Assembly: GCA_009797885.1 (NCBI GenBank)
Contig: WNKP01000005.1
Location: 62,001-126,000 of the forward strand
Reading direction: 5' to 3'
Source of the DNA: Flavobacteriaceae bacterium GF1
GTDB lineage: Bacteria; Bacteroidota; Bacteroidia; Flavobacteriales; Flavobacteriaceae
Length of the DNA: 64,000 nucleotides
Both the position numbers and the translations under genes were made by a program. The notes beneath the pieces were generated by a model. That model did no database searches. It had not been told where the DNA came from and saw only the letters and a list, made by a program, of their open reading frames with translations. Shown here piece by piece: positions 1 to 64,000 of this stretch (its first letter is position 1; each line of letters begins with the position of its first letter).

Positions 1-549
1 GAGATCGTGCCCCCGAACGAACAGACCGAAACAGAGTTCAAGGAATTGGAAATGCTTTTTGATCAGGTGGACTTTGAGTTTAAAAATGATTCCAATTACA
101 AGGATAAGATCATTGGCAATATGATATTGGTATTGCTGATGAAGATCAAAGAACGGTTTTGGGCCAACTACAATCCCCTTGTCGAAGGTGAGCACAGCTC
201 TAGAATTGTCAAGTCGTTCAAAAAAATACTGGAATCCGAATTCAAAAAAATATTGGGCGACAAACAGGGACAGGTAAAACTACAGGCCCAGTACTTTGCC
301 GAACAACTCAACCTTCATCCCAATTACCTTAATTCCGTCCTAAAAAGCAAAACGGGCAGGACCCTCAGTGATTGGATATCCCAACGCGCCCTTTCTGTAT
401 CCAAATCCCTTTTGGTGGATTCTTCCTTATCGCTCAAAGAGATATCCTATTTGTTGGGCTATAGTGAGCCCACACACTTCAGCAGATTCTTCAAAAAGAA
501 CACAAAACTATCCCCAAGAGCCTTCAGGGCAGCCAATAAGAGCCTGTAA
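1..549 (+). CDS. AraC family transcriptional regulator, C-terminal part (cut by window edge)
   Basis: The reading frame is open to the left edge, so the start lies outside the window. The last 100 residues form an AraC/XylS double helix-turn-helix (HTH_18): the first HTH is around 'HPNYLNSVLKSKTGRTL' and the second around 'LKEISYLLGYSEPTHFSRFFKK', ending in the typical 'SPRAFR'. The visible residues before it look like the end of a cupin-type sensor domain. The gene lies 100 bp upstream of an aldo/keto reductase on the same strand, which makes that gene a likely target (inference). The effector cannot be told from the sequence. Confidence 0.9.
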   Translation, partial: EIVPPNEQTETEFKELEMLFDQVDFEFKNDSNYKDKIIGNMILVLLMKIKERFWANYNPLVEGEHSSRIVKSFKKILESEFKKILGDKQGQVKLQAQYFAEQLNLHPNYLNSVLKSKTGRTLSDWISQRALSVSKSLLVDSSLSLKEISYLLGYSEPTHFSRFFKKNTKLSPRAFRAANKSL

Positions 550-650
550 TCTTTGAAATTGGTCAGTTTTCGTTTGGACTGGGTTCGTGAACAGCCCTTG
601 TTCCTCGGCACCTTTGTATCAAATAATTACGAACAATAAAAACGAAAAAA

Positions 651-1565
651 ATGACTGATTTAAGTAGTACATCAAGAAACAAAATCAATATGCCACTTGT
701 TGGATTTGGCACCTACCAACTATCAACCAAAGAAGCTGAATCCAGTGTGGCGGAAGCTTTGAGGGCCGGATACAGACATATAGACTCGGCCGAAGGCTAC
801 AACAATGAAAAAGGAACCGGCAATGCCATTAAAAAGTCCGGTATTGCCAGGGACGAGATTTTTTTGACAACCAAACTTTTTCCAGGAAACACACAATGGG
901 GCGTTCAGGAAAAAACGTATAATTCCACCATTGCCACCCTGAAAAACCAATTAAAGGAACTCCAGGTTGACTATGTTGACCTTTATCTTATCCACGCCCC
1001 GCTTGCGTCATTGCGATTGGAACAATGGAGAGCCTTGATTGAATTGAAAAAACAGGGGCTGGCCAAACATATTGGGGTATCCAACTATAATGAAGAGACC
1101 ATCAATGAGATTTTGGACGCGGGTCTGGAAAAACCTGAAATCAATCAAATTGAATTCCATCCCCTTTGTGCACAGCCAAAGTTGACCCAGTATCTGAATG
1201 AAAATTCCATTGCGTCCACTGCGTACAGTTCGCTGGCCCCACTTTCCACTTGGAGAACGGCCGAAGGCCAAGGCGGTGAAGTATTGGCCGAAAAAAAGCA
1301 GGATGCACAGTCCATCATAAGGGAGGTTGCCAATGAATTGAATGTCTCTGAAGCCAAACTCCTACTAAGATGGGGATTGCAAAACGGGTACAGCGTACTT
1401 ACCAGAAGTACAAAACCGGAGCGTATCAAAGAAAACATAGACCTTTTTGATTTTACCATCCCAAACGGTCAAATGCAACAATTGAACGATTTGAACCAAA
1501 ACCAGGCCTTTGCCTGGGCGGCCAACGGGCTAAATCCCATGGAAGCGGCTCCTGCTTTGAAATAA
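651..1565 (+). CDS. Aldo/keto reductase
   Basis: This is a 304-residue cytoplasmic protein of the aldo/keto reductase superfamily, NAD(P)H-dependent carbonyl reductases with a TIM-barrel fold. The catalytic tetrad is visible: D45 and Y50 in 'RHIDSAEGYNNE', K75 in 'LTTKLF' and H115 in 'YLIHAPL'. Family motifs 'GVSNYN' and 'NQIEFHPL' are also present. The length is normal and there is no signal peptide. It follows the AraC gene at the left edge and precedes an exported SDR, so it probably belongs to an inducible carbonyl-detoxification or substrate-conversion set (inference). A weak promoter-like CACCTTTG lies about 30 bp upstream of the ATG. The substrate is unknown. Confidence 0.93.
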   Translation: MTDLSSTSRNKINMPLVGFGTYQLSTKEAESSVAEALRAGYRHIDSAEGYNNEKGTGNAIKKSGIARDEIFLTTKLFPGNTQWGVQEKTYNSTIATLKNQLKELQVDYVDLYLIHAPLASLRLEQWRALIELKKQGLAKHIGVSNYNEETINEILDAGLEKPEINQIEFHPLCAQPKLTQYLNENSIASTAYSSLAPLSTWRTAEGQGGEVLAEKKQDAQSIIREVANELNVSEAKLLLRWGLQNGYSVLTRSTKPERIKENIDLFDFTIPNGQMQQLNDLNQNQAFAWAANGLNPMEAAPALK

Positions 1566-1619
1566 TAGGATACCCGAACAAAAGTTGAACAAAAATTACT
1601 AACACTAAAGAATCATAAG

Positions 1620-1853
1620 ATGACAACGACGGGAATATCATTTGCTCCAAATACAACGGAAATAGACAGGTCTTCAAATTCAATGGTTGCCAGATATCTC
1701 AAAAACAATCCTTTGGGCGTGGGTTTCCTGTTGGATAGGAATAAAAAAGATGAAATAAAAAGTGAGGGCAATCATTTTGGATACCTGCCTTTTACGAACG
1801 AAACAATATACAGAGATTACCTACCATCAGATATCGTTTCAAGATGGGATTAA
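1620..1853 (+). CDS. Hypothetical 77-residue protein
   Basis: This is a small open frame between the aldo/keto reductase and the exported SDR, on the same strand, 54 bp after the former and 24 bp before the latter. The predicted protein is soluble, of ordinary composition, with no signal peptide, no transmembrane helix and no motif I recognise. Codon use resembles its neighbours and nothing else occupies the space, which favours a real gene. The ribosome-binding region is weak, as is usual in Bacteroidota, and does not decide the question. It may be an unexpressed spacer. Confidence 0.4.
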   Translation: MTTTGISFAPNTTEIDRSSNSMVARYLKNNPLGVGFLLDRNKKDEIKSEGNHFGYLPFTNETIYRDYLPSDIVSRWD

Positions 1854-1877
1854 TAAAAACAATAAAACAGTAATACA

Positions 1878-2849
1878 ATGAAAAACATAAATAAAATGAG
1901 CCGTAGGGAAATTTTAAAAAAAGGCAGCTTGGGTGCAACAGGCCTTGCAGCAACCACATTGCTTGGGAGCAATACCCTTGCAGCACAGGAAGACAATGGG
2001 AAAGTGTTCAGCGCCCAAGTAACGGCAAAGACCGCCTTTATCACGGGGGGTGCGAGGGGAATAGGTCTCGCTACCGCCCAGGAACTTGCCAAGGCAGGAA
2101 TCAACATTGTCCTTTTTGATATTGCCACGGAAGATATACCCCATGTGGGCTATAAACTGTCCTCAGAAAGTGATTTGGCAAGCGCAAAGAAAAAAATAGA
2201 ATCCCTAAATGTGAAATGTTTGGCCATCAAGGGTGATGTTAGAAACATTGATGACCTAAAGAGTGCGATGCAAAAAACGGTAGACACCTTCGGAAGTTTG
2301 GATATTCTCGTCGCAAACGCCGGGGTGACCCAGGTGGGAGCAATTGAAGAATTCAGCCCAAAGGAGATAGATGTGGTCTACGATATAAATGTCGGCGGCA
2401 TAATCAAGACCACTCAGGCTGCCGCCCCCTTCATGAAGCAACAAAAATCCGGAAGAATGGTATTCCTATCTTCGGCACTGGGCCGTATGGGAAATGAACT
2501 TTTCCCTGTCTATGCTTCTACCAAATGGGCGATTATCGGTTTTGCCAAAAGTGCTGCCCTTACCTATGGCAAGGACAATATTATGTGCAATGTGGTGGCC
2601 CCGGGATTGGTCCGCACCAAGTTGGCCGATAATCCCTATGTGTTGGGGAAAATGATGCCCAACGATCCGGATGCAACCTTCGACAGTGTTTCTGAAACTT
2701 TGAAACCGGGTAATCCCATACCGGTTGGGCATCTAGAGCCCGAAGATGTTGCCAAGGCAATTGCCCTTTTCGCTTCGGACGCTACAAACAAGGTCACCGG
2801 AGAGGTGTTTGACGTAAGTTACGGGTCATTGGCGAGAAGTATCGCATAG
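1878..2849 (+). CDS. Exported SDR family oxidoreductase with Tat-type leader
   Basis: This is a 323-residue short-chain dehydrogenase/reductase. The N-terminus has a twin-arginine motif 'SRREILKK' followed by a hydrophobic stretch to about residue 36, which suggests export of the folded enzyme by Tat. The Rossmann motif TGGARGIG is at 56-63, NAG at 147-149, and the catalytic S199, Y212 and K216 in 'YASTKWA'. An Asp at the end of beta 2 ('LFDIA') points to NAD(H). Between beta 2 and the next helix is an additional segment ('VGYKLSSESDL') like that of mycofactocin-coupled SDRs. The closest relative in the window is the SDR at 9987-10919. An internal ATG at 1896 would leave the Tat motif right at the N-terminus. 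The substrate is unknown. Confidence 0.9.
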   Translation: MKNINKMSRREILKKGSLGATGLAATTLLGSNTLAAQEDNGKVFSAQVTAKTAFITGGARGIGLATAQELAKAGINIVLFDIATEDIPHVGYKLSSESDLASAKKKIESLNVKCLAIKGDVRNIDDLKSAMQKTVDTFGSLDILVANAGVTQVGAIEEFSPKEIDVVYDINVGGIIKTTQAAAPFMKQQKSGRMVFLSSALGRMGNELFPVYASTKWAIIGFAKSAALTYGKDNIMCNVVAPGLVRTKLADNPYVLGKMMPNDPDATFDSVSETLKPGNPIPVGHLEPEDVAKAIALFASDATNKVTGEVFDVSYGSLARSIA

Positions 2850-2870
2850 TCAATCAAGAATATGAAATAT

Positions 2871-2907
2871 AAGCGATTCGTTTATCCAAAGCACGAATCG
2901 CTTTTTT
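2871..2907 (+). terminator. Rho-independent terminator
   Basis: There is an 11-bp perfect stem (AAGCGATTCGT at 2871-2881 and its complement at 2893-2903), an 11-nt loop, and a T-run at 2902-2907. It lies 21 bp after the exported SDR stop codon and closes the aldo/keto reductase-SDR unit. Confidence 0.9.
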
Positions 2908-3103
2908 GTTGGAAAATTGTTACTCTGATTATCATGTGGCTTGAATATGGGTTGTGGGACAACTAGTTAAGAAACCGTCCCGGCTTAAAATGGTACACAT
3001 TTGAAAAACAAGTCTCCCTTTACACTATCCTCCCTTAACTGAGGCGTTTTTTGAGTCCGGGAAATGTTTAAAGTAATTAAATCTTGATCTAACAGGGTAA
3101 AAT

Positions 3104-4609
3104 TTAAGGACAAGAAGCCATTACATCTTTATCCAGTGATATATTGTTTCTGTCTATTAGCTCGCACAACTCTTGAGGTAGTTCAGTAATTTGGTTCTCC
3201 TGTATGTATAGTACCAGCAAACCATCGAGCATACCCATCTCTGATGGTAATTGTGCCAAGCGATTTTTTTGAAGCTGTAAAGTCCTAAGTCTTACCAGGT
3301 TTCCGATTTCTTGAGGTATCTCTTGAAGCCTATTTTCATCAATCCGTAAATCAATTAGGTTGGTCAAGTTGCCCAACGAACTTGGAATATTCGAAAGATT
3401 GCACCAGCCCAAATTAAGGTTTATCAACTGGGTCAGGTCTCCAATTTGAGTAGGTATCGAGGCCAATTGTCTGCTTCCATAGACCGACAAACTTTGAAGA
3501 TTTTCAAGCTCACCCACCCGACTTGGCAAACTGTTCAAATTATTGAACGTTAGGTCCAGTTGAATCAAACTTTTAAGATTCCCAATCTCGGGTGGCAAAA
3601 CATTTATTTCATTATTATGAAGCACCAGGGATTGTAAACTTGTAAGATTGCCAATTTCCGCTGGGAGATTTTCCAAACTGTTATGCGTCAAATCCAAAAC
3701 CCGTAATTTTTGTAAACTTCCCATTTGGATTGGCAAAGACGAAATTCCATGTCCTACAAGTCTCAAGGAGTTAAGTTCGGTCAGGTATTCAATCAATGGG
3801 GTTATTGATGTTAGCCCTTTATCTTGAATATTTATTTGCACCACCCTGTCATCAGTAGCAGTGATTCCTTGCCAATCGTTGATTTCTTTAGAAAAATCCC
3901 AATCAAGGGTGTTGCCCGGGTTCAGATTGTACCATGCTATGAGTACATCCCTATCGGTCACTAAAGCATTGGTAATGGTAACCACATATGCTTCGGAACT
4001 TCCATCCTCTGCCTTGACCTCATATACCATATCATTATTGAAATCTGCGGCAACTTTATCTTGTGGATTCACTTCGGCATCCCCCGAAATCTCCAAGGTC
4101 GGGACCAATGCATCCAAAGAGACATTAAAAGGGACTTCTGCCGTAACCGTTTTATTCTTTTCATCTATAACGGCAACAATGTCCGTTGACAACCCATTGT
4201 TCTCCGAGGCTAAAAAAACAAAGGTCAGCAGTTGCTTTTCGCTGGACTTAGGTAAGCTAACGGTCACTTCATAGTCTTGGTCAGAACCGTCCTCCGCCGT
4301 GACCTTATAGGTTATTGGATTTGAATAGTCCGTTGCAACCTGATCATCAGGACTAATTGTAGCGTTTTCTGAAATGGTAATGGTCGGTTTTAGCTCAGCA
4401 ATATCAATTTTATCAAAAAGTTCAACAACTACGGTTTTGTTGTCTTCATCGATGGTACCATTGATGTCATTGGATAATTCATCATTGTCTTTTGACAAAA
4501 AGGAAAATGTCAGGATTTTATTCTCTTTACTGGGATCGGTTTGGTCATCATTGGTACATGAAACCATATTAAAAAGCAAAAGCGCGGTTAAAAAGATTGT
4601 TTTCTTCAT
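3104..4609 (-). CDS. Leucine-rich-repeat lipoprotein with two Ig-like repeats
   Basis: This is a 501-residue predicted lipoprotein. The signal peptide ends in lipobox 'MVSC', followed by 'TNDD', an acidic stretch resembling Bacteroidota lipoprotein export signals, so it may be surface exposed. Residues of about 30-115 and 125-215 are two similar beta-rich repeats sharing 'YxVxAEDGS' and 'LTFxFL', of the type found in DUF5018-like Bacteroidota surface proteins. From about 230 to 495 there are at least ten leucine-rich repeats of about 23 residues with the pattern 'LPxEIGNLxxLxxLxL'. The role is probably binding of a protein or glycan at the cell surface; the ligand is unknown. It is transcribed alone. 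Confidence 0.88.
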   Translation of the reverse strand: MKKTIFLTALLLFNMVSCTNDDQTDPSKENKILTFSFLSKDNDELSNDINGTIDEDNKTVVVELFDKIDIAELKPTITISENATISPDDQVATDYSNPITYKVTAEDGSDQDYEVTVSLPKSSEKQLLTFVFLASENNGLSTDIVAVIDEKNKTVTAEVPFNVSLDALVPTLEISGDAEVNPQDKVAADFNNDMVYEVKAEDGSSEAYVVTITNALVTDRDVLIAWYNLNPGNTLDWDFSKEINDWQGITATDDRVVQINIQDKGLTSITPLIEYLTELNSLRLVGHGISSLPIQMGSLQKLRVLDLTHNSLENLPAEIGNLTSLQSLVLHNNEINVLPPEIGNLKSLIQLDLTFNNLNSLPSRVGELENLQSLSVYGSRQLASIPTQIGDLTQLINLNLGWCNLSNIPSSLGNLTNLIDLRIDENRLQEIPQEIGNLVRLRTLQLQKNRLAQLPSEMGMLDGLLVLYIQENQITELPQELCELIDRNNISLDKDVMASCP

Positions 4610-4911
4610 GATTTGGGTTTAGAAGTTTGCCTGGATGGCAATTCAAAAGTATATGGAAACCTGTGTACCCTGCTTGTCAAAAAGTGGATTTTTTAATGAC
4701 AAAAGCAACGAAATTGGATGAGGGAAGAACAAGTGTTTGTGGTATAATGATTCCCACTTGTTGTTTTCTTCGGATATTTTTTCATTTTGTCCCAACCTGT
4801 CCTAAAAGCAAAACTCCTGTAGCAATACATGCCTTTAGGGTTGTTGACATAGATCTATTTCTTTTTGCGTATTTGTTACTCCCCTACCATTGCTGAAAAG
4901 GATGACGTTTT
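4610..4911. other. Intergenic region between LRR lipoprotein and serine hydrolase
   Basis: It holds the upstream region of the LRR lipoprotein (see the -7 element at 4644-4651) and the 3' side of the hydrolase gene. Open frames here are short and lack any protein-like features. I see no terminator or repeat. Confidence 0.6.
4644..4651 (-). promoter_or_regulatory. Bacteroidota -7 element for the LRR lipoprotein gene
   Basis: The minus strand reads TACTTTTG, a full match to the TAnnTTTG -7 consensus. The start codon is about 35 bp downstream, giving a leader of about 28 nt. The nearest TTTG that could act as the -33 element is 26 bp away, longer than usual, so only the -7 part is convincing. 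Confidence 0.45.
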
Positions 4912-6363
4912 TTATTCGCTGACCGACAGCGTGATGTTATTGTATCTTTTGGAGTGTGTTCTATTTGAGATTGCTTTGGGTACCGTTAGCCAACTATTTT
5001 TATTTATCACAAATCTAAACTCATGGGTGTTTGATTTTTGGAAGTTAGCTATTGGAACCGATAATTCATAGACACCTTGCCCCAGACCATTCATTTGGTA
5101 AGAATCGTGATTTGGATTCCAGTCATTAAAGGTTCCCGCAACTGAAATGCTTTTGATGTGATGATTGTCCAGTTTTTCAGAATGCACATATCGAAAAACG
5201 ACATTGTCATTTTTAATGCTATAGCCGTAATTTTCACCGTGGTATTGGTTAAAGTCATTTAAGTCGGCTACAATTGCGTTTTCGGCAATTTGAAGTTTTT
5301 CATGTGTCATGGGCGTACTTTGATTGATCACAATTAAAACACCAAGGTTCTGTTCAGGATAGGCAACAAACAGGTTCTGCACACCATATGCCCCGCCATG
5401 TTTGATACAACGAATCCCATTTCTGGTAATATTTATATTGTCCCATAGATATCCGTTCCAATTTTCATTTGAATTTCCAATGTTACTGCGGGACTCCAAA
5501 ACCACTTTGTCCTGTAAATGCAAGTGGTACTTCAAAAATTTGCCAAGGTCACCCATAGTGGATTTTAGCATCCCGCCAGCCCCCCATATGGCATACGAAA
5601 AATTTGGCATCAAGATTTCGTTTTCATTGTAACCATTCAGCAGTTTTTTAGAAGGTGGGACCGTAAAAAAGGTGTTGTTCATTTCAAGTGCCTCAAGAAG
5701 CTCGTCTTCAACAATTTTCCTGTAATCCTTTTGATAGACCCTTTCCAGAATATATCCCGTAAGTTCAGGACACAGTTCATTATAGTAATTGGTTGCACCG
5801 GGGAAAGTGTCCAACGCTACTTTTCCCAGGTCTTCAAAAAATTTTGACTTGTCGTAGGCCGCGCCAAATTCCTTTAGCCTAAAGGTAGTGCTATCATCTT
5901 CCATCGTTCTTAATGAACTTACATCTGGAAATTTCTGATTGATCCCCGACCTAAACCCCAATAAATCTTTAATCCTAATGGCCCTATTTTGAAACTCAAG
6001 GTTGGGATAATGTCCGGGCAAAAACTTTCTGACATCATCATCCAAATTTACCTTTCCTCCCAAGACAGCCTTGGCCATTAGGGTTCCTGTAAATACCTTG
6101 GTGACCGAAGCAATCTCAAAAAGAGTGGTATCCGTAATTTTATTGGCCTTTCCTTTATCAATTTCACCATAGTGTTTTGTAAAAGTCTTTTCATTTTTCA
6201 CAATGGATATGGATACGGCAAAAGCCTTAGTGTCTTGTAATAGCTTTTGGGCATTGGTATCAAGTACTTCGTTTACATCTGGTTCAATCGATCCGCGATG
6301 GGATTGACAGGAGACGGGCAATACGGAAAGAAAAAGAAAAGTTGCCGCCAAAAATGTTTTCAT
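4912..6363 (-). CDS. Serine hydrolase (beta-lactamase family) with C-terminal glycogen-binding-like domain
   Basis: This is a 483-residue predicted lipoprotein (lipobox 'PVSC' near residue 19). Residues of about 35-375 are a class C beta-lactamase/DD-peptidase-type hydrolase: the SxxK motif 'SVTK' is at 86-89, a Tyr motif occurs in 'GATNYYNE', and an HGG triad in 'IKHGGAYG' replaces KTG. After about residue 385 comes an Ig-like domain with 'SVAGTFNDWNP' and 'YELSVPI', the signature of the AMPK-beta/CBM48 glycogen-binding fold. Such tails occur on some Bacteroidota esterases. The substrate is unknown; the enzyme could be an esterase or peptidase rather than a true beta-lactamase. It lies in tandem with another serine hydrolase upstream (6440-7540), 76 bp apart, probably in one transcript. 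Confidence 0.9.
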   Translation of the reverse strand: MKTFLAATFLFLSVLPVSCQSHRGSIEPDVNEVLDTNAQKLLQDTKAFAVSISIVKNEKTFTKHYGEIDKGKANKITDTTLFEIASVTKVFTGTLMAKAVLGGKVNLDDDVRKFLPGHYPNLEFQNRAIRIKDLLGFRSGINQKFPDVSSLRTMEDDSTTFRLKEFGAAYDKSKFFEDLGKVALDTFPGATNYYNELCPELTGYILERVYQKDYRKIVEDELLEALEMNNTFFTVPPSKKLLNGYNENEILMPNFSYAIWGAGGMLKSTMGDLGKFLKYHLHLQDKVVLESRSNIGNSNENWNGYLWDNINITRNGIRCIKHGGAYGVQNLFVAYPEQNLGVLIVINQSTPMTHEKLQIAENAIVADLNDFNQYHGENYGYSIKNDNVVFRYVHSEKLDNHHIKSISVAGTFNDWNPNHDSYQMNGLGQGVYELSVPIANFQKSNTHEFRFVINKNSWLTVPKAISNRTHSKRYNNITLSVSE

Positions 6364-6439
6364 GGAATTCTAGGTTTTTTCTGTTATTATGAGTTTGAAA
6401 AGAAGTAGTATATACCGTACTGGCCAAACCATCTTCTAT

Positions 6440-7540
6440 CTATAGTTCAGTTAATATGGCCGGCACAAGCTCTTGAAAAAAGACATTGTTATAATACCTT
6501 CCACTGCAATTTGTTATAATGCTCATGCTGGTTTTCTCCTTTTCATTTACAAACAAAAGGGACTGGTACTTTAGCGTTCCACCCATATGTCCTACATATT
6601 CCTCACCATTATAGGTGAGCTTCATAAGTCCATTTCCGTATTCCGCAATTTTTCCTTCGGTACCAATTGGAATGGTATCCGGGCTCATTGGAACCCATTT
6701 TTTCAGCTGGTCCATTGATTCCTGGTTCAGTATCGCCCCATCAATGAAAAGTGCTTCCGAAAATCTGTGAAGTGCCTCTGAGGTTGTGTATACCCCGCCG
6801 GCGTAGCCATAATGTTCACGCCAATCCGAAACTTCTGAAATGGCATCAAGTGTCTCAGCAAAAAAACTTTGGATTTTCGTTTCTGGTCGTCCAAGTCTTA
6901 TTTCCCCAAACCCCTGGTCTCCATAAAACTCGTTGAACGCCCTTGTATACGACTTGCCTGATATCGATTCCACAACCTTTTCCAAAACCAGATAATTGGT
7001 ATTGCTATAGGCAAAGACACCACTTGTGTTTCTTTTCCCATCGACCAGGGACATTTTCTGTTCAAATGTTTTGGGCGTATTGTTAGTAATAACCATTTGA
7101 ATCCAGGATGGATGTTTAGTAAAGTCTTGTAATCCGCTTGTATGGGACAAAATATTGCGCACAGTGGTATTTTCTATGTTTTCTATATGTCCAAGATTGC
7201 CAACATGTTTCACCAATTTGTCTTCCAATGAGACTTTTTCTTGTTCGGCCAATTTTAGGACCAATACTGCTGAAAGTAACTTGGTAGTACTGCCAATACC
7301 ATATATTTTCTGTTTCTCGACATCCTCATTGTTATATTTCATGCTCCAAACACTTCCTTGTTGGGATATGGTAAGGGTCAACGATGGTAGCTTTTTCCCC
7401 TCAGCTATTTCCAACACTTTTTGTTTGATTTCCTTCCGGTGAAATGATGGCTTTTTCTCATGTAAAGTGCAGGAAACCAAACCTGCCATTAGTGCCATTA
7501 CGGTTGACCACACGGTATTGTCCATTAGAATTCTAACCAT
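6440..7540 (-). CDS. Serine hydrolase, beta-lactamase/DD-peptidase family lipoprotein
   Basis: This is a 366-residue exported protein; the leader ends in 'GLVSC', so it is probably a lipoprotein. The nucleophile motif SxxK is 'STTK' at 84-87, YxN is 'YSN' at 178-180, and the third motif is 'HMGG' near residue 320. The domain matches Pfam Beta-lactamase (PF00144), which also includes D-aminopeptidases and esterases. A second possible start at 7525 overlaps the stop codon of a small upstream frame as TAATG, but it would lose the only positive charge of the leader, so 7540 is preferred. It is followed by the related hydrolase at 4912-6363, suggesting a two-gene hydrolase unit. Confidence 0.9.
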   Translation of the reverse strand: MVRILMDNTVWSTVMALMAGLVSCTLHEKKPSFHRKEIKQKVLEIAEGKKLPSLTLTISQQGSVWSMKYNNEDVEKQKIYGIGSTTKLLSAVLVLKLAEQEKVSLEDKLVKHVGNLGHIENIENTTVRNILSHTSGLQDFTKHPSWIQMVITNNTPKTFEQKMSLVDGKRNTSGVFAYSNTNYLVLEKVVESISGKSYTRAFNEFYGDQGFGEIRLGRPETKIQSFFAETLDAISEVSDWREHYGYAGGVYTTSEALHRFSEALFIDGAILNQESMDQLKKWVPMSPDTIPIGTEGKIAEYGNGLMKLTYNGEEYVGHMGGTLKYQSLLFVNEKEKTSMSIITNCSGRYYNNVFFQELVPAILTEL

Positions 7541-7752
7541 TCCGCTACTTCATTTTTTAGCACAAGATTATTGTTCGATTTCTTTACGAATTTGTTCTGA
7601 AGGGCTGTAATAAGACCTAATGCGGTACGATGCCCGAGCTCATCAAAGCACTTCCATTTTTTAAATGGTGGGATTACTAGGATGGTGAAAACGAGGAGTT
7701 GCGTTACTGGTTCCATAGGGTGTGCAGTAATTTTTGAAATCAAATAACGCAT
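7525..7752 (-). CDS. Possible small gene upstream of the serine hydrolase (doubtful)
   Basis: This is a 75-residue open frame on the same strand as the serine hydrolase. Its TAA stop overlaps an in-frame ATG of that gene as TAATG, a coupling arrangement typical of operons. The N-terminal 30 residues are hydrophobic and the rest is charged. No domain is recognisable, and it has no convincing start signal. It may be a chance frame or a decayed gene; the overlap is the only argument for it. Confidence 0.22.
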   Translation of the reverse strand: MRYLISKITAHPMEPVTQLLVFTILVIPPFKKWKCFDELGHRTALGLITALQNKFVKKSNNNLVLKNEVAEWLEF

Positions 7753-7800
7753 TTATCAGCTCCGTATACTTGTCAAAAACTGGTTATTCTTTGGCAGAAT

Positions 7801-8727
7801 CTATTGGATGAAGTGTGATGGGGCCTTTCCAAAGGTTTTTTTGAATAACTTGCTAAAGGTCGGCAAATCCGGAAAATTCAGGATTGCACTTACCTCTGAA
7901 ACCTTAGCCGATTTTTCCTGGAGCATTTCTTTTGCCTTAATCATTTTTTGTGCATTTATATATTGGTGCGGTGTGTTGCCAAAAACATTCTTGAAGGAGT
8001 TGTACAAGTGAAACTCCGAAAGACTGGATAAAGCCGCCAATTCTTGTATGGATATGTTTTCCGTTACGTTGTCATGGATGTATTCAAAAGCCACTAAAAG
8101 TCTTTTCAAGGTTTCTATCTGCGTTGAGGTTTTGACCGCCTTAATTTTCTTTGATTGCTCATAAAAGCGGAACTGATCTTTCAGTATACGTTCCAAGACT
8201 TCCCTACTTACCTCGTCTGGATTTATTGATGAGGGTCCTAGGGTGTTGGAAAGATTATGGATTCTTTTCAATAGTTTACCAGATTTGTGACAATTCACAT
8301 TAAAGTTCTGCTCGAAAAAAAAAGTACTCCGAGACTTTGTTTCGAAAGGTGTATCCAAAAGCTGTTCGTGATCGGCGTTTACAAAAAAATCGAGTTTCGT
8401 CAGCAACTGTTCTGATAAAATAAAACTCAAAACATCGATATCTTCATCTTTACAATTAATGTACTCCCAACGACTACTCGGATTCAAAATGATAAACTTT
8501 TGGTTTGAAACCTTTAGTTTTTTTCCATCGACCATTAAATGGCCTTTACCCTTATTGAAATATATTACTGTTAAGCTGTTTCCATGGTATGAGTAGTAGG
8601 GTAGTTTTGTATTGAACCTCATAATATAGTTTTCCATTTCCTGGAATTGGGGAGGAACCGAACTCTGCTTGTTGTTGAAAAAATCGTAATAGGTATTGCA
8701 GTAGTTCATTCTTTGATTTATTGGCAT
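7801..8727 (-). CDS. AraC family transcriptional regulator (paralog of 22981-23901)
   Basis: The protein has 308 residues. The N-terminal 180 residues are a sensor region with a cupin-like part ('RFNTKLPYYSYHGNSLTV'); the C-terminal 100 residues are an AraC HTH pair, with 'SLSEFHLYNSFKNVFG' and 'KVSEVSAILNFPDLPTFSKLFKK'. It shares its whole length and many exact strings, for example 'TPHQYIN' and 'METLKRLL/IETLKRLL', with the regulator at 22981-23901, so the two arose by duplication. It sits immediately upstream of the two serine hydrolases on the same strand and divergent from another AraC gene (9017). It likely controls the hydrolases (inference). Confidence 0.92.
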   Translation of the reverse strand: MPINQRMNYCNTYYDFFNNKQSSVPPQFQEMENYIMRFNTKLPYYSYHGNSLTVIYFNKGKGHLMVDGKKLKVSNQKFIILNPSSRWEYINCKDEDIDVLSFILSEQLLTKLDFFVNADHEQLLDTPFETKSRSTFFFEQNFNVNCHKSGKLLKRIHNLSNTLGPSSINPDEVSREVLERILKDQFRFYEQSKKIKAVKTSTQIETLKRLLVAFEYIHDNVTENISIQELAALSSLSEFHLYNSFKNVFGNTPHQYINAQKMIKAKEMLQEKSAKVSEVSAILNFPDLPTFSKLFKKTFGKAPSHFIQ

Positions 8728-9016
8728 AGACTAAGGCTTTCATGTAATACTTTAAAAAACGCGAAAGGTTACAACTCTTATTAGTAACGGGGAATTGCCC
8801 TGAAAACTATGCTTGACTCGAACATTTGGTGTAAAAAAGTATTAATGTTCATGGTATTTGATGATTCGTGGGAGCTTCAAGCCGTAATAGGTCTTTTTCA
8901 GCAACCCCTTTTGCGACCCATTCCAAATCCGTTGCCAGATCAAATCAATCCTTTCTTTTTAGTATATTCAAGTGGATGTTTTCTTTTAACGAGGCATAGC
9001 AATGAGTTAATTTTAA

Positions 9017-9901
9017 ATGAGCAAGGCCACCAAGATTTCACTTGTATCCAATGGAAAAATTATACCAGCAGCTCCCAAAGGGTCAGTGAAACACGCGTTG
9101 GATTTAAACGGTCTGATCATAGAGCACCATGCGTTGGAGAAAGGCGAACTCCCGGAGCATACCATTGTAGATCATAGGATGGCCATTACCACTGGCCCAA
9201 GAACGATACCCTTTGAGTACAGGGAAAAAGGAAAATGGAATGGTCTTTCGCTGCAACCGGGATCCTTTAACATGCAGAACCATGGGGATATTGGCATTCC
9301 CAGATGGTTGGAGGATTACCAATTTTTGGCAGTGGCCATTAAGCCGCAGTTTTATGAAAAAATCCTACCCAAAGCGAATCATCAACAATTGGAATTCATC
9401 ACCCAGAGAGGTACTATGGACAAAAATGTGATGCTTTTTGCCCATCTTTTTCATACTGAGCTCTCCAAAAACAATGGGCATCGAAAGCTCTATAGAGATA
9501 CCTTAGGTGCGGCTTTTGCCACCTATCTCCTAAATCAATACGCCACTGGCGGCCAAAGAATCAAAAAACCAAAGGGGAAGCTTTTTGGCATACAGACCAA
9601 AAACATATTGGACTTCGTAATGTCCAACCTCCATCAAGACCTCAATCTGGAATCGCTATCTGAATTGGTTTATCAAAGTCCATATCATTTTGCAAAGGTG
9701 TTTAAGAATACTACCGGCCTATCCCCGCACCAGTTCGTCCTGAAACTCCGACTGGAGAAAGCAGGGGAGCTCATCCGCATGAAAAAATCCAGCCTTACCG
9801 AAATAGCCCATTCCATTGGGTTTTACGACCAAAGCCATTTCACAAATAGTTTTAAACGATTTTATGGAATGACCCCGAAGCAATTTCATAAAAGGGTTTA
9901 A
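9017..9901 (+). CDS. AraC family transcriptional regulator
   Basis: The protein has 294 residues: an N-terminal ligand-sensing region (about 1-190) and a C-terminal AraC HTH_18 domain (about 195-294) with 'YQSPYHFAKVFKNTTGLSPHQFV' split over the two helices and 'SLTEIAHSIGFYDQSHFTNSFKR'. It differs clearly from the 7801/22981 paralog pair. It is divergent from the AraC gene at 7801 and followed at 86 bp by an exported SDR, a cytosolic SDR and an amidohydrolase, all on the same strand. Those are its likely targets (inference). The start ATG at 9017 lies in an AT-rich, weakly marked context. Confidence 0.92.
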   Translation: MSKATKISLVSNGKIIPAAPKGSVKHALDLNGLIIEHHALEKGELPEHTIVDHRMAITTGPRTIPFEYREKGKWNGLSLQPGSFNMQNHGDIGIPRWLEDYQFLAVAIKPQFYEKILPKANHQQLEFITQRGTMDKNVMLFAHLFHTELSKNNGHRKLYRDTLGAAFATYLLNQYATGGQRIKKPKGKLFGIQTKNILDFVMSNLHQDLNLESLSELVYQSPYHFAKVFKNTTGLSPHQFVLKLRLEKAGELIRMKKSSLTEIAHSIGFYDQSHFTNSFKRFYGMTPKQFHKRV

Positions 9902-9941
9902 ATACCCCAAGAATTTACAATTTTTTGCTCCGGCCCAACTC

Positions 9942-9949
9942 TACTTTTG
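9942..9949 (+). promoter_or_regulatory. Bacteroidota -7 element for the SDR operon
   Basis: TACTTTTG matches the TAnnTTTG consensus exactly and is 37 bp before the ATG of the SDR at 9987. A TTTG lies 14 bp upstream, closer than the usual 17-23 bp, so the -33 assignment is uncertain. Confidence 0.45.
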
Positions 9950-9986
9950 GGTTGTAATTGAGTGTATAACCAAAAAATTGTAAGAT

Positions 9987-10919
9987 ATGGACAGAAAGGA
10001 TTTTTTAAAATCAGTAGGATTGGCCACCGCTGGCGTAGCCGTAAGCACCACAGGTGCCTTTGCACAAAACACTGATAAAACGGACCCTAAGGATGTAAAG
10101 GGAAAAACAGCTTTGATTACTGGTGCTGCCCGGGGAATTGGTCTTGGAATCGCTATCGATTTCGCAAAGCAGGGCATCAATATCGCGCTATTGGATATTG
10201 CCGACCCCACAGGAGGTATGGCCATTGATGGCTATCGTTTGGCCAACAAGTCGGAACTGGATTCAGCCACCATGCAAGTTCAAAAGCTTGGGGTGAAAGC
10301 CATCGGTATTCAGGTAGATGTTCGAAATCTGGAAGCTATGAAAAAAACTGTGGACAGAACCATTTTGGAATTGGGTGGACTTGACATCGTTGTTGCGAAC
10401 GCTGGAGTAGGCATTTGGTCACCCTTTGAAGATATGAACGAAAAACAATGGAAAGACGTAATCGACGTGAATCTTACCGGGGTGGCAAATACAATCTGGG
10501 CCTCACTCCCGCAATTGAAGAAACAAAAAAGCGGAAGCATTATAACCCTAAGCTCCATAGGTGGAAGACAGGGTGTACCGGGAGTGGCCAACTATGCTTC
10601 CACCAAATGGGCCGTTATAGGACTTACCAAAACATTGTCCTTGGAGTTGGGAAAGTACAATATACGGGTAAACTCCATTGCACCAACAGCGGTAAACACC
10701 CCTCTTTACAGAAGTGAAGGCCAGTATAAATCCACGGGTATGTCATCCTTTGAGGACCAGGACAGGGCAATGCTAGGCTATCACGCGCTGCCGACACCTG
10801 CCCTGGATCCGGAAGACATCGCGCAATCCGCTACGTTTCTAGCATCGGACAATTCGAAATTTATAAGTGGTTTGGTATTGGACGTAGCCGCTGGTGGTAA
10901 CGCAAGGTATACGGGATAA
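9987..10919 (+). CDS. Exported SDR family oxidoreductase, mycofactocin-SDR-like
   Basis: The protein has 310 residues. The leader 'DRKDFLKSVGLATAGVAVS' resembles a Tat signal but has Arg-Lys instead of Arg-Arg, and ends near 'AFAQ' (residue 27). The Rossmann motif TGAARGIG is at 45-52, NAG at 138-140, and the active site comprises S190, Y203 and K207 ('YASTKWA'). An Asp after beta 2 ('LLDIAD') suggests NAD(H). A segment with 'GYRLANKSELD' is inserted after beta 2, as in SDRs coupled to mycofactocin, where the nicotinamide cofactor does not exchange. It is a paralog of the SDR at 1878-2849. It heads a plus-strand unit with the next SDR, 2 bp away. Confidence 0.92.
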   Translation: MDRKDFLKSVGLATAGVAVSTTGAFAQNTDKTDPKDVKGKTALITGAARGIGLGIAIDFAKQGINIALLDIADPTGGMAIDGYRLANKSELDSATMQVQKLGVKAIGIQVDVRNLEAMKKTVDRTILELGGLDIVVANAGVGIWSPFEDMNEKQWKDVIDVNLTGVANTIWASLPQLKKQKSGSIITLSSIGGRQGVPGVANYASTKWAVIGLTKTLSLELGKYNIRVNSIAPTAVNTPLYRSEGQYKSTGMSSFEDQDRAMLGYHALPTPALDPEDIAQSATFLASDNSKFISGLVLDVAAGGNARYTG

Positions 10920-10921
10920 AA

Positions 10922-11785
10922 ATGAAGTCAACCAAAAAAATTAAAATCATGACAAAAGAAAATAGTAAAGTATGGTTCATCACGGGGGCATCCTCTGGTT
11001 TCGGAAAGGCATTGACCCAATATGCAGTTTCCCAAGGACATAAGGTAGTGGCGACAGCGAGAAGGCAGGAAAAGCTGGAACAACTTGCGAAGACCGCATC
11101 GGAACAAATCCTACCAATTTCAATGGACGTCACCAAACGGGAGGAAATTAAAAATGCGGTCAAAAAAGCCATTGAAAAATACAACAGGATAGATGTCCTG
11201 ATCAACAATGCGGGCTACGGTATCGTTGGGGCATTGGAGGAGACTCCGGAAGCAGAGTTTCGAAATCAAATGGAAACCAATTTCTTTGGGGCACTTGCGG
11301 TTACCCAGGAGGTACTGCCACAATTGAGGAAACAGAAAAGTGGTGCCATAGTCAATATGAGCAGTATGGGCGGTAATATGAGTTTTGGTGGTTTCAGTGC
11401 CTATTCGGCTTCAAAATTTGCACTGGAAGGCGCATCGGAGGCCCTGGCCCAAGAGGTCGCCCCTTTTGGTATCAAGACAATGATTGTAGAGCCCGGGGCA
11501 TTCAGGACCGAATTTGCCGGAAGCGCACTAAAACATATGCCCAGAATAGAAGCGTATGACGCTATTGTAGGTGGCACGCGTGATTTTGCCAAAGACATGG
11601 ACGGGACACAGCAAGGAGACCCTTTTAAAGCTGCAAAAGCCATTGAAATTGCACTAGATTCCGAGCATACCCCACTTCGCCTGCAGTTGGGCAAAGATGC
11701 AGTGGATGCGATTAAAGAACATGCGGAGCAACTTCTGGAAGACCTTGAGTCTTGGCGAGAAACGGCCATAGCTACCTCGTTTTAG
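10922..11785 (+). CDS. Cytoplasmic SDR family oxidoreductase
   Basis: This is a classical SDR of 287 residues (278 if the ATG at 10949 is used; that start gives the more usual short N-terminus before beta 1). Motifs: TGASSGFG for NAD(P) binding, NNAG, Ser in 'NMSSMGG' and 'YSASK' as active site. Arg residues after beta 2 ('ATARRQEKL') suggest a preference for NADP(H). It has no leader, unlike the preceding exported SDR, from which it is separated by only 2 bp, so the two are co-transcribed. It could reduce or oxidise an intermediate related to the exported enzyme's product (inference). Confidence 0.93.
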   Translation: MKSTKKIKIMTKENSKVWFITGASSGFGKALTQYAVSQGHKVVATARRQEKLEQLAKTASEQILPISMDVTKREEIKNAVKKAIEKYNRIDVLINNAGYGIVGALEETPEAEFRNQMETNFFGALAVTQEVLPQLRKQKSGAIVNMSSMGGNMSFGGFSAYSASKFALEGASEALAQEVAPFGIKTMIVEPGAFRTEFAGSALKHMPRIEAYDAIVGGTRDFAKDMDGTQQGDPFKAAKAIEIALDSEHTPLRLQLGKDAVDAIKEHAEQLLEDLESWRETAIATSF

Positions 11786-11894
11786 GGACTGTCCGTATTT
11801 TACCTTGCGTGGCAGCTATACGTTTTGACATAAAAGATTGCCCGTCCAAGGGGTTTGCGATGATATTTCCTACCAGAAGTTATATCTTCATATC

Positions 11895-13301
11895 ATGAGA
11901 AAGCTCCTTTTCTTTCTAATCCTTCTTTCTGGTTGTCAAACTGAGCATTCAAGTTCCAAAATTCAGGTCCTCAAGGGAGCTACCGTTTTTGATGGCAATG
12001 GATTATCCATTGAGAACGGAACGATTATTATAAGTGATGGTGTGATCAAAGAAATAGGAGGTTCGGGAATAGCAATTCCCAAAAAGTCAGAACTGATCGA
12101 TCTCAATGGTAAATTCATTACACCAGGTCTTATAGACAGTCATATCCATTTTGCCCAAACAGGTTTTTTTGATGGAAGGCCGGATTTTTTGGACGTTCGG
12201 GATACCATCAATTTTGATGATCTACAAAATGATATTAAAAACAACCCAGAGTCGTACTATGAAGCTTATTTAAGATCGGGGGTGACCGGGGTTTATGACG
12301 TGGGAGGGTTCCACTGGAGCATCGATCGTCAATTAGAGGCCGAAAACAACCTTAATGCGCCCCATGTCGCGGCTTCCGGCCCGTTTCTTTCCGGTGTGCC
12401 AGAAGCGTATTTGGACTATTTAAACACTTCCGAAGCAAAGCAAATGGTTTATTTGGCGTCACCTGAAATTGGGCGGAAAGCAGTAAAAAATCACACGGAG
12501 CTCGGTTCAACAGGAATCAAAATTTGGGGCGTTTTTCTGCAGGACGCGAATTTCATGGAAAGTCTGGGCGCTGTAGCCGATGAAGCCTTCCAACAGGGAA
12601 ACAAGTTGATTGTCCATGCCACACAGCTGAATCAGGCAAAAGCGGCGTTGAACCTAGGTGCAAAAATACTGGTGCACAGCGTTGACGATTTTGAGGTTGA
12701 TGATGAATTTATTCAAATGGCCAAATCCAATGATATTATTTACCAACCAACCCTTATAGCCCCCAAGGGATATTTGATGGCCTATACGTCGTTACAGCAC
12801 CAAATCGTTATGGAAGATCCAAATGGGGTGATGGATAAACGGGCGAAGAACTTACTGAAGTCCACTACCAAATTCAGGAAATTTGCAGATTCCGCTTTTG
12901 TAGCCGCTAGGATAGAACTATTTGAAAACCTGGTCAGTACAAGGGATAGTATAGTATCGATAAATCTCAGGAAAATGTACGACAACGGTATAAAAATCGC
13001 AGTTGGAACGGACGCGGGAAACCCTTTTACATTTCACGGGATATCGATTTATGATGAGATGGAAGCGATGCAGGATGCCGGAATTCCTGCAAGGGATTTG
13101 ATTATTATGGCCACCAAAAACGGTGCATTGGCCATGGATCGGCTGGACGATTTTGGAACACTTGAAAGAGGAAAACTGGCCGACCTGATCATACTGGACA
13201 AAGACCCTTCCCGCAGCATTTCAAACATGAGATCGATAAGTCATGTAATGCGTGGAGGGAAGCTTAGGCCAGTGAACAAAAGTTTTGGGAACGATTCTTA
13301 G
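11895..13301 (+). CDS. Amidohydrolase family lipoprotein
   Basis: From the ATG at 11895 the protein has 468 residues and begins with a lipoprotein leader ending 'LLSGC'; a longer frame from 11838 would bury this leader, so 11895 is chosen. Metal-binding motifs of the amidohydrolase superfamily are visible: HxH in 'DSHIHF', His in 'IVHATQ' and 'LVHSVDD', and Asp in 'GTDAGNP'. The C-terminal 'GTLERGKLADLIILDKDP' returns to the composite beta-sandwich domain, as in imidazolonepropionase-like enzymes. It hydrolyses C-N bonds or related groups of an unknown periplasmic substrate. It follows the SDR pair by about 110 bp and may belong to the same response. Confidence 0.9.
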   Translation: MRKLLFFLILLSGCQTEHSSSKIQVLKGATVFDGNGLSIENGTIIISDGVIKEIGGSGIAIPKKSELIDLNGKFITPGLIDSHIHFAQTGFFDGRPDFLDVRDTINFDDLQNDIKNNPESYYEAYLRSGVTGVYDVGGFHWSIDRQLEAENNLNAPHVAASGPFLSGVPEAYLDYLNTSEAKQMVYLASPEIGRKAVKNHTELGSTGIKIWGVFLQDANFMESLGAVADEAFQQGNKLIVHATQLNQAKAALNLGAKILVHSVDDFEVDDEFIQMAKSNDIIYQPTLIAPKGYLMAYTSLQHQIVMEDPNGVMDKRAKNLLKSTTKFRKFADSAFVAARIELFENLVSTRDSIVSINLRKMYDNGIKIAVGTDAGNPFTFHGISIYDEMEAMQDAGIPARDLIIMATKNGALAMDRLDDFGTLERGKLADLIILDKDPSRSISNMRSISHVMRGGKLRPVNKSFGNDS

Positions 13302-13476
13302 TGAATATACCTCGTTTAAAAGGGAAAAGTATTTGATTTGACCATAAGAAGTAAAAACCTACTTGCAATGTTTATCACGGATAACGGTTTTAGCCCAAAA
13401 GCCTGCTGTTCTCAAAATTTGAAAACACACTCTTCCACCGCAATCAAGTGCGACATGTTTTGCGCTGATCGATAAG

Positions 13477-13508
13477 ATCCCAACAAGTTTACTTGATTGG
13501 GATTTTTT
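13477..13508 (+). terminator. Rho-independent terminator after the amidohydrolase gene
   Basis: An 11-bp stem with one bulged A (ATCCCAACAAG at 13477-13487 pairing with 13492-13503), a TTTA loop, and a T-run at 13503-13508. On the opposite strand the hairpin is not followed by T residues, so it serves the plus strand only. Confidence 0.8.
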
Positions 13509-13523
13509 GATTTTAAGTGCCAA

Positions 13524-14411
13524 TCATACTACTCGACCTGCGTGATGCTCCGATCTATTGTGTTTCCAACGTTTATGGGTCCACAACCAGTATTGAGGAG
13601 CACTTAAAATATCTTCTTCCAATTGTTTTGTGAAACTCTTTGTAATTTCCCCTTGCTTTAGTTTACAATGATTATCGGAAATAAGTGTAAAAACTACTTT
13701 GTATTGCCCACGTGCTACTTTTAAGTTTGAGCCTGCAATGATGGGCATGTCAAATTCCCTTGCCATTCTCTCAGCACCATAAGCTACTGCCGTTTCTTGG
13801 TTCAAAAATGTAGTGAAACATGCTAATTGCGATTTTCTCGGCGATTGGTCGCTTCCAAAAATCACTGCAAATTGCTCTTCTTTCTCCATTTTCATTTTTT
13901 GAAGAACCGAATCGATTTTCAACATATGCAGTCCATATTTGGAACGGCTTTCAGTAATCTTTTTTTCCCAAAACTTGTTCTTTAATGGAGAATAAAGGGC
14001 CATGGGGGTATGTTTGATCTGTCCTGCAACAGCAAGTGCAAACAGTTCCCAACTGTTGTAATGGCCCCCTACCAAAACAACACTCTGTCCCTTGTTGAAA
14101 TAGTGTTCCAACAATTCTGCATTGACAATTTTCATACGCCTCTTGGAGTCGGCTTCGGAAATGGTAAAGTTTTTTATGCTTTCCACTATCAAGTCTCCAA
14201 GATGTCGATAAAAAGCTCTTTCAATCCCACGTATCTCGGCTAGCGATTTTTCAGGAAAGGAACATGTCAAATTATTTTTTACCACGGTCCTTCGATATCT
14301 AAATATTCGATAAATGATAACGTACAGCACATTGGAAATGCCATACAACACAAAAAGTGGCAAACGCGATATTGGTATAAGCAAGAAATAGTAGATAAGT
14401 TTGTCCATCAT
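13524..14411 (-). CDS. LpxL/HtrB-type lysophospholipid or lipid A acyltransferase
   Basis: The 295-residue protein has one N-terminal membrane segment (about 5-35) and the fold of bacterial lipid A secondary acyltransferases. The HX4(D/E) catalytic motif is 'HYNSWE' (H117, E122), preceded by the typical 'VVLVGG', and the family's C-terminal 'QYWLWTHKRWKH' is present. Bacteroidota usually have one essential copy; this one could act on lipid A or on another envelope lipid such as an aminolipid. It lies 7 bp downstream of a small secreted protein gene (14419-14772) on the same strand, so both are probably one transcript. Confidence 0.88.
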   Translation of the reverse strand: MMDKLIYYFLLIPISRLPLFVLYGISNVLYVIIYRIFRYRRTVVKNNLTCSFPEKSLAEIRGIERAFYRHLGDLIVESIKNFTISEADSKRRMKIVNAELLEHYFNKGQSVVLVGGHYNSWELFALAVAGQIKHTPMALYSPLKNKFWEKKITESRSKYGLHMLKIDSVLQKMKMEKEEQFAVIFGSDQSPRKSQLACFTTFLNQETAVAYGAERMAREFDMPIIAGSNLKVARGQYKVVFTLISDNHCKLKQGEITKSFTKQLEEDILSAPQYWLWTHKRWKHNRSEHHAGRVV

Positions 14412-14418
14412 AATCTGT

Positions 14419-14772
14419 TCATTCCTGAGGATGTTGCCCTGGCATAAGCTTTTGTAACCTTATTACAGTTGATATCTCTTCACTACCACTGTTCTTCAGA
14501 ATAACATTCTCAACAAATGAAATCATGAAATTTCCCCCAACATGTTCATCCATGTGCAATGGATATTTTTCAAGTATGACCGATAGAATCTCATCAAAAA
14601 CGACTATCTCTTCAATTCCCGGCGCTGTTTTGCAACAAAACGAATACCCTCCCTCAACACGTCCCAGATAAATCCCTTCAACTTGTTTGATCTGTGTTAA
14701 TCCCTGTGAAACCGAAATGGAAAACGAGGTCAGAAATAATAAGGACAGTGCTATCTGATTGGTCATCTTCAT
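14419..14772 (-). CDS. Small secreted protein of unknown function
   Basis: The predicted protein has 117 residues. The first 24 are a Sec signal peptide (hydrophobic 'ALSLLFLTSFSISVS', cut near 'SQG'). The mature part of about 93 residues is mixed and contains a vicinal Cys pair in 'SFCCKT'. I recognise no family. It is the first gene of a two-gene unit with the lipid acyltransferase, so an envelope role is plausible but not shown. Confidence 0.75.
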   Translation of the reverse strand: MKMTNQIALSLLFLTSFSISVSQGLTQIKQVEGIYLGRVEGGYSFCCKTAPGIEEIVVFDEILSVILEKYPLHMDEHVGGNFMISFVENVILKNSGSEEISTVIRLQKLMPGQHPQE

Positions 14773-15099
14773 CCCTGGTTGTGCTTAAAAATACTTGGCG
14801 GAAACAAGAGCGCCGAAAATAAATTGAGAATCTGTGAAGACTAAATAATCCGCGCTTTATAAATTTAAACCTTGCGAACATACCACTAAATTCAGCAGCG
14901 TGCCCCAATACTATGTTAAATGTTAAGAATAGGCATTTAAAGAATAAACCGCACTTGGATTAAAATTTCCATAGCGGATTAATTTGCGAATACTCAGCTG
15001 CCGGTGCGATAGGAAAGAGAAACAGGCTGTCTAAAAATAAAAAGAATAAAAGAGATCGGTTCCGATTTAAATCCTTTCCTTTACAACAACTCACGGATT
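14773..15099. other. Intergenic region between small secreted protein and DUF4932-like gene
   Basis: It contains the upstream region of the minus-strand gene at 14419. Around 15053-15064 an ATCGG-TT-CCGAT palindrome is followed, on the minus strand, by an interrupted T-rich stretch, which could be a weak terminator for the 15100-16254 gene. No open frame here is convincing. Confidence 0.45.
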
Positions 15100-16254
15100 T
15101 TATTGTTCGCTTGCATGTATTCTGTCCTTTATTTTTTCCGAATTAAAACCATCCAGTTCCCCAAGTAGATTGGGCAGAAACTGCTCAAAACTTTTGTATT
15201 GATCATCCTTTTCGTACTCCTTGATTTTGGATTCAAATTCGGGCAAAAAGATAAAGTGCAACTCTTCCGTATGATATTGGCGTAACTCCTTGGCCCATTC
15301 TTTATGATTACTTCTTTCGGCAAGTCTTATTTCGCCCAATCGGACCAAATGTTCTGCCACGCAATCAAACCAGCTATCATAGTTTTGTTCATCCATGACT
15401 TTTTGAAGTTCAGGGGTGAACAGATGTTCGTATTTTTTGAGTAGTGCCTTATTCCCTTTTTTTGCCAATATTGGGTTAACAAATGCGTGACCAAATTCAT
15501 GATATGAATTGCGCAGAACGAATTCTTTATTGTCAAAACCAAAATAGTGATACTCATTTGACAAACTATCTTTTTCCACGGGCAACGAGGCACTGATTAC
15601 CTGATAAATCAACATTCCATCCGAGGTATGGACATAAGGGCCAATTCCCCGATATCCATAGGCGCCGCCGGTGGGCATTTCAGGTGCCGGCAGTATGGTA
15701 TACTTTATTTTACGCTCCCTGTAGTATTCCTCAATCAGGTTGACAAAGTCTTTAGAAGGTAAGTTCTTCAATACTTCTTGCCTCGCCCCTTCATAAAATG
15801 CTTCATTTTCGTTCAAAAAGGACGCTACATTGGCATCAACGTAGAATTCGGATAAGCTTTTGACCCATTTATTGATAATTCCCGTTCTATCCGAATAAGG
15901 GGAGTTTTCAAGAGGATATTTAAAGTCGGTACTTGGAAAATCTTCCATGTACAATAGAATTTCAGTAAGCTCATCGAAGTAGAAAATTTCATTTTGCAAT
16001 AAACTGTCGGAAAGCTTTATGGCCGGGTGGTTTTTAAATGGCTCAAAATAGTTTTGGGCGGCGACGCACATGGGGCGTGTTGGATATTCACCTGGCCAGA
16101 CGAACAACTCTACAATATGTGAAGTGTGAATGTTGGGATTAAACACTACCTGAATTTGCTTTTCAACAACTACTTTTTTGTCACCTTTGTTTTTCTCGGT
16201 TTTACAGCTTAAAAAAGCAAAGAGGATCAGTGACCCCCAAAGATGGGATTTCAT
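15100..16254 (-). CDS. Putative zinc-metalloprotease-like lipoprotein (DUF4932-type)
   Basis: With the ATG at 16254 the protein has 384 residues and a lipoprotein leader ending 'FAFLSC'; the frame extends upstream to 16305 but that part lacks signal-peptide character. Residues 252-256 are HEFGH, a gluzincin-type zinc motif, and a Glu about 55 residues later in 'DCVAEHLVR' could be the third ligand. The segment 'ELFVWPGEYP' and the overall layout resemble the Bacteroidota family DUF4932. It is exported and probably a peptidase acting in the periplasm or at the surface. It is monocistronic, in tandem with a serine hydrolase gene upstream at 16518. Confidence 0.82.
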   Translation of the reverse strand: MKSHLWGSLILFAFLSCKTEKNKGDKKVVVEKQIQVVFNPNIHTSHIVELFVWPGEYPTRPMCVAAQNYFEPFKNHPAIKLSDSLLQNEIFYFDELTEILLYMEDFPSTDFKYPLENSPYSDRTGIINKWVKSLSEFYVDANVASFLNENEAFYEGARQEVLKNLPSKDFVNLIEEYYRERKIKYTILPAPEMPTGGAYGYRGIGPYVHTSDGMLIYQVISASLPVEKDSLSNEYHYFGFDNKEFVLRNSYHEFGHAFVNPILAKKGNKALLKKYEHLFTPELQKVMDEQNYDSWFDCVAEHLVRLGEIRLAERSNHKEWAKELRQYHTEELHFIFLPEFESKIKEYEKDDQYKSFEQFLPNLLGELDGFNSEKIKDRIHASEQ

Positions 16255-16517
16255 GTTTTTAATTGTAAACAAAGGGCACACAAGACTATTGATGAAGTAC
16301 TTCATTAGTTGTAAAATAAAAGTGGATCATTATTCAATTTCATCTGGTAAAACAAAGGATGCTTAAATACGGCGGTGTAATGGAACTCAATACAGAAATG
16401 CTAAAATTCCTGATCAACTGTCATTTCCAGAGACTTGGAAATGATCAATGCCAGCTACCTGACCAGGTCGTTTTTTAATGCGGTTTAGGCTTCATCGTGG
16501 ACTTTTTAACGCTATGC

Positions 16518-17945
16518 TCATTCTGTTTTCACCCCTTTATGGTCCCAAAGTTGAATTCCAACAACCTTTTTATCCTCAAATAGGAAGGTGTAATACGTTC
16601 CACTATTTTTATTGAAGTACGTACTATCCGTTTCTGGCAGAAGAAGTATGGGCACATTCGTAAATTCGCCATCTATTTCGAGGCCATTTTCCTTGATGGA
16701 AACATAGGTTTCGCCCAGTTCTGGAAACCTATACGTTCCTACCATTGGTGAGCGCTCTTCAATTGATTTGCTGATAACCTTTCTGGACATTGGATCAATC
16801 CCGGGCAACTCATATTCATTGGCTATACTTAACAAGATTTCCTGGATGATGCTTTCATTATCGGAATTAACCATAATTACAACGGCTATCGGTTGTTCTT
16901 TCCATGCGACTAGATTTGCCCTAAATCCTTCGTCTGCACCACTATGGCCAAAAGTATGTTCATTTACGGCAGGACCAAGACCGTGGTCGTTCATACCCGG
17001 AGTTAGCATTTCATTTACCGTTTTTACTTTTAACAGTCCATCTTTTTGACCTTGCTGTATTTTTTGAATCTCTTCTGCCCAAAGAATAAGTTGTGATGGG
17101 GTTGTCCATAGTCCGGCCGCAGCCATTTCCGGATATATGGGCCATTTACCCTCCACCTCATCACCATTTTCCCTGTAACCCGTAGCAGCCATGGAATGGA
17201 ACTCGTCCGGAAGTGGATTTTCAAAAGTACTTTTGGTCATTCCCAGGGGCATTAATACGTTGGATTGCATTATTTCTGGAAACGATTTTTTTTCAAGATC
17301 CGTGATCATGAGTTGCATAATGGTATAACCTCCACCCGAATACATCCAACTTTCACCAGGTTCTTTATAGACGCGAACCGCATCTGTATTCCCTTTGCCG
17401 TCCAACACCTCAGACACGCTCGGTATCGTATCTCCTTTATCATAGCCAGGAAATCCCCATACCGTTAATCCGGCGGTATGGTTTAATATTCTTCGGGTGG
17501 TTACCTTTTCATTTTCCGTAAATTCATTATCGGGTAGATTCCAACTGGATAGGTACTGGTTCACATTTGAATCCAGATTTAGTACGCCCTCCTCTACAAG
17601 TTGGTGGGCCCTGGTTGCTGCAACAGGTTTGCTAATTGATCCTGCAAGGAACAGGGTTTCGGTAGTTACCGGTCTATTTTCCAAACTATCCGCTATTCCA
17701 TAGCCTTTGGCCCATTCAATTTCACCATTGTTGATAATAGCAATACTTACTCCCGGAATACCCAGTTCCTTCATTCTCTTTTCAATATTGTAGTTTGGTA
17801 TACTTTCCCCCTGTATTTGAAGATTTGGTTGCAGTCCGTTTTCAATTCTTAAAATTCGTTCGGATAGTATGTCCCCCTCTTTTTTGGACTTTGTTGAGCA
17901 ACTGGCCAGAATCAGGAGAATAGCAATAGGTGCAAATAGTTTCAT
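16518..17945 (-). CDS. Serine hydrolase, beta-lactamase family lipoprotein
   Basis: This is a 475-residue lipoprotein (leader ending 'ILASC'). The nucleophile motif is 'SISK' at 103-106, the Tyr motif 'YSG' in 'WMYSGGGYTIM', and the third motif 'HSG' in 'FGHSGADEGF'. It belongs to Pfam PF00144 (class C beta-lactamase-like, including esterases and D-amino-acid peptidases). After about residue 385 a small beta-rich C-terminal domain, as in DUF3471-type tails, follows. It is the third SxxK hydrolase within 13 kb, but it differs from the pair at 4912 and 6440 in motif sequence. It has no obvious operon partner. Confidence 0.9.
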   Translation of the reverse strand: MKLFAPIAILLILASCSTKSKKEGDILSERILRIENGLQPNLQIQGESIPNYNIEKRMKELGIPGVSIAIINNGEIEWAKGYGIADSLENRPVTTETLFLAGSISKPVAATRAHQLVEEGVLNLDSNVNQYLSSWNLPDNEFTENEKVTTRRILNHTAGLTVWGFPGYDKGDTIPSVSEVLDGKGNTDAVRVYKEPGESWMYSGGGYTIMQLMITDLEKKSFPEIMQSNVLMPLGMTKSTFENPLPDEFHSMAATGYRENGDEVEGKWPIYPEMAAAGLWTTPSQLILWAEEIQKIQQGQKDGLLKVKTVNEMLTPGMNDHGLGPAVNEHTFGHSGADEGFRANLVAWKEQPIAVVIMVNSDNESIIQEILLSIANEYELPGIDPMSRKVISKSIEERSPMVGTYRFPELGETYVSIKENGLEIDGEFTNVPILLLPETDSTYFNKNSGTYYTFLFEDKKVVGIQLWDHKGVKTE

Positions 17946-18271
17946 AGTTGGATATATTTATCGAATAAAGGTCACGCCCTGATTTTTATATGGAACTTGA
18001 ACTGCCTCCGGATAAAACCGTCCCAGTCCATAAGCTAACCTAGCTGGTAACTGAAATTCCAGGGACAACCAGGGGCTCTTACGTACCAAGGGCGAAGTGA
18101 ATTTACGCAACTATCAAAAACCACATTGGTCAAATAGTGATTTTTTTTAATCGATGCTCTTATTGGGATAAAGTAGTTGTTAGGGCCTTTGGTTTTAAGT
18201 ATCCAAACGTAATGTCATTAGTCACGTGTTCATAATTTTTACCACTTTTGTATCCTAAATGCCATCATTTT
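17946..18271. other. Divergent promoter region, serine hydrolase / membrane AraC regulator
   Basis: This is the non-coding region between two divergent genes. A TACGTTTG on the minus strand at 18204-18211 fits the -7 consensus but is far (about 260 bp) from the hydrolase start. Just upstream of the plus-strand gene, CACTTTTG at 18243-18250 is a near match. No strong repeat is seen. Confidence 0.4.
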
Positions 18272-19414
18272 ATGGAAGCAAATCAACTAATGGGACTTAT
18301 GGTACTGGCACTGTACCTGCTCATCATTTTTGCTCCATTTTTACTCTTGACCATTCTGATGTTCAAAAAGAACAGGGAATTTCATGATAAGGTACTGATG
18401 GCCTGGCTGGCTGTGTCCATTACAAATTCCTTCATAGAGTTTTTAAAGATAAGCGAGCCCCCAAGTTCCATCCCTTTTTTACTCGATTTGAACAAGGCGC
18501 TCCTGGTTTCAAACCTCTTCTTCTTCCATTGGTATTTTAGCACTTTGCTTCGAGGCAAATATACATGGGATAGCAAGTTGACATGGACACTTTTACCATT
18601 TTTGGTTTGGGTGACCGCATGCCTCGGCAAATGGGCTACCCAGTGGTTATTCTTTGGTAATTACACGTACAATTCACTCGCATTGGAATACGAGCAATTT
18701 GCTGGGTGGTTGGAAGTGCCCGTAGTTTTAGGCCTGATATTGGTCGGCTTATGGATTTGGTCCAAGTTAAAGGAAATGGGGAAATCCGAGACCGGTAGTG
18801 TGCTTTTAAAAGAGGTTTGGAATTTAAAGAAGACTTTTGTAACACTGATTATCATTTATTTTACTGTAGCCGGTTGGGAATATGGTCTCTCCAAAATCTT
18901 AAGCAACCAGGGGCTTCGTTTGATATGGATTACGTTGCTTTTGTCACTTATTGTGGTGCTCTTGGTAGCCCTTGGTTTCTTTTTCTTCAAACAGAAGGGT
19001 ATATTGAAAAAAAGAAAAAACTTCCCGAAGACCAGTGAGTTGATTGACCAATTGTTTCAAAAGGTGACAAAGTCGATGATGGACGACAAACCCTATTTGA
19101 ATCCAGGTTTGACCATTTCAAAACTCGCGGTTTTGTTGGAAGAAACACCACAGAAGGTCTCTGAAACCATCAAGATAAAAACGGAACAAAGCTTTTACTC
19201 ATTTATTAACAAACATAGGGTTGAGGAAGCCAAAAGATTATTGAAGGATACCAGCTATAGTTCTTACTCCATAGTTTCAATTGGTTTGGAATCAGGGTTT
19301 AATTCCAAAGCTACATTCAATAGGGTGTTTAAAAACGAAACCGGCATGACACCATCCCGTTACGGGGAACTTTTCAAAAGCGCCAAGGACATTCCTTCCA
19401 AATTCCCACACTGA
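18272..19414 (+). CDS. Membrane-bound AraC-type transcriptional regulator
   Basis: The 380-residue protein starts with about seven transmembrane segments (residues of about 8-250) and ends in an AraC HTH_18 domain (about 280-365: 'LTISKLAVLLEETPQKVSETI', then 'SIVSIGLESGFNSKATFNRVFKNETGMTPSRY'). This layout, a 7TM-like sensor with a cytoplasmic AraC domain, is common in Bacteroidota, where it is thought to read signals at the membrane. A frame from a TTG at 18248 exists, but the ATG at 18272 starts right before the first helix. It is divergent from the serine hydrolase at 16518, a plausible target (inference). Confidence 0.9.
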   Translation: MEANQLMGLMVLALYLLIIFAPFLLLTILMFKKNREFHDKVLMAWLAVSITNSFIEFLKISEPPSSIPFLLDLNKALLVSNLFFFHWYFSTLLRGKYTWDSKLTWTLLPFLVWVTACLGKWATQWLFFGNYTYNSLALEYEQFAGWLEVPVVLGLILVGLWIWSKLKEMGKSETGSVLLKEVWNLKKTFVTLIIIYFTVAGWEYGLSKILSNQGLRLIWITLLLSLIVVLLVALGFFFFKQKGILKKRKNFPKTSELIDQLFQKVTKSMMDDKPYLNPGLTISKLAVLLEETPQKVSETIKIKTEQSFYSFINKHRVEEAKRLLKDTSYSSYSIVSIGLESGFNSKATFNRVFKNETGMTPSRYGELFKSAKDIPSKFPH

Positions 19415-19518
19415 TTGATGGCATCCCTGGACCAGACCAATCTTAACAGGATTTCTTAGGAGCCCATTGCCGGATTCTCAAGATTTTGGCCTTCCCGGTG
19501 GAGAACTGTCCCATTGGA

Positions 19519-20589
19519 TCACTTCTTTTTGTCCAATACGTCAATGGCCTTGACGATAAGAGGGTCAATATTTGTCTTAATGTCCTCCGGTTGATTCAAT
19601 AGCTTTATATCTGGTTGCACACCCCTACCCTCGTAATTCACTTTTTCGGACGAAAGATATCTTTGATGGGACAGGGTTGCATTCCAACCATTGGGTAGTT
19701 TAAAGCTGTACATGTCCGAGAAAATTCCTTGTGTACGGTCCCCAATAATCGTAACGTATGGCAACTCTTTCATCATTAAGGCGAAAACATCTGCCGCACT
19801 AGCCGTATGGTCACTTGTTAAGATGACCACGGGCTTTGTAAACTGTCTCTTTCCTTTCGGCTTTAAATATTTGGTTTTCAATTTCGTATAGGAATTTGTT
19901 CCTTTCTTGCGTTGGTGCTTATAATATCCTATTCTTTTCTTATCGGCAAACCTTCCGGAAATGATATGTGAGTTCCCGTCCATACCTCCCCCATTGGTCC
20001 TGATGTCAATGATTACTCCTTTTTTATCAGCAAAAGCCCTTACCGCATTATCCATAAAACGGCTTAGTTCACCAAGTCGAAAACCTTGCATTGCCGAGAT
20101 CAAAAGATATCCATAGTCATCGGAAACGGCGTATCGCAAAAGGTGGCCTTTGGCTATTTCGAATTCACCGAATCCGTTGTCGTTAAGGGTACTTTTCGTA
20201 GTCTCAAAAAGCTGATAAACATTGGGTTGCGCATCTCTGGACATAGAAAAATTTGAGGAAAGGACACTGGGGGTTGCATCGTCACTCCTACGGATTATTT
20301 TTCCCTTTTTATGGTAGATTAGATTTACGTGGCCATCCTTAAGTTCCTTGAGCATTGCGTTACAAACTGTGAAAAGGCTGTCGTTCGAAGTATTCTTATT
20401 GATTAAAGGTCTATACTTTTCATGGATAGCTTGCCAGTCCACATTTTTGAGCTCGAAAAAAGCGTATCTCCCATCAAATTTACCCCAAAGCCTTTCAAAG
20501 TTTTTTATAGGGTCTTGAATCCTATAATCCTGCCCGGAAGAATAGTTCATAAGGGTTAATAAAATAACGCAAGCTGATAATCTTTTCAT
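19519..20589 (-). CDS. S41 family peptidase (tail-specific/Tricorn-like), exported
   Basis: With the ATG at 20589 the protein has 356 residues and a clean signal peptide ('LSACVILLTLMNYSSGQ'); the upstream extension is unlikely. An N-terminal helical region like the Tricorn C1 domain ('DGRYAFFELKNVDWQ') is followed by the S41 catalytic domain: 'IDIRTNGGG' and the nucleophile Ser264 in 'TASAAD', then 'IGDRTQG'. There is no PDZ domain, as is often the case in Bacteroidota S41 proteins. It degrades peptides or proteins in the envelope; the target is unknown. It is the last gene of a minus-strand group with a CPBP protease and an unknown exported protein. Confidence 0.9.
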   Translation of the reverse strand: MKRLSACVILLTLMNYSSGQDYRIQDPIKNFERLWGKFDGRYAFFELKNVDWQAIHEKYRPLINKNTSNDSLFTVCNAMLKELKDGHVNLIYHKKGKIIRRSDDATPSVLSSNFSMSRDAQPNVYQLFETTKSTLNDNGFGEFEIAKGHLLRYAVSDDYGYLLISAMQGFRLGELSRFMDNAVRAFADKKGVIIDIRTNGGGMDGNSHIISGRFADKKRIGYYKHQRKKGTNSYTKLKTKYLKPKGKRQFTKPVVILTSDHTASAADVFALMMKELPYVTIIGDRTQGIFSDMYSFKLPNGWNATLSHQRYLSSEKVNYEGRGVQPDIKLLNQPEDIKTNIDPLIVKAIDVLDKKK

Positions 20590-20714
20590 GACATGATTAG
20601 TATTGCATAAATAATTTAACTGAAACGAAGATGTCCTCAAATCTTTGTTGAGCTACAATTGGTTGATTGCCACCACTCGTAAAAACTGTCAAAATCTTAC
20701 ATGGTATAGCTGAC

Positions 20715-21512
20715 TTAGGATTGAGCTATTTGAGCAGGTGTCAAAATAGGATATCTTTTCATCAAAAAAATGCCGTAAATCAAGCATGGTGATACGAGAA
20801 TGACAATGGCTATTGCATTTTCAGCCGATACGGATTGGGTTGTTTCCCCTGTGACCGGAATGCCCATCGAGTCCAATTTTGCGACAAAATCAACAATGGC
20901 ATGAAGAATTATCAAGGGATAAATTCTTTTCGTGATCAACAGTAAAAACCCAAACATCACTCCAATAAATAGCGCAAAACACACTTGGGACAATTCACCA
21001 TAAATCCCTTTATCAAACTTTATGAAGTGGATTATTCCAAAAAGAAGGGCACTTAGAAATACAGAAAGCCTTAACCTTTTTCTTGTAGTGCCAAAAAACC
21101 GAATGAAGTGGGACTGTAAAAACCCCCGAATACTTAATTCCTCGGCAAAACCAATCGATATGGCGTAAATCGCCAACAAAAGGAGGTTAACCAAAAGGTT
21201 ATCGGTCGGTAAGTCATCCATTAGGAATACATTGAGCAACACCAGATAGACCAATGGAAAAATAAGGAGAAATCCCTTCTCCAACTCTTTGTTGGCCAAA
21301 CCTGCAAGGGTTTCAAGATTGTTCTTGCCAATCAAGTAAAATGAAAAAACAATCAAAATAACATTGGCTGCAATCCCCAGTAGCATATGGGCGCTATAAT
21401 TTCCGATGCCTCTTTTTACCAACTGAAGGGCTGCGTATTCCCTGGTCAAAAGGATTGTTACGAGAATTGCCATAAATACTGACAATTGAGTCCAAAAAAC
21501 CGATCTTGACAT
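20715..21512 (-). CDS. CPBP family intramembrane metalloprotease
   Basis: This is a 265-residue integral membrane protein with about eight hydrophobic segments. The CPBP (CAAX protease and bacteriocin-processing) motifs are present: EExxxR as E124-E125-L-S-I-R129, His162 in 'FGIIHFI', and H204/D208 in 'LHAIVDF'. Bacterial members process peptides or membrane proteins, or give self-immunity, and most are uncharacterised. It lies 29 bp after the unknown exported protein (21542-22612) and 125 bp before an S41 peptidase, suggesting a shared proteolytic function. Confidence 0.9.
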   Translation of the reverse strand: MSRSVFWTQLSVFMAILVTILLTREYAALQLVKRGIGNYSAHMLLGIAANVILIVFSFYLIGKNNLETLAGLANKELEKGFLLIFPLVYLVLLNVFLMDDLPTDNLLVNLLLLAIYAISIGFAEELSIRGFLQSHFIRFFGTTRKRLRLSVFLSALLFGIIHFIKFDKGIYGELSQVCFALFIGVMFGFLLLITKRIYPLIILHAIVDFVAKLDSMGIPVTGETTQSVSAENAIAIVILVSPCLIYGIFLMKRYPILTPAQIAQS

Positions 21513-21541
21513 TGACTGACTTTTAAGGGTTCAACTCCAAA

Positions 21542-22612
21542 CTAATCACAATCAATTCGCTGTTTGCTTCCAGGAATGACCCTTCTGTAGAACAACGGCC
21601 CGGAAAACTCACTTCCATTATAGGCCTGACCAATGGTAAACTCTTCCACCATACATTTTCCGCTGTCATGGGCGGTGTAGGCATAAAATCGAATTTCCCT
21701 GACCCTTGAAGTTTTTCCGTAGGCTGTGGCATAGAAAGATTCCCAATCCGTATTGAATTTTACCTTTTGTACCTTTCCATCCCATCCGTTATCCTTAAAT
21801 ATTTTTTGCATGATCTTGACCACCTCGCTGGCTAGCGCCGGGTCTTTTCTTCCTTCGTCAAGACCTGCAAAACTCTTGCCTGTTGACAACATACCGTTGC
21901 CATCTTTGACCAGGGTAAACTCACCTACGGCCAAGGGCCTTATGATATATTCCTCCAGCACATCCGGAACGTATTCAATTCGAATTTTGTGCTCACCAGC
22001 CGGTAACTTTTCAAGTTCTTGTAACCAATAGCGTGAAACCGGTTCATCTTCAGGTTTGGGGGCCAACCAGACCTGGCGTGTGGTGTGGTGCAACGATTCT
22101 TCCGTAAAACTTACGTTTTGGATCGACCAACTTGACAATTCATCGTTGATATACAGACGGTAAGTGGCACCGGCCGACCTATACATGGCATCGCCACGGC
22201 TGACCCACACCTTCTTTTTGTTCGTGAGCAGTTGTAGCCCTTCCCTTCGGTCTTCATCCCTGGTCACACTACCATAGAGGGTATCATTCGGTATGGAGCA
22301 TATCAAGTACATGCGCCCGTAAATGTGGTCCGAAGCGTTGAGCCTTCCCTTTATTTTTGAGGGGTCTTCATTCTTAAAGGGAATCTTTTCATTGGAAAAG
22401 ACAATCTTTCCAATGTTTGCGCGGTGCATTTCGCTTGTGATTTCCTGTTGCGGTAGATTTTCCTTGTTCCAGTTTAAGGCAATATAGTTGACCCCATCTT
22501 TTTGAAATTGATGGGTTCTTTTGCCCCTATGAAAACGTTGGCCATAAAAATTGCTTGAAACAAGTAAAATTGCGATTAGAAACAGTCTTTGCATCATTTG
22601 GGTTATCTTCAT
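21542..22612 (-). CDS. Exported protein of unknown function
   Basis: The protein has 356 residues with a Sec signal peptide ('LFLIAILLVSSNFYGQ'). I recognise no family. The mature part is basic and beta-rich; residues of about 85-220 look like a carbohydrate-binding- or Ig-type domain ('YGRMYLICSIPNDTLYG', 'WLQELEKLPAGEHKIRIEYV'), and the C-terminal third has 'IMQKIFKDNGWDGKVQKVKF' as an alpha-beta segment ending in 'VIPGSKQRIDC'. It is 29 bp upstream of the CPBP protease gene and 40 bp downstream of a tiny exported protein, so it is part of one minus-strand unit. Confidence 0.8.
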   Translation of the reverse strand: MKITQMMQRLFLIAILLVSSNFYGQRFHRGKRTHQFQKDGVNYIALNWNKENLPQQEITSEMHRANIGKIVFSNEKIPFKNEDPSKIKGRLNASDHIYGRMYLICSIPNDTLYGSVTRDEDRREGLQLLTNKKKVWVSRGDAMYRSAGATYRLYINDELSSWSIQNVSFTEESLHHTTRQVWLAPKPEDEPVSRYWLQELEKLPAGEHKIRIEYVPDVLEEYIIRPLAVGEFTLVKDGNGMLSTGKSFAGLDEGRKDPALASEVVKIMQKIFKDNGWDGKVQKVKFNTDWESFYATAYGKTSRVREIRFYAYTAHDSGKCMVEEFTIGQAYNGSEFSGPLFYRRVIPGSKQRIDCD

Positions 22613-22652
22613 TTTTTAGTTTGATTTAATCTAGTGTAAAGTCGTATTGCTT

Positions 22653-22832
22653 TTAGTAGCTCTTGTATTCCCTATCCAAAGCATTTGAGGCAGTTATGTC
22701 TTTTTGAAAATCTTTAGTATCCACTATCAGGAAAGCAAATGCAATCAGCGTATTGAGGTTATCGGTATTTTCATCCTTGCCCAATGAAAACAGGGTTGAA
22801 AGGGCTAACGACAATAAGAGTATTCTTTCCAT
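22653..22832 (-). CDS. Small exported protein, 59 residues
   Basis: ATG at 22832 to TAA at 22653 encodes 59 residues. The N-terminus 'MERILLLSLALSTLFSLG' is a signal peptide or membrane anchor; a second hydrophobic patch 'LIAFAFLIVD' follows at about residues 29-38, then a charged tail. A perfect -7 element (TAGCTTTG) lies 28 bp upstream, which supports it as the first gene of the unit that continues with the unknown exported protein, the CPBP protease and the S41 peptidase. No family is known to me. A small substrate or lipid-linked peptide for the protease is conceivable but speculative. Confidence 0.55.
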   Translation of the reverse strand: MERILLLSLALSTLFSLGKDENTDNLNTLIAFAFLIVDTKDFQKDITASNALDREYKSY

Positions 22833-22860
22833 TGATTTATATGAAATGTAAAGTTGACGA

Positions 22861-22868
22861 CAAAGCTA
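22861..22868 (-). promoter_or_regulatory. Bacteroidota -7 element before the 59-residue gene
   Basis: The minus strand reads TAGCTTTG, an exact TAnnTTTG match. The expected transcription start is about 22854, a leader of about 22 nt before the ATG at 22832. The closest TTG is 25 bp upstream, somewhat too far for a standard -33 element. Confidence 0.5.
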
Positions 22869-22980
22869 GATTGGGGCATTCGTATGCTTTCGTCAAAAAA
22901 TGAATATTTGAATTTCATCCACTGCAATGGCCAAATCAACTTTGATCATTCGACTGGGAAATGCGTAAAAAAAAATGGAC

Positions 22981-23901
22981 TTAGCTATCCGTCCGAAAAT
23001 CGGAGGGACAATGACCGTATCTTTTTTTAAACACCTTGCCAAACACCGAAATGTCACCATATCCCAAAAAGTCGGCTATTTCACCTATGGAAAACTGTCC
23101 TTTCTCCAGATAGCTTTTGGCCCTGGACATTTTTAAGCTATTGATATACTGATGTGGTGTTTGACCAAACACATTTTTAAAAGAAGAATACAGGTGGAAT
23201 CTGGAAAGTGCCGAAACCTGGCTAAGTTCAGTAAAAGAAATGTCCTTTTCGAGATTATCATTGATATACTCATTGACAATCAATAACCGTTTTAAGGTTT
23301 CCATTTTTGTGGAGGATTTCTTAGCTTCAATGCGGGAAGCCAGATCGTATCCTTTCTTTTGATCTGCGTATAGGGCCTTCAGGACCTCTATACAGTGCTC
23401 ATCCGCACATTTTAGTGCGTGTTTTTTGTGGTTGCTGAGTGCGTAAATCGCTTCCAGCAATCTCCCGGACCTGTAGTTTTCCGCTCTGAAAGCCTGTTCA
23501 ATAAAATAAGGTTTTTCACGGTCGCGCTTTTGGGGGTCGTCGAGCAACTTTGTGGAGGAAGCTTTGGTATAATGACTGAACTGTTCTTGAAAAGTATCCG
23601 AAACCACCATGCTCAGGACATCAATATAATCCAATTTATGGTTTATAAACTCCCAATCCACCCCGGGATTTAGAACAATGAACTTTTCAGCCCCCATTTT
23701 AAAGCTTTTGTTGCCCACGACAAATTCACCTGACCCCTGTTTAAAATGAACAATGGTTAAGTTGCTGTTATTGAACCGGTAGTACGGAAGTTTCGTGCAA
23801 AAACGCATCATATAGCATTGATCTTTTTCAAAGACCGGAGGAGTTGCACTTCTACGTCCAGAAAAATGGTCATAGTAATGGTCTAGATATTCTGCTATCA
23901 C
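22981..23901 (-). CDS. AraC family transcriptional regulator (paralog of 7801-8727)
   Basis: The protein has 306 residues from a GTG start; an in-frame stop lies 16 codons upstream and there is no ATG in between. The N-terminal sensor region ('MRFCTKLPYYRFNNSNLTIVHF') and the C-terminal AraC HTH pair ('SALSRFHLYSSFKNVFGQ', 'SIGEIADFLGYGDISVFGKVFKKRYG') match the regulator at 7801-8727 over the full length. It is divergent from an S41 peptidase lipoprotein (24345) and lies behind the minus-strand protease unit, so both are candidate targets (inference). Confidence 0.9.
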   Translation of the reverse strand: MIAEYLDHYYDHFSGRRSATPPVFEKDQCYMMRFCTKLPYYRFNNSNLTIVHFKQGSGEFVVGNKSFKMGAEKFIVLNPGVDWEFINHKLDYIDVLSMVVSDTFQEQFSHYTKASSTKLLDDPQKRDREKPYFIEQAFRAENYRSGRLLEAIYALSNHKKHALKCADEHCIEVLKALYADQKKGYDLASRIEAKKSSTKMETLKRLLIVNEYINDNLEKDISFTELSQVSALSRFHLYSSFKNVFGQTPHQYINSLKMSRAKSYLEKGQFSIGEIADFLGYGDISVFGKVFKKRYGHCPSDFRTDS

Positions 23902-24344
23902 AGCTTTTGTGTTATTGAAATTTTCGGCTTGTGTTATAGTGATTCAATCCCAAACCAACCCTTCAAAAACACTCTGGGCCCAATGGTCCGTATTGTCATC
24001 GTTTGGATATTGAAGCTAATGGTGCAAATATGAAGGAGGATGATTCGACACAAGTCCCACTTTTTTATTAGTGGGACTCCATTCCATAAAAAACTGTAAA
24101 AAGACTTCCATACCGATCCAATCGGTGATGGGAATCCATTCATTACCAACCAAGCAGGCCGACCGAATTTTGTATTTAATGAATGGACTGCTACAGTGTT
24201 CTTGCCATACCTTTTAACCTACGCTATATTCAGAAAATAAGGTGTCGACGGGACGTAGTACAAACATTGATTTACAGTAAAAAAGTAGTAATTTTAGTAC
24301 TGTACCTGTATACATTGGTCACTGATAATTTAAGTCAAAATGCC
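23902..24344. other. Divergent promoter region with 9-bp hairpin
   Basis: This is 443 bp between the AraC gene and the S41 lipoprotein. It contains a perfect 9-bp inverted repeat AGTCCCACT / AGTGGGACT at 24053-24061 and 24070-24078 with an 8-nt T-rich spacer. It may be an operator or the end of an untranslated leader. Short open frames here have no support. Confidence 0.5.
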
Positions 24345-25310
24345 ATGAACTTTATTAAGCCCCTTTTCCTTATCATCCTTATGGTATTTGTTTCCTGCAG
24401 TTCCAATGAGGATGACGATTCCCAAGCCAATATTGGAGTTGTCAATTTTCTCAATGAGGTGGTGAATATTATGGAAGTGAATTCTATCAATAGAAACACA
24501 ATTGATTGGAGCAACTTCAGAAATCAAGTTTTGGAAAAAGGCTCGACAGTTCAGCGTATTGATCAAACAGATGATGCCTTACGCCTCGCTTTGGTGCTGC
24601 TAGGCGATAACCATAGCTCCATAAGAAAACAAAATGGTACGTTCGTTACTGGGTCGAATGCAAATTGTCCACCGTCATCGCTCGAAACGGTTGCTATACC
24701 CGACAATATTGGTTATATACAAGTACGTTCTTTTGGGGGAGCCGATCCGGAAGCCGTGGTCGCCTTTGCAGAAAACATTCAAGAAGACATTAAAACACAG
24801 GACAATCAAGGTATAACGGGTTGGATCGTTGATTTAAGAAATAACACAGGGGGCAACATGTGGCCGATGCTCGCAGGAATTGGCCCTATTCTCGGTGAAG
24901 GGACCGTTGGTTATTTCATCGGACCGGACAATTCTCGTCAGGTGTGGTCCTTTTCAGGTGGTGCGGCTATTCTTAGCTCCCGTCCATTAGCTAGGGTTTT
25001 AGATAATTATGAACTGCTCAATCCAAACCCAAAAGTAGCCGTGCTGTTAAACAAAGCTGTGGCGAGTTCTGGAGAAGCCATAGCAATTTCCTTTATTGGC
25101 CGGGAAAATACCATGAGTTTTGGAAGTGAAACCTGTGGATTATCCACTGCAAATTTAGCATTTACCCTTAGCAATGGGTGGATTTTGGCGCTTACCACCT
25201 CTTACATGGCAGATCGCAACCAAAACGTATTTGGCGTACCAATTACTCCCGACACGCCAGCAACAAATAGGACAATTGTCCAAGATGCAATCAGTTATCT
25301 GAACAATTAA
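24345..25310 (+). CDS. S41 family peptidase lipoprotein
   Basis: With the ATG at 24345 the protein has 321 residues and a lipoprotein leader with 'VFVSC' followed by 'SSNEDDD', an acidic tail resembling the flavobacterial surface-export signal. The S41 domain has 'IGYIQVRSFGG' and 'WIVDLRNNTGG', and the nucleophile Ser242 in 'AVASSGEA', then 'GSETCG'. No PDZ domain is visible. A longer frame from 24183 is unlikely because it would place the leader inside. It is probably a surface or periplasmic peptidase of unknown substrate, and may be controlled by the divergent AraC regulator. Confidence 0.88.
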   Translation: MNFIKPLFLIILMVFVSCSSNEDDDSQANIGVVNFLNEVVNIMEVNSINRNTIDWSNFRNQVLEKGSTVQRIDQTDDALRLALVLLGDNHSSIRKQNGTFVTGSNANCPPSSLETVAIPDNIGYIQVRSFGGADPEAVVAFAENIQEDIKTQDNQGITGWIVDLRNNTGGNMWPMLAGIGPILGEGTVGYFIGPDNSRQVWSFSGGAAILSSRPLARVLDNYELLNPNPKVAVLLNKAVASSGEAIAISFIGRENTMSFGSETCGLSTANLAFTLSNGWILALTTSYMADRNQNVFGVPITPDTPATNRTIVQDAISYLNN

Positions 25311-25353
25311 AACCAGCTTCAGTGGCTATAAATGGCGCCGTTCTCGCCTACCC

Positions 25354-25462
25354 CTTGGCTAAGCTCACAACGGGCCTCTGAAAATCCTAACGGATTTTCA
25401 GCCAAGTTTCCCCTTCGGTCCCACCGAAACTCCTGTCTTCTAAAAAAGGCCAAAAAACAGGG
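25354..25462. repeat. Structured intergenic element with nested hairpins
   Basis: Several inverted repeats lie in a row: CTTGGCT (25354-25360) pairs with AGCCAAG (25400-25406); inside it CTGAAAATCC (25378-25387) pairs with 25392-25401 over a 4-nt loop; then TTCGGT/ACCGAA at 25414-25428 with a 3-nt loop; then CCTGT/ACAGG at 25432-25462. The sequence is GC-richer than its surroundings and non-coding. It resembles a dispersed palindromic element or a small structured RNA. It is located right after the S41 gene. Confidence 0.55.
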
Positions 25463-25515
25463 TGTTTTCTGAATTTCAAAAGGACATACTTTTGTGGCGG
25501 CCCAGTGCAATCCAT

Positions 25516-25549
25516 CAAAAAACCGCCTCCAAGATTTTCCTGGGGCGGT
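25516..25549 (-). terminator. Rho-independent terminator for the minus-strand pair ending at 25575
   Basis: On the minus strand ACCGCC at 25549-25544 pairs with GGCGGT at 25527-25522, extended by three more pairs after a one-base bulge, and is followed by a run of six T (25522-25517). It lies 25 bp after the stop codon of the NTF2-like lipoprotein gene. Confidence 0.85.
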
Positions 25550-25574
25550 CTAAACCTGCAATAATTAGGTCATC

Positions 25575-26207
25575 CTAATTGCCATCGCTGTAGGGCAATG
25601 ACGACTGGTGGGCCACTATCCTCAACTTCCCGGATTTGTCCTTGACATAAGCGAAAGTGTATTCCACTTTGGTCACATTGCCGTCCGTTGCCGTAAAAAA
25701 GTAATTCCCCATTGCCACAGCCATTCTACAACTGTTGTTGATGATACCCGTATTGTCAAAAGTGACCTTGGTGTAAGGTCTTATCGCGAATCCCTTGTCC
25801 TCAGGATAGGCATCGTTGCCAGCAACAAAATAGGAAAGTGCCGCATCAAAACTCGACCTGAACTGGTCTTCTGACGCCAGTGTGGGCTTGAACAGTACAC
25901 TACTCAAATCATATCCGTACATATTTTGGATGAAGTCAGCGGCTTCTTTTGAATAATCCCCATTATCGGTAAAAACCTTACCAATTCTGACGATGCCTGC
26001 GCCCCATTGTTTTTGGGCCTCCACTACCTCACGTTCGGTAATACATTCGTCCGAATACAATAGTGAGGCCTCATTGTTGGGATTTGATGTCCCGGTATTT
26101 GTCGCGTCATTGGTTGACGGGGTATTCTGGTTTGGGTTGCACGATAACAGTGCAAAAGCACCCATTACCATTATAAAAGTTGAAATTGTCTTTATTCTAG
26201 TTTTCAT
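25575..26207 (-). CDS. Lipoprotein with NTF2/SnoaL-like domain
   Basis: This is a 210-residue lipoprotein (leader ending 'ALLSC', Cys23) with a low-complexity Asn/Thr linker (about 24-50). The C-terminal part has 'AALSYFVAGND', 'YTKVTFDN', 'AVAMGNYFFTATDG', 'VEYTFAYVKDKSGKLRIVAHQSSLPY', the order of strands found in NTF2-like proteins related to the CaMKII association domain. Homologs are sometimes mislabelled as phosphoribosyl-AMP cyclohydrolase. The ligand is unknown. It is 17 bp downstream of a DUF2490 outer-membrane protein gene on the same strand, and both end at a clear terminator. Confidence 0.78.
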   Translation of the reverse strand: MKTRIKTISTFIMVMGAFALLSCNPNQNTPSTNDATNTGTSNPNNEASLLYSDECITEREVVEAQKQWGAGIVRIGKVFTDNGDYSKEAADFIQNMYGYDLSSVLFKPTLASEDQFRSSFDAALSYFVAGNDAYPEDKGFAIRPYTKVTFDNTGIINNSCRMAVAMGNYFFTATDGNVTKVEYTFAYVKDKSGKLRIVAHQSSLPYSDGN

Positions 26208-26224
26208 GATTACTTATTTTTTGT

Positions 26225-26920
26225 CTAAAAAGTGTGATGCATACTAAATTGTAACTGTCCTTTTTCCCAATTGACCGTGGTCTGTTTCATCCACCCCAAC
26301 TGGAACCGTATCTTGTCACTGACCGCATATCCCAACCCGAGATAGGTCCGGTTCCGGTCAAAAAACTGTACGGTGCGGTCATTGCCGATTTCCCGTTCGC
26401 CATTGATAAACAGTTCGTTGTAAAAAGCAAAATAAGGTGTACCCTTGTCCAGGGTGGTGCCTTCAAAAGGCACATTCGCAAAGATGTTATAGCGAAAACG
26501 TGTCCGAAAGTCCTGGCCCTCCACCCACCGCTGCTCATATCGAAACCGGTGCGTTAACAAAACGCGTTTCAAAATGGTATTGGAAAACAGTGCCTCTTGA
26601 TACATACGGTTTTCCAATACGGGGTTATCAATTTCGGTACCGAACTGTCCCGTGGAGATATTGGCATACCCCAAGGTGAACATAACGTTACCATCATTGG
26701 GCCGAAAAGTCAGTCCAGATCGCAGCAACAATTGCTCCCGATCTCCCAGACCGCGCCAGTCCCTGTATTGGAAATCCCCCTGTATGCCCCAGTTGGATTC
26801 CTTGAAGGGTGAGTTGTAAAAATACATGTACCAAGCACCCAACTGGTCTTCATCAGGGCCTTGGGCAAAACTTACCAGTGTGAAGAACATACCGGTAAAA
26901 AGTGAACTTACTTTTTTCAT
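26225..26920 (-). CDS. DUF2490 outer membrane beta-barrel protein
   Basis: The protein has 231 residues with a signal peptide ending 'SFAQ'. The mature protein is a run of amphipathic strands with aromatic ends ('GAWYMYFYN', 'NWGIQGDFQYRDW', 'LTHRFRYEQRW', 'RIRFQLGWMKQT'-like turns) and finishes in Phe, as expected of an outer-membrane barrel. The pattern matches DUF2490, common in Bacteroidota and of unknown function. It is the first gene of a pair with the NTF2-like lipoprotein. Confidence 0.85.
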   Translation of the reverse strand: MKKVSSLFTGMFFTLVSFAQGPDEDQLGAWYMYFYNSPFKESNWGIQGDFQYRDWRGLGDREQLLLRSGLTFRPNDGNVMFTLGYANISTGQFGTEIDNPVLENRMYQEALFSNTILKRVLLTHRFRYEQRWVEGQDFRTRFRYNIFANVPFEGTTLDKGTPYFAFYNELFINGEREIGNDRTVQFFDRNRTYLGLGYAVSDKIRFQLGWMKQTTVNWEKGQLQFSMHHTF

Positions 26921-27152
26921 AGTTGTTTTCGATTATTCGTACCTCCGTGAATCCGTTGGGAATTGCGGCGTAATCAGGTCTCTTTTGGAACAGACTTCTT
27001 CACAGCCAAATTCCTTGGATATGGCCTTCTTAGGGTAAGGTTTACCCAGGCCTCCTAAACAGCGATTCCAATCTAACCGAAACGTTAGGTGAAACCCCAT
27101 TTAGTGTTGCGATTGATGGCATTATTGGCCGATTACAATCGCTGATTTGATT

Positions 27153-27629
27153 TTACAGGATGTATTCAGGCGGAATATCAGGAATACCTCGGGCCAAGGA
27201 AATGGTGAAGGCGGTTTTATGTTCGATTGAAGCGAAATCCATAGCGATGTTTTCTTTTTCGGGAAATTCAATGGCATCATCCGAGACTTCATCCCAGACT
27301 TCAAATAAACCTGAATCCATGAAAGGCTCAAATTGATTGGGTTCCACACTTACGGCCGCTGGAATCCCATCGGAGTGAATTTTCAGATGGATTAGCATAC
27401 CATCAGGGATTCCTTGAGAATGCAAAAGGTGGCAACGCCAGTTGTGGTGATCAATATAACCACCTGCCAAGGGATACGATGCTTCAATAGCATAAGAAGT
27501 GGGATTTACCTGATTAAAACCCATCAGCCAATGTTCCTGATTTAGGTTCCGCAATGTATTGGAAGTAGGCAAAGATGATAGTGCAAAAGATGTACAGCAC
27601 CAAAGGGAAATAATCAGGAGATATTTCAA
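27153..27629 (-). CDS. Secreted protein of unknown function
   Basis: This is a 158-residue protein with a signal peptide ('LLIISLWCCTSFALS'). The mature part contains 'GGYIDHHNWRCHLLHSQGIPDG' in two pieces with several His residues and a Cys, and an acidic second half. No family is recognised. It is transcribed alone, divergent from the hybrid kinase at 27889. Confidence 0.65.
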   Translation of the reverse strand: MKYLLIISLWCCTSFALSSLPTSNTLRNLNQEHWLMGFNQVNPTSYAIEASYPLAGGYIDHHNWRCHLLHSQGIPDGMLIHLKIHSDGIPAAVSVEPNQFEPFMDSGLFEVWDEVSDDAIEFPEKENIAMDFASIEHKTAFTISLARGIPDIPPEYIL

Positions 27630-27888
27630 GGGTTTGATTTTTTATGGAAATCGCACAATAATAGCGCCAAAAACACCTCACTTTAAGCTTTAACACTTTT
27701 TTAATAGTAGTATTCGCAAGGCTGATGGAAAACCACAGTTGAAATGCACAGCCCATTATGGATTTTTCAGTGTTTCGGCCAATGGCCATTCCATGAAATT
27801 CCTATTTTTTTGGGTTCGGATTACCGTTCGTTTACTCTTAATCCATCCGAATGGGAACTTCGCAAAAGGATAATGCTTACATTTAAGT

Positions 27889-30822
27889 ATGACCAGAATC
27901 CAAATTCTACTTCTTTTTTTTATTTCGGCTTGGGTTTGTCCACAATCAAAAACCGACAGTCTGGAGCAGCTGCTCTCTGCGGAGAAAGTGGATTCATCCA
28001 AGGTCAACATCTTATTGGACCTGGTAGCGGAATATCGATATGAAAATCCTGAAAAAGCGGAGCAGTATGTCCTGGACGCCCTAAAAATTGCCCATACGAT
28101 CAATGATAAAAAACATGAAGTATCGGGACTGATATCCCGTGCCGACCTATTGACCGATGGTGCCAGTTTTGATTCCGCCATCACCTTCTTTAAACAAGCG
28201 CTTTCGATATCGGAACGAATAGGGTTCGGTGACGGCAAGAGTGCGGCTTTGATTGGCCTGGGAAATACAAATACCAGAAAGGGGAATCTCGCCAAGGGTG
28301 CGGAATATCTTCGGCTAAACATTGCCTTCGCCACTGAAATCAAAGATTCTGTAGGGCTTGCCAGTTCCTATAACAACCTGGGTAATATCTATAATGAACA
28401 AGGGGAATACAAAGCGGCAATGGAAGCCTACACCGAAGCGGCAAAAATGAATACACAGATCGGCCATGAAAAACATGCGGCCATCAATATGGCCAATATG
28501 GGCATGATCTATCATAAACTTGAAAATTATGAAAATGCCCTAGCGTACTTCAAAAAAAGTGATAGCCTTTTCGTTAAGCTGGACTTTCAGGCAGGACGTG
28601 TGTTTGTCATGGAGAATATGGGCATTATTTTAAGAAATCAGGGCAAACCCGATGAAGCGCTGGTTCTATATCGGAAAGTCCTTGAAAGCTATGACAGATT
28701 GGGTCAAAAACGAGAGCTGTCACAGATATATAGTAAGATTGGAAATATTTATTCCGACAAAATGCAATCGGACAAAGCCGTTGAAAATTATCGCCGGTCC
28801 TTATCCATTGCCCGCGAAATCAACGATTCCATTGATATGGCCCATGGCAACCAGGCATTAGGTCGGGAATTCCTCTATTCCAAACAACTGGACAGTGCAG
28901 CAAAGTATGCCCAAAAAGCCATTGAAATTGCTCAACACATTGGTGCCCATCCGAATGAAATGGATGGTTACAAAACGCTATCAGAAGTGAATTACGCCAA
29001 GGGAAACCACCAAAAGGCGTATGACCTTAGACTTACATATGAGGAGCGAAAGGACAGTTTGTACACTTTGGAAAAGCGGGACCTGGCCGAAGAAATCGAG
29101 GCCAAATACCAAAACGAACAACAGGCCAAGGAAATCGCCCTTTTGGCCTCTGAAAAAGAGGTGCAGGCATTGCAATTGGGCAAAAGAAAGAATGAACGCA
29201 ATGCCTTTATTGCCATTGCGGTATTGATTCTTTTGTTGTCCATCCTATTGTACAACCAATACCGCGTAAAACAAAAGGCCAATAAAAAGCTTGAACAACT
29301 CAACCAATTGAAATCCAACTTTTTTTCCAACATTTCCCACGAGTTTAGAACGCCTTTGACCTTGATCGAAGGCCCTATTGCCCATTTGGAGCAAAATCCT
29401 GAGGAAAATCTTGCCAAGGAAGACATCAAAATGATACGCCGCAATACGAATAGGGTTTTGGGTCTGGTCAACCAACTATTGGACTTATCAAGAATGGATG
29501 AGGGCAAGCTGCGCTTAAAGTCCACGGAGGGTGATGTCTTCAAATGTCTGAGAACTGCGGCGGTGTCCTTTAATTCCCACGCAGCACAGCGTAAAATGGA
29601 TTATAGGGTAAAAGTGCCGAACGAAACACTTTGGGCATCTTTTGACCGTGATAAATTGGAAAAAATCGCCTACAACCTTTTGAGTAATGCATTTAAATTC
29701 AGTGATGATGGCGAGATGGTCGGCTTTGATGTGTCCTATTCCGGCCAGGAACTGCTGATCCAGGTTTCTGATTCCGGCAGGGGTATTGCCGACGATAAAC
29801 TCCCTTTTGTTTTTGATCGCTTTTACCAGGTTGATGGTAGTGCTACCAAGGATCGTGAGGGATCGGGCATTGGATTGTCCCTGTCAAAAGATTTAGTTGA
29901 GTTGATGGACGGCACCATTACTGTTTCCAGCGAAGAAGGCAAGGGCACTTATTTTACGGTCCATATTCCCATGGAGAAAATCAAGATGCCAAAAAGCAGG
30001 ACGGATAGTGTTTCCGAACCCCTTGAGGACTATAGGAACAAAAAAACCTTTGAGCTTTCCAAAACCGATGTCCGACAGCTGCCTAAAATCCTGGTCATTG
30101 AAGATAATGAGGATATGCGCCATTATATCAAAAAGCGGCTTTCCCACAACTATCGAATTGAGGAAGCAAAAGACGGGGCCAATGGTCTAAAAATGGCCGC
30201 CAATGATACTCCCGACCTCATCATAACCGATGTGATGATGCCAAAGATGGACGGCATGGCGCTATGCAAGAAGCTGAAGACCAATTTGGATACGAGCCAT
30301 ATTCCAATAATCATGCTCACGGCCAGAGCAGGTGTGGAAAATAAAATTGAGGGATTGGAAATGGGCGCCGATGCTTATTTGACCAAACCTTTTAGCTCCG
30401 AGGAACTATTGGCCCAGAGTAAGAACCTTATTGCCCAAAGATTGCGTTTACAAGAACATTACCTAAAGGATGGGCACATCATAACACCGGAAAAAATTAC
30501 GGTCACGTCCTTGGACAAAAAGTTTTTGGAGTTGGTACTTGATGTATTGGAAAAAAACCATGCAAACCCCGATTTTGGTGTGCCGCAAATGCAACGGGAA
30601 CTTGCCATGAGCAAAACCCAGCTCAACAGAAAGCTAAAAGCCCTGACCCAGGAATCCCCTCGGGATATACTGCGTAACTTTCGTTTAAAACGGGCCGCGC
30701 AATTGTTGGCCCAAAAATCGGATACCGTTTCACAGATTGCCTATCAAGTGGGATTCAACAACCTATCCTATTTCGCCAAGTGCTTCAAGGAACAATACGG
30801 CGTTTCCCCTTCTTCCTATTGA
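27889..30822 (+). CDS. TPR hybrid histidine kinase / response regulator / AraC one-protein system
   Basis: The protein has 977 residues. Order: signal peptide (1-20), about nine TPR units in the periplasm (about 35-400), a coiled linker, a transmembrane helix (439-457), HisKA with His484 in 'ISHEFRTPL', HATPase with the N-box around N600 and G-boxes 'DSGRGI' and 'GSGIGLSLS', a receiver domain with phospho-acceptor Asp781 ('IITDVMMPK') and Lys833, and a C-terminal AraC HTH (about 880-977). It therefore senses outside and binds DNA itself, like hybrid two-component systems of Bacteroidota, but with TPRs instead of Reg_prop propellers. The following lipoproteins and hydrolases are likely targets (inference). 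The start ATG at 27889 fits the leader. Confidence 0.95.
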   Translation: MTRIQILLLFFISAWVCPQSKTDSLEQLLSAEKVDSSKVNILLDLVAEYRYENPEKAEQYVLDALKIAHTINDKKHEVSGLISRADLLTDGASFDSAITFFKQALSISERIGFGDGKSAALIGLGNTNTRKGNLAKGAEYLRLNIAFATEIKDSVGLASSYNNLGNIYNEQGEYKAAMEAYTEAAKMNTQIGHEKHAAINMANMGMIYHKLENYENALAYFKKSDSLFVKLDFQAGRVFVMENMGIILRNQGKPDEALVLYRKVLESYDRLGQKRELSQIYSKIGNIYSDKMQSDKAVENYRRSLSIAREINDSIDMAHGNQALGREFLYSKQLDSAAKYAQKAIEIAQHIGAHPNEMDGYKTLSEVNYAKGNHQKAYDLRLTYEERKDSLYTLEKRDLAEEIEAKYQNEQQAKEIALLASEKEVQALQLGKRKNERNAFIAIAVLILLLSILLYNQYRVKQKANKKLEQLNQLKSNFFSNISHEFRTPLTLIEGPIAHLEQNPEENLAKEDIKMIRRNTNRVLGLVNQLLDLSRMDEGKLRLKSTEGDVFKCLRTAAVSFNSHAAQRKMDYRVKVPNETLWASFDRDKLEKIAYNLLSNAFKFSDDGEMVGFDVSYSGQELLIQVSDSGRGIADDKLPFVFDRFYQVDGSATKDREGSGIGLSLSKDLVELMDGTITVSSEEGKGTYFTVHIPMEKIKMPKSRTDSVSEPLEDYRNKKTFELSKTDVRQLPKILVIEDNEDMRHYIKKRLSHNYRIEEAKDGANGLKMAANDTPDLIITDVMMPKMDGMALCKKLKTNLDTSHIPIIMLTARAGVENKIEGLEMGADAYLTKPFSSEELLAQSKNLIAQRLRLQEHYLKDGHIITPEKITVTSLDKKFLELVLDVLEKNHANPDFGVPQMQRELAMSKTQLNRKLKALTQESPRDILRNFRLKRAAQLLAQKSDTVSQIAYQVGFNNLSYFAKCFKEQYGVSPSSY

Positions 30823-30863
30823 TTTATAGGGAAGTACGGACGTTGTTCATTCGGGCATAAACT

Positions 30864-31006
30864 CGTCAGTTTGAGTGAATTTTACGATTGAAATGAGTAA
30901 AATTTGTATCGAAAACAAAAGTTTTATTGTTCAGATTGGTTCTCGATACGATTTTTCGTTCCGCTTCGGCAAGCTGACCGACCAAGAAAAATCACTCGGA
31001 CTGACG
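30864..31006. repeat. MITE-like nested inverted repeat
   Basis: The left arm CGTCAGTTTGAGTGA (30864-30878) and the right arm (30992-31006) are inverted copies differing at two central positions, with further matching A/T bases inside. Nested within, GTATCGA (30906-30912) and TCGATAC (30943-30949) form a second inverted repeat. Elements with ends of this kind, related to CGTCAGTTCGAGTG, are scattered in flavobacterial genomes as far as I recall. No transposase is encoded, so any mobility would be in trans. Confidence 0.6.
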
Positions 31007-31114
31007 GCCCTTGGTCACACACATTAAAAACGCATAACGGCTGAAAGTACAGGATTTGGTTCGCCCATGGTATTTTTTGGTTCCCATGTGGTAGTCTTAA
31101 AATGAGTGACAACC

Positions 31115-31122
31115 TACTTTTG
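31115..31122 (+). promoter_or_regulatory. Bacteroidota -7 element for lipoprotein gene 31172
   Basis: TACTTTTG matches TAnnTTTG, giving a leader of about 43 nt before the ATG at 31172. No TTG is at the right distance for -33, which suggests that an activator, perhaps the upstream hybrid regulator, is needed (inference). Confidence 0.4.
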
Positions 31123-31171
31123 AAACCATAGCCAAAGCTCCCTATCATTTTTCAATTCAAATCCCACAACT

Positions 31172-31717
31172 ATGAAAAATAGTATAGTAAAATACTGTCT
31201 AGTTGGTTTTCTTTTCGTTTTCCTGTACGCATGTGAATCTGATGATGGTACTATGGAAACCCCAAATTTGGATGCCATAGGTTTTGATATCAATGTCTCC
31301 GGGGACTTTTCCAGAAACATGCAGGGTACCAATGCCTACTACAGGTTTCAGGAGTTGCCCAGTTCATTGACCACTACCCACCAGTTGTCCATTTATTTGT
31401 CCGATGGCGAAGGGTATACGGTAACCGCCATTATAGGTGTGAACGGGGCATCAACGCCCCCACCGGGCACCTATCCCGCACTCAACCTTACGGGTAATGG
31501 ATATAACGGCGACGACCCGTTGACCGTAACATTTTTATTTGGGAAAGATGGAGGAATTAGCCATACCAGCAACCTACAGGGTCAAGGAGGGCTTTCCATT
31601 CTAACAACAAGGGAAGGTCTTTTGAGTGGGTCTCTGGAAACACCATTGGTCCCTAGCGGAACCGGAGCTGGAAACATCCTTGTCAGCGGCACTTTTACCG
31701 CGGAGTTCAATCCCTGA
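31172..31717 (+). CDS. Lipoprotein of unknown function
   Basis: This is a 181-residue lipoprotein: leader ending 'FLYAC' followed by 'ESDDG', resembling a surface-export signal. The mature protein is beta-rich and glycine/threonine-rich ('HQLSIYLSDGEGYTV', 'GTYPALNLTGNGY', 'ISGTFTAEF'-like C-terminus), like small extracellular beta-sandwich proteins. No family is recognised. It is the first gene after the hybrid regulator and is followed by a second small lipoprotein 82 bp on. Confidence 0.75.
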   Translation: MKNSIVKYCLVGFLFVFLYACESDDGTMETPNLDAIGFDINVSGDFSRNMQGTNAYYRFQELPSSLTTTHQLSIYLSDGEGYTVTAIIGVNGASTPPPGTYPALNLTGNGYNGDDPLTVTFLFGKDGGISHTSNLQGQGGLSILTTREGLLSGSLETPLVPSGTGAGNILVSGTFTAEFNP

Positions 31718-31799
31718 TCAACATATAAATAAGTAGAATCAAATCGAAACCATCGGTAATCGGTTTGGGAAATGAATCCATTAACATAATTCTGATACT

Positions 31800-32255
31800 A
31801 TGAAAAATTCAACAAAAAAATGGCTTTGGCAACACCCAAGGAATATAATGGCCATACTCTTGATGTTCCTTGTTATCGCCTGCAGTGATGACGAGGATAG
31901 TGCCCCGGAAATTACCTTGGGGCAATTGAGTAGCGAATATGAAGGTCCTTGTAACCATGGTAGTGGTTTTACGGGAGCGGACTACGCAATTTCAATACCG
32001 TACAGTGGGACGGAAAACGACAACCTGAGCAGCATATTGTACACGATAACGGTTGAAGGTGGCCCTACCCAGGAAACGCAATCAAACTTTAACGACTTCG
32101 AGTTGAACGATGGCAGTGGAACGCTGACCTGGAACAGTTGTATATTGTTTTTGGATGCCGATTGGATCGATTTGGAAATTCGGATTGAAACTACGGATGG
32201 TGTTGTCAGCAGTGCTGCATCCATTCGATTGAATCGAACTGATTTTGATAATTGA
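31800..32255 (+). CDS. Small surface-type lipoprotein of unknown function
   Basis: The protein has 151 residues with a lipoprotein leader ending 'LVIAC' and then 'SDDEDS', which fits the S(D/E)3 surface-export signal described for Flavobacterium. The mature part has two Cys residues ('GPCNHG' and 'WNSCILF') that could form a disulfide, and strands like those of an Ig-type fold. No family is recognised. It lies between another lipoprotein and a P1 peptidase on the same strand. Confidence 0.75.
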   Translation: MKNSTKKWLWQHPRNIMAILLMFLVIACSDDEDSAPEITLGQLSSEYEGPCNHGSGFTGADYAISIPYSGTENDNLSSILYTITVEGGPTQETQSNFNDFELNDGSGTLTWNSCILFLDADWIDLEIRIETTDGVVSSAASIRLNRTDFDN

Positions 32256-32278
32256 CAAACATTCCAAATACCTGTAAA

Positions 32279-33442
32279 ATGAAAAACAATAATTGTGCAG
32301 CGTTGTTTGCCTTTTTGTTTGTGATGTCGGCTTTGGGCCAAGATCACCCAAGGGCAAGGGAATTGGGTATCCCATTCAACGGTACAACGGGAAAATACAA
32401 CAACATCACTGATGTACCGGGGGTACAAGTCGGCTACAAAACACTTATTAAGGGAGAAGGAAAATTGATAGAAGGCGAAGGGCCTATCAGAACCGGGGTG
32501 ACGGTCATTATTCCAGCAGGTAAAGAAGATCGCAAGGCGATTCCTGCTGGTATTTTTTCCTTTAATGGGGACGGCGAATTGACGGGATCACACTTTATCG
32601 AAGATTATGGATTTCTTCCCGGGGCAATTATTGGAATCACCAATACCTATAGCGTTGGAGTGGTTCGCGATGCTATTGGAGAGTGGCAGGTAAAGAATTT
32701 TCCGAGACCTGATTATGTTGATTTTAGGTTTGGTTTGCCAATTGTGGGTGAAACGTATGATGGTAATTTTAATGATATAAATGGTCTTCATGTTACTAAA
32801 GAGCATGTTTTTGAAGCCATTGATACCTCCAAATCCGGTGTAATAGCAGAGGGCAATGTGGGGGGAGGTACGGGAATGTGGCTCTATGGCTTTAAAGGGG
32901 GTACAGGTTCCTCATCAAGGGTTATCAGTATTGGAGCTGGGAACTATACGGTCGGGGTCTTGGTACAGGCCAATTTTGGGCATCGTGAAGACTTAGTCGT
33001 TACAGGTGTTCCGGTTGGAAAGCTCATAACGGACCTACAACCTGTTTTCAACCAACCAAAACAAGATGGTTCCATTATTGTGGTGGTAGCCACCGATGCC
33101 CCTATATTACCTATCCATTTAAAACAAGTGGCAAAAAGGGCAACAAATGGAATTGCACGTACAGGAGCATTTGGTGGTAATGGCTCCGGGGATATATTTT
33201 TGGCATTTTCCACCGCCCAGCCCACCTTTAACGAGGATTTGACAATGGGAAGCATTTCCGCACTCACCAAGTGGTCATTGGATCCCATTTATAAAGCAAC
33301 CGTAGAAGCAACCGAGGAAGCCATAATCAATGCCTTGGTGGCCGCAAAAACCTTAAAAGGGGCAAATGACAATATTATGTACGAATGCCCCGAAGATAAA
33401 TTGATTGAATTGATGAAGGAATACAACAGAATAGATGATTAA
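32279..33442 (+). CDS. P1 (DmpA/BapA) family aminopeptidase, exported
   Basis: From the ATG at 32279 the protein has 387 residues with a signal peptide ('ALFAFLFVMSALGQ'). It belongs to family P1, N-terminal-nucleophile peptidases made as a precursor that cleaves itself. The usual motifs are present: 'ITDVPGVQVGY' near the N-terminus, 'GNVGGGTGM' followed by 'FKGGTGSSSR', and 'TGAFGGNGSGD', where Gly302-Ser303 is the expected cleavage site and Ser303 the nucleophile. Family members release N-terminal D- or L-residues or beta-amino acids. The amidohydrolase that follows could act on the products (inference). A TTG-initiated frame at 32252 was rejected. Confidence 0.92.
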   Translation: MKNNNCAALFAFLFVMSALGQDHPRARELGIPFNGTTGKYNNITDVPGVQVGYKTLIKGEGKLIEGEGPIRTGVTVIIPAGKEDRKAIPAGIFSFNGDGELTGSHFIEDYGFLPGAIIGITNTYSVGVVRDAIGEWQVKNFPRPDYVDFRFGLPIVGETYDGNFNDINGLHVTKEHVFEAIDTSKSGVIAEGNVGGGTGMWLYGFKGGTGSSSRVISIGAGNYTVGVLVQANFGHREDLVVTGVPVGKLITDLQPVFNQPKQDGSIIVVVATDAPILPIHLKQVAKRATNGIARTGAFGGNGSGDIFLAFSTAQPTFNEDLTMGSISALTKWSLDPIYKATVEATEEAIINALVAAKTLKGANDNIMYECPEDKLIELMKEYNRIDD

Positions 33443-33477
33443 CTTCAACTTTGTAGTACTTTTTATATCCTAGGCAA

Positions 33478-34830
33478 ATGAAGCAACTTGGCGTTCTAAT
33501 TATGGTTATCCTTGGATTGGGCTGCCGTCCAGAACCGACGGCCGAGTACGATTTGGTCATTTCCAATGTCAATCTGATTGACGGTACGGGAAGCCAACTT
33601 CAAAATGGGGTTTCCATAGCGGTAATTGAGGGAAAGATCAGTGCCATTGAAAAGATGGTGAAGGGCAAAGCCAAAATGCACATAGACGGCAAAGGAAAAT
33701 ACCTTATTCCAGGTTTGTTCGATTGCCATATCCATACCATTGATTATCGTAAGGACTTTCCAAAGTTTATGCATTATGGGGTGACATCGGTGTTCATCAC
33801 CGGGGGCAGTCTGTGTACGGATGCCTATTATGTAGAGATGCGTCAACACGGTAACCAGGATAGTATCCCTTCACCACGGGTCTTTCATACCAGTCAACAC
33901 TTTACAATGGAGGGAAGACATCCGTCCAAAACCTACGTAGGCAATCAATGGCGGGATGGTGAATCCATTTTTTACCTGAAAGACACCCTACAGATCGAAA
34001 AATTGGTGGAACGGGTAGCGAAACAACCCATAGCCGGAATTAAATTGACCATTGAAGATGGGCCCCATCCACCTTTTGTGGAACGGATGCCCATCGCGTT
34101 CATTGAGAAAACGGTAAAGGAAGGGGAAAAACGTGGACTTGAGGTATTTGCCCATGTGAGTGACAATGAAGAATTGGAAATGGCGATATCGGCGAAGGTT
34201 CAGAATTTGGTCCACTTCACAGGAGTGGATATCGATTTGAAGGATGGAACCCAGGTACAACTATTGTCAGAATTTAAAAAGAGGGATCCTTCTTGGGTGA
34301 CCACCTTAATGATCGATAAATCGTTTTGGTATCCTTTGTATCCCAAGTGGTTTGAAAAGGAAACCCTCCTTCCCGAATACCGGAAAATGACCCGAGCGGT
34401 AACAGAAAAATCAAAATGGTTTGCAAAGGGATATTTAAATAGGTACAAGGAATTTTATGAACTTGAAAGCGATAGTCTTAAGGACTTGATTACCCCCCAG
34501 GTAGAGGACATTCAGTGGTTGTATGAAAATGGGTTCAATATGGTTCTGGGAACCGATATCGGAGGGGATTTCAATTTCCAGGGGCATAGTTTACATGAGG
34601 AAATGGAGTTGTTGCAAATGGGTGGAATGCTGCCTTTGGACATTCTTAAAATGGGAACATTGAATGCGGCAAAAATGTTGAACGTTGAAGCGGAACTGGG
34701 GTCCATTGAAGTGGGAAAAATAGCTGATTTGGTGCTCTTGGACCACAACCCCTTGGAAACGATAACCAATACCTTGTCCATTCATACGGTCCTAAAAAAT
34801 GGAAAGATCCAGAAAAGAATAGCCCAATAA
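33478..34830 (+). CDS. Amidohydrolase family lipoprotein
   Basis: This is a 450-residue lipoprotein (leader ending 'GLGC'). Metal ligands of the amidohydrolase superfamily: HxH in 'DCHIHT', His in 'FAHVSD' and 'LVHFTG', and Asp in 'GTDIGG'. A Lys in 'AGIKLTI' could be the carboxylated bridge. The C-terminal 'GSIEVGKIADLVLLDHNP' is the family's small beta-domain. It is similar in type, but not closely, to the amidohydrolase at 11895-13301. It follows the P1 peptidase by 35 bp and precedes an unknown exported protein by 16 bp, so the three genes form an operon probably devoted to breakdown of a peptide-like or acylated substrate. Confidence 0.9.
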   Translation: MKQLGVLIMVILGLGCRPEPTAEYDLVISNVNLIDGTGSQLQNGVSIAVIEGKISAIEKMVKGKAKMHIDGKGKYLIPGLFDCHIHTIDYRKDFPKFMHYGVTSVFITGGSLCTDAYYVEMRQHGNQDSIPSPRVFHTSQHFTMEGRHPSKTYVGNQWRDGESIFYLKDTLQIEKLVERVAKQPIAGIKLTIEDGPHPPFVERMPIAFIEKTVKEGEKRGLEVFAHVSDNEELEMAISAKVQNLVHFTGVDIDLKDGTQVQLLSEFKKRDPSWVTTLMIDKSFWYPLYPKWFEKETLLPEYRKMTRAVTEKSKWFAKGYLNRYKEFYELESDSLKDLITPQVEDIQWLYENGFNMVLGTDIGGDFNFQGHSLHEEMELLQMGGMLPLDILKMGTLNAAKMLNVEAELGSIEVGKIADLVLLDHNPLETITNTLSIHTVLKNGKIQKRIAQ

Positions 34831-34846
34831 AGCCAAGTTCATTGAA

Positions 34847-35620
34847 ATGAATAAAATCATTACCATAGTGTCAATTCTAATCTTGGGGCCATTTTTGGTC
34901 CTTGGTCAAAAATCAATTCAGGCAAGCGACATCGAGATCCATACGCAACTGACTTTCCTAAAAGTGTCCCATCGGGATGTTGTAAATTTTGAACGCGATA
35001 TGGGGCTATTGCGCAAGTTGTCAAAAGAGGGGAAGCTTGAGGAGCACTTTGATTGGCTAACGTACAGGTCCGATACCGACCAATACCTCATTATAAATTT
35101 CAGCAATGGTCTTGACGATATTTTGACCCTTGAAGGTTATCGAAATGCCTTCCATGAAAAAGGGACTGGAGAAGCATTTGATGCCCTGATAAAATCTATG
35201 GCAGACCTCAATATCTCAGTGGAAAGGAATTACATTATTCAAATGCTATTGCCCTGGAGTACTGTTGCCGCCATATCGGTATCCGAATTTCCTTTGGCCA
35301 CAATGACGGAATATGATATTCCAACCAATACCATTGAACAATTTGATGTTGCAATGCGGCAATTGGTGGCATTGCTCAAGAAAACGGATTACCCCTACCC
35401 CTTGGAAAGTAATAGGGGAAGCATTGGCGCATATGGTACCATGGCCCTGGTATGGTTTTATGATGATCAAGACGATTATATGGGGAAAAATAATCTTTTG
35501 AACTGGATGGAAAGGCATGGTGCCACACAAACGTTGCAATCTATTGTGAATATGCTTGATAGCATTAGTGAATCAACCAGGACGTATAACCTCAGGTATG
35601 AAAAATCATTGAGTTATTAG
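34847..35620 (+). CDS. Exported protein of unknown function
   Basis: The 257-residue protein has a signal peptide ('IVSILILGPFLVLGQ'). The mature part resembles two repeats of a small alpha-beta domain with 'DQYLIINFSNGLDDI' and 'YGTMALVWFYDDQDDYMGKNNL', perhaps a ferredoxin-like or NIPSNAP-type dimeric barrel, but this is a guess. It is the last gene of the P1 peptidase-amidohydrolase operon, 16 bp after the amidohydrolase. Confidence 0.75.
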   Translation: MNKIITIVSILILGPFLVLGQKSIQASDIEIHTQLTFLKVSHRDVVNFERDMGLLRKLSKEGKLEEHFDWLTYRSDTDQYLIINFSNGLDDILTLEGYRNAFHEKGTGEAFDALIKSMADLNISVERNYIIQMLLPWSTVAAISVSEFPLATMTEYDIPTNTIEQFDVAMRQLVALLKKTDYPYPLESNRGSIGAYGTMALVWFYDDQDDYMGKNNLLNWMERHGATQTLQSIVNMLDSISESTRTYNLRYEKSLSY

Positions 35621-35927
35621 ACGAAACAATACGATAATGGGCAATGCTTAATTTGGGAGGTAGGATGATTTCGAAAAGGGAATAGTACTATGGCTTCTTT
35701 AAAATGTTGGAAAAAAATCAAATGGAATTGGATAAAGAGGTTTGTTGGAAATCAAATGCACTCCGTCCCATAAAAGGTCTATTAATGAAAGTATTCAATG
35801 AGGCCTAGAATGGGACATTCAAGTACATTGTGCGGTTTTTACCGTGACAGTCCCGGAAAACAATAGTTTTACAAGACAATTCAATTTTATAAATCCTATT
35901 TTTTGATGCTACATATCCATGATTTTC
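35621..35927. other. Intergenic region between convergent operons
   Basis: This is 307 bp between the ends of a plus-strand and a minus-strand operon. It is AT-rich with only very short open frames. A CGGTAAAAACCG palindrome near 35836-35847 could form a small hairpin, but there is no T-run, so I do not call a terminator. Confidence 0.5.
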
Positions 35928-38900
35928 TTAGAGGATATCCGTGGTTTCAAACAGTTGTTTAAATCTTTGTTTTTCAGCGGTTGGAACCGCATTCAATACT
36001 TTTTGGTAAAAGTCTTTAAAAACTTTGGGCTTTTCAGGATCTGTATTTCCAAATTCCTTGAGTAGCGTATTAAACCTTTGACCGCCTATGGATTCCATCA
36101 TTTCATACAGTGCAATGGCTCCTTTATTCTCTTCCATATAATCCGTACCATCCGCATAGATTAGGACGGGTTCGGTGTTGGGTTCGTTGTTTTTGTCCTT
36201 GGCATACTTGTCGGTTTTCTTTTCAATAAGCAGATTAACCGCCTCTTCACCTAAGTTCCCTTTTACAAATTGAAGGCCCAGGGCCTCCGGCAGACCCAAC
36301 ATAAACATATCTGCACCTTGTACATTGGCAATGGTCAGCTTTTTTTGCAACCATAGTTTGGCCAATCCACTACCAATAGTTTGGTAGATATAGGCTTTTT
36401 CCTGTAGGCCTTTGGTATTTGCCACCCATCCTTCTTTTTCGGAAAGGGCAATGGTGTTGGCGAAAGTATACCTATCGTCTTGCCAACGGTGTATTTCTAT
36501 CAACTGTAACTGATTTTCAACTGCATTTGCACCAAATTTGGTTTCCATAAAGGCAACCCCTTTTTTAATAGCTTCTTGATATAGCGCTATATTAAAAGCA
36601 TGTGTAGGTTTGTACAAAATGGAATAAGCTACCTTGTCTGCTTTTCCCTGGAAAACGGTATAATCCGATGAACCTACATACCAATTGAACACTTGAGGGC
36701 TATCCACCATATATGTCGCTACGGTCCGGCCATTCTTGGTTTCCATTTTTTGTAAAACTCCCGCTGCAAACGGTATTTGTCCTTCTTCGGTGCTAATGGT
36801 CAGCTTACCGGTCACCCTATCGGCATCTGTGGTATAAGCATTTTGGCTTAGCGCGAAGACGTCGTCTATGCTTGCCATTCTGGAATCCAACCGGGTGAGG
36901 CCCTGTTCTTGGCGTTTACGGTTTTCCAACAATTCCTTGTCACTATCATAACCAATTACGGGCAAAAATTCCTGTACACTGCCAAAGCTTCCTTTGTTTG
37001 TTAAATCTGCCTGAAAATCACGCTGTACAAAACCTATATATTGCTTGGTTCCCACCAATGAAAGCTGCAACAAACTGTCTTTTTGTATGGCTTTCGGAAT
37101 TCGATAGGCAGTCAGGTTTTGCTCGGCGTCCGCTTTTGCGATAGTCAATTCCCGTCCGTTGAGCTTTATGTTGGTCAATTGGGCAAAATCCTTGGTATTC
37201 AGAAATAGGGTATCCACCCCTTTTTTATTGTTCAACGTAATATCCGCAGAAAATTCGGCCCTTCTTTCCAAAGGAAAAAGGTCCAGTTTTAGTGCTACCG
37301 TTTCATATTTGGGTTGCGGTTTGGTTTCCAAGTATTTGTACTTCTTCTCATACTCGGCATCCAACCTTTCTTCTTCCGCTTCTGGGACAAAGTTTCCGTT
37401 CTCATAGACATTTTTGGTAATGAAGGACATTAAAAACAAAAACAGCCCTAAAAACGCAACCATCACAACTTTGGAAACCAAACCGAGTTGCATGTTCCTT
37501 AGGGAAAGTCGGTTTTTCCATTTTTTGTCCGAGCCCCGTTTCCACAGCCAAACCCCAGCCATAACCAGGGTAATGCCCAATGCCAGCCACAATAGGAAAA
37601 ACCAATTGGCCGATTGTTGAAATATGCCATACCCACTTGTTTCGGAAAAATCCTCTATCCCAGGGGTAAAACCATAACCGAGTCTTAAATCTTCAATAAT
37701 ACCCATATCAAAGGAAACCACCAGGAAAATAAAAAAACCAACACAAAGGAGATGGGTGAGTATCCGATGGCTCGTCAAAGCCCCCACAAAAAACACCAAC
37801 GAGGCCCAAAGCACAAAATTCAGAAAGGCCCAGCGGTAGAGTAAGAGGTCTTCTGTGAACCTTCCCAATTCTATGTAGGAAGCACCGCCCAACAATACCT
37901 GGGTAAAGAGTGAAACCAAAATAAAGCTTAGACTTAAGATAAAAGATAGTCCAATAACGGCCGCCAATCGTGAAAGTTGGGTTACCCAAACGGGTACGGG
38001 CAAAGAATCCGTTATTTGCCAGATATTCACCGTTTTGTCCTTAAAGAACAGCTCACCTGCCCAAATCATGATCAACATGTTGACAAAAACACCCCATTGC
38101 AGTCTAAAAAAGGTCATATTGCTACTAATGGGATGTTCATTACCAATGTAGTAGGCAGCATTCCAAGTAACGTTTTGCATAAAGACCATCAATAAAATAA
38201 TCCCCAAAATTATTTTGAAGGAGGTAGGACGAACAATGTTCATGAGCTCCAATTTTGAGAGCGACCATAGTTTGGTCAAAAAATTGGGCACCCGATATTG
38301 TTTCACCACCTCAGGTAATTTTATGGATGCAGCAGAGAATACCACTTTCTTGTTTTCCTTGATTTTTTTGGATTTATCGGTACCTGCCTGTATAAAATAT
38401 TTAAAGGAAAACCTAACATATGATGCTATGGCGAGTATAAGGGCCAGCCCCATCCAAAGCAGCCTGTTCTGTAAAACATAGCCGGAAAGGGTGAAGAGTT
38501 CCGTGTTTTTCTGTGCCGGTGTCAACAATTCTGTGTAGTGCTGTGCGGCCACATACCCGCCGGAATCGGCCAAAATATAGGCTATTATATTATCACCACC
38601 ACCGGTCTCATAAGAGGTCTGTGCAATTAAAAAGATGATGACCACCAAAAAAACGGCCAAATAACTGGTTGCAATTTTTCTGGTAAATACTATGGAAAAG
38701 AATACCAGGGCCACATAAAAAAACAGATTGGGAACGGTAAACATGATCCAACCGTGAAATAAGGGTCCCCATTGCGTAGGACCAAAACGGCTTGCCTCCC
38801 CTATACCGGAATAAGGCACCAATAAATGTCCAACAATCATACCCGTGCTTAGAATGACCAAGTACAGGAAGGCGGCCAAAAACCGGCCAACAAAAAACTG

Positions 38901-39197
38901 TTTGTCACTGATAGGCATGGCATATGTCCATTGCGCCGATTTATATCTTATATCCTTATACAAGACCCCGCCTGTGGCAATGGCGATGATAATGATCATT
39001 AGCATGCCCATTCCGGCGTAGTTTCGGTACAGTATACTGGAGGCATTCATCAATACCCCTTCATTGGCAAAAAAATCGAATGAACCCTTGGTGTACCAAA
39101 TCATCTGAAACGCCAACATGAGAAAGAAAATAAGGGTCACCCAACTGAATATGCGCTGTTTGAGCTCGTTTTTTAGTATGGATACTATTGTTTTCAT
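35928..39197 (-). CDS. ABC-2 type permease fused to a degenerate M1-peptidase-like domain
   Basis: The protein has 1089 residues. Residues 1-about 600 hold about a dozen transmembrane helices in two ABC-2 permease halves, each starting with 'NELKQRIFSW'- or 'SKLELMNIVRP'-type cytoplasmic segments. After about 625 a soluble part follows the layout of M1 aminopeptidases: beta-rich N-domain ('YETVALKLDLFPLERRAEF'), then the catalytic-type domain. The HExxH zinc motif expected at 939-943 reads QTIGS, and the GxMEN motif is also absent, so it cannot be a normal zinc peptidase. It is the last gene of the seven-gene operon, 1 bp after its ATPase. It may export a substrate, with the extracellular domain as a binding module. 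Confidence 0.9.
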   Translation of the reverse strand: MKTIVSILKNELKQRIFSWVTLIFFLMLAFQMIWYTKGSFDFFANEGVLMNASSILYRNYAGMGMLMIIIIAIATGGVLYKDIRYKSAQWTYAMPISDKQFFVGRFLAAFLYLVILSTGMIVGHLLVPYSGIGEASRFGPTQWGPLFHGWIMFTVPNLFFYVALVFFSIVFTRKIATSYLAVFLVVIIFLIAQTSYETGGGDNIIAYILADSGGYVAAQHYTELLTPAQKNTELFTLSGYVLQNRLLWMGLALILAIASYVRFSFKYFIQAGTDKSKKIKENKKVVFSAASIKLPEVVKQYRVPNFLTKLWSLSKLELMNIVRPTSFKIILGIILLMVFMQNVTWNAAYYIGNEHPISSNMTFFRLQWGVFVNMLIMIWAGELFFKDKTVNIWQITDSLPVPVWVTQLSRLAAVIGLSFILSLSFILVSLFTQVLLGGASYIELGRFTEDLLLYRWAFLNFVLWASLVFFVGALTSHRILTHLLCVGFFIFLVVSFDMGIIEDLRLGYGFTPGIEDFSETSGYGIFQQSANWFFLLWLALGITLVMAGVWLWKRGSDKKWKNRLSLRNMQLGLVSKVVMVAFLGLFLFLMSFITKNVYENGNFVPEAEEERLDAEYEKKYKYLETKPQPKYETVALKLDLFPLERRAEFSADITLNNKKGVDTLFLNTKDFAQLTNIKLNGRELTIAKADAEQNLTAYRIPKAIQKDSLLQLSLVGTKQYIGFVQRDFQADLTNKGSFGSVQEFLPVIGYDSDKELLENRKRQEQGLTRLDSRMASIDDVFALSQNAYTTDADRVTGKLTISTEEGQIPFAAGVLQKMETKNGRTVATYMVDSPQVFNWYVGSSDYTVFQGKADKVAYSILYKPTHAFNIALYQEAIKKGVAFMETKFGANAVENQLQLIEIHRWQDDRYTFANTIALSEKEGWVANTKGLQEKAYIYQTIGSGLAKLWLQKKLTIANVQGADMFMLGLPEALGLQFVKGNLGEEAVNLLIEKKTDKYAKDKNNEPNTEPVLIYADGTDYMEENKGAIALYEMMESIGGQRFNTLLKEFGNTDPEKPKVFKDFYQKVLNAVPTAEKQRFKQLFETTDIL

Positions 39198-39198
39198 T

Positions 39199-40068
39199 TT
39201 AATTTTCGCTTAAGATTTTAAAGTAGGCATCTTCCAGCGATGGCGCTTTGACATCAAACCCTCCGGAAGGCATATCATCTGCCATCACCGTAATCATCAA
39301 TTTACCGGCAAAAAAACGTTGGGAAATCACCTTAAATTTTTCTTGATACGTTGTGAGTTGATCTTTTTTAATGGGCATCTCATAGAGTTTCCCCCGCATG
39401 GCCTCTTGCACTTCATCCGGTTTACCGGTTAGCACTACTTCACCATTTCCAATAATGGCCATATCGGAACAAAGGGTACTGACGTCCTCTACAATATGGG
39501 TGGAAAGTATGACCACAGCATTTTCGCCCAATTCCGACAATAAATTGTAGAAGCGATTACGTTCCATAGGGTCCAGACCGGCGGTAGGTTCATCAACAAT
39601 AATCAATTCTGGATTGCCTACCAAGGCCTGGGCAATACCAAAACGTTGCTTCATTCCGCCAGAATAACCATCCAATTTTTTAGTTCTAACATCATAGAGG
39701 TTCACTTTTTGCAACAGGGCCTCCACCGTCTCCTTGCGTTCCCCTTTATGTACTATACCTTTCATGTCGGCGATATGCGTCAGCAACTCTTCGGCCGTTA
39801 CATTAGGGTATACCCCAAATTCCTGTGGAAGGTATCCAAGTGTCTTTCTTAGTGCTTCAGGGCTTTTTAGAACATTAATTTCATTAAAATTAACATCACC
39901 TGAATCCGGATCTTGTAAAGTTGCGATAGTGCGCATTAAAGTTGATTTTCCCGCACCGTTTTGGCCCAAAAGCCCAAACATGCCCTTTCCAACGCTCAGG
40001 GAAACATTTTTAAGGGCCTGCACCCCATTAGGATAGGTTTTTGAGAGGTTTTTAATTTCTAGTTTCAT
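39199..40068 (-). CDS. ABC transporter ATP-binding protein
   Basis: The protein has 289 residues. Walker A 'GQNGAGKST' (35-43), signature 'YSGGMKQR', Walker B 'LIIVDEPTAGLD', and an H-loop His in 'LSTHIVED'. The type is that of ABC-2 exporters (CcmA/DrrA-like). It is 1 bp from the permease/M1-like gene, so the two form one transporter. It probably exports something, since such ATPases pair with ABC-2 permeases, but substrate and direction are not shown by the sequence. Confidence 0.96.
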   Translation of the reverse strand: MKLEIKNLSKTYPNGVQALKNVSLSVGKGMFGLLGQNGAGKSTLMRTIATLQDPDSGDVNFNEINVLKSPEALRKTLGYLPQEFGVYPNVTAEELLTHIADMKGIVHKGERKETVEALLQKVNLYDVRTKKLDGYSGGMKQRFGIAQALVGNPELIIVDEPTAGLDPMERNRFYNLLSELGENAVVILSTHIVEDVSTLCSDMAIIGNGEVVLTGKPDEVQEAMRGKLYEMPIKKDQLTTYQEKFKVISQRFFAGKLMITVMADDMPSGGFDVKAPSLEDAYFKILSEN

Positions 40069-40106
40069 AGTATTTCGTTGTTATACATTATTGATGGTTT
40101 CTTGTT

Positions 40107-41492
40107 TTACGTATCATCATCATTCGCTTGGACCTGAGGCAATTTTTCATTCCCCAATCCCTGAAAACTTTTATAGACGATATAGCCCAACCATAGGGTG
40201 ACCACAATGTCAATCAAGGTGGAACCATAGTAAACCCCGCTAATGCCCATCCACCTGGGAAGCAAAAGCATCACCGGGACATAGAATATCAATTGTCTGG
40301 CTATTCCAATAATACTGGCATATTTAGGCTGTTCTATGGCAGGCAAATGGGTAAGGGCCATAAACACAAAGGGGAGAAAAGGAATAATGGCCATATATAC
40401 CCTAAAATCAATTAGTTCCGAGTTTGTCATTACCTTATTGGGAAGTACCATTTGAATACCCAGTTCTGGAAATAGCATCAGGAACAACCAGAAAGGCAAG
40501 ACCAACCAAAGTCCGGTTTTGCAGAAAAGAAAAAATCCTTTCCTGACTCGGCCGTATTGTTCTGCTCCAAAATTTACCCCCACAACGGGCTGAAGGGCAC
40601 GCATCAACCCAAATAACGGGGTCATTAAAAAAAGTAGAATGCGATTGGCTGCAGCAAAAAAGGCCAAATCTTCATCCGTACCGTAATCTACAACTGCATT
40701 AAAAACCACTATCGCCTGAATCAGGCCCATTAAGCTCAGTATAAATCCAGGGAGTCCTAACTTCAGAATGGCTTTAAAGACTTCGCCATCATAAAGAATA
40801 GCGTTGATATTTGACTCAAAGGAAGCGCTGCCCCTTACAAAATAGAGATAACCCACCACGCAATACACTAACATTCCAATGTTTGTGGCCCATGCGGCAC
40901 CATCCACATCCATATGCAGATGGATAATGGCCAAGGGTGTTAAAATAAGGTTGACCACCAAGCCATAGGCCATAAATACAGCGGCGGTCATCATTTTACC
41001 TTCCGCACGAACGATCATATTGAGTTGTAGGCCGAAGACCCAGAGCGGGAAAGCCAGCAGCGTAATCTTAAAATAGCGCAAACCATATTCCAAAATCTCA
41101 CCCGAACCGCCCATCATCTCTATCAAAGGAGTAGCAAAAATGTAACAGGGAATGGCAAAAATAAGACTACTTATTAGGGTAAAAAGTGTTGCATTTGGAA
41201 TGATTTTTTTTAAGGCTTCACTATCATCTTTGCCCAATAGCACGCTCAAGTGATTCCCTGCTCCAGTTCCTACCCATGCACCTACTCCCATAGCCATTGA
41301 GGTGAGTGGGTAAGCCAATGCTACACCAGCCAGGGCCGTTTCGTTAAGCAGTTGACCAATATAAATAGTATCCATAAAGGCATTCAAACCATAGAGTACC
41401 ATGGCTAAAATTGCTGGTAAGGACAACTTCCACATGACTTTGGTCAAGTTGCCATTAAGGATAAATTCTTTTTGGTCTTTGGTTTGGTTCAC
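40107..41492 (-). CDS. MATE family efflux transporter
   Basis: The 461-residue protein has 12 predicted transmembrane helices in two similar halves and the family's N-terminal 'MWKLSLPAILAMVLYGLNAFMDTIYIG' spread over helix 1. MATE proteins export cationic compounds, drugs or siderophores using Na+ or H+ gradients. It lies between the SAM methyltransferase (23 bp upstream) and the ABC ATPase (38 bp downstream) in the same operon, so it may export a product modified by the methyltransferases (inference). A drug-resistance role is the main alternative. Confidence 0.95.
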   Translation of the reverse strand: MNQTKDQKEFILNGNLTKVMWKLSLPAILAMVLYGLNAFMDTIYIGQLLNETALAGVALAYPLTSMAMGVGAWVGTGAGNHLSVLLGKDDSEALKKIIPNATLFTLISSLIFAIPCYIFATPLIEMMGGSGEILEYGLRYFKITLLAFPLWVFGLQLNMIVRAEGKMMTAAVFMAYGLVVNLILTPLAIIHLHMDVDGAAWATNIGMLVYCVVGYLYFVRGSASFESNINAILYDGEVFKAILKLGLPGFILSLMGLIQAIVVFNAVVDYGTDEDLAFFAAANRILLFLMTPLFGLMRALQPVVGVNFGAEQYGRVRKGFFLFCKTGLWLVLPFWLFLMLFPELGIQMVLPNKVMTNSELIDFRVYMAIIPFLPFVFMALTHLPAIEQPKYASIIGIARQLIFYVPVMLLLPRWMGISGVYYGSTLIDIVVTLWLGYIVYKSFQGLGNEKLPQVQANDDDT

Positions 41493-41515
41493 TTTATGCC
41501 TTTACTTGTGATTTT

Positions 41516-42202
41516 TTAGTTAGTAAGTTTTTGTGTAATCCATCCACTATAAATAGTGGTTTGAAAAAAACGTGTAGGGGATTTAAAACCTGCACGTTCC
41601 AATAATTTCCGTAACTCCTCTTCTGAGGTACGGTGTAAGGAATTTGTTATTCGTTCCAGTCGTTCCTCAATTTCTTTTTCGCTCAAATCATTTGGCAATA
41701 AGGACTCCAGAACTTTAAGATTGCCCCTAAGCTGTTCCCGATTTCCAAATATTCCCATGATAACGAAGGGGGCTCCGGGTTTCAGTCGTCTTTGAATTTC
41801 CCTAAGCAATGCCAGCTTTTCATTGGGGTATTTGATAAAATGTAGCACTAGGATGAGCGTAGCTGCACCAAAAAGCTTTTGGTTTTCAAGTTGCCCCACT
41901 TCACCAATAAGGAATTCAACCTCTTCATAGGAAGCCAACTTTTGTTGGGCAAAGTGTATCATTTCGGGGGAGGGATCGACTCCCTTAATGTACCATTCCC
42001 CATCAAATTCCTTTAAAGCAATCAGTTCGTTGCCTGTACCACATCCTACTGCCAACATCGTTTTTTCCGATGCCTTGGCCAATAGTTTTGGAAAGGTGGA
42101 CATGAAGTACTCATAGTTGGGTATCCACTGTTGTACAAAACTATCGTAATTGGCGGCCCGCTCTCCTTCAAAAATAACTAGATCTTTTTCCGTTGTTTCC
42201 AT
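41516..42202 (-). CDS. Class I SAM-dependent methyltransferase
   Basis: From the ATG at 42202 the protein has 228 residues. SAM-binding motif I is 'LAVGCGTGNE', followed by the acidic loop 'GVDPSPEMI', 'LILVLHFI' (motif II) and 'RRLKPGAPFVIMG'. The start overlaps the stop codon of the ICMT-type gene as TAATG, a sign of translational coupling; a longer frame to 42391 would run deep into that gene and is rejected. It is soluble and cytoplasmic. The acceptor is unknown. Neighbours (TonB receptor, MATE, ABC exporter) suggest a small transported molecule. Confidence 0.92.
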   Translation of the reverse strand: METTEKDLVIFEGERAANYDSFVQQWIPNYEYFMSTFPKLLAKASEKTMLAVGCGTGNELIALKEFDGEWYIKGVDPSPEMIHFAQQKLASYEEVEFLIGEVGQLENQKLFGAATLILVLHFIKYPNEKLALLREIQRRLKPGAPFVIMGIFGNREQLRGNLKVLESLLPNDLSEKEIEERLERITNSLHRTSEEELRKLLERAGFKSPTRFFQTTIYSGWITQKLTN

Positions 42203-42792
42203 TAAAATAGTTTGGGAATTAAACGTTTTGTTTTTTGTTTGTAGACTTTGTACTGTTGGCCAAATTGGATTTCCATCATTTGCTCCTCTTTTGCAACCCT
42301 TAGAAAATACAACACCCCAAAACTGATGAGCCCGGATAGTCCAGCGATATAGTTTTGCAACAAAAGTGCTTGGCAAATGACCCAAAGCCAAATTGCGGTG
42401 TACATGGGATGCCTAATATGTTTATAGATTCCAGAGCTTACCAAAGTATGTTCGTCCCTTATTTCCAAGGTGGCGGACCAGTTTTGTCCAAGGTCGCGGT
42501 GCGAACGATAAAACAGCATCATTACTGGAATAAGCATTATCAAACCAAAAATTCCCCAAGCATTTGGCAAATGGTAGTCTGCAAAGCTGAACCAAGGGGT
42601 AGCCACGTAAACAATGGGAAGTAACAACATACCCAAAGATGTGAGGGCCAGGGTAAATTTTTCAATACCGTCCTTTTTGTCTGATACAATGTTATTTTTC
42701 TTGTTTTGTTGGGCAAAGGGGTATCGTATAATGAACATGCATATCCAGAAAACCATAAATGATATTTCAAATACCAAGCGCATCATATCCAT
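42202..42792 (-). CDS. ICMT/PEMT-like membrane methyltransferase
   Basis: The 196-residue protein has about five transmembrane helices. The C-terminal half has the ICMT/phospholipid-methyltransferase signature: 'GIYKHIRHPMY', then after a hydrophobic helix pair 'AKEEQMMEIQFGQQYKVYKQKTKRLIPKLF' (split by motif). Homologs methylate lipids, prenyl-Cys or small hydrophobic molecules using SAM. It overlaps its upstream DoxX-like neighbour by 10 bp and its downstream methyltransferase by 1 bp, so the three are translated together. The substrate is unknown. Confidence 0.9.
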   Translation of the reverse strand: MDMMRLVFEISFMVFWICMFIIRYPFAQQNKKNNIVSDKKDGIEKFTLALTSLGMLLLPIVYVATPWFSFADYHLPNAWGIFGLIMLIPVMMLFYRSHRDLGQNWSATLEIRDEHTLVSSGIYKHIRHPMYTAIWLWVICQALLLQNYIAGLSGLISFGVLYFLRVAKEEQMMEIQFGQQYKVYKQKTKRLIPKLF

Positions 42793-43199
42793 GAGTTTTC
42801 TTTTTTAAGCAATACCGTTTTCCATTCGTTATACCTTCCAAATAGGAGAAAAAGGTTCAACGCCAACATTAGACTATCAAATAGGATAAATGGGGGATAT
42901 CTTGAAAAAAACACATGGGTCATCAACAAACAAAGTATCAATGGTACCAGCATGATGCTGCCCAAGAGATAGGTCCGCCGGAATATCAGTAATAAACCGC
43001 ACAATAATTGAAAAAAGCCTACAAAATAGAGATAGCCCGAGCCCTGCAATAAATCATAATAGGTGAAAAATAAGGGGTGAGCCTCAGCGGCATCCGTTCT
43101 AAACACCGATGGGTCGTACGGCAGGAACAGCTTTTCTATCCCCGCGTAAATAAAAAGGAAGGCCAAAAGGAATCGTATAATGTAGGCTACTATGCGCAT
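42783..43199 (-). CDS. DoxX-like four-helix membrane protein
   Basis: The 138-residue protein has four transmembrane helices, with the N-terminal 'RFLLAFLFIYAGIEKLF' typical of DoxX/MauE-type proteins and a conserved second helix 'FVGFFQLLCGLLLIF'. The family is linked to thiol or redox reactions at the membrane but is poorly understood. It lies between the TonB receptor (4 bp) and the ICMT-like gene (10-bp overlap). Confidence 0.85.
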   Translation of the reverse strand: MRIVAYIIRFLLAFLFIYAGIEKLFLPYDPSVFRTDAAEAHPLFFTYYDLLQGSGYLYFVGFFQLLCGLLLIFRRTYLLGSIMLVPLILCLLMTHVFFSRYPPFILFDSLMLALNLFLLFGRYNEWKTVLLKKENSWI

Positions 43200-43203
43200 T
43201 GAT

Positions 43204-45606
43204 TTAAAACTTACCGGTTAACGTAGCGCCGTAGGTTTGTGGTAGCCCATAAGAGGCAAATATACCGGAACCGCTTACGGAATAGCCATAGCTCAAGTAG
43301 GTTACGTCCGTTAGGTTTTTTGCCCAAAGTGCAAATTCCAAATTTTTTGACCCCAGTACCAATCTACTATTCAACAATCCGTATGCATCTTGACTTGATG
43401 TATTTTCGGGATCGAAAAAGACCTCGGACTGAAATTGATAGTCCACAACAATGGAACCTTTCCACTTTTTGTTCAAATTGGTCGTATAATTGACCCCAAG
43501 GCTACCGCTCCATTCTGGGGACATTACTTGCATATTTCCCTCGTTGTTGATTTCAACCCCAGTGAACCCGATATAGGTATAATCCGTAAATTCCGTCTTT
43601 AAATACCCCAAATTCCCGACAAGGTTGAGTCCATTGGCCAAAATGAACTCCGTTTCCAACTCCACACCATAGCTTCTGGAATTACCAATATTTTCCCTAC
43701 CTATACTAAAGGTGGTAAGGTCAAGTACATTAAAGAGCTGCTGGTCGGTGTAGTCGATATAGAAAAGAGTGGCATTGAGTTTCACCTTATTGTTCCACAA
43801 CATATTTTTTATGCCCAATTCATAATTCCAACTGAATTCCGGATCGAAAGTCGCTCGACTTTCATCGAGAACAAATTCATTGACGCCCCCTGGACGGTAT
43901 CCCCGGGTTACGTTAGCGAATAATAGCGAATTTTCATTGGCTTGATAGCCCAAGCTAAATTTGGGGGAGAAAGCACTAAACTCGGTTTCCTTATCAAATT
44001 CTGCTGGTACGGCACCCAAATTTGGGTAAACAAAATCTTGCCCGTCTTGTTCAAATCTGTTATTGACTTCCAAGCTACTATCTTCAATTTCGTATCGTAG
44101 CCCCGCAGTTGCGGTCAGTTTAGCCGTGAGTTGATAAGAAGCCTGTCCAAATAGGGATAAGCCCGTCTGGCCAATTTCGGTATCTGTGAGCTGGTCGTAG
44201 GGATATTGGGCCGCATCTTCCGGGGGCAGCTCGGGATTAAAGGCATTATCCGCTCCATTTCGTGTTCTTCTATCGCTTTCGTTCGAAACCGAATAGAGAT
44301 ACAGACCCCCTATCCAATCCAATTTACTTTTGGTGTTTGAACTCAATCGAATTTCTTGGCTAATGGTGGACAGGTCCGAATTGTCCGAAGCGACTGCCTG
44401 AATATCCGCGGGAGAAAAATCAAAATCGTCTCCACTTCTATCCAAGTCGGTAAATTGATAAGCTGTAATCGCTTCAATTTTTATTTTATCGTTTGTAAAC
44501 TTAAGATTGAAAGCGTTGTTCAAAATATCCGTGACATAAAGGCCATTGGTATTTTGGGCAACTTGAAAAGGGTTGTTGTTCACGGCATCTTCAATTACTG
44601 TTGCGGTCGCCCCGAATCCTCCAACAAAGGCATAAGCATCCACTTCACGTCTTTCATAACCCGAACTGAATTTAAACAACCAATCATCATTGGCCACATA
44701 GGTCAATTTTAAGTTACCATTGTAGGCTTTTCTCCCTAATAGTTCTGTGTCGTTCAAAAAGGTATTTTCTATGTAACCATCCCGTTCCGTGAGTCCGCCA
44801 TTGATTTTAACAAAGAGTTTGTCCCTTATAATGGGCGTGCTGATTCCGGCCTGTACATCATATTGATTGAGGTTTCCATAACCGGTAGTCACGTATCCCT
44901 TGGTATGGTTCGTTGGGTTTTTACTGATGATGTTGATTACCCCTCCTATTGAATTTCTGCCGTAAAGTGTGCCCTGTGGTCCTTTCAAAATTTCAATACG
45001 TTCTATATCCCCGAAATACGAGGGAAACGAAGACACATTAAAAAGGGGCACATCGTCAACATACACTCCAACGACCGGTGTCGCATCTATAGTGGTAATA
45101 CCTCTTGTGGAAACGAGGGGAAAGGAGCCTCCTCCGTCATCGTAGGTTCTAAAATTGGATGTAATACGACCAAGTTCGTTGATGTTACCAATCTGAAGAT
45201 CAGCTACCTCTTGTGCATTTGCCACGGATACCGAGGCGGCGGTCTTTTGAACATTTTGTAACCTTCTATTGGCCGCGGTTACGACTACTTCATTAAGTTG
45301 ACCTGAAGTTTTGGCTAAAGCAAAATCCAAAGTAGTGTCCGCGTTCAGTTCTATTTCCTTGGTCACGCTTTGATAACCCAAATAACTTACTTGGATAAAG
45401 TAGTTTGATGCAGAAATATCACTCATGGTAAATTCACCATCCATATTGGTCGAGGTTCCCCTACCCGTGCCCAATAAAAGCACATTGGCCCCAAAAACAG
45501 GTTGGTTGTTTTCATCGGTGACTTTTCCTGAAATTGACACAGTTTCTTGTGCTTTAGCTGCAAATGCAAAGAGCAGCACAAAACAACTTAGGTGTAGTAT
45601 TCTCAT
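43204..45606 (-). CDS. TonB-dependent receptor
   Basis: This is an 800-residue outer-membrane receptor. Signal peptide (1-20, cut near 'AKAQ'), a carboxypeptidase-like regulatory domain (22-100, 'ISGKVTDENNQPVFGANV'), a segment 'NEVVVTA' (105-111) at the start of the plug, the plug domain (about 115-235, with 'LKGPQGTLYGRNSIGGVINI'), and a 22-strand-type barrel ending in 'TLTGKF'. It lacks SusC-type features and has no SusD partner, so it resembles siderophore, vitamin or metal receptors more than glycan receptors. It is the first gene of the operon of transport and methyltransferase genes. Confidence 0.95.
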   Translation of the reverse strand: MRILHLSCFVLLFAFAAKAQETVSISGKVTDENNQPVFGANVLLLGTGRGTSTNMDGEFTMSDISASNYFIQVSYLGYQSVTKEIELNADTTLDFALAKTSGQLNEVVVTAANRRLQNVQKTAASVSVANAQEVADLQIGNINELGRITSNFRTYDDGGGSFPLVSTRGITTIDATPVVGVYVDDVPLFNVSSFPSYFGDIERIEILKGPQGTLYGRNSIGGVINIISKNPTNHTKGYVTTGYGNLNQYDVQAGISTPIIRDKLFVKINGGLTERDGYIENTFLNDTELLGRKAYNGNLKLTYVANDDWLFKFSSGYERREVDAYAFVGGFGATATVIEDAVNNNPFQVAQNTNGLYVTDILNNAFNLKFTNDKIKIEAITAYQFTDLDRSGDDFDFSPADIQAVASDNSDLSTISQEIRLSSNTKSKLDWIGGLYLYSVSNESDRRTRNGADNAFNPELPPEDAAQYPYDQLTDTEIGQTGLSLFGQASYQLTAKLTATAGLRYEIEDSSLEVNNRFEQDGQDFVYPNLGAVPAEFDKETEFSAFSPKFSLGYQANENSLLFANVTRGYRPGGVNEFVLDESRATFDPEFSWNYELGIKNMLWNNKVKLNATLFYIDYTDQQLFNVLDLTTFSIGRENIGNSRSYGVELETEFILANGLNLVGNLGYLKTEFTDYTYIGFTGVEINNEGNMQVMSPEWSGSLGVNYTTNLNKKWKGSIVVDYQFQSEVFFDPENTSSQDAYGLLNSRLVLGSKNLEFALWAKNLTDVTYLSYGYSVSGSGIFASYGLPQTYGATLTGKF

Positions 45607-45786
45607 TTGAAAGGTTGTTATTTAAAATTGGTCTAAATTAAAATAATTTTGTTCAACAAGACCCTATTTATAGTTTTTTCTTTTTGTTGAATTGGAATTA
45701 GCCGCTTGGACAAAGTAGATATGGACCCATAGGCATGAGTCTTACTCTCCGCAATAGCTAAATCCTGAAAATGTTGAAACGATATC

Positions 45787-46092
45787 TTAGGAAAAGAATA
45801 AGGGCGGAGGCCTACAGTGACAGTTGGCTATCCTTTTTTTGTTTTTGTACCGCGTGGTGGCGAAAACCAACTTCTCCGCGAAAAGAATTTCTGGTCGGAA
45901 CAGTTCGAGGCCTTCCACTGGAGTACTAATCCCCTCCAATTCAAGTGCATCACTAACCAGCAGGCAATTCTCGCAGGGCGTATCGGAATGCTCCGGGGAA
46001 TCGTGATGTTCGCAAACATGGAATGCCGAAATCTTAATCAGAAGTACACCGATTAGGATAGTGGGCCAGAAATACCGAACTATGGCTTTCAT
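45787..46092 (-). CDS. Small Cys/His-rich exported protein, likely metal-binding
   Basis: The protein has 101 residues. An N-terminal membrane anchor or signal ('FWPTILIGVLLIKIS') is followed by a metal-ligand cluster: H25, C27, H29, H30, H35, C40 and C43, with two more Cys near the end ('CHCRPPP'). The C-terminal RPPP resembles small proteins found beside heavy-metal efflux or uptake genes in Bacteroidota. The reading frame is uncrowded, 66 bp after mog and 180 bp before the TonB receptor gene. The metal, perhaps zinc or copper, is inferred only from context. Confidence 0.8.
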   Translation of the reverse strand: MKAIVRYFWPTILIGVLLIKISAFHVCEHHDSPEHSDTPCENCLLVSDALELEGISTPVEGLELFRPEILFAEKLVFATTRYKNKKRIANCHCRPPPLFFS

Positions 46093-46158
46093 GCTAAGCG
46101 AACCTCTTTATTTGTGCATATGGGCCATTCCTTCATTCCAAATTAACCTCAAAGGTCA

Positions 46159-46710
46159 TTATGACCCCTTCTTCTTTAAACCTTGACCGGGCCGAAATAC
46201 CTTCATGGCCTCTGGATTTGATTCCAGATAAGGTCCCCCAATCAAATCGATACAGTACGGAATGGCTGGAAATACCGCTTCCAAACATTCCCGAATGGAT
46301 TTTGGTTTGCCCGGAAGGTTTATGATCAATGTACTTCCTCGGATTCCAGCCGTTTGACGGGAAAGAATGGCGGTAGGTACATATTGCAAACTCACCTGCC
46401 TCATCTGCTCGCCAAACCCGGGAAGTAGTTTTTCACAAACGGCAATGGTGGCTTCCGGTGTCACATCCCTTACGGCCGGTCCTGTGCCGCCTGTCGTTAC
46501 GATTAGGGCACAGGCCTTGTTATCGGCCATATCGATCAATTCCTTTTCCAGTAGGTCCTGTTCATCGGGAATGACCGCGTACTCCGCTTCCCAAGGACTG
46601 GACAACCACAATTTCAGCAGTCGTTGCACCTCCTGGCCGGGTAAATCTTCATATTCGCCTCGACTAGCACGGTCTGAAACATTGATAATGCCAATTTTTG
46701 CTTTTTCCAC
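46159..46710 (-). CDS. mog: Molybdopterin adenylyltransferase Mog
   Basis: The 183-residue cytoplasmic enzyme adenylates molybdopterin before molybdenum insertion. The sequence follows E. coli MogA closely: 'IGIINVSDRASRGEYED', 'TTGGTGPAVRDVTPEAT' with the catalytic Asp, 'PGFGEQMRQ', 'PTAILSRQTAG' and 'LPGKPKSIRECL'. The length is normal. It has its own promoter (46734-46762). No other molybdenum-cofactor gene is in the window, so its place next to a zinc module is curious. Confidence 0.94.
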   Translation of the reverse strand: MEKAKIGIINVSDRASRGEYEDLPGQEVQRLLKLWLSSPWEAEYAVIPDEQDLLEKELIDMADNKACALIVTTGGTGPAVRDVTPEATIAVCEKLLPGFGEQMRQVSLQYVPTAILSRQTAGIRGSTLIINLPGKPKSIRECLEAVFPAIPYCIDLIGGPYLESNPEAMKVFRPGQGLKKKGS

Positions 46711-46733
46711 TTATCCTCAACTTTAGAATTCAA

Positions 46734-46762
46734 CAAAAGTATCATTGTTGTGATGGTACAAA
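46734..46762 (-). promoter_or_regulatory. Promoter of mog (TTTG-N17-TACTTTTG)
   Basis: On the minus strand TTTG (46762-46759) is followed after exactly 17 bp by TACTTTTG (46741-46734), both fitting the Bacteroidota -33/-7 consensus. The start codon of mog is 24 bp beyond the -7 element. This is one of the two best promoters in the window. Confidence 0.7.
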
Positions 46763-46811
46763 AACGAAAAGAAACAAAAATTCAGTTGCTTTTCTGACTT
46801 TATTCGGCTTA

Positions 46812-46860
46812 ATGGTTGATGGTTAATGGTTAATGGTTAATGGTTAATGGTTTATGGTTT
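46812..46860. repeat. Tandem heptamer repeat, 7 copies of ATGGTTN
   Basis: Seven consecutive 7-bp units: ATGGTTG once, ATGGTTA four times, ATGGTTT twice, 49 bp in all. The unit length is not a multiple of three and the array is non-coding, between the COG0523 gene and mog. Copy number could vary by slippage and change the spacing upstream of the mog promoter. Confidence 0.9.
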
Positions 46861-46965
46861 TTCACCGATCACCTAGCGTTAAGCATCACTAAAAACTGGT
46901 CATTTGTCTTAAGCCAAGGATTTATTGAAATTAATTACGGTCAAAATCGATGGTACGTTTGATCT

Positions 46966-48189
46966 TTATTCCAATGCATATGCCCTGTTTACTGGCCATT
47001 CATCATCATATCCCACCATCCACTTTCGTGATGCAAGTTCGTTGTCCGTGGCCAAGCATGCATCGAGATCTGCCCGTATAACGGCTTCATCCATATCCTG
47101 ACCTATGAATACGATTTCATTTTTCCGGTCCCCAAAGGTTTTGTCCCAATTTGATTCAATATGTTCTTGATTCTCCAAAAACACCAAATACTCCGCCCGT
47201 TTTTGAAAAGGCATACTGCTCCACCAGACCCCGGCGCCATCAGTCCTTAAAGATCCTCCCGCTTGGCCCCACACCAAGGCTTGTTCGGGTCGTGAAGCAA
47301 TCCAAAACAGCCCCTTACTACGAATGATGGTAGTTGGAAATCGATATTGTACATACTGCCAAAAACGTTCTGGATCAAAAGGCTTTCTGCTTCGATACAC
47401 AAAGGAACCAATGCCATACTCCTCGGTTTCGGGGGTATGTTCTTCCTTTTTGAGTTCCTCGATCCAACCGGCACTTTGCTCCGCCTCCTCAAAATTGAAA
47501 AGCCCGGTATTGAGTACGTCTCCAGGGCTTACTTTTCCAAAGTGGGATTCAATGATACGGGCGGAAGGATTCAACTTGGCAATGGTCGCATGTAAGATTC
47601 CCAAATGCTCTTCGGACACCAGGTCTGTTTTATTCAGAACAATGACATTGGCAAACTCTATCTGATCCGTTAGTAGGTTTACAATGGTACGATAGTCACC
47701 CTCCATATCCGTAAGGTCCCTATCCATTAAGGTTTCCGGACTGCCAAAATCCTTGAAAAAATTGAAGGCGTCTACCACAGTAACCATGGTATCCACATAA
47801 CTGAATCGGGAGAGGTCGATGTTGTTCTCCTCATCGACAAAGGAAAAAGTCTGGGCGACCGGCACGGGTTCGCTGATGCCCGTACTTTCAATAAGCAAAT
47901 AATCAAATCGATTTTCCTTGGCCAAACGCTCAACTTCCACCATCAAATCCTCCCTAAGGGTGCAGCAAATACAGCCGTTGCTCATTTCCACCAGCTTTTC
48001 CTCCGTACGGGAAAGGGTGTTTTCGCTCTTTACCAATTCCGCATCCACGTTGACCTCGCTCATATCATTTACGATCACGGCAACTTTCAAGCCCTCCTTG
48101 TTGTGGAGAACATGGTTTAGCAAAGTGGTCTTTCCTGCGCCTAAAAACCCGCTCAACACGGTTACGGGGAGTTTCTTTTCTGTTTCCAT
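46966..48189 (-). CDS. COG0523 (CobW-type) GTPase, putative zinc metallochaperone
   Basis: The protein has 407 residues. Walker A 'GFLGAGKT' (14-21), the metal motif CxCC as C73-I-C75-C76, '[15 protein letters not shown]', and 'NKTD' for guanine specificity; then a CobW C-terminal domain ('[14 protein letters not shown]'). G3E GTPases of this type (ZigA, ZNG1) deliver zinc to clients during zinc shortage. It is 137 bp after DUF1826 on the same strand and near a Fur-family gene, which supports a zinc-limitation role. A bulged hairpin lies in the upstream gap, so expression relative to DUF1826 may be tuned. Confidence 0.93.
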
Positions 48190-48326
48190 ATCTTCTTAAT
48201 TATCCAACTATTTTTTAACATCCAATGTTCCCTGTCCACAGGAACTTCTATTTTTGTACATTTTTTATCCGGTCAATTTTGCATCCCGCAAATGAGCTTG
48301 TTGCCCTCTTTTTTGTTTAAGGAATA

Positions 48327-48971
48327 TCATATCGGAAGATTCAGGGATTGATTGGGGTCGATACTAAGCAACAATCGTTCTTCACCGCTTTCTTCAATGT
48401 TTGGACTGCGGTGCAAAACAGGGGTTGAGTCCGGATATAGGGCACCTTTTAAAACCACTACATCCCCAGTGGCAACCTGCTGAATAAGACTTTTGTCAGG
48501 CACAATATTTTGATTGCCTTTTCCGCTTAGATAGGCTTTTCGATCAACGGCGTTCTCAGGTAGCCATAACGTACCTGGCCCATAATAGGTGCAAAGCATT
48601 CTGAGTTCATTATTGTCCGCATGGAACCTGGAGCACATATTGGTGCTTACGGTGGCCAGTGAAACGCGGAAAGAAGATACCTTGGTCACTTGTTGGAACA
48701 ATTCCAAAAGATTTAAAATGTCCCCCAATAGGCCCACATGCTCCGGAAGTACATTGGTCAAATAAGAGCTAAGGGAAAATATGATTTCTTCCACTGTACC
48801 ATTTGCCCGGCATTCCATCGGTCGTTTGGCGACTTGGGCAAGCTCCCCCTTCAATTGTGTTATCCCACGTCGGTAAACGGCGAGATTCTTGGTTTTCAAG
48901 TGAATGTCCTGTAATATGCTTACATCGGTGCCAATTGCGGCATGATCATCCAAGGTGTTGATTGGTGTCAT
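48327..48971 (-). CDS. DUF1826 protein
   Basis: The 214-residue protein shows the DUF1826 core 'CSRFHADNNELRMLCTYYGPGTLWLPE' (in two pieces) and 'GDVVVLKGALYP' with a downstream His in 'VLHRSP', a layout like a cupin with possible metal ligands (H in 'FHAD', H in 'LHRS'). DUF1826 genes commonly sit beside COG0523 genes in zinc-starvation regulons; the biochemical role is unknown. Its ATG overlaps the stop of the MerC-like gene by 4 bp (ATGA), so they are co-translated. Confidence 0.9.
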   Translation of the reverse strand: MTPINTLDDHAAIGTDVSILQDIHLKTKNLAVYRRGITQLKGELAQVAKRPMECRANGTVEEIIFSLSSYLTNVLPEHVGLLGDILNLLELFQQVTKVSSFRVSLATVSTNMCSRFHADNNELRMLCTYYGPGTLWLPENAVDRKAYLSGKGNQNIVPDKSLIQQVATGDVVVLKGALYPDSTPVLHRSPNIEESGEERLLLSIDPNQSLNLPI

Positions 48972-49402
48972 TGATCGGTGTTTTCAGCGGTGACTTTCAT
49001 CCTGGATTTTTTACAATGGCGATGGTTATACAAATGGGCTATAACCAAGGTAATGGAGCCAACATACATGAACCATATCCCGTGGTGGAAATGAAAGCTC
49101 TCGGATAAAAGCCCAATGGCAAAAATGCTCCATGCCCCCCATAAAACCCTCTTAATACCAGTATGGTCGGTATGTCTTGCAGAATACCAAACCGCGGCCA
49201 GACTCAAGACCAGAAAAAGGTAATCCAATAGCGCCCAAAAACCGGGGCCATGACTATGCTTGCCCATGGCGGTCTCCAAAACCGGTCTAGCGGCAAAGAA
49301 CACGGGGGTCAGGGCACAATGAATAGCGCAAAGGCCACTGGCCGCTGCCCCGAGGAAGTCGGAATAACCTAATTTTTCCATTTGCCCTATACTGCGCATC
49401 AT
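48968..49402 (-). CDS. MerC domain membrane protein
   Basis: The 144-residue protein has four transmembrane helices and, in the first, the metal-ligand motif 'GLCAIHCALTPV' (Cys-x3-Cys), typical of MerC mercury/metal transporters. In Bacteroidota such genes are usually tied to zinc response, not mercury. The C-terminus is basic with His residues ('YNHRHCKKSRMK'). It is the first gene of MerC-DUF1826-COG0523 and is preceded by two operator palindromes. Confidence 0.9.
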   Translation of the reverse strand: MMRSIGQMEKLGYSDFLGAAASGLCAIHCALTPVFFAARPVLETAMGKHSHGPGFWALLDYLFLVLSLAAVWYSARHTDHTGIKRVLWGAWSIFAIGLLSESFHFHHGIWFMYVGSITLVIAHLYNHRHCKKSRMKVTAENTDQ

Positions 49403-49421
49403 GTATTTTTATGGTCTTAAA

Positions 49422-49436
49422 TGCAACTGAGTCGCA
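49422..49436 (-). promoter_or_regulatory. Imperfect Zur-type operator, site 1
   Basis: TGCAACT-G-AGTCGCA is an inverted repeat with one mismatch, the same core as the perfect palindrome at 49456-49478. It overlaps the -7 element (49435-49442) and the likely transcription start of the MerC gene, where a bound repressor would block RNA polymerase. Confidence 0.6.
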
Positions 49437-49464
49437 AAAATAAACAAACAATTTGTTATTGCAA
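49435..49464 (-). promoter_or_regulatory. Promoter of the MerC-DUF1826 operon
   Basis: On the minus strand TTG (49464-49462), a 19-bp spacer, and TATTTTTG (49442-49435) fit the Bacteroidota consensus. The ATG at 49402 lies 32 bp beyond the -7 element. Both putative operators overlap this promoter. Confidence 0.65.
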
Positions 49465-49478
49465 CTCAGTTGCAATAA
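49456..49478. promoter_or_regulatory. Perfect 23-bp palindrome, probable Zur operator
   Basis: TTATTGCAACT at 49456-49466, a central C, and its exact complement at 49468-49478. Fur-family repressors bind such odd-length palindromes. It lies 9 bp before the ATG of the Fur-family gene and over the -33 element of the divergent MerC promoter, so one site could control both directions. Confidence 0.75.
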
Positions 49479-49487
49479 ATTTACGGC

Positions 49488-49874
49488 ATGGGAATAATTC
49501 GAAGGACCAAGTCGGTCAAGGCATTGCTCAATGAATTTGTGCAGACCAAAATGGCCCTGTCCACAATGGAACTGGTGGAACGGCTGCATCACCAAATGAA
49601 CAAGTCCACGGTCTACCGGATTCTTGAGCGTTTGGAAGATGATGGTATCCTGCATTCGTTTGCCGGAAAAGATGGACTTACTTGGTACGCACTATGTAAC
49701 AACAATGGTTGTTCGCACCAGCAACATAGGGATACCCATCCGCATTTTCAGTGTCGGGATTGTGGCAAAACGGAATGCCTGCCCATTAGTATTCCTATTC
49801 CAGAGGTTGCGGAACACCGCATAGATTCCGTCTCCCTTTTGTTGATAGGGAAATGTGCCGATTGTATTTCCTAG
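49488..49874 (+). CDS. Fur family regulator, probably Zur
   Basis: The 128-residue protein has an N-terminal winged helix (about 5-60, recognition part 'MNKSTVYRILERLEDDGIL') and a C-terminal dimerisation domain with two structural-zinc CxxC pairs (C89/C92 and C123/C126) and the metal-site region 'HRDTHPHFQC'. It represses metal genes when the metal is bound. Assignment to zinc is by context: COG0523, DUF1826 and MerC are divergent from it, and a perfect palindrome overlaps its own leader. It could sense another metal. Confidence 0.9.
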   Translation: MGIIRRTKSVKALLNEFVQTKMALSTMELVERLHHQMNKSTVYRILERLEDDGILHSFAGKDGLTWYALCNNNGCSHQQHRDTHPHFQCRDCGKTECLPISIPIPEVAEHRIDSVSLLLIGKCADCIS

Positions 49875-49963
49875 TGTGAAGTAAAAAAGAAACGTATACA
49901 CTCGTTTTGGGGGAATCCGCACCAATTTACACCGTCTTTACCAATAGGGAACAATTATAAAAT

Positions 49964-50872
49964 ATGAAAGGTAAGAACAGCTTTGAGATCATTATCATTG
50001 GCGGAAGTTATTCAGGGCTATCAGCAGGTATGTCCTTGGGCAGGGCATTAAAAAGTGTTTTGATCATAGACAGCGGACAACCTTGTAATAGTCAAACGCC
50101 GCATTCACACAACTTTATTACCCAGGACGGAAAAACCCCAAAGGAAATCGCTACGCTTGCCAGACAACAAGTAGAAGAATATGGGACCGTTGAATTTTAT
50201 GATGGCCTTGCAACGGGCGCAAAAAAAACAACCAATGGATTTGAAGTAACGACCGAAAGGGGCGATATATTCGCAGCGCGGAAACTCATTTTTGCCACAG
50301 GGGTTAAGGACCTAATGCCCAACATAGGAGGTTTTGCAGAATGTTGGGGAAAATCCGTTATTCATTGTCCGTATTGCCACGGTTACGAAGTAAGAAATGA
50401 AAGAACCGGCATATTGGCCAATGGGGATCCTGCATTCCATTATGCCCAACTCATTAGTAATTGGACAAAAGATCTGACCCTATTCACAAATGGAAAAAGT
50501 ACCTTAAATCAAGTACAGATTGAAAAGATAACAAAACACGATATTTCCATTGTGGAGAAGAAAATTGTTTCTTTTGAACACCGTAATGGCAATATCCATC
50601 AAATTGTTTTTGAAGATCGTTCCACTTTTGAGCTCAAAGCCATCTACGCGCGACCAGACTTTGAACAACATTGTAAGATTCCAGAAAAACTGGGATGCGA
50701 GTTGACGGAGGAAGGACTCCTAAAAGTAGATTTCTTTCAAAAAACGACAGTGGAAGGTGTTCTCGCCTGTGGGGACAATGCAAGCCCTTTGCGGGCCGTC
50801 TCATATGCCGTGGCAACGGGAACCATTGCAGGTGCCATGCTCAACAACGGAATGACCGAGGAAGCGTTTTAA
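49964..50872 (+). CDS. Thioredoxin-reductase-like FAD oxidoreductase with CPYC motif
   Basis: The protein has 302 residues. FAD-binding motif 'IIGGSYSGLSAG' (about 11-22), redox pair C135/C138 in 'HCPYCHGYE', and the C-terminal FAD signature 'GVLACGDNA'. The second nucleotide-binding motif, normally GxGxxA for NADPH, reads 'ILANGDPA', so NADPH binding is doubtful. The combination resembles dithiol oxidases (HlmI/GliT type) more than standard thioredoxin reductase. It follows the Zur gene by 89 bp on the same strand but may be independently expressed. Confidence 0.88.
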   Translation: MKGKNSFEIIIIGGSYSGLSAGMSLGRALKSVLIIDSGQPCNSQTPHSHNFITQDGKTPKEIATLARQQVEEYGTVEFYDGLATGAKKTTNGFEVTTERGDIFAARKLIFATGVKDLMPNIGGFAECWGKSVIHCPYCHGYEVRNERTGILANGDPAFHYAQLISNWTKDLTLFTNGKSTLNQVQIEKITKHDISIVEKKIVSFEHRNGNIHQIVFEDRSTFELKAIYARPDFEQHCKIPEKLGCELTEEGLLKVDFFQKTTVEGVLACGDNASPLRAVSYAVATGTIAGAMLNNGMTEEAF

Positions 50873-51089
50873 TGGGAATAAGATGTACCAAACCATTTGT
50901 AGTACCCTCATTGCCAACAAGAGCGGGGAACGCCTCACAAGACCGTTATTGACAAAACTGTGGCTCCAAAGAATTGGGCCTGTAAAATATTTAACAAAGA
51001 AATAAACTCCGTTACGAATCAGAAAGTCCTTCAGATTTTTAGTTTAGACCCGCAAAAATGAACGTTGGACCTATAAAGAAATTAAAAGA

Positions 51090-52427
51090 ATGAAGCTATT
51101 CAATTATCTAGCATTGCGAGTTGCCATCCTGGCATGCCTCACGGTTGTTCCTGTTATTGCACAACATCATCATGATGACCTACACCATTGGGAGGTTCCC
51201 AGCCGGGATCCCGATCGGATCATGTTGACGTTCCATGGTGATCCATCAACGAGCCGAGCGGTAACCTGGCGTACCGATACCAGTATTACCAAAGCCGTTG
51301 CACAAATTGCGGAGGCCACGGTAAATTCCGGGTTTGCCGATGATGCGGTGACCATGGATGCCAAAACGGAACCATTCGATTTGGGTCTGTACAAAAGTAA
51401 TGCCTCCCTGATCGTCCACTACCATAGTGTCGTATTCGAAGGGCTGAAACCGGATGTGCTGTATGCCTATCGTGTTGGGGACGGCAACGATTACTGGTCC
51501 GAATGGATTCAGTTTCGCACGGCAAAACCTGATTATGCCCCGACCCAATTCGTATATTTTGGTGACGCCCAAAACGATGTTCTCGCCCATTGGTCCCGTA
51601 CGATCCGTATGGCCTACCAAACTGCCCCCAATGCCTCATTTGTGGTCCATGCCGGAGACCTGATCAACACTGCCCATCGCGACCAGGAGTGGGCGGAATG
51701 GTATAAAGCCGGTGGATTTATCCATAGCCAATGGACAGCGATACCCGTTGTTGGGAATCATGAATTCTCGTCCATTGAAAAAGGGGAGGCAAGGAAGCTT
51801 TCCATTCAATGGCGGCCACAGTTCACACTGCCAGTAGAGAAGGATTTGGACCCAAAACTACATGAGACCGTGTATACCGTAGATTATCAAGATGTACGGA
51901 TTATTGCCCTCAACTCCAATGATTTGCTGGAAGAACAAACCGCGTATCTTGAACAGCAACTGAAAAATTGTACCGCTAAATGGAAGATCATTACCTGCCA
52001 CCATTCCGTATTCTCACCAGCCAAGGGACGTGACTTCCAGTTCGCGCGAGAAAACTGGAAACCACTTCTTGACAAATATGGTGTGGATTTAGTGCTCAAT
52101 GGTCATGATCACACGTATGCAAGAGGTCATGTGCCTATTAGAACCACGGATTCGGAAAATAGCGATGACCTCGGTACGGTCTATGTCACATCTGTAAGTG
52201 GTCCTAAACAGTATCAGGTGGATGCCGAGCAAATGAAAGCCTATGCAACCCAGGGATATCGTTTGGACAAATCGGCCGAACAAACCCAATTCTTCCAGGT
52301 CATTACCATTGAGAACAACACGCTCACCTACGTGGCGTATACAACCTTGGGTGAAGAATATGACCGGGCCTTGATCACCAAGGACTTCAGTACAGGAAAG
52401 AAAGCACTATGGCATAAGGCAGAGTAG
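51090..52427 (+). CDS. Purple acid phosphatase-type metallophosphoesterase, exported
   Basis: The protein has 445 residues with a signal peptide ('ILACLTVVPVIAQ'). An N-terminal fibronectin-III-like domain (about 40-145, 'DRIMLTFHGDPSTSRAVTWRT' in pieces) precedes the calcineurin-like phosphoesterase domain with the metal ligands 'YFGDAQND', 'HAGDLIN', 'VVGNHEF', 'CHHSVFS' and 'NGHDHTYARG'. It releases phosphate from esters in the periplasm or outside; the substrate is unknown. It is a single gene closed by a strong terminator. Confidence 0.94.
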   Translation: MKLFNYLALRVAILACLTVVPVIAQHHHDDLHHWEVPSRDPDRIMLTFHGDPSTSRAVTWRTDTSITKAVAQIAEATVNSGFADDAVTMDAKTEPFDLGLYKSNASLIVHYHSVVFEGLKPDVLYAYRVGDGNDYWSEWIQFRTAKPDYAPTQFVYFGDAQNDVLAHWSRTIRMAYQTAPNASFVVHAGDLINTAHRDQEWAEWYKAGGFIHSQWTAIPVVGNHEFSSIEKGEARKLSIQWRPQFTLPVEKDLDPKLHETVYTVDYQDVRIIALNSNDLLEEQTAYLEQQLKNCTAKWKIITCHHSVFSPAKGRDFQFARENWKPLLDKYGVDLVLNGHDHTYARGHVPIRTTDSENSDDLGTVYVTSVSGPKQYQVDAEQMKAYATQGYRLDKSAEQTQFFQVITIENNTLTYVAYTTLGEEYDRALITKDFSTGKKALWHKAE

Positions 52428-52466
52428 CTCCGCAATCAAGCAAACGTTCTTGTTGCCGTTTAAAGG

Positions 52467-52499
52467 AAAATCCCACCAAGTACTTGTGTGGGATTTTTT
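52467..52499 (+). terminator. Rho-independent terminator of the phosphoesterase gene
   Basis: AAAATCCCAC (52467-52476) pairs with GTGGGATTTT (52488-52497); the loop itself contains the palindrome CAAGTACTTG, so the stem continues after a one-base bulge. T-run 52494-52499. The flanking A-run makes it partly usable in the other direction, but no convergent gene is near. Confidence 0.9.
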
Positions 52500-52606
52500 A
52501 AACTATGAATTTCCTAGAACTAGTGGATACATAGGATAATGGTCCAACCGTTTCATACAATATGTTTTCTTTACGGTTGACTTTTCGTCATAAGAAATCT
52601 ATTATT

Positions 52607-52635
52607 TATGAAAGTTATTTCATATTTTTATGAAA
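52607..52635. promoter_or_regulatory. Three phased half-sites, putative MarR operator
   Basis: TATGAAA (52607-52613), its inverted form TTTCATA (52618-52624), and TATGAAA again (52629-52635), each starting exactly 11 bp after the former. Two overlapping palindromes with 4-bp centres result. The array ends 15 bp before the preferred ATG of the MarR-GNAT gene, as expected of autoregulation. Confidence 0.6.
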
Positions 52636-52649
52636 TATTATTTAAAACT

Positions 52650-53633
52650 ATGTGGCTAGAAGATTTAGGATATTTATCCATTGGCTCCCAAATGCGAAGG
52701 GTCTACGAGAAACTGCAATCCGAAGGAGATAGCATTTACAAGCACATGGGAATTCCGTTCAAGTCCAGTTGGTTTCCCATCTACTATGTGTTAAGCCAGA
52801 CCACCAGGGCATTGACCGTTATGGAACTAACAGAAAGCATTTCCTACAGTAGGATAACGGTTAAAAATGTGATTCGCGAACTGGAGAAAGCGGGATATGT
52901 GACCATACTATCCAACCCAACTGACAATCGTTCAAAACTCATTCAGCTTACTGCGAAGGGAAAAGGTATGGAACCCGAATTACAGTCGATTTGGCGCTTG
53001 TTCCACAAGCATTTGGAAAATCTTTTTGGTAAGGACGATTTTTTACATCAGCTTATTGAGATCAATCATAAATTAAACACAACCTCCCTAAAGAAAGAAA
53101 TCATAAAAGAGTACACGAACTACATGGTTAGAAATGCAAAGGAGACCGAATTTGAACGCATTGGGGAGTTATTGGTTGAAGTCTATTCCGCGCTCAGCGG
53201 ATTTCCCAAAAAAGAGGAACAACCCCAATACTATGAAATGCTCGGGAACGTGGGAAAACTAACAGAAAATAAAAATGTGGAATTGCTTGCCGCAGTTTCC
53301 GAACAAGGAAATATAGGCGGGGCGGTAGTTTACTTTAACGATATGAAGGATTACGGATCCGGAGGGACCGCAACCCAGGAAAAAAACGCCTGCGGGTTCA
53401 GATTGCTCGGGGTGGATGCCAAAACCAGGGGTTTGGGAATAGGCAAAATGCTCACGGAGTACTGCATGGAAAAAGGGAAAAAAAGCAATGCTGAAACAAT
53501 GGTGATCCACACTACAAAGTCCATGAAAACAGCCTGGAAGATGTACGAACGACTTGGATTTAAGAGAGCTCAAGATCTGGATTTCATGCAAGGGAACCTG
53601 CCCGTATTTGGATTTCGCTTGCCATTGAAATAA
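52650..53633 (+). CDS. MarR-family regulator fused to GNAT acetyltransferase
   Basis: With the ATG at 52650 the protein has 327 residues, typical for this fusion. The N-terminal half is a MarR winged helix ('LTVMELTESISYSRITVKNVIRELEKAGYV' in pieces, then 'DNRSKLIQLTAKGK'); the C-terminal half (about 175-327) is a GNAT domain with the acetyl-CoA motif 'RGLGIGKML' and 'KMYERLGFKRA'. An ATG at 52608 is in frame but would turn the phased operator sequence into coding sequence, so 52650 is preferred. It may acetylate a small molecule and report on it; the target is unknown. Confidence 0.92.
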   Translation: MWLEDLGYLSIGSQMRRVYEKLQSEGDSIYKHMGIPFKSSWFPIYYVLSQTTRALTVMELTESISYSRITVKNVIRELEKAGYVTILSNPTDNRSKLIQLTAKGKGMEPELQSIWRLFHKHLENLFGKDDFLHQLIEINHKLNTTSLKKEIIKEYTNYMVRNAKETEFERIGELLVEVYSALSGFPKKEEQPQYYEMLGNVGKLTENKNVELLAAVSEQGNIGGAVVYFNDMKDYGSGGTATQEKNACGFRLLGVDAKTRGLGIGKMLTEYCMEKGKKSNAETMVIHTTKSMKTAWKMYERLGFKRAQDLDFMQGNLPVFGFRLPLK

Positions 53634-53828
53634 CGGAAACGCACTAGAAAAAACCTGTAATTTAACTAGCTCCGGCCAAGTATATCCTACTTGTTTTCGT
53701 TAACTTCACCTGTAAACCCACAACGCCCGTCATTGGCCTCGTTCCCATGGGTTCATCATCCTTGGGGCAGGAACAAGTAATGGTTAAGAACAGCGTACGG
53801 ATGGAGAAATCAACAGTAAAATACTAGT

Positions 53829-54788
53829 ATGGAAAAACGGGATTTTCTTAAAAATACGGCGGCAGCGGTTATTAGCTGTTCCCTATTTCCAGGAAAAGCG
53901 ATAGGTAGCTTTGCGAGTAAAAGCCTTAGCAGCATTGGGATTCAATTATTTTCACTGCCCAAATTACTTGAAAAGGATTTCAGGGCTGGGATCGAGATGC
54001 TTTCCAAAATGGGCTATAAAGAAGTTGAACTCTATGGACCATTTCCATTTAGTGACAATTCCGTAAAAGAGGGTTGGAAGGCCATTACCCCCAATCTGGG
54101 ATTTAGTGGAAGCGGTTATTTTGGACATACCCCCAAGGAAATAAAATCCATTTTAACGGATAATGGCATAAGGGCAACCGCCATCCATACCGATATGGTG
54201 ACCCTACAAAACAATATGGAGGAAATTGCGGAGGCCAGTGACATACTTGGTTTTGACTATGCCGGAATACCTGCCATACCCCAGGAAAAAAGAATGACCC
54301 TGGATGGTTATAAATCCGTAGCAGAGGAATTCAATAAAATCGGTGAGCAGGCCAAAAAGATGGGCTTAAAATTCTCCTATCACAATCACGGTTATGGGTT
54401 GCAGGAAATGGATGGTGGGATTCCTTTGAACCTGATCCTGGACCAAACGGATGAAGGCCTCGTGTTCTTTGAAATGGATATATATTGGACAACGGCCGGG
54501 GGTGCCGATCCCATTGCTTATCTCGAAGCCTATCCAAATCGTTATCATTTAATGCACATTAAGGATATGAAGGAGAAAGTCCGGTTTTCCGGGGATGGAG
54601 GTGACCCAAATCAGTGGATTGAATTATTTCCCTACATGACGACTGCCGGTGATGGCATATTCGATCTGGAATCTATTGTAGCGGCCGGTAAACAGGCAGG
54701 GGTCAAACATTTTTTTGTAGAGCAGGATATGGTGCATCAACCCGAAATAGCCCTGAAAAAAAGCATCGACTATTTGAAAAACCTATAA
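53829..54788 (+). CDS. Exported sugar phosphate isomerase/epimerase-like TIM barrel
   Basis: The protein has 319 residues. The N-terminus 'KRDFLKNTAAAVISCS' is a Tat-like leader with Lys-Arg. The rest is an AP-endonuclease-2/xylose-isomerase-type TIM barrel with metal-site residues in 'YHNHGYGLQEM', 'FEMDIYWTTAGG', 'MHIKDMK' and a final Glu in 'FVEQDM'. Such exported proteins are common in Bacteroidota sugar metabolism and may isomerise or epimerise a sugar derivative. It lies 20 bp before the metallo-beta-lactamase gene. Confidence 0.9.
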   Translation: MEKRDFLKNTAAAVISCSLFPGKAIGSFASKSLSSIGIQLFSLPKLLEKDFRAGIEMLSKMGYKEVELYGPFPFSDNSVKEGWKAITPNLGFSGSGYFGHTPKEIKSILTDNGIRATAIHTDMVTLQNNMEEIAEASDILGFDYAGIPAIPQEKRMTLDGYKSVAEEFNKIGEQAKKMGLKFSYHNHGYGLQEMDGGIPLNLILDQTDEGLVFFEMDIYWTTAGGADPIAYLEAYPNRYHLMHIKDMKEKVRFSGDGGDPNQWIELFPYMTTAGDGIFDLESIVAAGKQAGVKHFFVEQDMVHQPEIALKKSIDYLKNL

Positions 54789-54808
54789 TACCCTTGACCA
54801 AAAACAAA

Positions 54809-55612
54809 ATGACGAAAGTATTCTTGCGGCTCTTTCTTGTGATGGGATTGATTTTTCTTTCGTGCAAGGAATCGCCCTCTGGACAAAATCGTACAAAACA
54901 AAACTCCACAAACGAAGACTCCAAGAAACAAACGGTTGGGGGTTCCATAGTCCATCAAACCGAAAACTTGATCATTCAAAAGCTTTCAAATCATAGCTAT
55001 ACGCATATTTCATATTTGCATACCGAAGATTACGGAAAGGTGGCCTGTAATGGAATGTTGATTGTAAACGAAGGCAAGGGCATTGTTTTTGACACCCCAA
55101 CGGACGACACGGCTTCCTTAGAACTACTGAAATTTGTTGCCAATAGGCTTAGAAGTGAGGTGATTGCCCTTGTTCCCACCCATTTTCACGACGACTGTAT
55201 TGGTGGAATAAAAGCATTTGAACAACACAATGTTCCGACTTATGCCACCCACAAAACTATAGAACTATTAAAAAAGAATGGGGAAACCCTCCCCAGGAAA
55301 ATTCAGGAATTTGACAGCACACTAACCTTAGCTGTTGGGAATAAAAGGGTTGATATCGCCTACTTTGGTGAAGGCCATACCAAGGACAACTGTATAGCGT
55401 ATTTTCCTGAGGATAATGTGCTCTTTGGTGGTTGTCTGATCAAAAGCGATGGGGCTGGAAAAGGATATTTGGGAGATGCGAATACTATGGCCTGGCCAGA
55501 AACTGTTCGTAAGATCAAATTGAAATATCCAAATATCGAAATTGTCATTCCCGGACACGGAAAATGGGGTGGCACGGAACTCTTGGACTATACCATTGAA
55601 CTATTTAAATAA
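54809..55612 (+). CDS. Subclass B1 metallo-beta-lactamase (lipoprotein)
   Basis: From the ATG at 54809 the protein has 267 residues with a lipoprotein-type leader ending 'IFLSC'. All B1 zinc ligands are present: H125-x-H127-x-D129 in 'THFHDDC', H190 in 'GEGHTKDN', C209 in 'FGGCLIKS' and H250 in 'IPGHGKWG'; K212 is the substrate-carboxylate-binding Lys. It thus matches BlaB/IND/CcrA-type enzymes rather than a generic MBL-fold protein. It probably hydrolyses beta-lactams in the periplasm, but activity is not proven. It may be co-transcribed with the TIM-barrel gene before it. A TTG at 54794 is an unlikely alternative start. Confidence 0.92.
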   Translation: MTKVFLRLFLVMGLIFLSCKESPSGQNRTKQNSTNEDSKKQTVGGSIVHQTENLIIQKLSNHSYTHISYLHTEDYGKVACNGMLIVNEGKGIVFDTPTDDTASLELLKFVANRLRSEVIALVPTHFHDDCIGGIKAFEQHNVPTYATHKTIELLKKNGETLPRKIQEFDSTLTLAVGNKRVDIAYFGEGHTKDNCIAYFPEDNVLFGGCLIKSDGAGKGYLGDANTMAWPETVRKIKLKYPNIEIVIPGHGKWGGTELLDYTIELFK

Positions 55613-55664
55613 ATTACATAGTTGCGAACAAGGGTAATAATTCATCTGTCCATTGGTTCAGGTG

Positions 55665-55694
55665 TTGCGTACGGCACGTATAATTGTAGCTTTG
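55665..55694 (+). promoter_or_regulatory. Promoter TTG-N19-TAGCTTTG, long leader
   Basis: TTG (55665-55667), a 19-bp spacer, and TAGCTTTG (55687-55694) match the Bacteroidota consensus fully. The next gene starts at 55871, about 170 bp downstream, so the transcript would have a long leader or encode something small; I see only a 13-codon frame there. Confidence 0.6.
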
Positions 55695-55870
55695 TACCCT
55701 ACCAAAAAGATAAGAATCGGTTGGTGGTTGACTTCCCAACGGAATAGTCCTTATTAAAGGCCCCCCTACCCTTCTACAAGTTCAGCTTGGTATAAGGCAA
55801 GGATGTTTAATGGACCGACCGTTCTGTACAGCAGGAAATCCTAGCCAAGACCTTTGGCAAAACACAAAAA

Positions 55871-56338
55871 ATGGAAATTGAATTTAGAATATATACGGAT
55901 AATGACAAACCTGATGTTTTGGAAATGATGGAAGCATTCAATAAAATTGATGGGTATGATTTTGACTTCGCCGTGGGAGCGAAAAACCTACTGGACTTTA
56001 CTTCAAATGAAATGCTGGGTAGGTTGTATTTGATTACCCATGGTGAAGAAAACATCGGTTATATTGTACTTTCATTTGGGTTTAGCTTTGAATACAACGG
56101 TAGGGATGCATTTATTGATGAACTTTACATAAAACAGCCTTTCCGAAGTAAAGGAATCGGAAAACTGGCCATGGATTTTGTGGAATCGGAATCGAAAAAA
56201 CTAAATATAAACGCAGTGCATTTGGAAGTTGAACCCCACAACAGTAATGCCAATCAACTTTACAGGAGTAAGGGTTACCAACCGAATGGACGTACGCTAT
56301 TGACAAAACAAATAACGGCCACTTTGGCCAATGACTAA
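55871..56338 (+). CDS. GNAT family N-acetyltransferase
   Basis: The 155-residue cytoplasmic protein shows the GNAT core: 'IGYIVLSFGFS', the strand-4/P-loop region 'IDELYIKQPFRSKGIGKLAM' in pieces with acetyl-CoA motif 'RSKGIG', and 'VEPHNSNANQLYRSKGY'. The acceptor is unknown. It is followed after 9 bp by a RibD/DHFR-like gene on the same strand. Confidence 0.92.
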   Translation: MEIEFRIYTDNDKPDVLEMMEAFNKIDGYDFDFAVGAKNLLDFTSNEMLGRLYLITHGEENIGYIVLSFGFSFEYNGRDAFIDELYIKQPFRSKGIGKLAMDFVESESKKLNINAVHLEVEPHNSNANQLYRSKGYQPNGRTLLTKQITATLAND

Positions 56339-56347
56339 ACAAAGGAA

Positions 56348-56896
56348 ATGAAGAACAAGGTATTTATTGCCACAAGTATGGATGGGTATATTGCGGATAA
56401 AGATGGAGGCATCGAGTGGCTACATTCCATCCCAAACCCCAATAATATTGACATGGGGTATGAAGATTTTATGTCGCAAATAGATGCCCTGGTCATGGGA
56501 CGCACGACTTTTGAAACCGTATGTGGATTTGATATGGACTGGCCGTATCAAAAGCCCGTTTTTGTTTTGAGCAACAGTTTAAAAAGCATTCCCATGGAAT
56601 ACAGGAACAAGGCCGAACTGATGAAAGGAACTTTAAAGGAAATTCTGGAAGAAATCCATCGGAAGAAATGCCATAACCTTTATATAGATGGCGGAAAAAC
56701 GATTCAGGGTTTTTTAAAAGAGGATTTAATCGACGAAATGACCATATCCATAATTCCCTATATTCTGGGAGGCGGTATTCCCTTGTTTGGTGAACTTTCG
56801 AACCGATTGGATTTTGAATGCGTTGACTCAAAAATCTATCTGGACAAGATTGTTCAAAATAGGTTTGTTAGAAAAACAAATGTCAATGGTGAATAG
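56348..56896 (+). CDS. Dihydrofolate reductase/RibD C-terminal family protein
   Basis: The 182-residue protein starts 'VFIATSMDGYIADKDGGIEWL' (two motifs of the RibD_C family: nucleotide-binding and the Trp/Leu segment), has 'ALVMGRTTFETV' and 'LYIDGGKTIQGFL', and ends with 'IPYILGGGIPLFG'. The family includes DHFR- and RibD-like NADPH reductases, often of unknown substrate. It is the second gene after the GNAT enzyme. Confidence 0.92.
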   Translation: MKNKVFIATSMDGYIADKDGGIEWLHSIPNPNNIDMGYEDFMSQIDALVMGRTTFETVCGFDMDWPYQKPVFVLSNSLKSIPMEYRNKAELMKGTLKEILEEIHRKKCHNLYIDGGKTIQGFLKEDLIDEMTISIIPYILGGGIPLFGELSNRLDFECVDSKIYLDKIVQNRFVRKTNVNGE

Positions 56897-56914
56897 GTAA
56901 AATACAATGATAGA

Positions 56915-56940
56915 TAAAAAAGTCAGGGGCAACACTGACT
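56915..56940 (-). terminator. Rho-independent terminator for the membrane hydrolase gene
   Basis: On the minus strand AGTCAG (56940-56935) pairs with CTGACT (56926-56921) over an 8-nt loop and is followed by six T (56921-56916). It lies 52 bp after the stop of 56993-58846 and between convergent genes. Confidence 0.75.
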
Positions 56941-56992
56941 ATTATTTAAATACTCCATACCTGAATACAACTTCCAAATACCAAAACCATCC

Positions 56993-58846
56993 TCAAAACC
57001 GTTCCAGTTCGGCCATTACCCGTGCATCTTCGAAATAGCCGGTATGGCCCCCAGATCCAGTTTCGATATTCTTCGGATATCTCGACGTTTCGTCAACACC
57101 AGATTCATAAGGGGCAATATAAGTGCCAATATAATCATCGCTACAATAGATGTTCAGCCAAGGATTTTTACCTAATACTTTTTTAATGGTCTCATACCTT
57201 TCATTTTGGGTAAAAATATCAGGAAAATAATGTTGGTAAACATATGTAAATGGTGAGCCCATGGTCACCAGTACCACGGAATCAAATCCTGCCAACCGTG
57301 ACTGGTTTTTAGGATTGGAGACATAATCCAATCCAAAGATGGTTCCCTGGCTATGGGTGACCAGAATCAATTTTTTAGCACCCTCTCCCTGGGCTGCAAA
57401 ATCCATTATTTTATCCAGCCTTTGCAAAACCTGTTCCCTGAATTCAAATCCAATCTTATCATAAGCTGTCCGCCATGGTTTAAATGCCTGGGATGGTTTT
57501 GGTTTGAAGTAGTTCACGATATCCAAAGTGAGGTCCAGTGCCAGTCTGATTCCCGGTTTGGCCAGGGCCAACAGGGGTAAAATCAGAGGAATGGTAACAA
57601 TCACTCCCAAACGTAGAACATCGGTAAGCTCGTTTATGTATTCAAGGGCTTTGATGTCCACAAATCGTCCCATAAGGTTTATAAAAAAAGCGGCAATCGC
57701 TGGGACAGAAAGTGTAAACAATACCCAGAACAAAAACGGACTGAAGACCAATCGTGGAGGACTGTTGTCCGAGCTAATCTGATTTGTGTTATTACTGAAC
57801 CATTGTGCCCTTAAATAAGCCAATAGTAGAGCGAAAACCACCACGATTACGAAACCGATCCATATCCAGCCCACAGTTGGGAGGCTGGTTTTGACCACCT
57901 TGTCCATATCGGCAAATTGAAGGCTCGTCGGAGTAAGTGTATTTGAACCAATGATCAGTATTGGAATAGCCGCGATAAGAAAAACCATGGTAAGGATTGT
58001 GCTTAATGCGGGAATGATGATATAAGGATGATTTTTTATGCCAAAACGTATGTGCTGCACGAAAGTGGCTCCAAATAACAGCAACATAACTACATTTGTC
58101 ACTGCCCAGAATCCAACAACTGGAATTACTATTGCAGAAAAAATACTATCACTAACTGTTGTAAAGTCGTCTGGTCGGTAATGGTTCAGTATTGGAAAGG
58201 CAATTACCAAAACTAGTGCCAGAATCGCCACGCACTTCATGGTCCAGTAACTTCTAAGTCTTTCCCCCTTTACCTTTAAGGGTAATAGAAGAATTACAAA
58301 CCCAATGAATAGGCATACCAATGGGAACACCCAATTGAGTTGATGATTCAAAAGTTCCTGAACCTGCTGGCTCTCATAATGTAACTGCATCCCACCGTGG
58401 ATGGCCAATAGTATGGCCCAGACCATAAATACCAAGGCAGATCCCCCGAGTATAGGCCCTCCCACCAGCCAAAAGAAAACTTGCGCCAGGATGGCCAAAG
58501 GCTTACTTTGTTCATTTTTTTCTGTTGGTGTAACGAGATGCCTTAAGCCTGTGACCACGTTGAAAAGCCCTTTGGCGATACCCCACCATGACTCCTTAAC
58601 GGTAGACAAGTCATTCCAATAGAGTTCCTTGAAATGGGTGGTTTGATTTGGACTTGAAGCATCAACCATAGGTACATGGAAGGTTTTGATCTTGCTGTCA
58701 TCCCCACCTTCGGCGAGATAGCAGTCCTTTTGACTTTGAACGGTAGCATGGTTTCGGGTACCCAGGCTCCGTGCCAGTGCAGTTACGGTTTCACCCGGTT
58801 TCTGGTTGCCAATACCGGGAATCACCACCCATGTTGTTTGTTTCAT
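56993..58846 (-). CDS. Polytopic membrane protein with an interrupted alpha/beta-hydrolase fold
   Basis: With the ATG at 58846 the protein has 617 residues. Residues 5-95 look like the first strand and oxyanion loop of an alpha/beta hydrolase ('WVVIPGIGNQKPGE'). About 115-445 contain some eight transmembrane helices. From 490 on the hydrolase fold returns: 'LILVTHSQGT' with the candidate nucleophile Ser499, Asp570/571 in 'YCSDDYIG' and His601 in 'GSGGHTGY'. It could be a membrane-anchored lipase or esterase. No close family is recognised. The frame extends to 58879, but the ATG at 58846 fits the domain start. Confidence 0.85.
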   Translation of the reverse strand: MKQTTWVVIPGIGNQKPGETVTALARSLGTRNHATVQSQKDCYLAEGGDDSKIKTFHVPMVDASSPNQTTHFKELYWNDLSTVKESWWGIAKGLFNVVTGLRHLVTPTEKNEQSKPLAILAQVFFWLVGGPILGGSALVFMVWAILLAIHGGMQLHYESQQVQELLNHQLNWVFPLVCLFIGFVILLLPLKVKGERLRSYWTMKCVAILALVLVIAFPILNHYRPDDFTTVSDSIFSAIVIPVVGFWAVTNVVMLLLFGATFVQHIRFGIKNHPYIIIPALSTILTMVFLIAAIPILIIGSNTLTPTSLQFADMDKVVKTSLPTVGWIWIGFVIVVVFALLLAYLRAQWFSNNTNQISSDNSPPRLVFSPFLFWVLFTLSVPAIAAFFINLMGRFVDIKALEYINELTDVLRLGVIVTIPLILPLLALAKPGIRLALDLTLDIVNYFKPKPSQAFKPWRTAYDKIGFEFREQVLQRLDKIMDFAAQGEGAKKLILVTHSQGTIFGLDYVSNPKNQSRLAGFDSVVLVTMGSPFTYVYQHYFPDIFTQNERYETIKKVLGKNPWLNIYCSDDYIGTYIAPYESGVDETSRYPKNIETGSGGHTGYFEDARVMAELERF

Positions 58847-59147
58847 TGATAGATAGTGTTGTTTCCTAAAAATCAACAAATTTTTTTGAATTTCCTATAT
58901 CGTATTTGGGATTTTTAATTAAGGTCCCCTGAAACAGAATACAAAACGTTTATCATTTACAGTAACAATTCTGTAACTTCAAACTTACAAAGCCAAAGTG
59001 TGGACTTCTTGAATCACTCCCCTCTTTTTTACATAGTTGGGATTGTTGGAGTTCAATACTAAACCATGGTCGAAATCACGGTACTACCTTTTCGGAATTA
59101 AATGAAAAAAACAGTTTAAAAATCAATTCTTGATCAAAACATAACAA
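58847..59147. other. Divergent intergenic region, membrane hydrolase / esterase
   Basis: This is 301 bp of AT-rich sequence carrying the upstream regions of two divergent genes. I see no full TAnnTTTG element, repeat or convincing small gene. Confidence 0.5.
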
Positions 59148-60080
59148 ATGAAAAAATCACTAAGTATCGTATTGATGGTATCCACGCTAGTGGGACAAGC
59201 ACAGGAAACGCTTCCAAAGGTTATCAGCGGTACAATTGAGCGTATCGGGAACTTTAAGTCGGACCATGTCACCGCAAGGACCATCGATATCTGGTTGCCG
59301 GAAGGCTATTCCAAATCAAAAAAGTATGCGGTCCTATATATGCACGATGGACAAATGCTTTTTGACCCCGAAAGCACCTGGAACAAACAGGCATGGAATG
59401 TGGATGATGTCGCTTCCAGTTTATTCAAGTCCAATAAGGTGGAGCCCTTCATTGTAGTTGGCATATGGAACGGAGGGACAACACGACATCCGGATTATTT
59501 CCCTCAAAAGCCCTTTGAATCACTGTCCAGGTTGGAAAAGGATACGGTTACGTCACAATTAAAAAGGGCTTCCATTCCGGTGTCAGGGACTTTTAGCCCC
59601 CAATCGGACAACTATTTAAAATTCCTGGTAGCGGAACTAAAACCGTACATCGATACCAACTATTCGGTCTACACGGACAGGGACAATACCTATGTTGCGG
59701 GTAGTAGTATGGGGGGATTGATTTCCATGTATGCCATCTGCGAGTATCCCAAAGTATTTGGAGGTGCGGCGTGTCTGTCCACACATTGGGTAGGATCTTT
59801 TGGCCTTGAAAATAATCCTATGCCAGATGCATTCCTGAACTATCTAAAAAGCAATCTGCCCAATCCCAAAGAACATAAAATTTACTTTGACTGTGGTGAT
59901 GAAACCTTGGATAGGTTATACCCGGAAATCCAAAAGAAAGTGGATCAAGTAATGATCGAAAAAGGATACGGGCCCTTACATTGGACCACGAAGTACTTCC
60001 CCGGTGAAGACCACAGTGAAAATGCCTGGAATAGAAGGTTGGCCATTCCTTTGGAGTTTTTGTTACCAAAACAGCCATAG
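59148..60080 (+). CDS. Exported alpha/beta-hydrolase esterase (PF00756-type)
   Basis: The protein has 310 residues with a short signal peptide ('LSIVLMVSTLVGQAQ'). The esterase-D/IroE-like fold is seen in 'RTIDIWLPEGY', 'VLYMHDGQMLFDP', the nucleophile elbow 'GSSMGG' (S187), an acid in 'FDCGDETLD' and His in 'PGEDHSENAW'. Such enzymes remove acyl, acetyl or feruloyl groups from sugars, or hydrolyse siderophore esters. The sugar-related neighbours downstream (AraC, PhyH, TIM barrel, GH127) favour carbohydrate esterase action (inference). Confidence 0.92.
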   Translation: MKKSLSIVLMVSTLVGQAQETLPKVISGTIERIGNFKSDHVTARTIDIWLPEGYSKSKKYAVLYMHDGQMLFDPESTWNKQAWNVDDVASSLFKSNKVEPFIVVGIWNGGTTRHPDYFPQKPFESLSRLEKDTVTSQLKRASIPVSGTFSPQSDNYLKFLVAELKPYIDTNYSVYTDRDNTYVAGSSMGGLISMYAICEYPKVFGGAACLSTHWVGSFGLENNPMPDAFLNYLKSNLPNPKEHKIYFDCGDETLDRLYPEIQKKVDQVMIEKGYGPLHWTTKYFPGEDHSENAWNRRLAIPLEFLLPKQP

Positions 60081-60158
60081 CCGACATGCCCCAAAATAGT
60101 AGCATCCTTTGCGGTTATCATAGGTATGCGTTGTCGTTCCGTTCCATTCAACAAAAAA

Positions 60159-61004
60159 TCAATGGATATGGGTACGGACAAACTCCCGGGGACTTTGGCG
60201 CTTATATTTTTTAAAAGTGCGGTTAAAATGGCTCAAACTTTCAAATCCCGAACAAAAGGCAATTTCCTGTATGGGCATCTTACGGTGCGCCAACAAGTGA
60301 CATGCATTTTCCACTCGGGTTTTATTTAAAAAAGTAATGAACGAATGTCCTGAATTCTGTTTGAACCACCTACAAAAAGACTGGGGCACCATATGGGTAA
60401 AATCCGCCATTTGTGCTACCGTTAGCTTTTGTTCCAGATGATCTAAAATGTAGTTGTTCACCTTGGCAAACTTATCCACTCTGTGTTTCTGGTTGTGATT
60501 GTACACATAGATTTCAGTGGCCAATAATGTTTTGTCCTTGTGCAAAACCAATAAATTCAAAAGTTCCAGCAAGGCCCCGAGCTGTTGTATGGCAGTTAGG
60601 TATTCGAACCTGGTAATTAAAGCCACGATGGCTTCCGTGGGGTTTTTGAATTGTATGCCACGTTTGGCCAATTCAAACAACGCATTAAAGCGCGCGCATT
60701 CTTTAAAGGAGGAAAAAATACCGGTATTGAACTGAAATACGATCGCTTTTTGTTTTTCCCCGGTATTATGCTTTACGCCGACCCAATTGTGCGGTATGTT
60801 CTTACCCACCAATACCAAATCACCATTTGAGAAAGGTGCAATGGAATTTCCAACAAACCTGGTCCCGTCACCATTGATGATATAGGTAAGTTCCACCTCC
60901 GGATGATAATGCCAAAATGGGGTAAAGAAAACCGTTTCCCTTTTGAAAAAACGGAAGGATTGTTGTGTGGTTGCAATGTCAATTTGTTCCAGTTCCGGCT
61001 TCAA
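60159..61004 (-). CDS. AraC family regulator with cupin sensor
   Basis: The 281-residue protein has an N-terminal cupin ('WHYHPEVELTYIINGDGTRFVG', split by its strands, and 'LVLVGKNIPHNWVG') that should bind a sugar, and a C-terminal AraC HTH pair ('LTVAQMADFTHMVPQSFCRWFKQ', 'MPIQEIAFCSGFESLSHFNRTFKK'). It is divergent from the PhyH-TIM-GH127 operon starting 132 bp away and convergent with the esterase gene, so it most likely activates the operon in response to its sugar (inference). Confidence 0.94.
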   Translation of the reverse strand: MKPELEQIDIATTQQSFRFFKRETVFFTPFWHYHPEVELTYIINGDGTRFVGNSIAPFSNGDLVLVGKNIPHNWVGVKHNTGEKQKAIVFQFNTGIFSSFKECARFNALFELAKRGIQFKNPTEAIVALITRFEYLTAIQQLGALLELLNLLVLHKDKTLLATEIYVYNHNQKHRVDKFAKVNNYILDHLEQKLTVAQMADFTHMVPQSFCRWFKQNSGHSFITFLNKTRVENACHLLAHRKMPIQEIAFCSGFESLSHFNRTFKKYKRQSPREFVRTHIH

Positions 61005-61135
61005 AATAGTGTATTATAATCCTTTTATTGATTTAAAATTATAAAAATAGGTTTAGATATGCATAGTATTGATTAAAATTGAAGAATACATTCCTCTGGG
61101 TTCCATTTACTTTTGGACTATCAATCCGTAACATC

Positions 61136-61942
61136 ATGGAAACCTTAAAATTATTGGACCGCCCCTATTCCCTGACTTCAGAACACATCGATTTCTACCA
61201 AAAGAACAAGTACATAAAATTGAAACAGGTGTTGGAAACCGATTTTCTAGCGCACCTAAATGAAGTAATTTCAAAAAAAGTCGATGAACTGAATCAACAG
61301 GACACTCCAATGGAAAAGCGGAGTACGTATGGAAAGGCATTTTTGCAATTGTTCAATTTATGGAAACAGCACGAGACCATAAAGGAACTGGTTTTTAGCA
61401 AACGCCTGGCAAAAATCGCAACGGACCTCATGCAAGTGGACGGTGTACGATTGTATCACGATCAGGCACTGTTCAAAGAAGGCGGCGGCGGTATTACACC
61501 CTGGCATGCAGATCAACATTATTGGCCATTGGCAACGGACAAGACTATAACGGCATGGATTCCATTGCAGGAAACACCACTGGAGATGGGACCTTTGGAA
61601 TTTAGTGCCGGTAGTCATGCCATTTTGGAGGGCAGGGAACTATCCATTGGCGATACCAGTGAACGTTTTATTGAAAAACGTTTAAAAGTAACCGATTTTA
61701 AACATGTTATAGCCCCTTTTGATATTGGTGAAATCAGTTTTCACTCTGGTTGGGTCTTTCATCGTGCCGGTGCCAATACGACCCAAAAAACACGGAAAGT
61801 GATGACCATAATCTATATGGACAAGGACATGAAATTGAAGCAACCGGAGAATGACGGCCAAATAAACGATTGGAATACCTGGTGCCCCGGTGCGGAAATA
61901 GGCAAGATCATCAACACCCCATTAAATCCAGTCCTCTATTGA
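61136..61942 (+). CDS. Phytanoyl-CoA dioxygenase (PhyH) family protein
   Basis: From the ATG at 61136 the protein has 268 residues. Fe(II)/2-oxoglutarate-dependent dioxygenase: H124-x-D126 in 'WHADQH', the distal His209 in 'FHRAG', and Arg220 for 2-oxoglutarate. An upstream TTG at 61079 was rejected because that stretch lacks family similarity. In sugar operons PhyH-like enzymes may hydroxylate or demethylate a substrate. Its stop codon touches the start of the TIM-barrel gene. Confidence 0.92.
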   Translation: METLKLLDRPYSLTSEHIDFYQKNKYIKLKQVLETDFLAHLNEVISKKVDELNQQDTPMEKRSTYGKAFLQLFNLWKQHETIKELVFSKRLAKIATDLMQVDGVRLYHDQALFKEGGGGITPWHADQHYWPLATDKTITAWIPLQETPLEMGPLEFSAGSHAILEGRELSIGDTSERFIEKRLKVTDFKHVIAPFDIGEISFHSGWVFHRAGANTTQKTRKVMTIIYMDKDMKLKQPENDGQINDWNTWCPGAEIGKIINTPLNPVLY

Positions 61943-62770
61943 ATGGATAACATAAAGTATCTATATCCCTATTGGGGCAGTGAACATTTACCGCCCGATG
62001 CCTTCTTGGATTTTACCATTGCCAAGGGCTTTGATGGCATAGAAATCAATATTCCCCAAAATCCTGCTTTTGAAACCTCCTTTTTCGAGTCCCTTACCGC
62101 CTTAAGACAGGAAAAACCCGAATTCATTTGTGGTTTACAACAGGTTCTTGGGTCAAAAGGGGAAATCCCGCAAGACTATCTTGACAATGTACTGAACCGT
62201 TTGGACAACTTAGTGAAGTACAGCCCATCATTTATCAACTCCCACACCGGAAAAGACCATTATTCCTTTTCGGACAATTGTAAAATAATTGATGCCACAG
62301 AAGAATTTTCCCAAAAACACCGGATACCCGTATATCATGAAATCCATAGGGGAAGATTCACCTTTCACGGCAGATCTACGCTGCAATATCTGGAAGTATT
62401 CCCACAGTTAAAATTTGTTGGGGATTTTTCCCATTGGTGCACGGTTTCGGAATCGATGTTGGAAGACCAGGAAGCTATTATTTCCAAAGTGGTTCCAAAA
62501 ATATATCATATCCATGCCCGGGTTGGCCATGCCCAGTCGCCCCAGGTCAATAATCCATTTGCACCGGAATGGAAGGCACATCTGGACCAATTCGTAAAAT
62601 GGTGGCAAGCCATCGTGGACCATCATTCAAGCTATCGGGAAATGTCGATCACTCCAGAGTTTGGCCCATTTCCATACATGCCAAGTATTCCATTTACCAA
62701 GGAACCTCTGGCAAACCAAAGCGAGTTGAACAGTAAAATGAAAGATTATTTAAAAATGGCCTTAAAATGA
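61943..62770 (+). CDS. Sugar phosphate isomerase/epimerase-like TIM barrel
   Basis: The 275-residue cytoplasmic protein is of the xylose-isomerase/AP-endonuclease-2 type. Metal-site candidates are Glu in 'VYHEIHRGR', Asp in 'FVGDFSHW', His in 'HIHARVGH' and Glu in 'ITPEFGP'. It starts directly after the PhyH stop codon and overlaps the next gene by 4 bp (ATGA). The three genes are thus one operon. Reaction and substrate are unknown. Confidence 0.93.
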   Translation: MDNIKYLYPYWGSEHLPPDAFLDFTIAKGFDGIEINIPQNPAFETSFFESLTALRQEKPEFICGLQQVLGSKGEIPQDYLDNVLNRLDNLVKYSPSFINSHTGKDHYSFSDNCKIIDATEEFSQKHRIPVYHEIHRGRFTFHGRSTLQYLEVFPQLKFVGDFSHWCTVSESMLEDQEAIISKVVPKIYHIHARVGHAQSPQVNNPFAPEWKAHLDQFVKWWQAIVDHHSSYREMSITPEFGPFPYMPSIPFTKEPLANQSELNSKMKDYLKMALK

Positions 62771-64000
62771 AAAAAATACTAATTATGATTTTGATCATAC
62801 TCTCTTGTTGCAAGCCTTCAAGAGAAGATTCACAAGGGGAGAATTTTTCCAAAAATGTAAATAAAGTGGCGGAACAGCTCATTGATGACAGTGATGCCCT
62901 ACCCTTCTTCACCCATAAGACCAGTCCATTAAAATCCAGTTTTCAAGCTTTCAAAACAGGCAGTGTACTCCCTAAAGGATGGATTTTGGAGATGATGCAA
63001 AATGACCTGGAAAAAGGAATCGTCGGTGCATTGGATGAACTCTATCCCGGAATTAAAGCAGATGATCTGTATTATACCGCACGTAGGGGTGGCATGGAAG
63101 ATATTCCGGAAATGGGGGATTTGGAACTCACAGGTCAGGCCTGGGAAAAATCCATCATGTGGTGGAATGCGGAAACCATAGGCAACTGGTGGGATGGTTT
63201 TGTCAGACATGCTTTTTTGACCCAAAATCCCAGGGCAATTGCGCAGTCCCATACCATTATTGCAAACCTACTGGAATCCCAGGACCAGGATGGTTATATC
63301 GGAATCTACAAACCCAATCTTCGTTACCAGCACGAAGGCTCCAATGGGGAGCTGTGGGCACAAACTACGGCTTTCAGGACCCTATTGGCCTATTATGAAT
63401 TTACAAATTCCAAGGAAGTATTACATGCGGTGGAACGCGCTATGACTCTCACAATGGAAAAATATGGTGAAAACGGTAGGAACCCATTTTATCTGAAAAA
63501 CGCTTTTGGCGGTGTTACCCACGGTCTCATGTTGACCGATGTTTGTGAAACGCTTTACCGCATTACCGGCAATGAAAAATATCAGGAGTATGCCACCTAT
63601 CTGTACAAGGCATTTTCCACCTATGGTATCAACCGGTCGTTCAATGATCTGCGGTACCCCTATTTAATTGAACAAGATTCCCTCTTTCAAGGGCATGCCG
63701 TACATACCTATGAACATATTCGTGCCATGGCCAATGCTTACTACAATACGGGTTACCCGGAATTGAAAACGGCCTATGAAAATATGCTATCAAAACTGGA
63801 GTCCTGTATTTTGCCCAGTGGTGCCGGTCATGGTGATGAGTGGATTTTAAAATTGGAAGCCGATCCCAACGAAACAGCCGCCGAGTACTGCGCCATGCTT
63901 GAGTTAAGAAATTCTTATGGCAGTCTGATGCAAAAAACGGGAAGTACGGAGTTCGCGGATGCAGCGGAGCAGTTGACCTATAATGCCATGTTGGGGGCCA
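62767..64000 (+). CDS. GH127-type (DUF1680) beta-L-arabinofuranosidase-like lipoprotein, cut by the window edge
   Basis: At least 411 residues are present; the frame continues beyond the window. A lipoprotein-type leader ends with 'ILSCC'. An (alpha/alpha)6-barrel follows with 'WWNAETIGNWWDGFVRHAFL' in two pieces, 'QDQDGYIGIYKP', 'GELWAQTTAFRTLLAYYE' and 'HAVHTYEHIRAM'. The segment 'NETAAEYCAML' resembles the Glu/Cys catalytic region of GH127 (ETCA in HypBA1). It would act on arabinofuranosides or related sugars at the cell surface or in the periplasm. The start overlaps the TIM-barrel stop (ATGA). The missing C-terminus keeps the exact family open. Confidence 0.82.
   Translation, partial: MKKILIMILIILSCCKPSREDSQGENFSKNVNKVAEQLIDDSDALPFFTHKTSPLKSSFQAFKTGSVLPKGWILEMMQNDLEKGIVGALDELYPGIKADDLYYTARRGGMEDIPEMGDLELTGQAWEKSIMWWNAETIGNWWDGFVRHAFLTQNPRAIAQSHTIIANLLESQDQDGYIGIYKPNLRYQHEGSNGELWAQTTAFRTLLAYYEFTNSKEVLHAVERAMTLTMEKYGENGRNPFYLKNAFGGVTHGLMLTDVCETLYRITGNEKYQEYATYLYKAFSTYGINRSFNDLRYPYLIEQDSLFQGHAVHTYEHIRAMANAYYNTGYPELKTAYENMLSKLESCILPSGAGHGDEWILKLEADPNETAAEYCAMLELRNSYGSLMQKTGSTEFADAAEQLTYNAMLGA

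Follow-up and report, generated by a model that had tools for sequence, protein, structure and literature searches.

A seven-gene operon in a 64,000-nucleotide stretch of the genome of Flavobacteriaceae bacterium GF1 (contig WNKP01000005.1; hereafter, the window) probably encodes, judging from sequence comparisons, the uptake and processing of a metallophore of the FyuA/yersiniabactin class, with a ligand most likely supplied by other organisms. We favor this reading because of the receptor scores, the recurrence of the gene order at six other loci, the YbtP- and YbtQ-like neighbors found in cyanobacteria (L008 and L012), and the AraC-family genes and promoter boxes of sister operons. An earlier note on this DNA had proposed either secretion and re-uptake of a methylated metal ligand, with a link to zinc limitation, or remodeling of a metal-linked envelope lipid. 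The metal-ligand system is supported by the FyuA-like receptor and the AraC-family, Fur-family, and TonB receptor or PepSY_TM neighbors of relatives; the zinc link, synthesis of the ligand by the host, and lipid remodeling are not supported. No published account of this operon was found in the accessible parts of the open-access literature.

Gene content and conservation

ORF coordinates bear out seven packed minus-strand genes, placed as previously described, with spacings of -10 to +38 bp (+4, -10, -1, +23, +38, and +1 bp from receptor to permease). The interval originally singled out, 35928..46092, holds this operon but also 45607-46092, which lies outside the operon proper. Pfam/NCBIfam profiles support the TonB receptor, MauE/DoxX, ICMT, class I SAM methyltransferase, MATE, and ABC ATPase assignments. 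The features are as follows:

43204..45606, minus strand: TonB-dependent receptor, FyuA-like, 800 aa, operon gene 1 (Pfam/NCBIfam; 4EPA)
42783..43199, minus strand: DoxX/MauE-like membrane protein, 138 aa, core (Pfam MauE 32.0, DoxX 26.7 bits)
42202..42792, minus strand: ICMT-type membrane methyltransferase, 196 aa, core (NF040696)
41516..42202, minus strand: class I SAM-dependent methyltransferase, 228 aa, start 42202, accessory (Pfam Methyltransf_12/25/11)
40107..41492, minus strand: MATE family exporter, 461 aa, accessory (Pfam MatE 108.3 bits; TIGR00797 above cut-off)
39199..40068, minus strand: ABC transporter ATPase, 289 aa, core (Pfam ABC_tran 110.9 bits)
35928..39197, minus strand: ABC-2-type permease, 1089 aa, with a predicted C-terminal M1-fold domain without HEXXH, core (relatives and AlphaFold model)
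45607..45786, minus strand: receptor upstream region, 180 bp, without the tandem box of relatives and without the zinc-module operator
45787..46092, minus strand: Cys/His-rich small exported-type protein, 101 aa, a neighbor outside the conserved operon (ORF; no Pfam/NCBIfam match)
46159..49874, both strands: zinc-type module of Mog, ZigA, DUF1826, and MerC (minus) and a Fur-family regulator (plus) (Pfam/NCBIfam)
49459..49475, strandless: palindromic operator of the zinc module, TTGCAACTCAGTTGCAA (pattern scan; 49456-49478 in the earlier note)

The order receptor, DoxX, ICMT, (SAM methyltransferase), (MATE), ABC ATPase, ABC permease was found in six further Bacteroidota loci, of which two are nearly identical, and because it recurs there the operon is beyond a chance arrangement. 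The earlier note had made its reading depend on such conservation, and in relatives the order does hold. Across operons the conserved core comprises the receptor, DoxX, ICMT, ABC ATPase, and ABC permease. With the window counted, the receptor and the ABC ATPase are present in all seven operons (the latter at 74-91% identity to the window copy), the SAM methyltransferase in five, being missing from two, and MATE in 3/7; DoxX/MauE proteins are 57-82% identical across operons and 62-82% identical to the window copy. The gene set is rare and patchily distributed by sequence search: strong ICMT matches were confined to 1 of 299 genomes of the family and 2 of 395 of the phylum (own genome included).

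The window permease had no Pfam/NCBIfam match at E 0.01, and we describe it as an ABC permease with an M1 fold because of the domains of its relatives and a structure search. Relatives that are 25-28% identical carry ABC2_membrane_4 and Peptidase_M1 in both of the two tested; with an AlphaFold model of the C-terminal 500 residues (mean pLDDT 69), the 50 Foldseek matches listed of 1053 are all M1 aminopeptidases, headed by 7PFS (E 2.6e-17). The C-terminal domain, as modeled, has the M1 fold. A sequence-profile comparison of this pseudo-M1 domain with the PDB gave a single, chance-level match (E 0.55), and neither the window nor the L002 domain matched Pfam Peptidase_M1. Fusions of an ABC permease with an M1 aminopeptidase are common in the family (matches in 45/149 genomes, own included) and have the same layout, with 22-29% identity across most of the protein. 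Whereas the HEXXH zinc site is kept as HEVAH in all three such relatives examined from outside the operons, it occurs in none of the six operon permeases that reach the M1-fold domain, a count that leaves out L004, where the permease is cut before it. The label "M1-like" given previously thus fits the fold, but the zinc-peptidase motif has been lost.

The receptor and the origin of its ligand

Among solved structures, the window receptor is best matched by the pesticin receptor FyuA (4EPA; 129.8 bits, next match 61.5), as are the receptors of L002 (137.1 vs. 45.1 bits) and L010 (127.4 vs. 61.6 bits). FyuA, the pesticin/yersiniabactin receptor, therefore scores at least twice the next match in 3/3 operon receptors compared with the PDB (those of L003, L004, L005, and L006 being left out), and it is in the match list of neither of two control receptors. 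Against the FyuA-type reading, the FyuA match of the window receptor is split into two pieces, this receptor falls below the cut-off of the siderophore subfamily TIGR01783 (149.9 bits; cut-off 223.5), and the receptor group is mixed, holding catecholate, hexylsulfate, and putative thiamin receptors beside FyuA-like ones (PMC2771747, available text). Relative to sister operons the window has a divergent receptor, and that of L010 is only 30% identical to it.

Further support comes from the wider set of ICMT loci, since a TonB receptor match was found at 10 of 17 (within the available locus DNA). A TonB receptor or PepSY_TM protein also lies shortly downstream in 3/5 sister operons (L002, L006, and L010), and siderophore-type receptor genes adjoin the operons of relatives. 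On the other hand, the reading is weakened by ICMT genes in other settings: at L014 the gene adjoins a non-FyuA receptor, it occurs at the receptor-less L034, and it is also found on plasmids (35 records, every one below 60% identity and mostly from rhizobia), with no TonB receptor annotated in the three plasmid regions examined.

The cyanobacterium L008 has an AraC gene, a FyuA-like receptor, and then an ICMT relative between YbtP- and YbtQ-like transporters. Its receptor, the one cyanobacterial receptor tested, scores 134.8 bits to FyuA (next match 75.4); the transporters score 547.0 bits to 6P6I chain A (YbtP-like) and 535.5 bits to a chain named YbtQ (YbtQ-like), and at L012 the same two transporters (79% and 75% identity) flank ICMT. 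The window operon shares with yersiniabactin uptake (FyuA, YbtA, YbtP, and YbtQ) the FyuA-like receptor and, in its relatives, the AraC regulator, to which cyanobacterial relatives add the YbtP/YbtQ-like transporters. It differs in having neither an AraC gene nor a YbtP/YbtQ-like pair, and in adding DoxX, ICMT, the SAM methyltransferase, MATE, and the ABC-2/pseudo-M1 transporter. No YbtP/YbtQ-type importer was found in any Bacteroidota operon examined, window included, and its absence from the window operon weakens the FyuA-type reading. The words FyuA and YbtP are absent from PMC8636617.

The proposal that the host makes and secretes its own ligand was abandoned. The window ORFs showed no ligand biosynthesis genes, either within the operon or next to it, and IucA/IucC were found in 0/7 genomes (most of them metagenome-assembled), with 2 of 14 control genomes positive. 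Condensation domains occur in six of ten genomes, three of the six being cyanobacteria; the two in the window genome lie next to another TonB receptor on contig C7, off the operon contig. Synthesis by some other route would be compatible with these counts. The operon also flags Bacteroidota that may take up yersiniabactin-class metallophores. Because marine cyanobacteria make metallophores of this class (PMC12210259 and PMC11877528, available parts), metal sharing or piracy becomes testable.

Regulation, the zinc-type module, and other readings

A divergent AraC-family gene is present in 5/5 sister loci with a full upstream flank, and four of these five operons have a tandem box, two copies exactly 21 bp apart; a Fur-family gene is near the operon in three of five sister loci. 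Among the window ORFs there is no AraC gene beside the operon, and the tandem box is also absent upstream of the receptor. Elsewhere in the genome, the AraC regulator has no evident orthologue: the best of 34 matches reaches 29% identity, and that over only part of the protein.

What does lie upstream in the window, as claimed, is the Cys/His-rich protein and a zinc-type module with a facing Fur-family gene. One might suppose that in this lineage a metallophore operon shed its AraC control, came to use a different receptor, and was turned to zinc (or cobalt) supply next to the Zur-type module, with one ligand both imported and exported. The adjacency of the module, the loss of both AraC gene and box, and the Cys/His protein directly upstream, with similar ones before receptors in L054 and L059, would fit, as would the zinc-binding leptochelins (PMC12210259, in part) and the case of Pseudomonas aeruginosa, where Zur controls both import and export of pyochelin-cobalt (PMC11481552, in part). 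We nevertheless judge it unlikely. The L002 and L006 genomes have the zinc module at a separate locus without the operon; its operator, which the earlier note had suggested looking for upstream of orthologous operons, is absent (three mismatches allowed) from the L002, L003, L005, L006, and L010 operon loci and from the window receptor promoter, its only window matches being at the MerC/Zur promoter; and the Cys/His gene lies 180 bp away from the receptor. A genome scan with up to one mismatch says little, since forward sites numbered 12 and those of a reversed control pattern 9; no obvious metal gene adjoins the other perfect site (C44:80384).

The pyochelin-cobalt system (PA2911-PA2914 and PA4063-PA4066) likewise joins receptor-led import to ABC export, of what is thought to be one phenolate-thiazoline ligand, and a zinc regulator is near the window operon too. 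Unlike the window operon, it comprises two separate operons with a MacB-type exporter (PMC11481552, available text) and is under Zur, for which the window operon has no site. The words isoprenylcysteine and methyltransferase are absent from the main text of that paper.

Import of a non-metal nutrient or signal, such as a thiamin-like or sulfated compound that the methyltransferases and exporters would modify and clear, could draw on the hexylsulfate and putative thiamin members of the receptor group (PMC2771747, available text) and on receptor scores below the siderophore-subfamily cut-off. This seems quite improbable beside the AraC, Fur-family, PepSY_TM, and siderophore-type receptor genes adjoining relatives' operons and the YbtP/YbtQ-like neighbors of ICMT in cyanobacteria. 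Least credible, and very improbable, is the remodeling of envelope lipids or quinones by the two methyltransferases, with the ABC pair moving these lipids and the receptor incidental. It could draw on weak matches, of ICMT to the lipid A 1-phosphate methyltransferase model (33.9 bits) and of the class I enzyme to UbiE-type ones, and on the locus in G445 (L034), where ICMT adjoins an ABC ATPase and permease and the ORFs examined include no receptor. Against it, the lipid A score is far below the cut-off of 325, the SAM methyltransferase is missing from 2/7 operons, and the receptor is in all seven; for the lipid remodeling put forward earlier, we found no evidence.

The Cys/His protein was rejected as an operon marker, with matches in 3/199 family genomes (own included). 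Among these matches, one lies ahead of an ABC gene set (L058) and another ahead of a TonB receptor (L059); a similar small protein precedes a receptor in the Zur/MerC/ZigA region of L054.

The ICMT methyltransferase and a possible route of metal release

The window ICMT scores well above the curated cut-off of its family profile (NF040696, 265.7 bits; cut-off 160), and its own profile best matches, among solved structures and over the full length, the prokaryotic ICMT orthologue 4A2N (211.6 bits, positions 2-193). The two differ in setting: the window enzyme lies in an uptake operon, and 4A2N is not known from one. Prokaryotic ICMT enzymes are not known to have a settled role. No open-access paper joining isoprenylcysteine carboxyl methyltransferase with a metallophore was found, and open-access literature on archaeal ICMT yielded nothing useful.

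For the metallophore reading, the following mechanism can be envisaged. The receptor would bring in the metal-loaded ligand, and the ligand would cross the inner membrane by a route outside the genes identified; ABC-2 transporters are usually exporters, so this import step has no gene in the operon, a point against the reading. ICMT, acting from the cytoplasmic side, would methyl-esterify the terminal cysteine-derived carboxylate of the ligand, which would remove a metal-binding group and free the metal to stay in the cell. The neutral ester would be expelled by the ABC-2-type transporter, and by MATE where present; the pseudo-M1 domain may bind ligand at the outer face of the inner membrane, and the SAM methyltransferase would be a second modifying enzyme, added later. 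The general form of this idea, that bacterial ICMT orthologues place a methyl ester on the cysteine-derived carboxylate of phenolate-thiazoline ligands after import and so unload metal without reduction or cleavage, a dedicated ABC-2/pseudo-peptidase transporter removing the spent ester, is speculative and rather doubtful. Bacteria release siderophore metal by reduction, ligand cutting, or ligand exchange; were the idea true, methyl-esterification would join these routes and prokaryotic ICMT would gain a function.

The FyuA-type reading draws support from lusichelin chemistry, from induction under iron limitation, and from the pyochelin-cobalt parallel, in which one ligand is both imported and exported (PMC11481552, in part). 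The free acid of lusichelins binds iron and copper, and natural terminal methyl esters exist; the cluster of Lusitaniella coriacea yields this salicyl-thiazoline metallophore in acid and methyl-ester forms and includes a TonB receptor, AraC, and ABC and MFS transporters (PMC12210259, available text). That cluster is biosynthetic, however, and its proposed ester-forming enzyme, LusM, is from another family (same source), which weakens the reading. In two oral Bacteroidetes, iron limitation raises ICMT-family and SAM methyltransferase genes (PMC10434189, available part). The Rubrobacter plasmid ICMT region includes a ZIP gene as well as one for a metal P-type ATPase.

Structure and distribution of the operon

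The ORF coordinates confirm the seven minus-strand genes of the earlier note at 35928..45606, with intergenic spacings from receptor to permease of +4, -10, -1, +23, +38, and +1 bp. Pfam and NCBIfam models back the TonB receptor, MauE/DoxX, ICMT, class I SAM methyltransferase, MATE, and ABC ATPase; the 1089-aa permease matched no model from either collection, and ABC2_membrane_4 and Peptidase_M1 are found in both of its tested relatives (25-28% identity). The operon is preceded on its 5' side by a 101-aa Cys/His protein and then by Mog-ZigA-DUF1826-MerC opposite a Fur-family gene.

The earlier note proposed looking for the same gene order in other Flavobacteriaceae, and the order does recur, at six other loci, some beyond the family. 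A single ICMT-query scan of genome contigs found 17 loci, these six among them.

Loci of relatives that repeat the gene order of the window
L002, L006: Croceivirga, same order
L003: Allomuricauda, same order
L004: Flavobacteriaceae, same order, contig cut at both ends
L005: Flammeovirgaceae, same order
L010: Cytophagales, same order

L004 is counted as non-independent because it is 93-99% identical to L006. A core of receptor, DoxX, ICMT, ABC ATPase, and ABC permease is present in 7/7 operons (window included), the SAM methyltransferase in five (absent from L005 and L010), and MATE in three (window, L002, and L003). L002 and L003 possess an extra membrane protein of 120-124 aa separating receptor from DoxX, and additional genes encode an alpha/beta hydrolase in L003 and a 119-aa product in L010. 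In the ICMT tree, the MATE-bearing operons form a clade (support 100/98) nested within the SAM-methyltransferase bearers, whose branch is unstarred (90/88); the nesting fits stepwise growth of the operon. Strong ICMT matches (E 1e-30) occur in 1/299 family genomes, the window's own, and in 2/395 phylum genomes (the window's own and G445). The operon is real, rare, and patchily distributed.

Receptor class, permease domain, and cyanobacterial relatives

On balance, we favor reading the operon as FyuA-type metallophore uptake, a known kind of system in a new form. Receptors were compared with all solved chains, the operon receptors covered being those of the window, L002, and L010. The top match is in each case the pesticin receptor 4EPA (FyuA), at 129.8 bits for the window (runner-up 61.5), 137.1 versus 45.1 for L002, and 127.4 versus 61.6 for L010, whose receptor is 30% identical to that of the window. 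FyuA is missing from the match lists of two control receptors, the downstream receptor in L010 and the ICMT-adjacent receptor of L014. In the DNA examined, 10/17 ICMT loci have a receptor match, and several of the seven without one are short contigs. Mirus et al. (PMC2771747) report that TonB receptors cluster mainly by substrate and place FyuA in one region alongside receptors for catecholates, for hexylsulfate, and, putatively, for thiamin; because the region also holds these, the yersiniabactin/FyuA class is, judged from sequence, likely for the operon's ligand but not fixed.

In 6/6 operon permeases that extend into the domain, other residues stand in place of the HEVAH motif seen in three outside relatives. 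When the C-terminal 500 residues are modeled with AlphaFold (6 sequences, mean pLDDT 69.1, pTM 0.68), the best matches are M1 aminopeptidases (7PFS, E 2.6e-17, TM 0.57 by query). For these two reasons the domain is, as modeled, an M1 fold lacking the metal site, and it may serve for binding or as a structural part.

Leptolyngbya sp. Heron Island J (L008) has the order AraC, FyuA-like receptor, ABC, ICMT, ABC, and its receptor matches FyuA at 134.8 versus 75.4 bits for the runner-up. The top match of one ABC protein is 6P6I chain A (547.0 bits, runner-up 436.5), the partner chain of YbtQ and taken to be YbtP, and that of the other is the chain named YbtQ (535.5 bits, versus 435.9 for the next unrelated one). 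A YbtP/YbtQ-like pair, 79% and 75% identical to that of L008, also flanks the ICMT in L012, with a periplasmic binding protein gene inside the pair, and L011 has a YbtQ-like protein (75%). The MFS carrier of L012 reaches 182.5 bits against the RhtX/FptX model, short of the cut-off and lower than AmpG. The likeness to yersiniabactin uptake in having YbtP/YbtQ-like transporters around the ICMT is a feature of the cyanobacterial L008 and L012.

Zinc module, upstream region, and mosaic history

The earlier note had placed a zinc module upstream of the operon and suggested that the operator at 49456-49478 be sought upstream of orthologous operons. TTGCAACTNAGTTGCAA has a perfect copy at the MerC/Zur promoter of the window, L050, and L053, and a copy with 2 mismatches at that of L054; it also lies upstream of a ZigA copy, at a distance of 0.3 kb or less, in L051 (3 mismatches) and L052 (2 mismatches). 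With up to 3 mismatches allowed, it is absent from the operon loci L002, L003, L005, L006, and L010, and the operator check is therefore negative. The Mog-ZigA-DUF1826-MerC-Zur module is also present in the L002 and L006 genomes at other loci, where the 19 kb read contains no receptor and no Cys/His gene; there is no strong ZigA match in the L003 genome or in the window's genus mate, G164. In L050, a homologue (56%) of window gene 34847-35620 lies approximately 3 kb from Mog, at the position that the operon occupies in the window. A zinc tie peculiar to the window lineage may exist: small Cys/His proteins come before a receptor in L054 and L059. L051 and L052, from the L002 and L006 genomes, each hold a second ZigA copy, 89% and 87% identical to that of the window, in a common gene neighborhood and downstream of a Zur-type site.

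All five sister operons with full flank have a divergent AraC-family gene, the products of which are related to one another over their full length (28-83% identity) and to the AraC of L008 and L012. Between this gene and the receptor is a tandem box, two copies of TTCCGTTTTGCGTAG spaced by exactly 21 bp, with 0-1 mismatch in L002, L003, and L006 and with 3 and 1 mismatches in L010; L005 has a single copy (3 mismatches). By the window's receptor there is neither an AraC gene at the corresponding place nor a TTCCGTTTTGCGTAG box, the best matches within 600 bp having 5-6 mismatches.

Identities for window-L002, window-L003, and L002-L003 are, respectively, 79, 82, and 88% for DoxX, 71, 71, and 70% for ICMT, 71, 68, and 65% for the SAM methyltransferase, and 81, 79, and 81% for MATE. 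For the receptor, by contrast, they are 47, 49, and 77%, and the window receptor has therefore been exchanged or has changed fast. The ABC pair is of two types, window/L002/L005 versus L003/L004/L006, with L010 separate.

Proposed ligand esterification and other gene neighborhoods

ICMT enzymes act on hydrophobic molecules, in which they methylate a carboxylate on a cysteine-derived group, and ligands of the yersiniabactin class bear a terminal carboxylate of cysteine-derived type on a thiazoline. We propose, with low confidence, metal release through methyl esterification by the ICMT as the mechanism. Ligand entry would include a putative inner-membrane crossing, to which no operon gene is matched; the ICMT would then methyl-esterify the terminal carboxylate of the imported ligand, the metal would be let go, and the ester would exit via the ABC-2-type transporter and MATE.

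PMC12210259 describes the lusichelins as salicyl-thiazoline compounds, of which lusichelin C, a free acid, was isolated with iron and also observed with copper; their terminal methyl esters are natural rather than extraction artifacts and are proposed to be cellular reservoirs, and the authors assign the esterification to LusM, of a family other than ICMT. In the case of pyochelin-cobalt, one such ligand is reported to be both imported and exported (PMC11481552). Porphyromonas gingivalis and Prevotella intermedia have ICMT-family and SAM methyltransferase genes that are responsive to iron limitation (PMC10434189), the ICMTs of both being identified at family level and perhaps not of the operon's subfamily.

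Related genes also occur in other settings. An NRPS cluster, possibly for a metallophore, is found in the window genome (L039, C7:44000-63900) and in the L003 genome (L040). Both encode two condensation-domain proteins and include methyltransferase-like and PPTase-like genes, and L039 additionally has a TonB receptor alongside, together with a His-rich protein of 154 aa. A second receptor of the window genome (L044:7704-10100; C9:33706-36060), 34% identical to that of the operon, has a small Cys-containing protein before it and is without DoxX or ICMT. In G445 (L034:5855-8398), genes for an ABC ATPase and permease immediately adjoin the ICMT, and the ORFs read around it include no receptor. 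The same methyltransferase family stands in another metal setting at L014:5900-11194, where genes for a TonB receptor and a thioredoxin-like protein flank the ICMT and those for a ZIP transporter and a DtxR-like regulator are close by. On a Rubrobacter plasmid (L036:4364-11353), the genes next to an ICMT and a SAM methyltransferase encode a heavy-metal P-type ATPase, ArsR/SmtB regulators, and a ZIP transporter.
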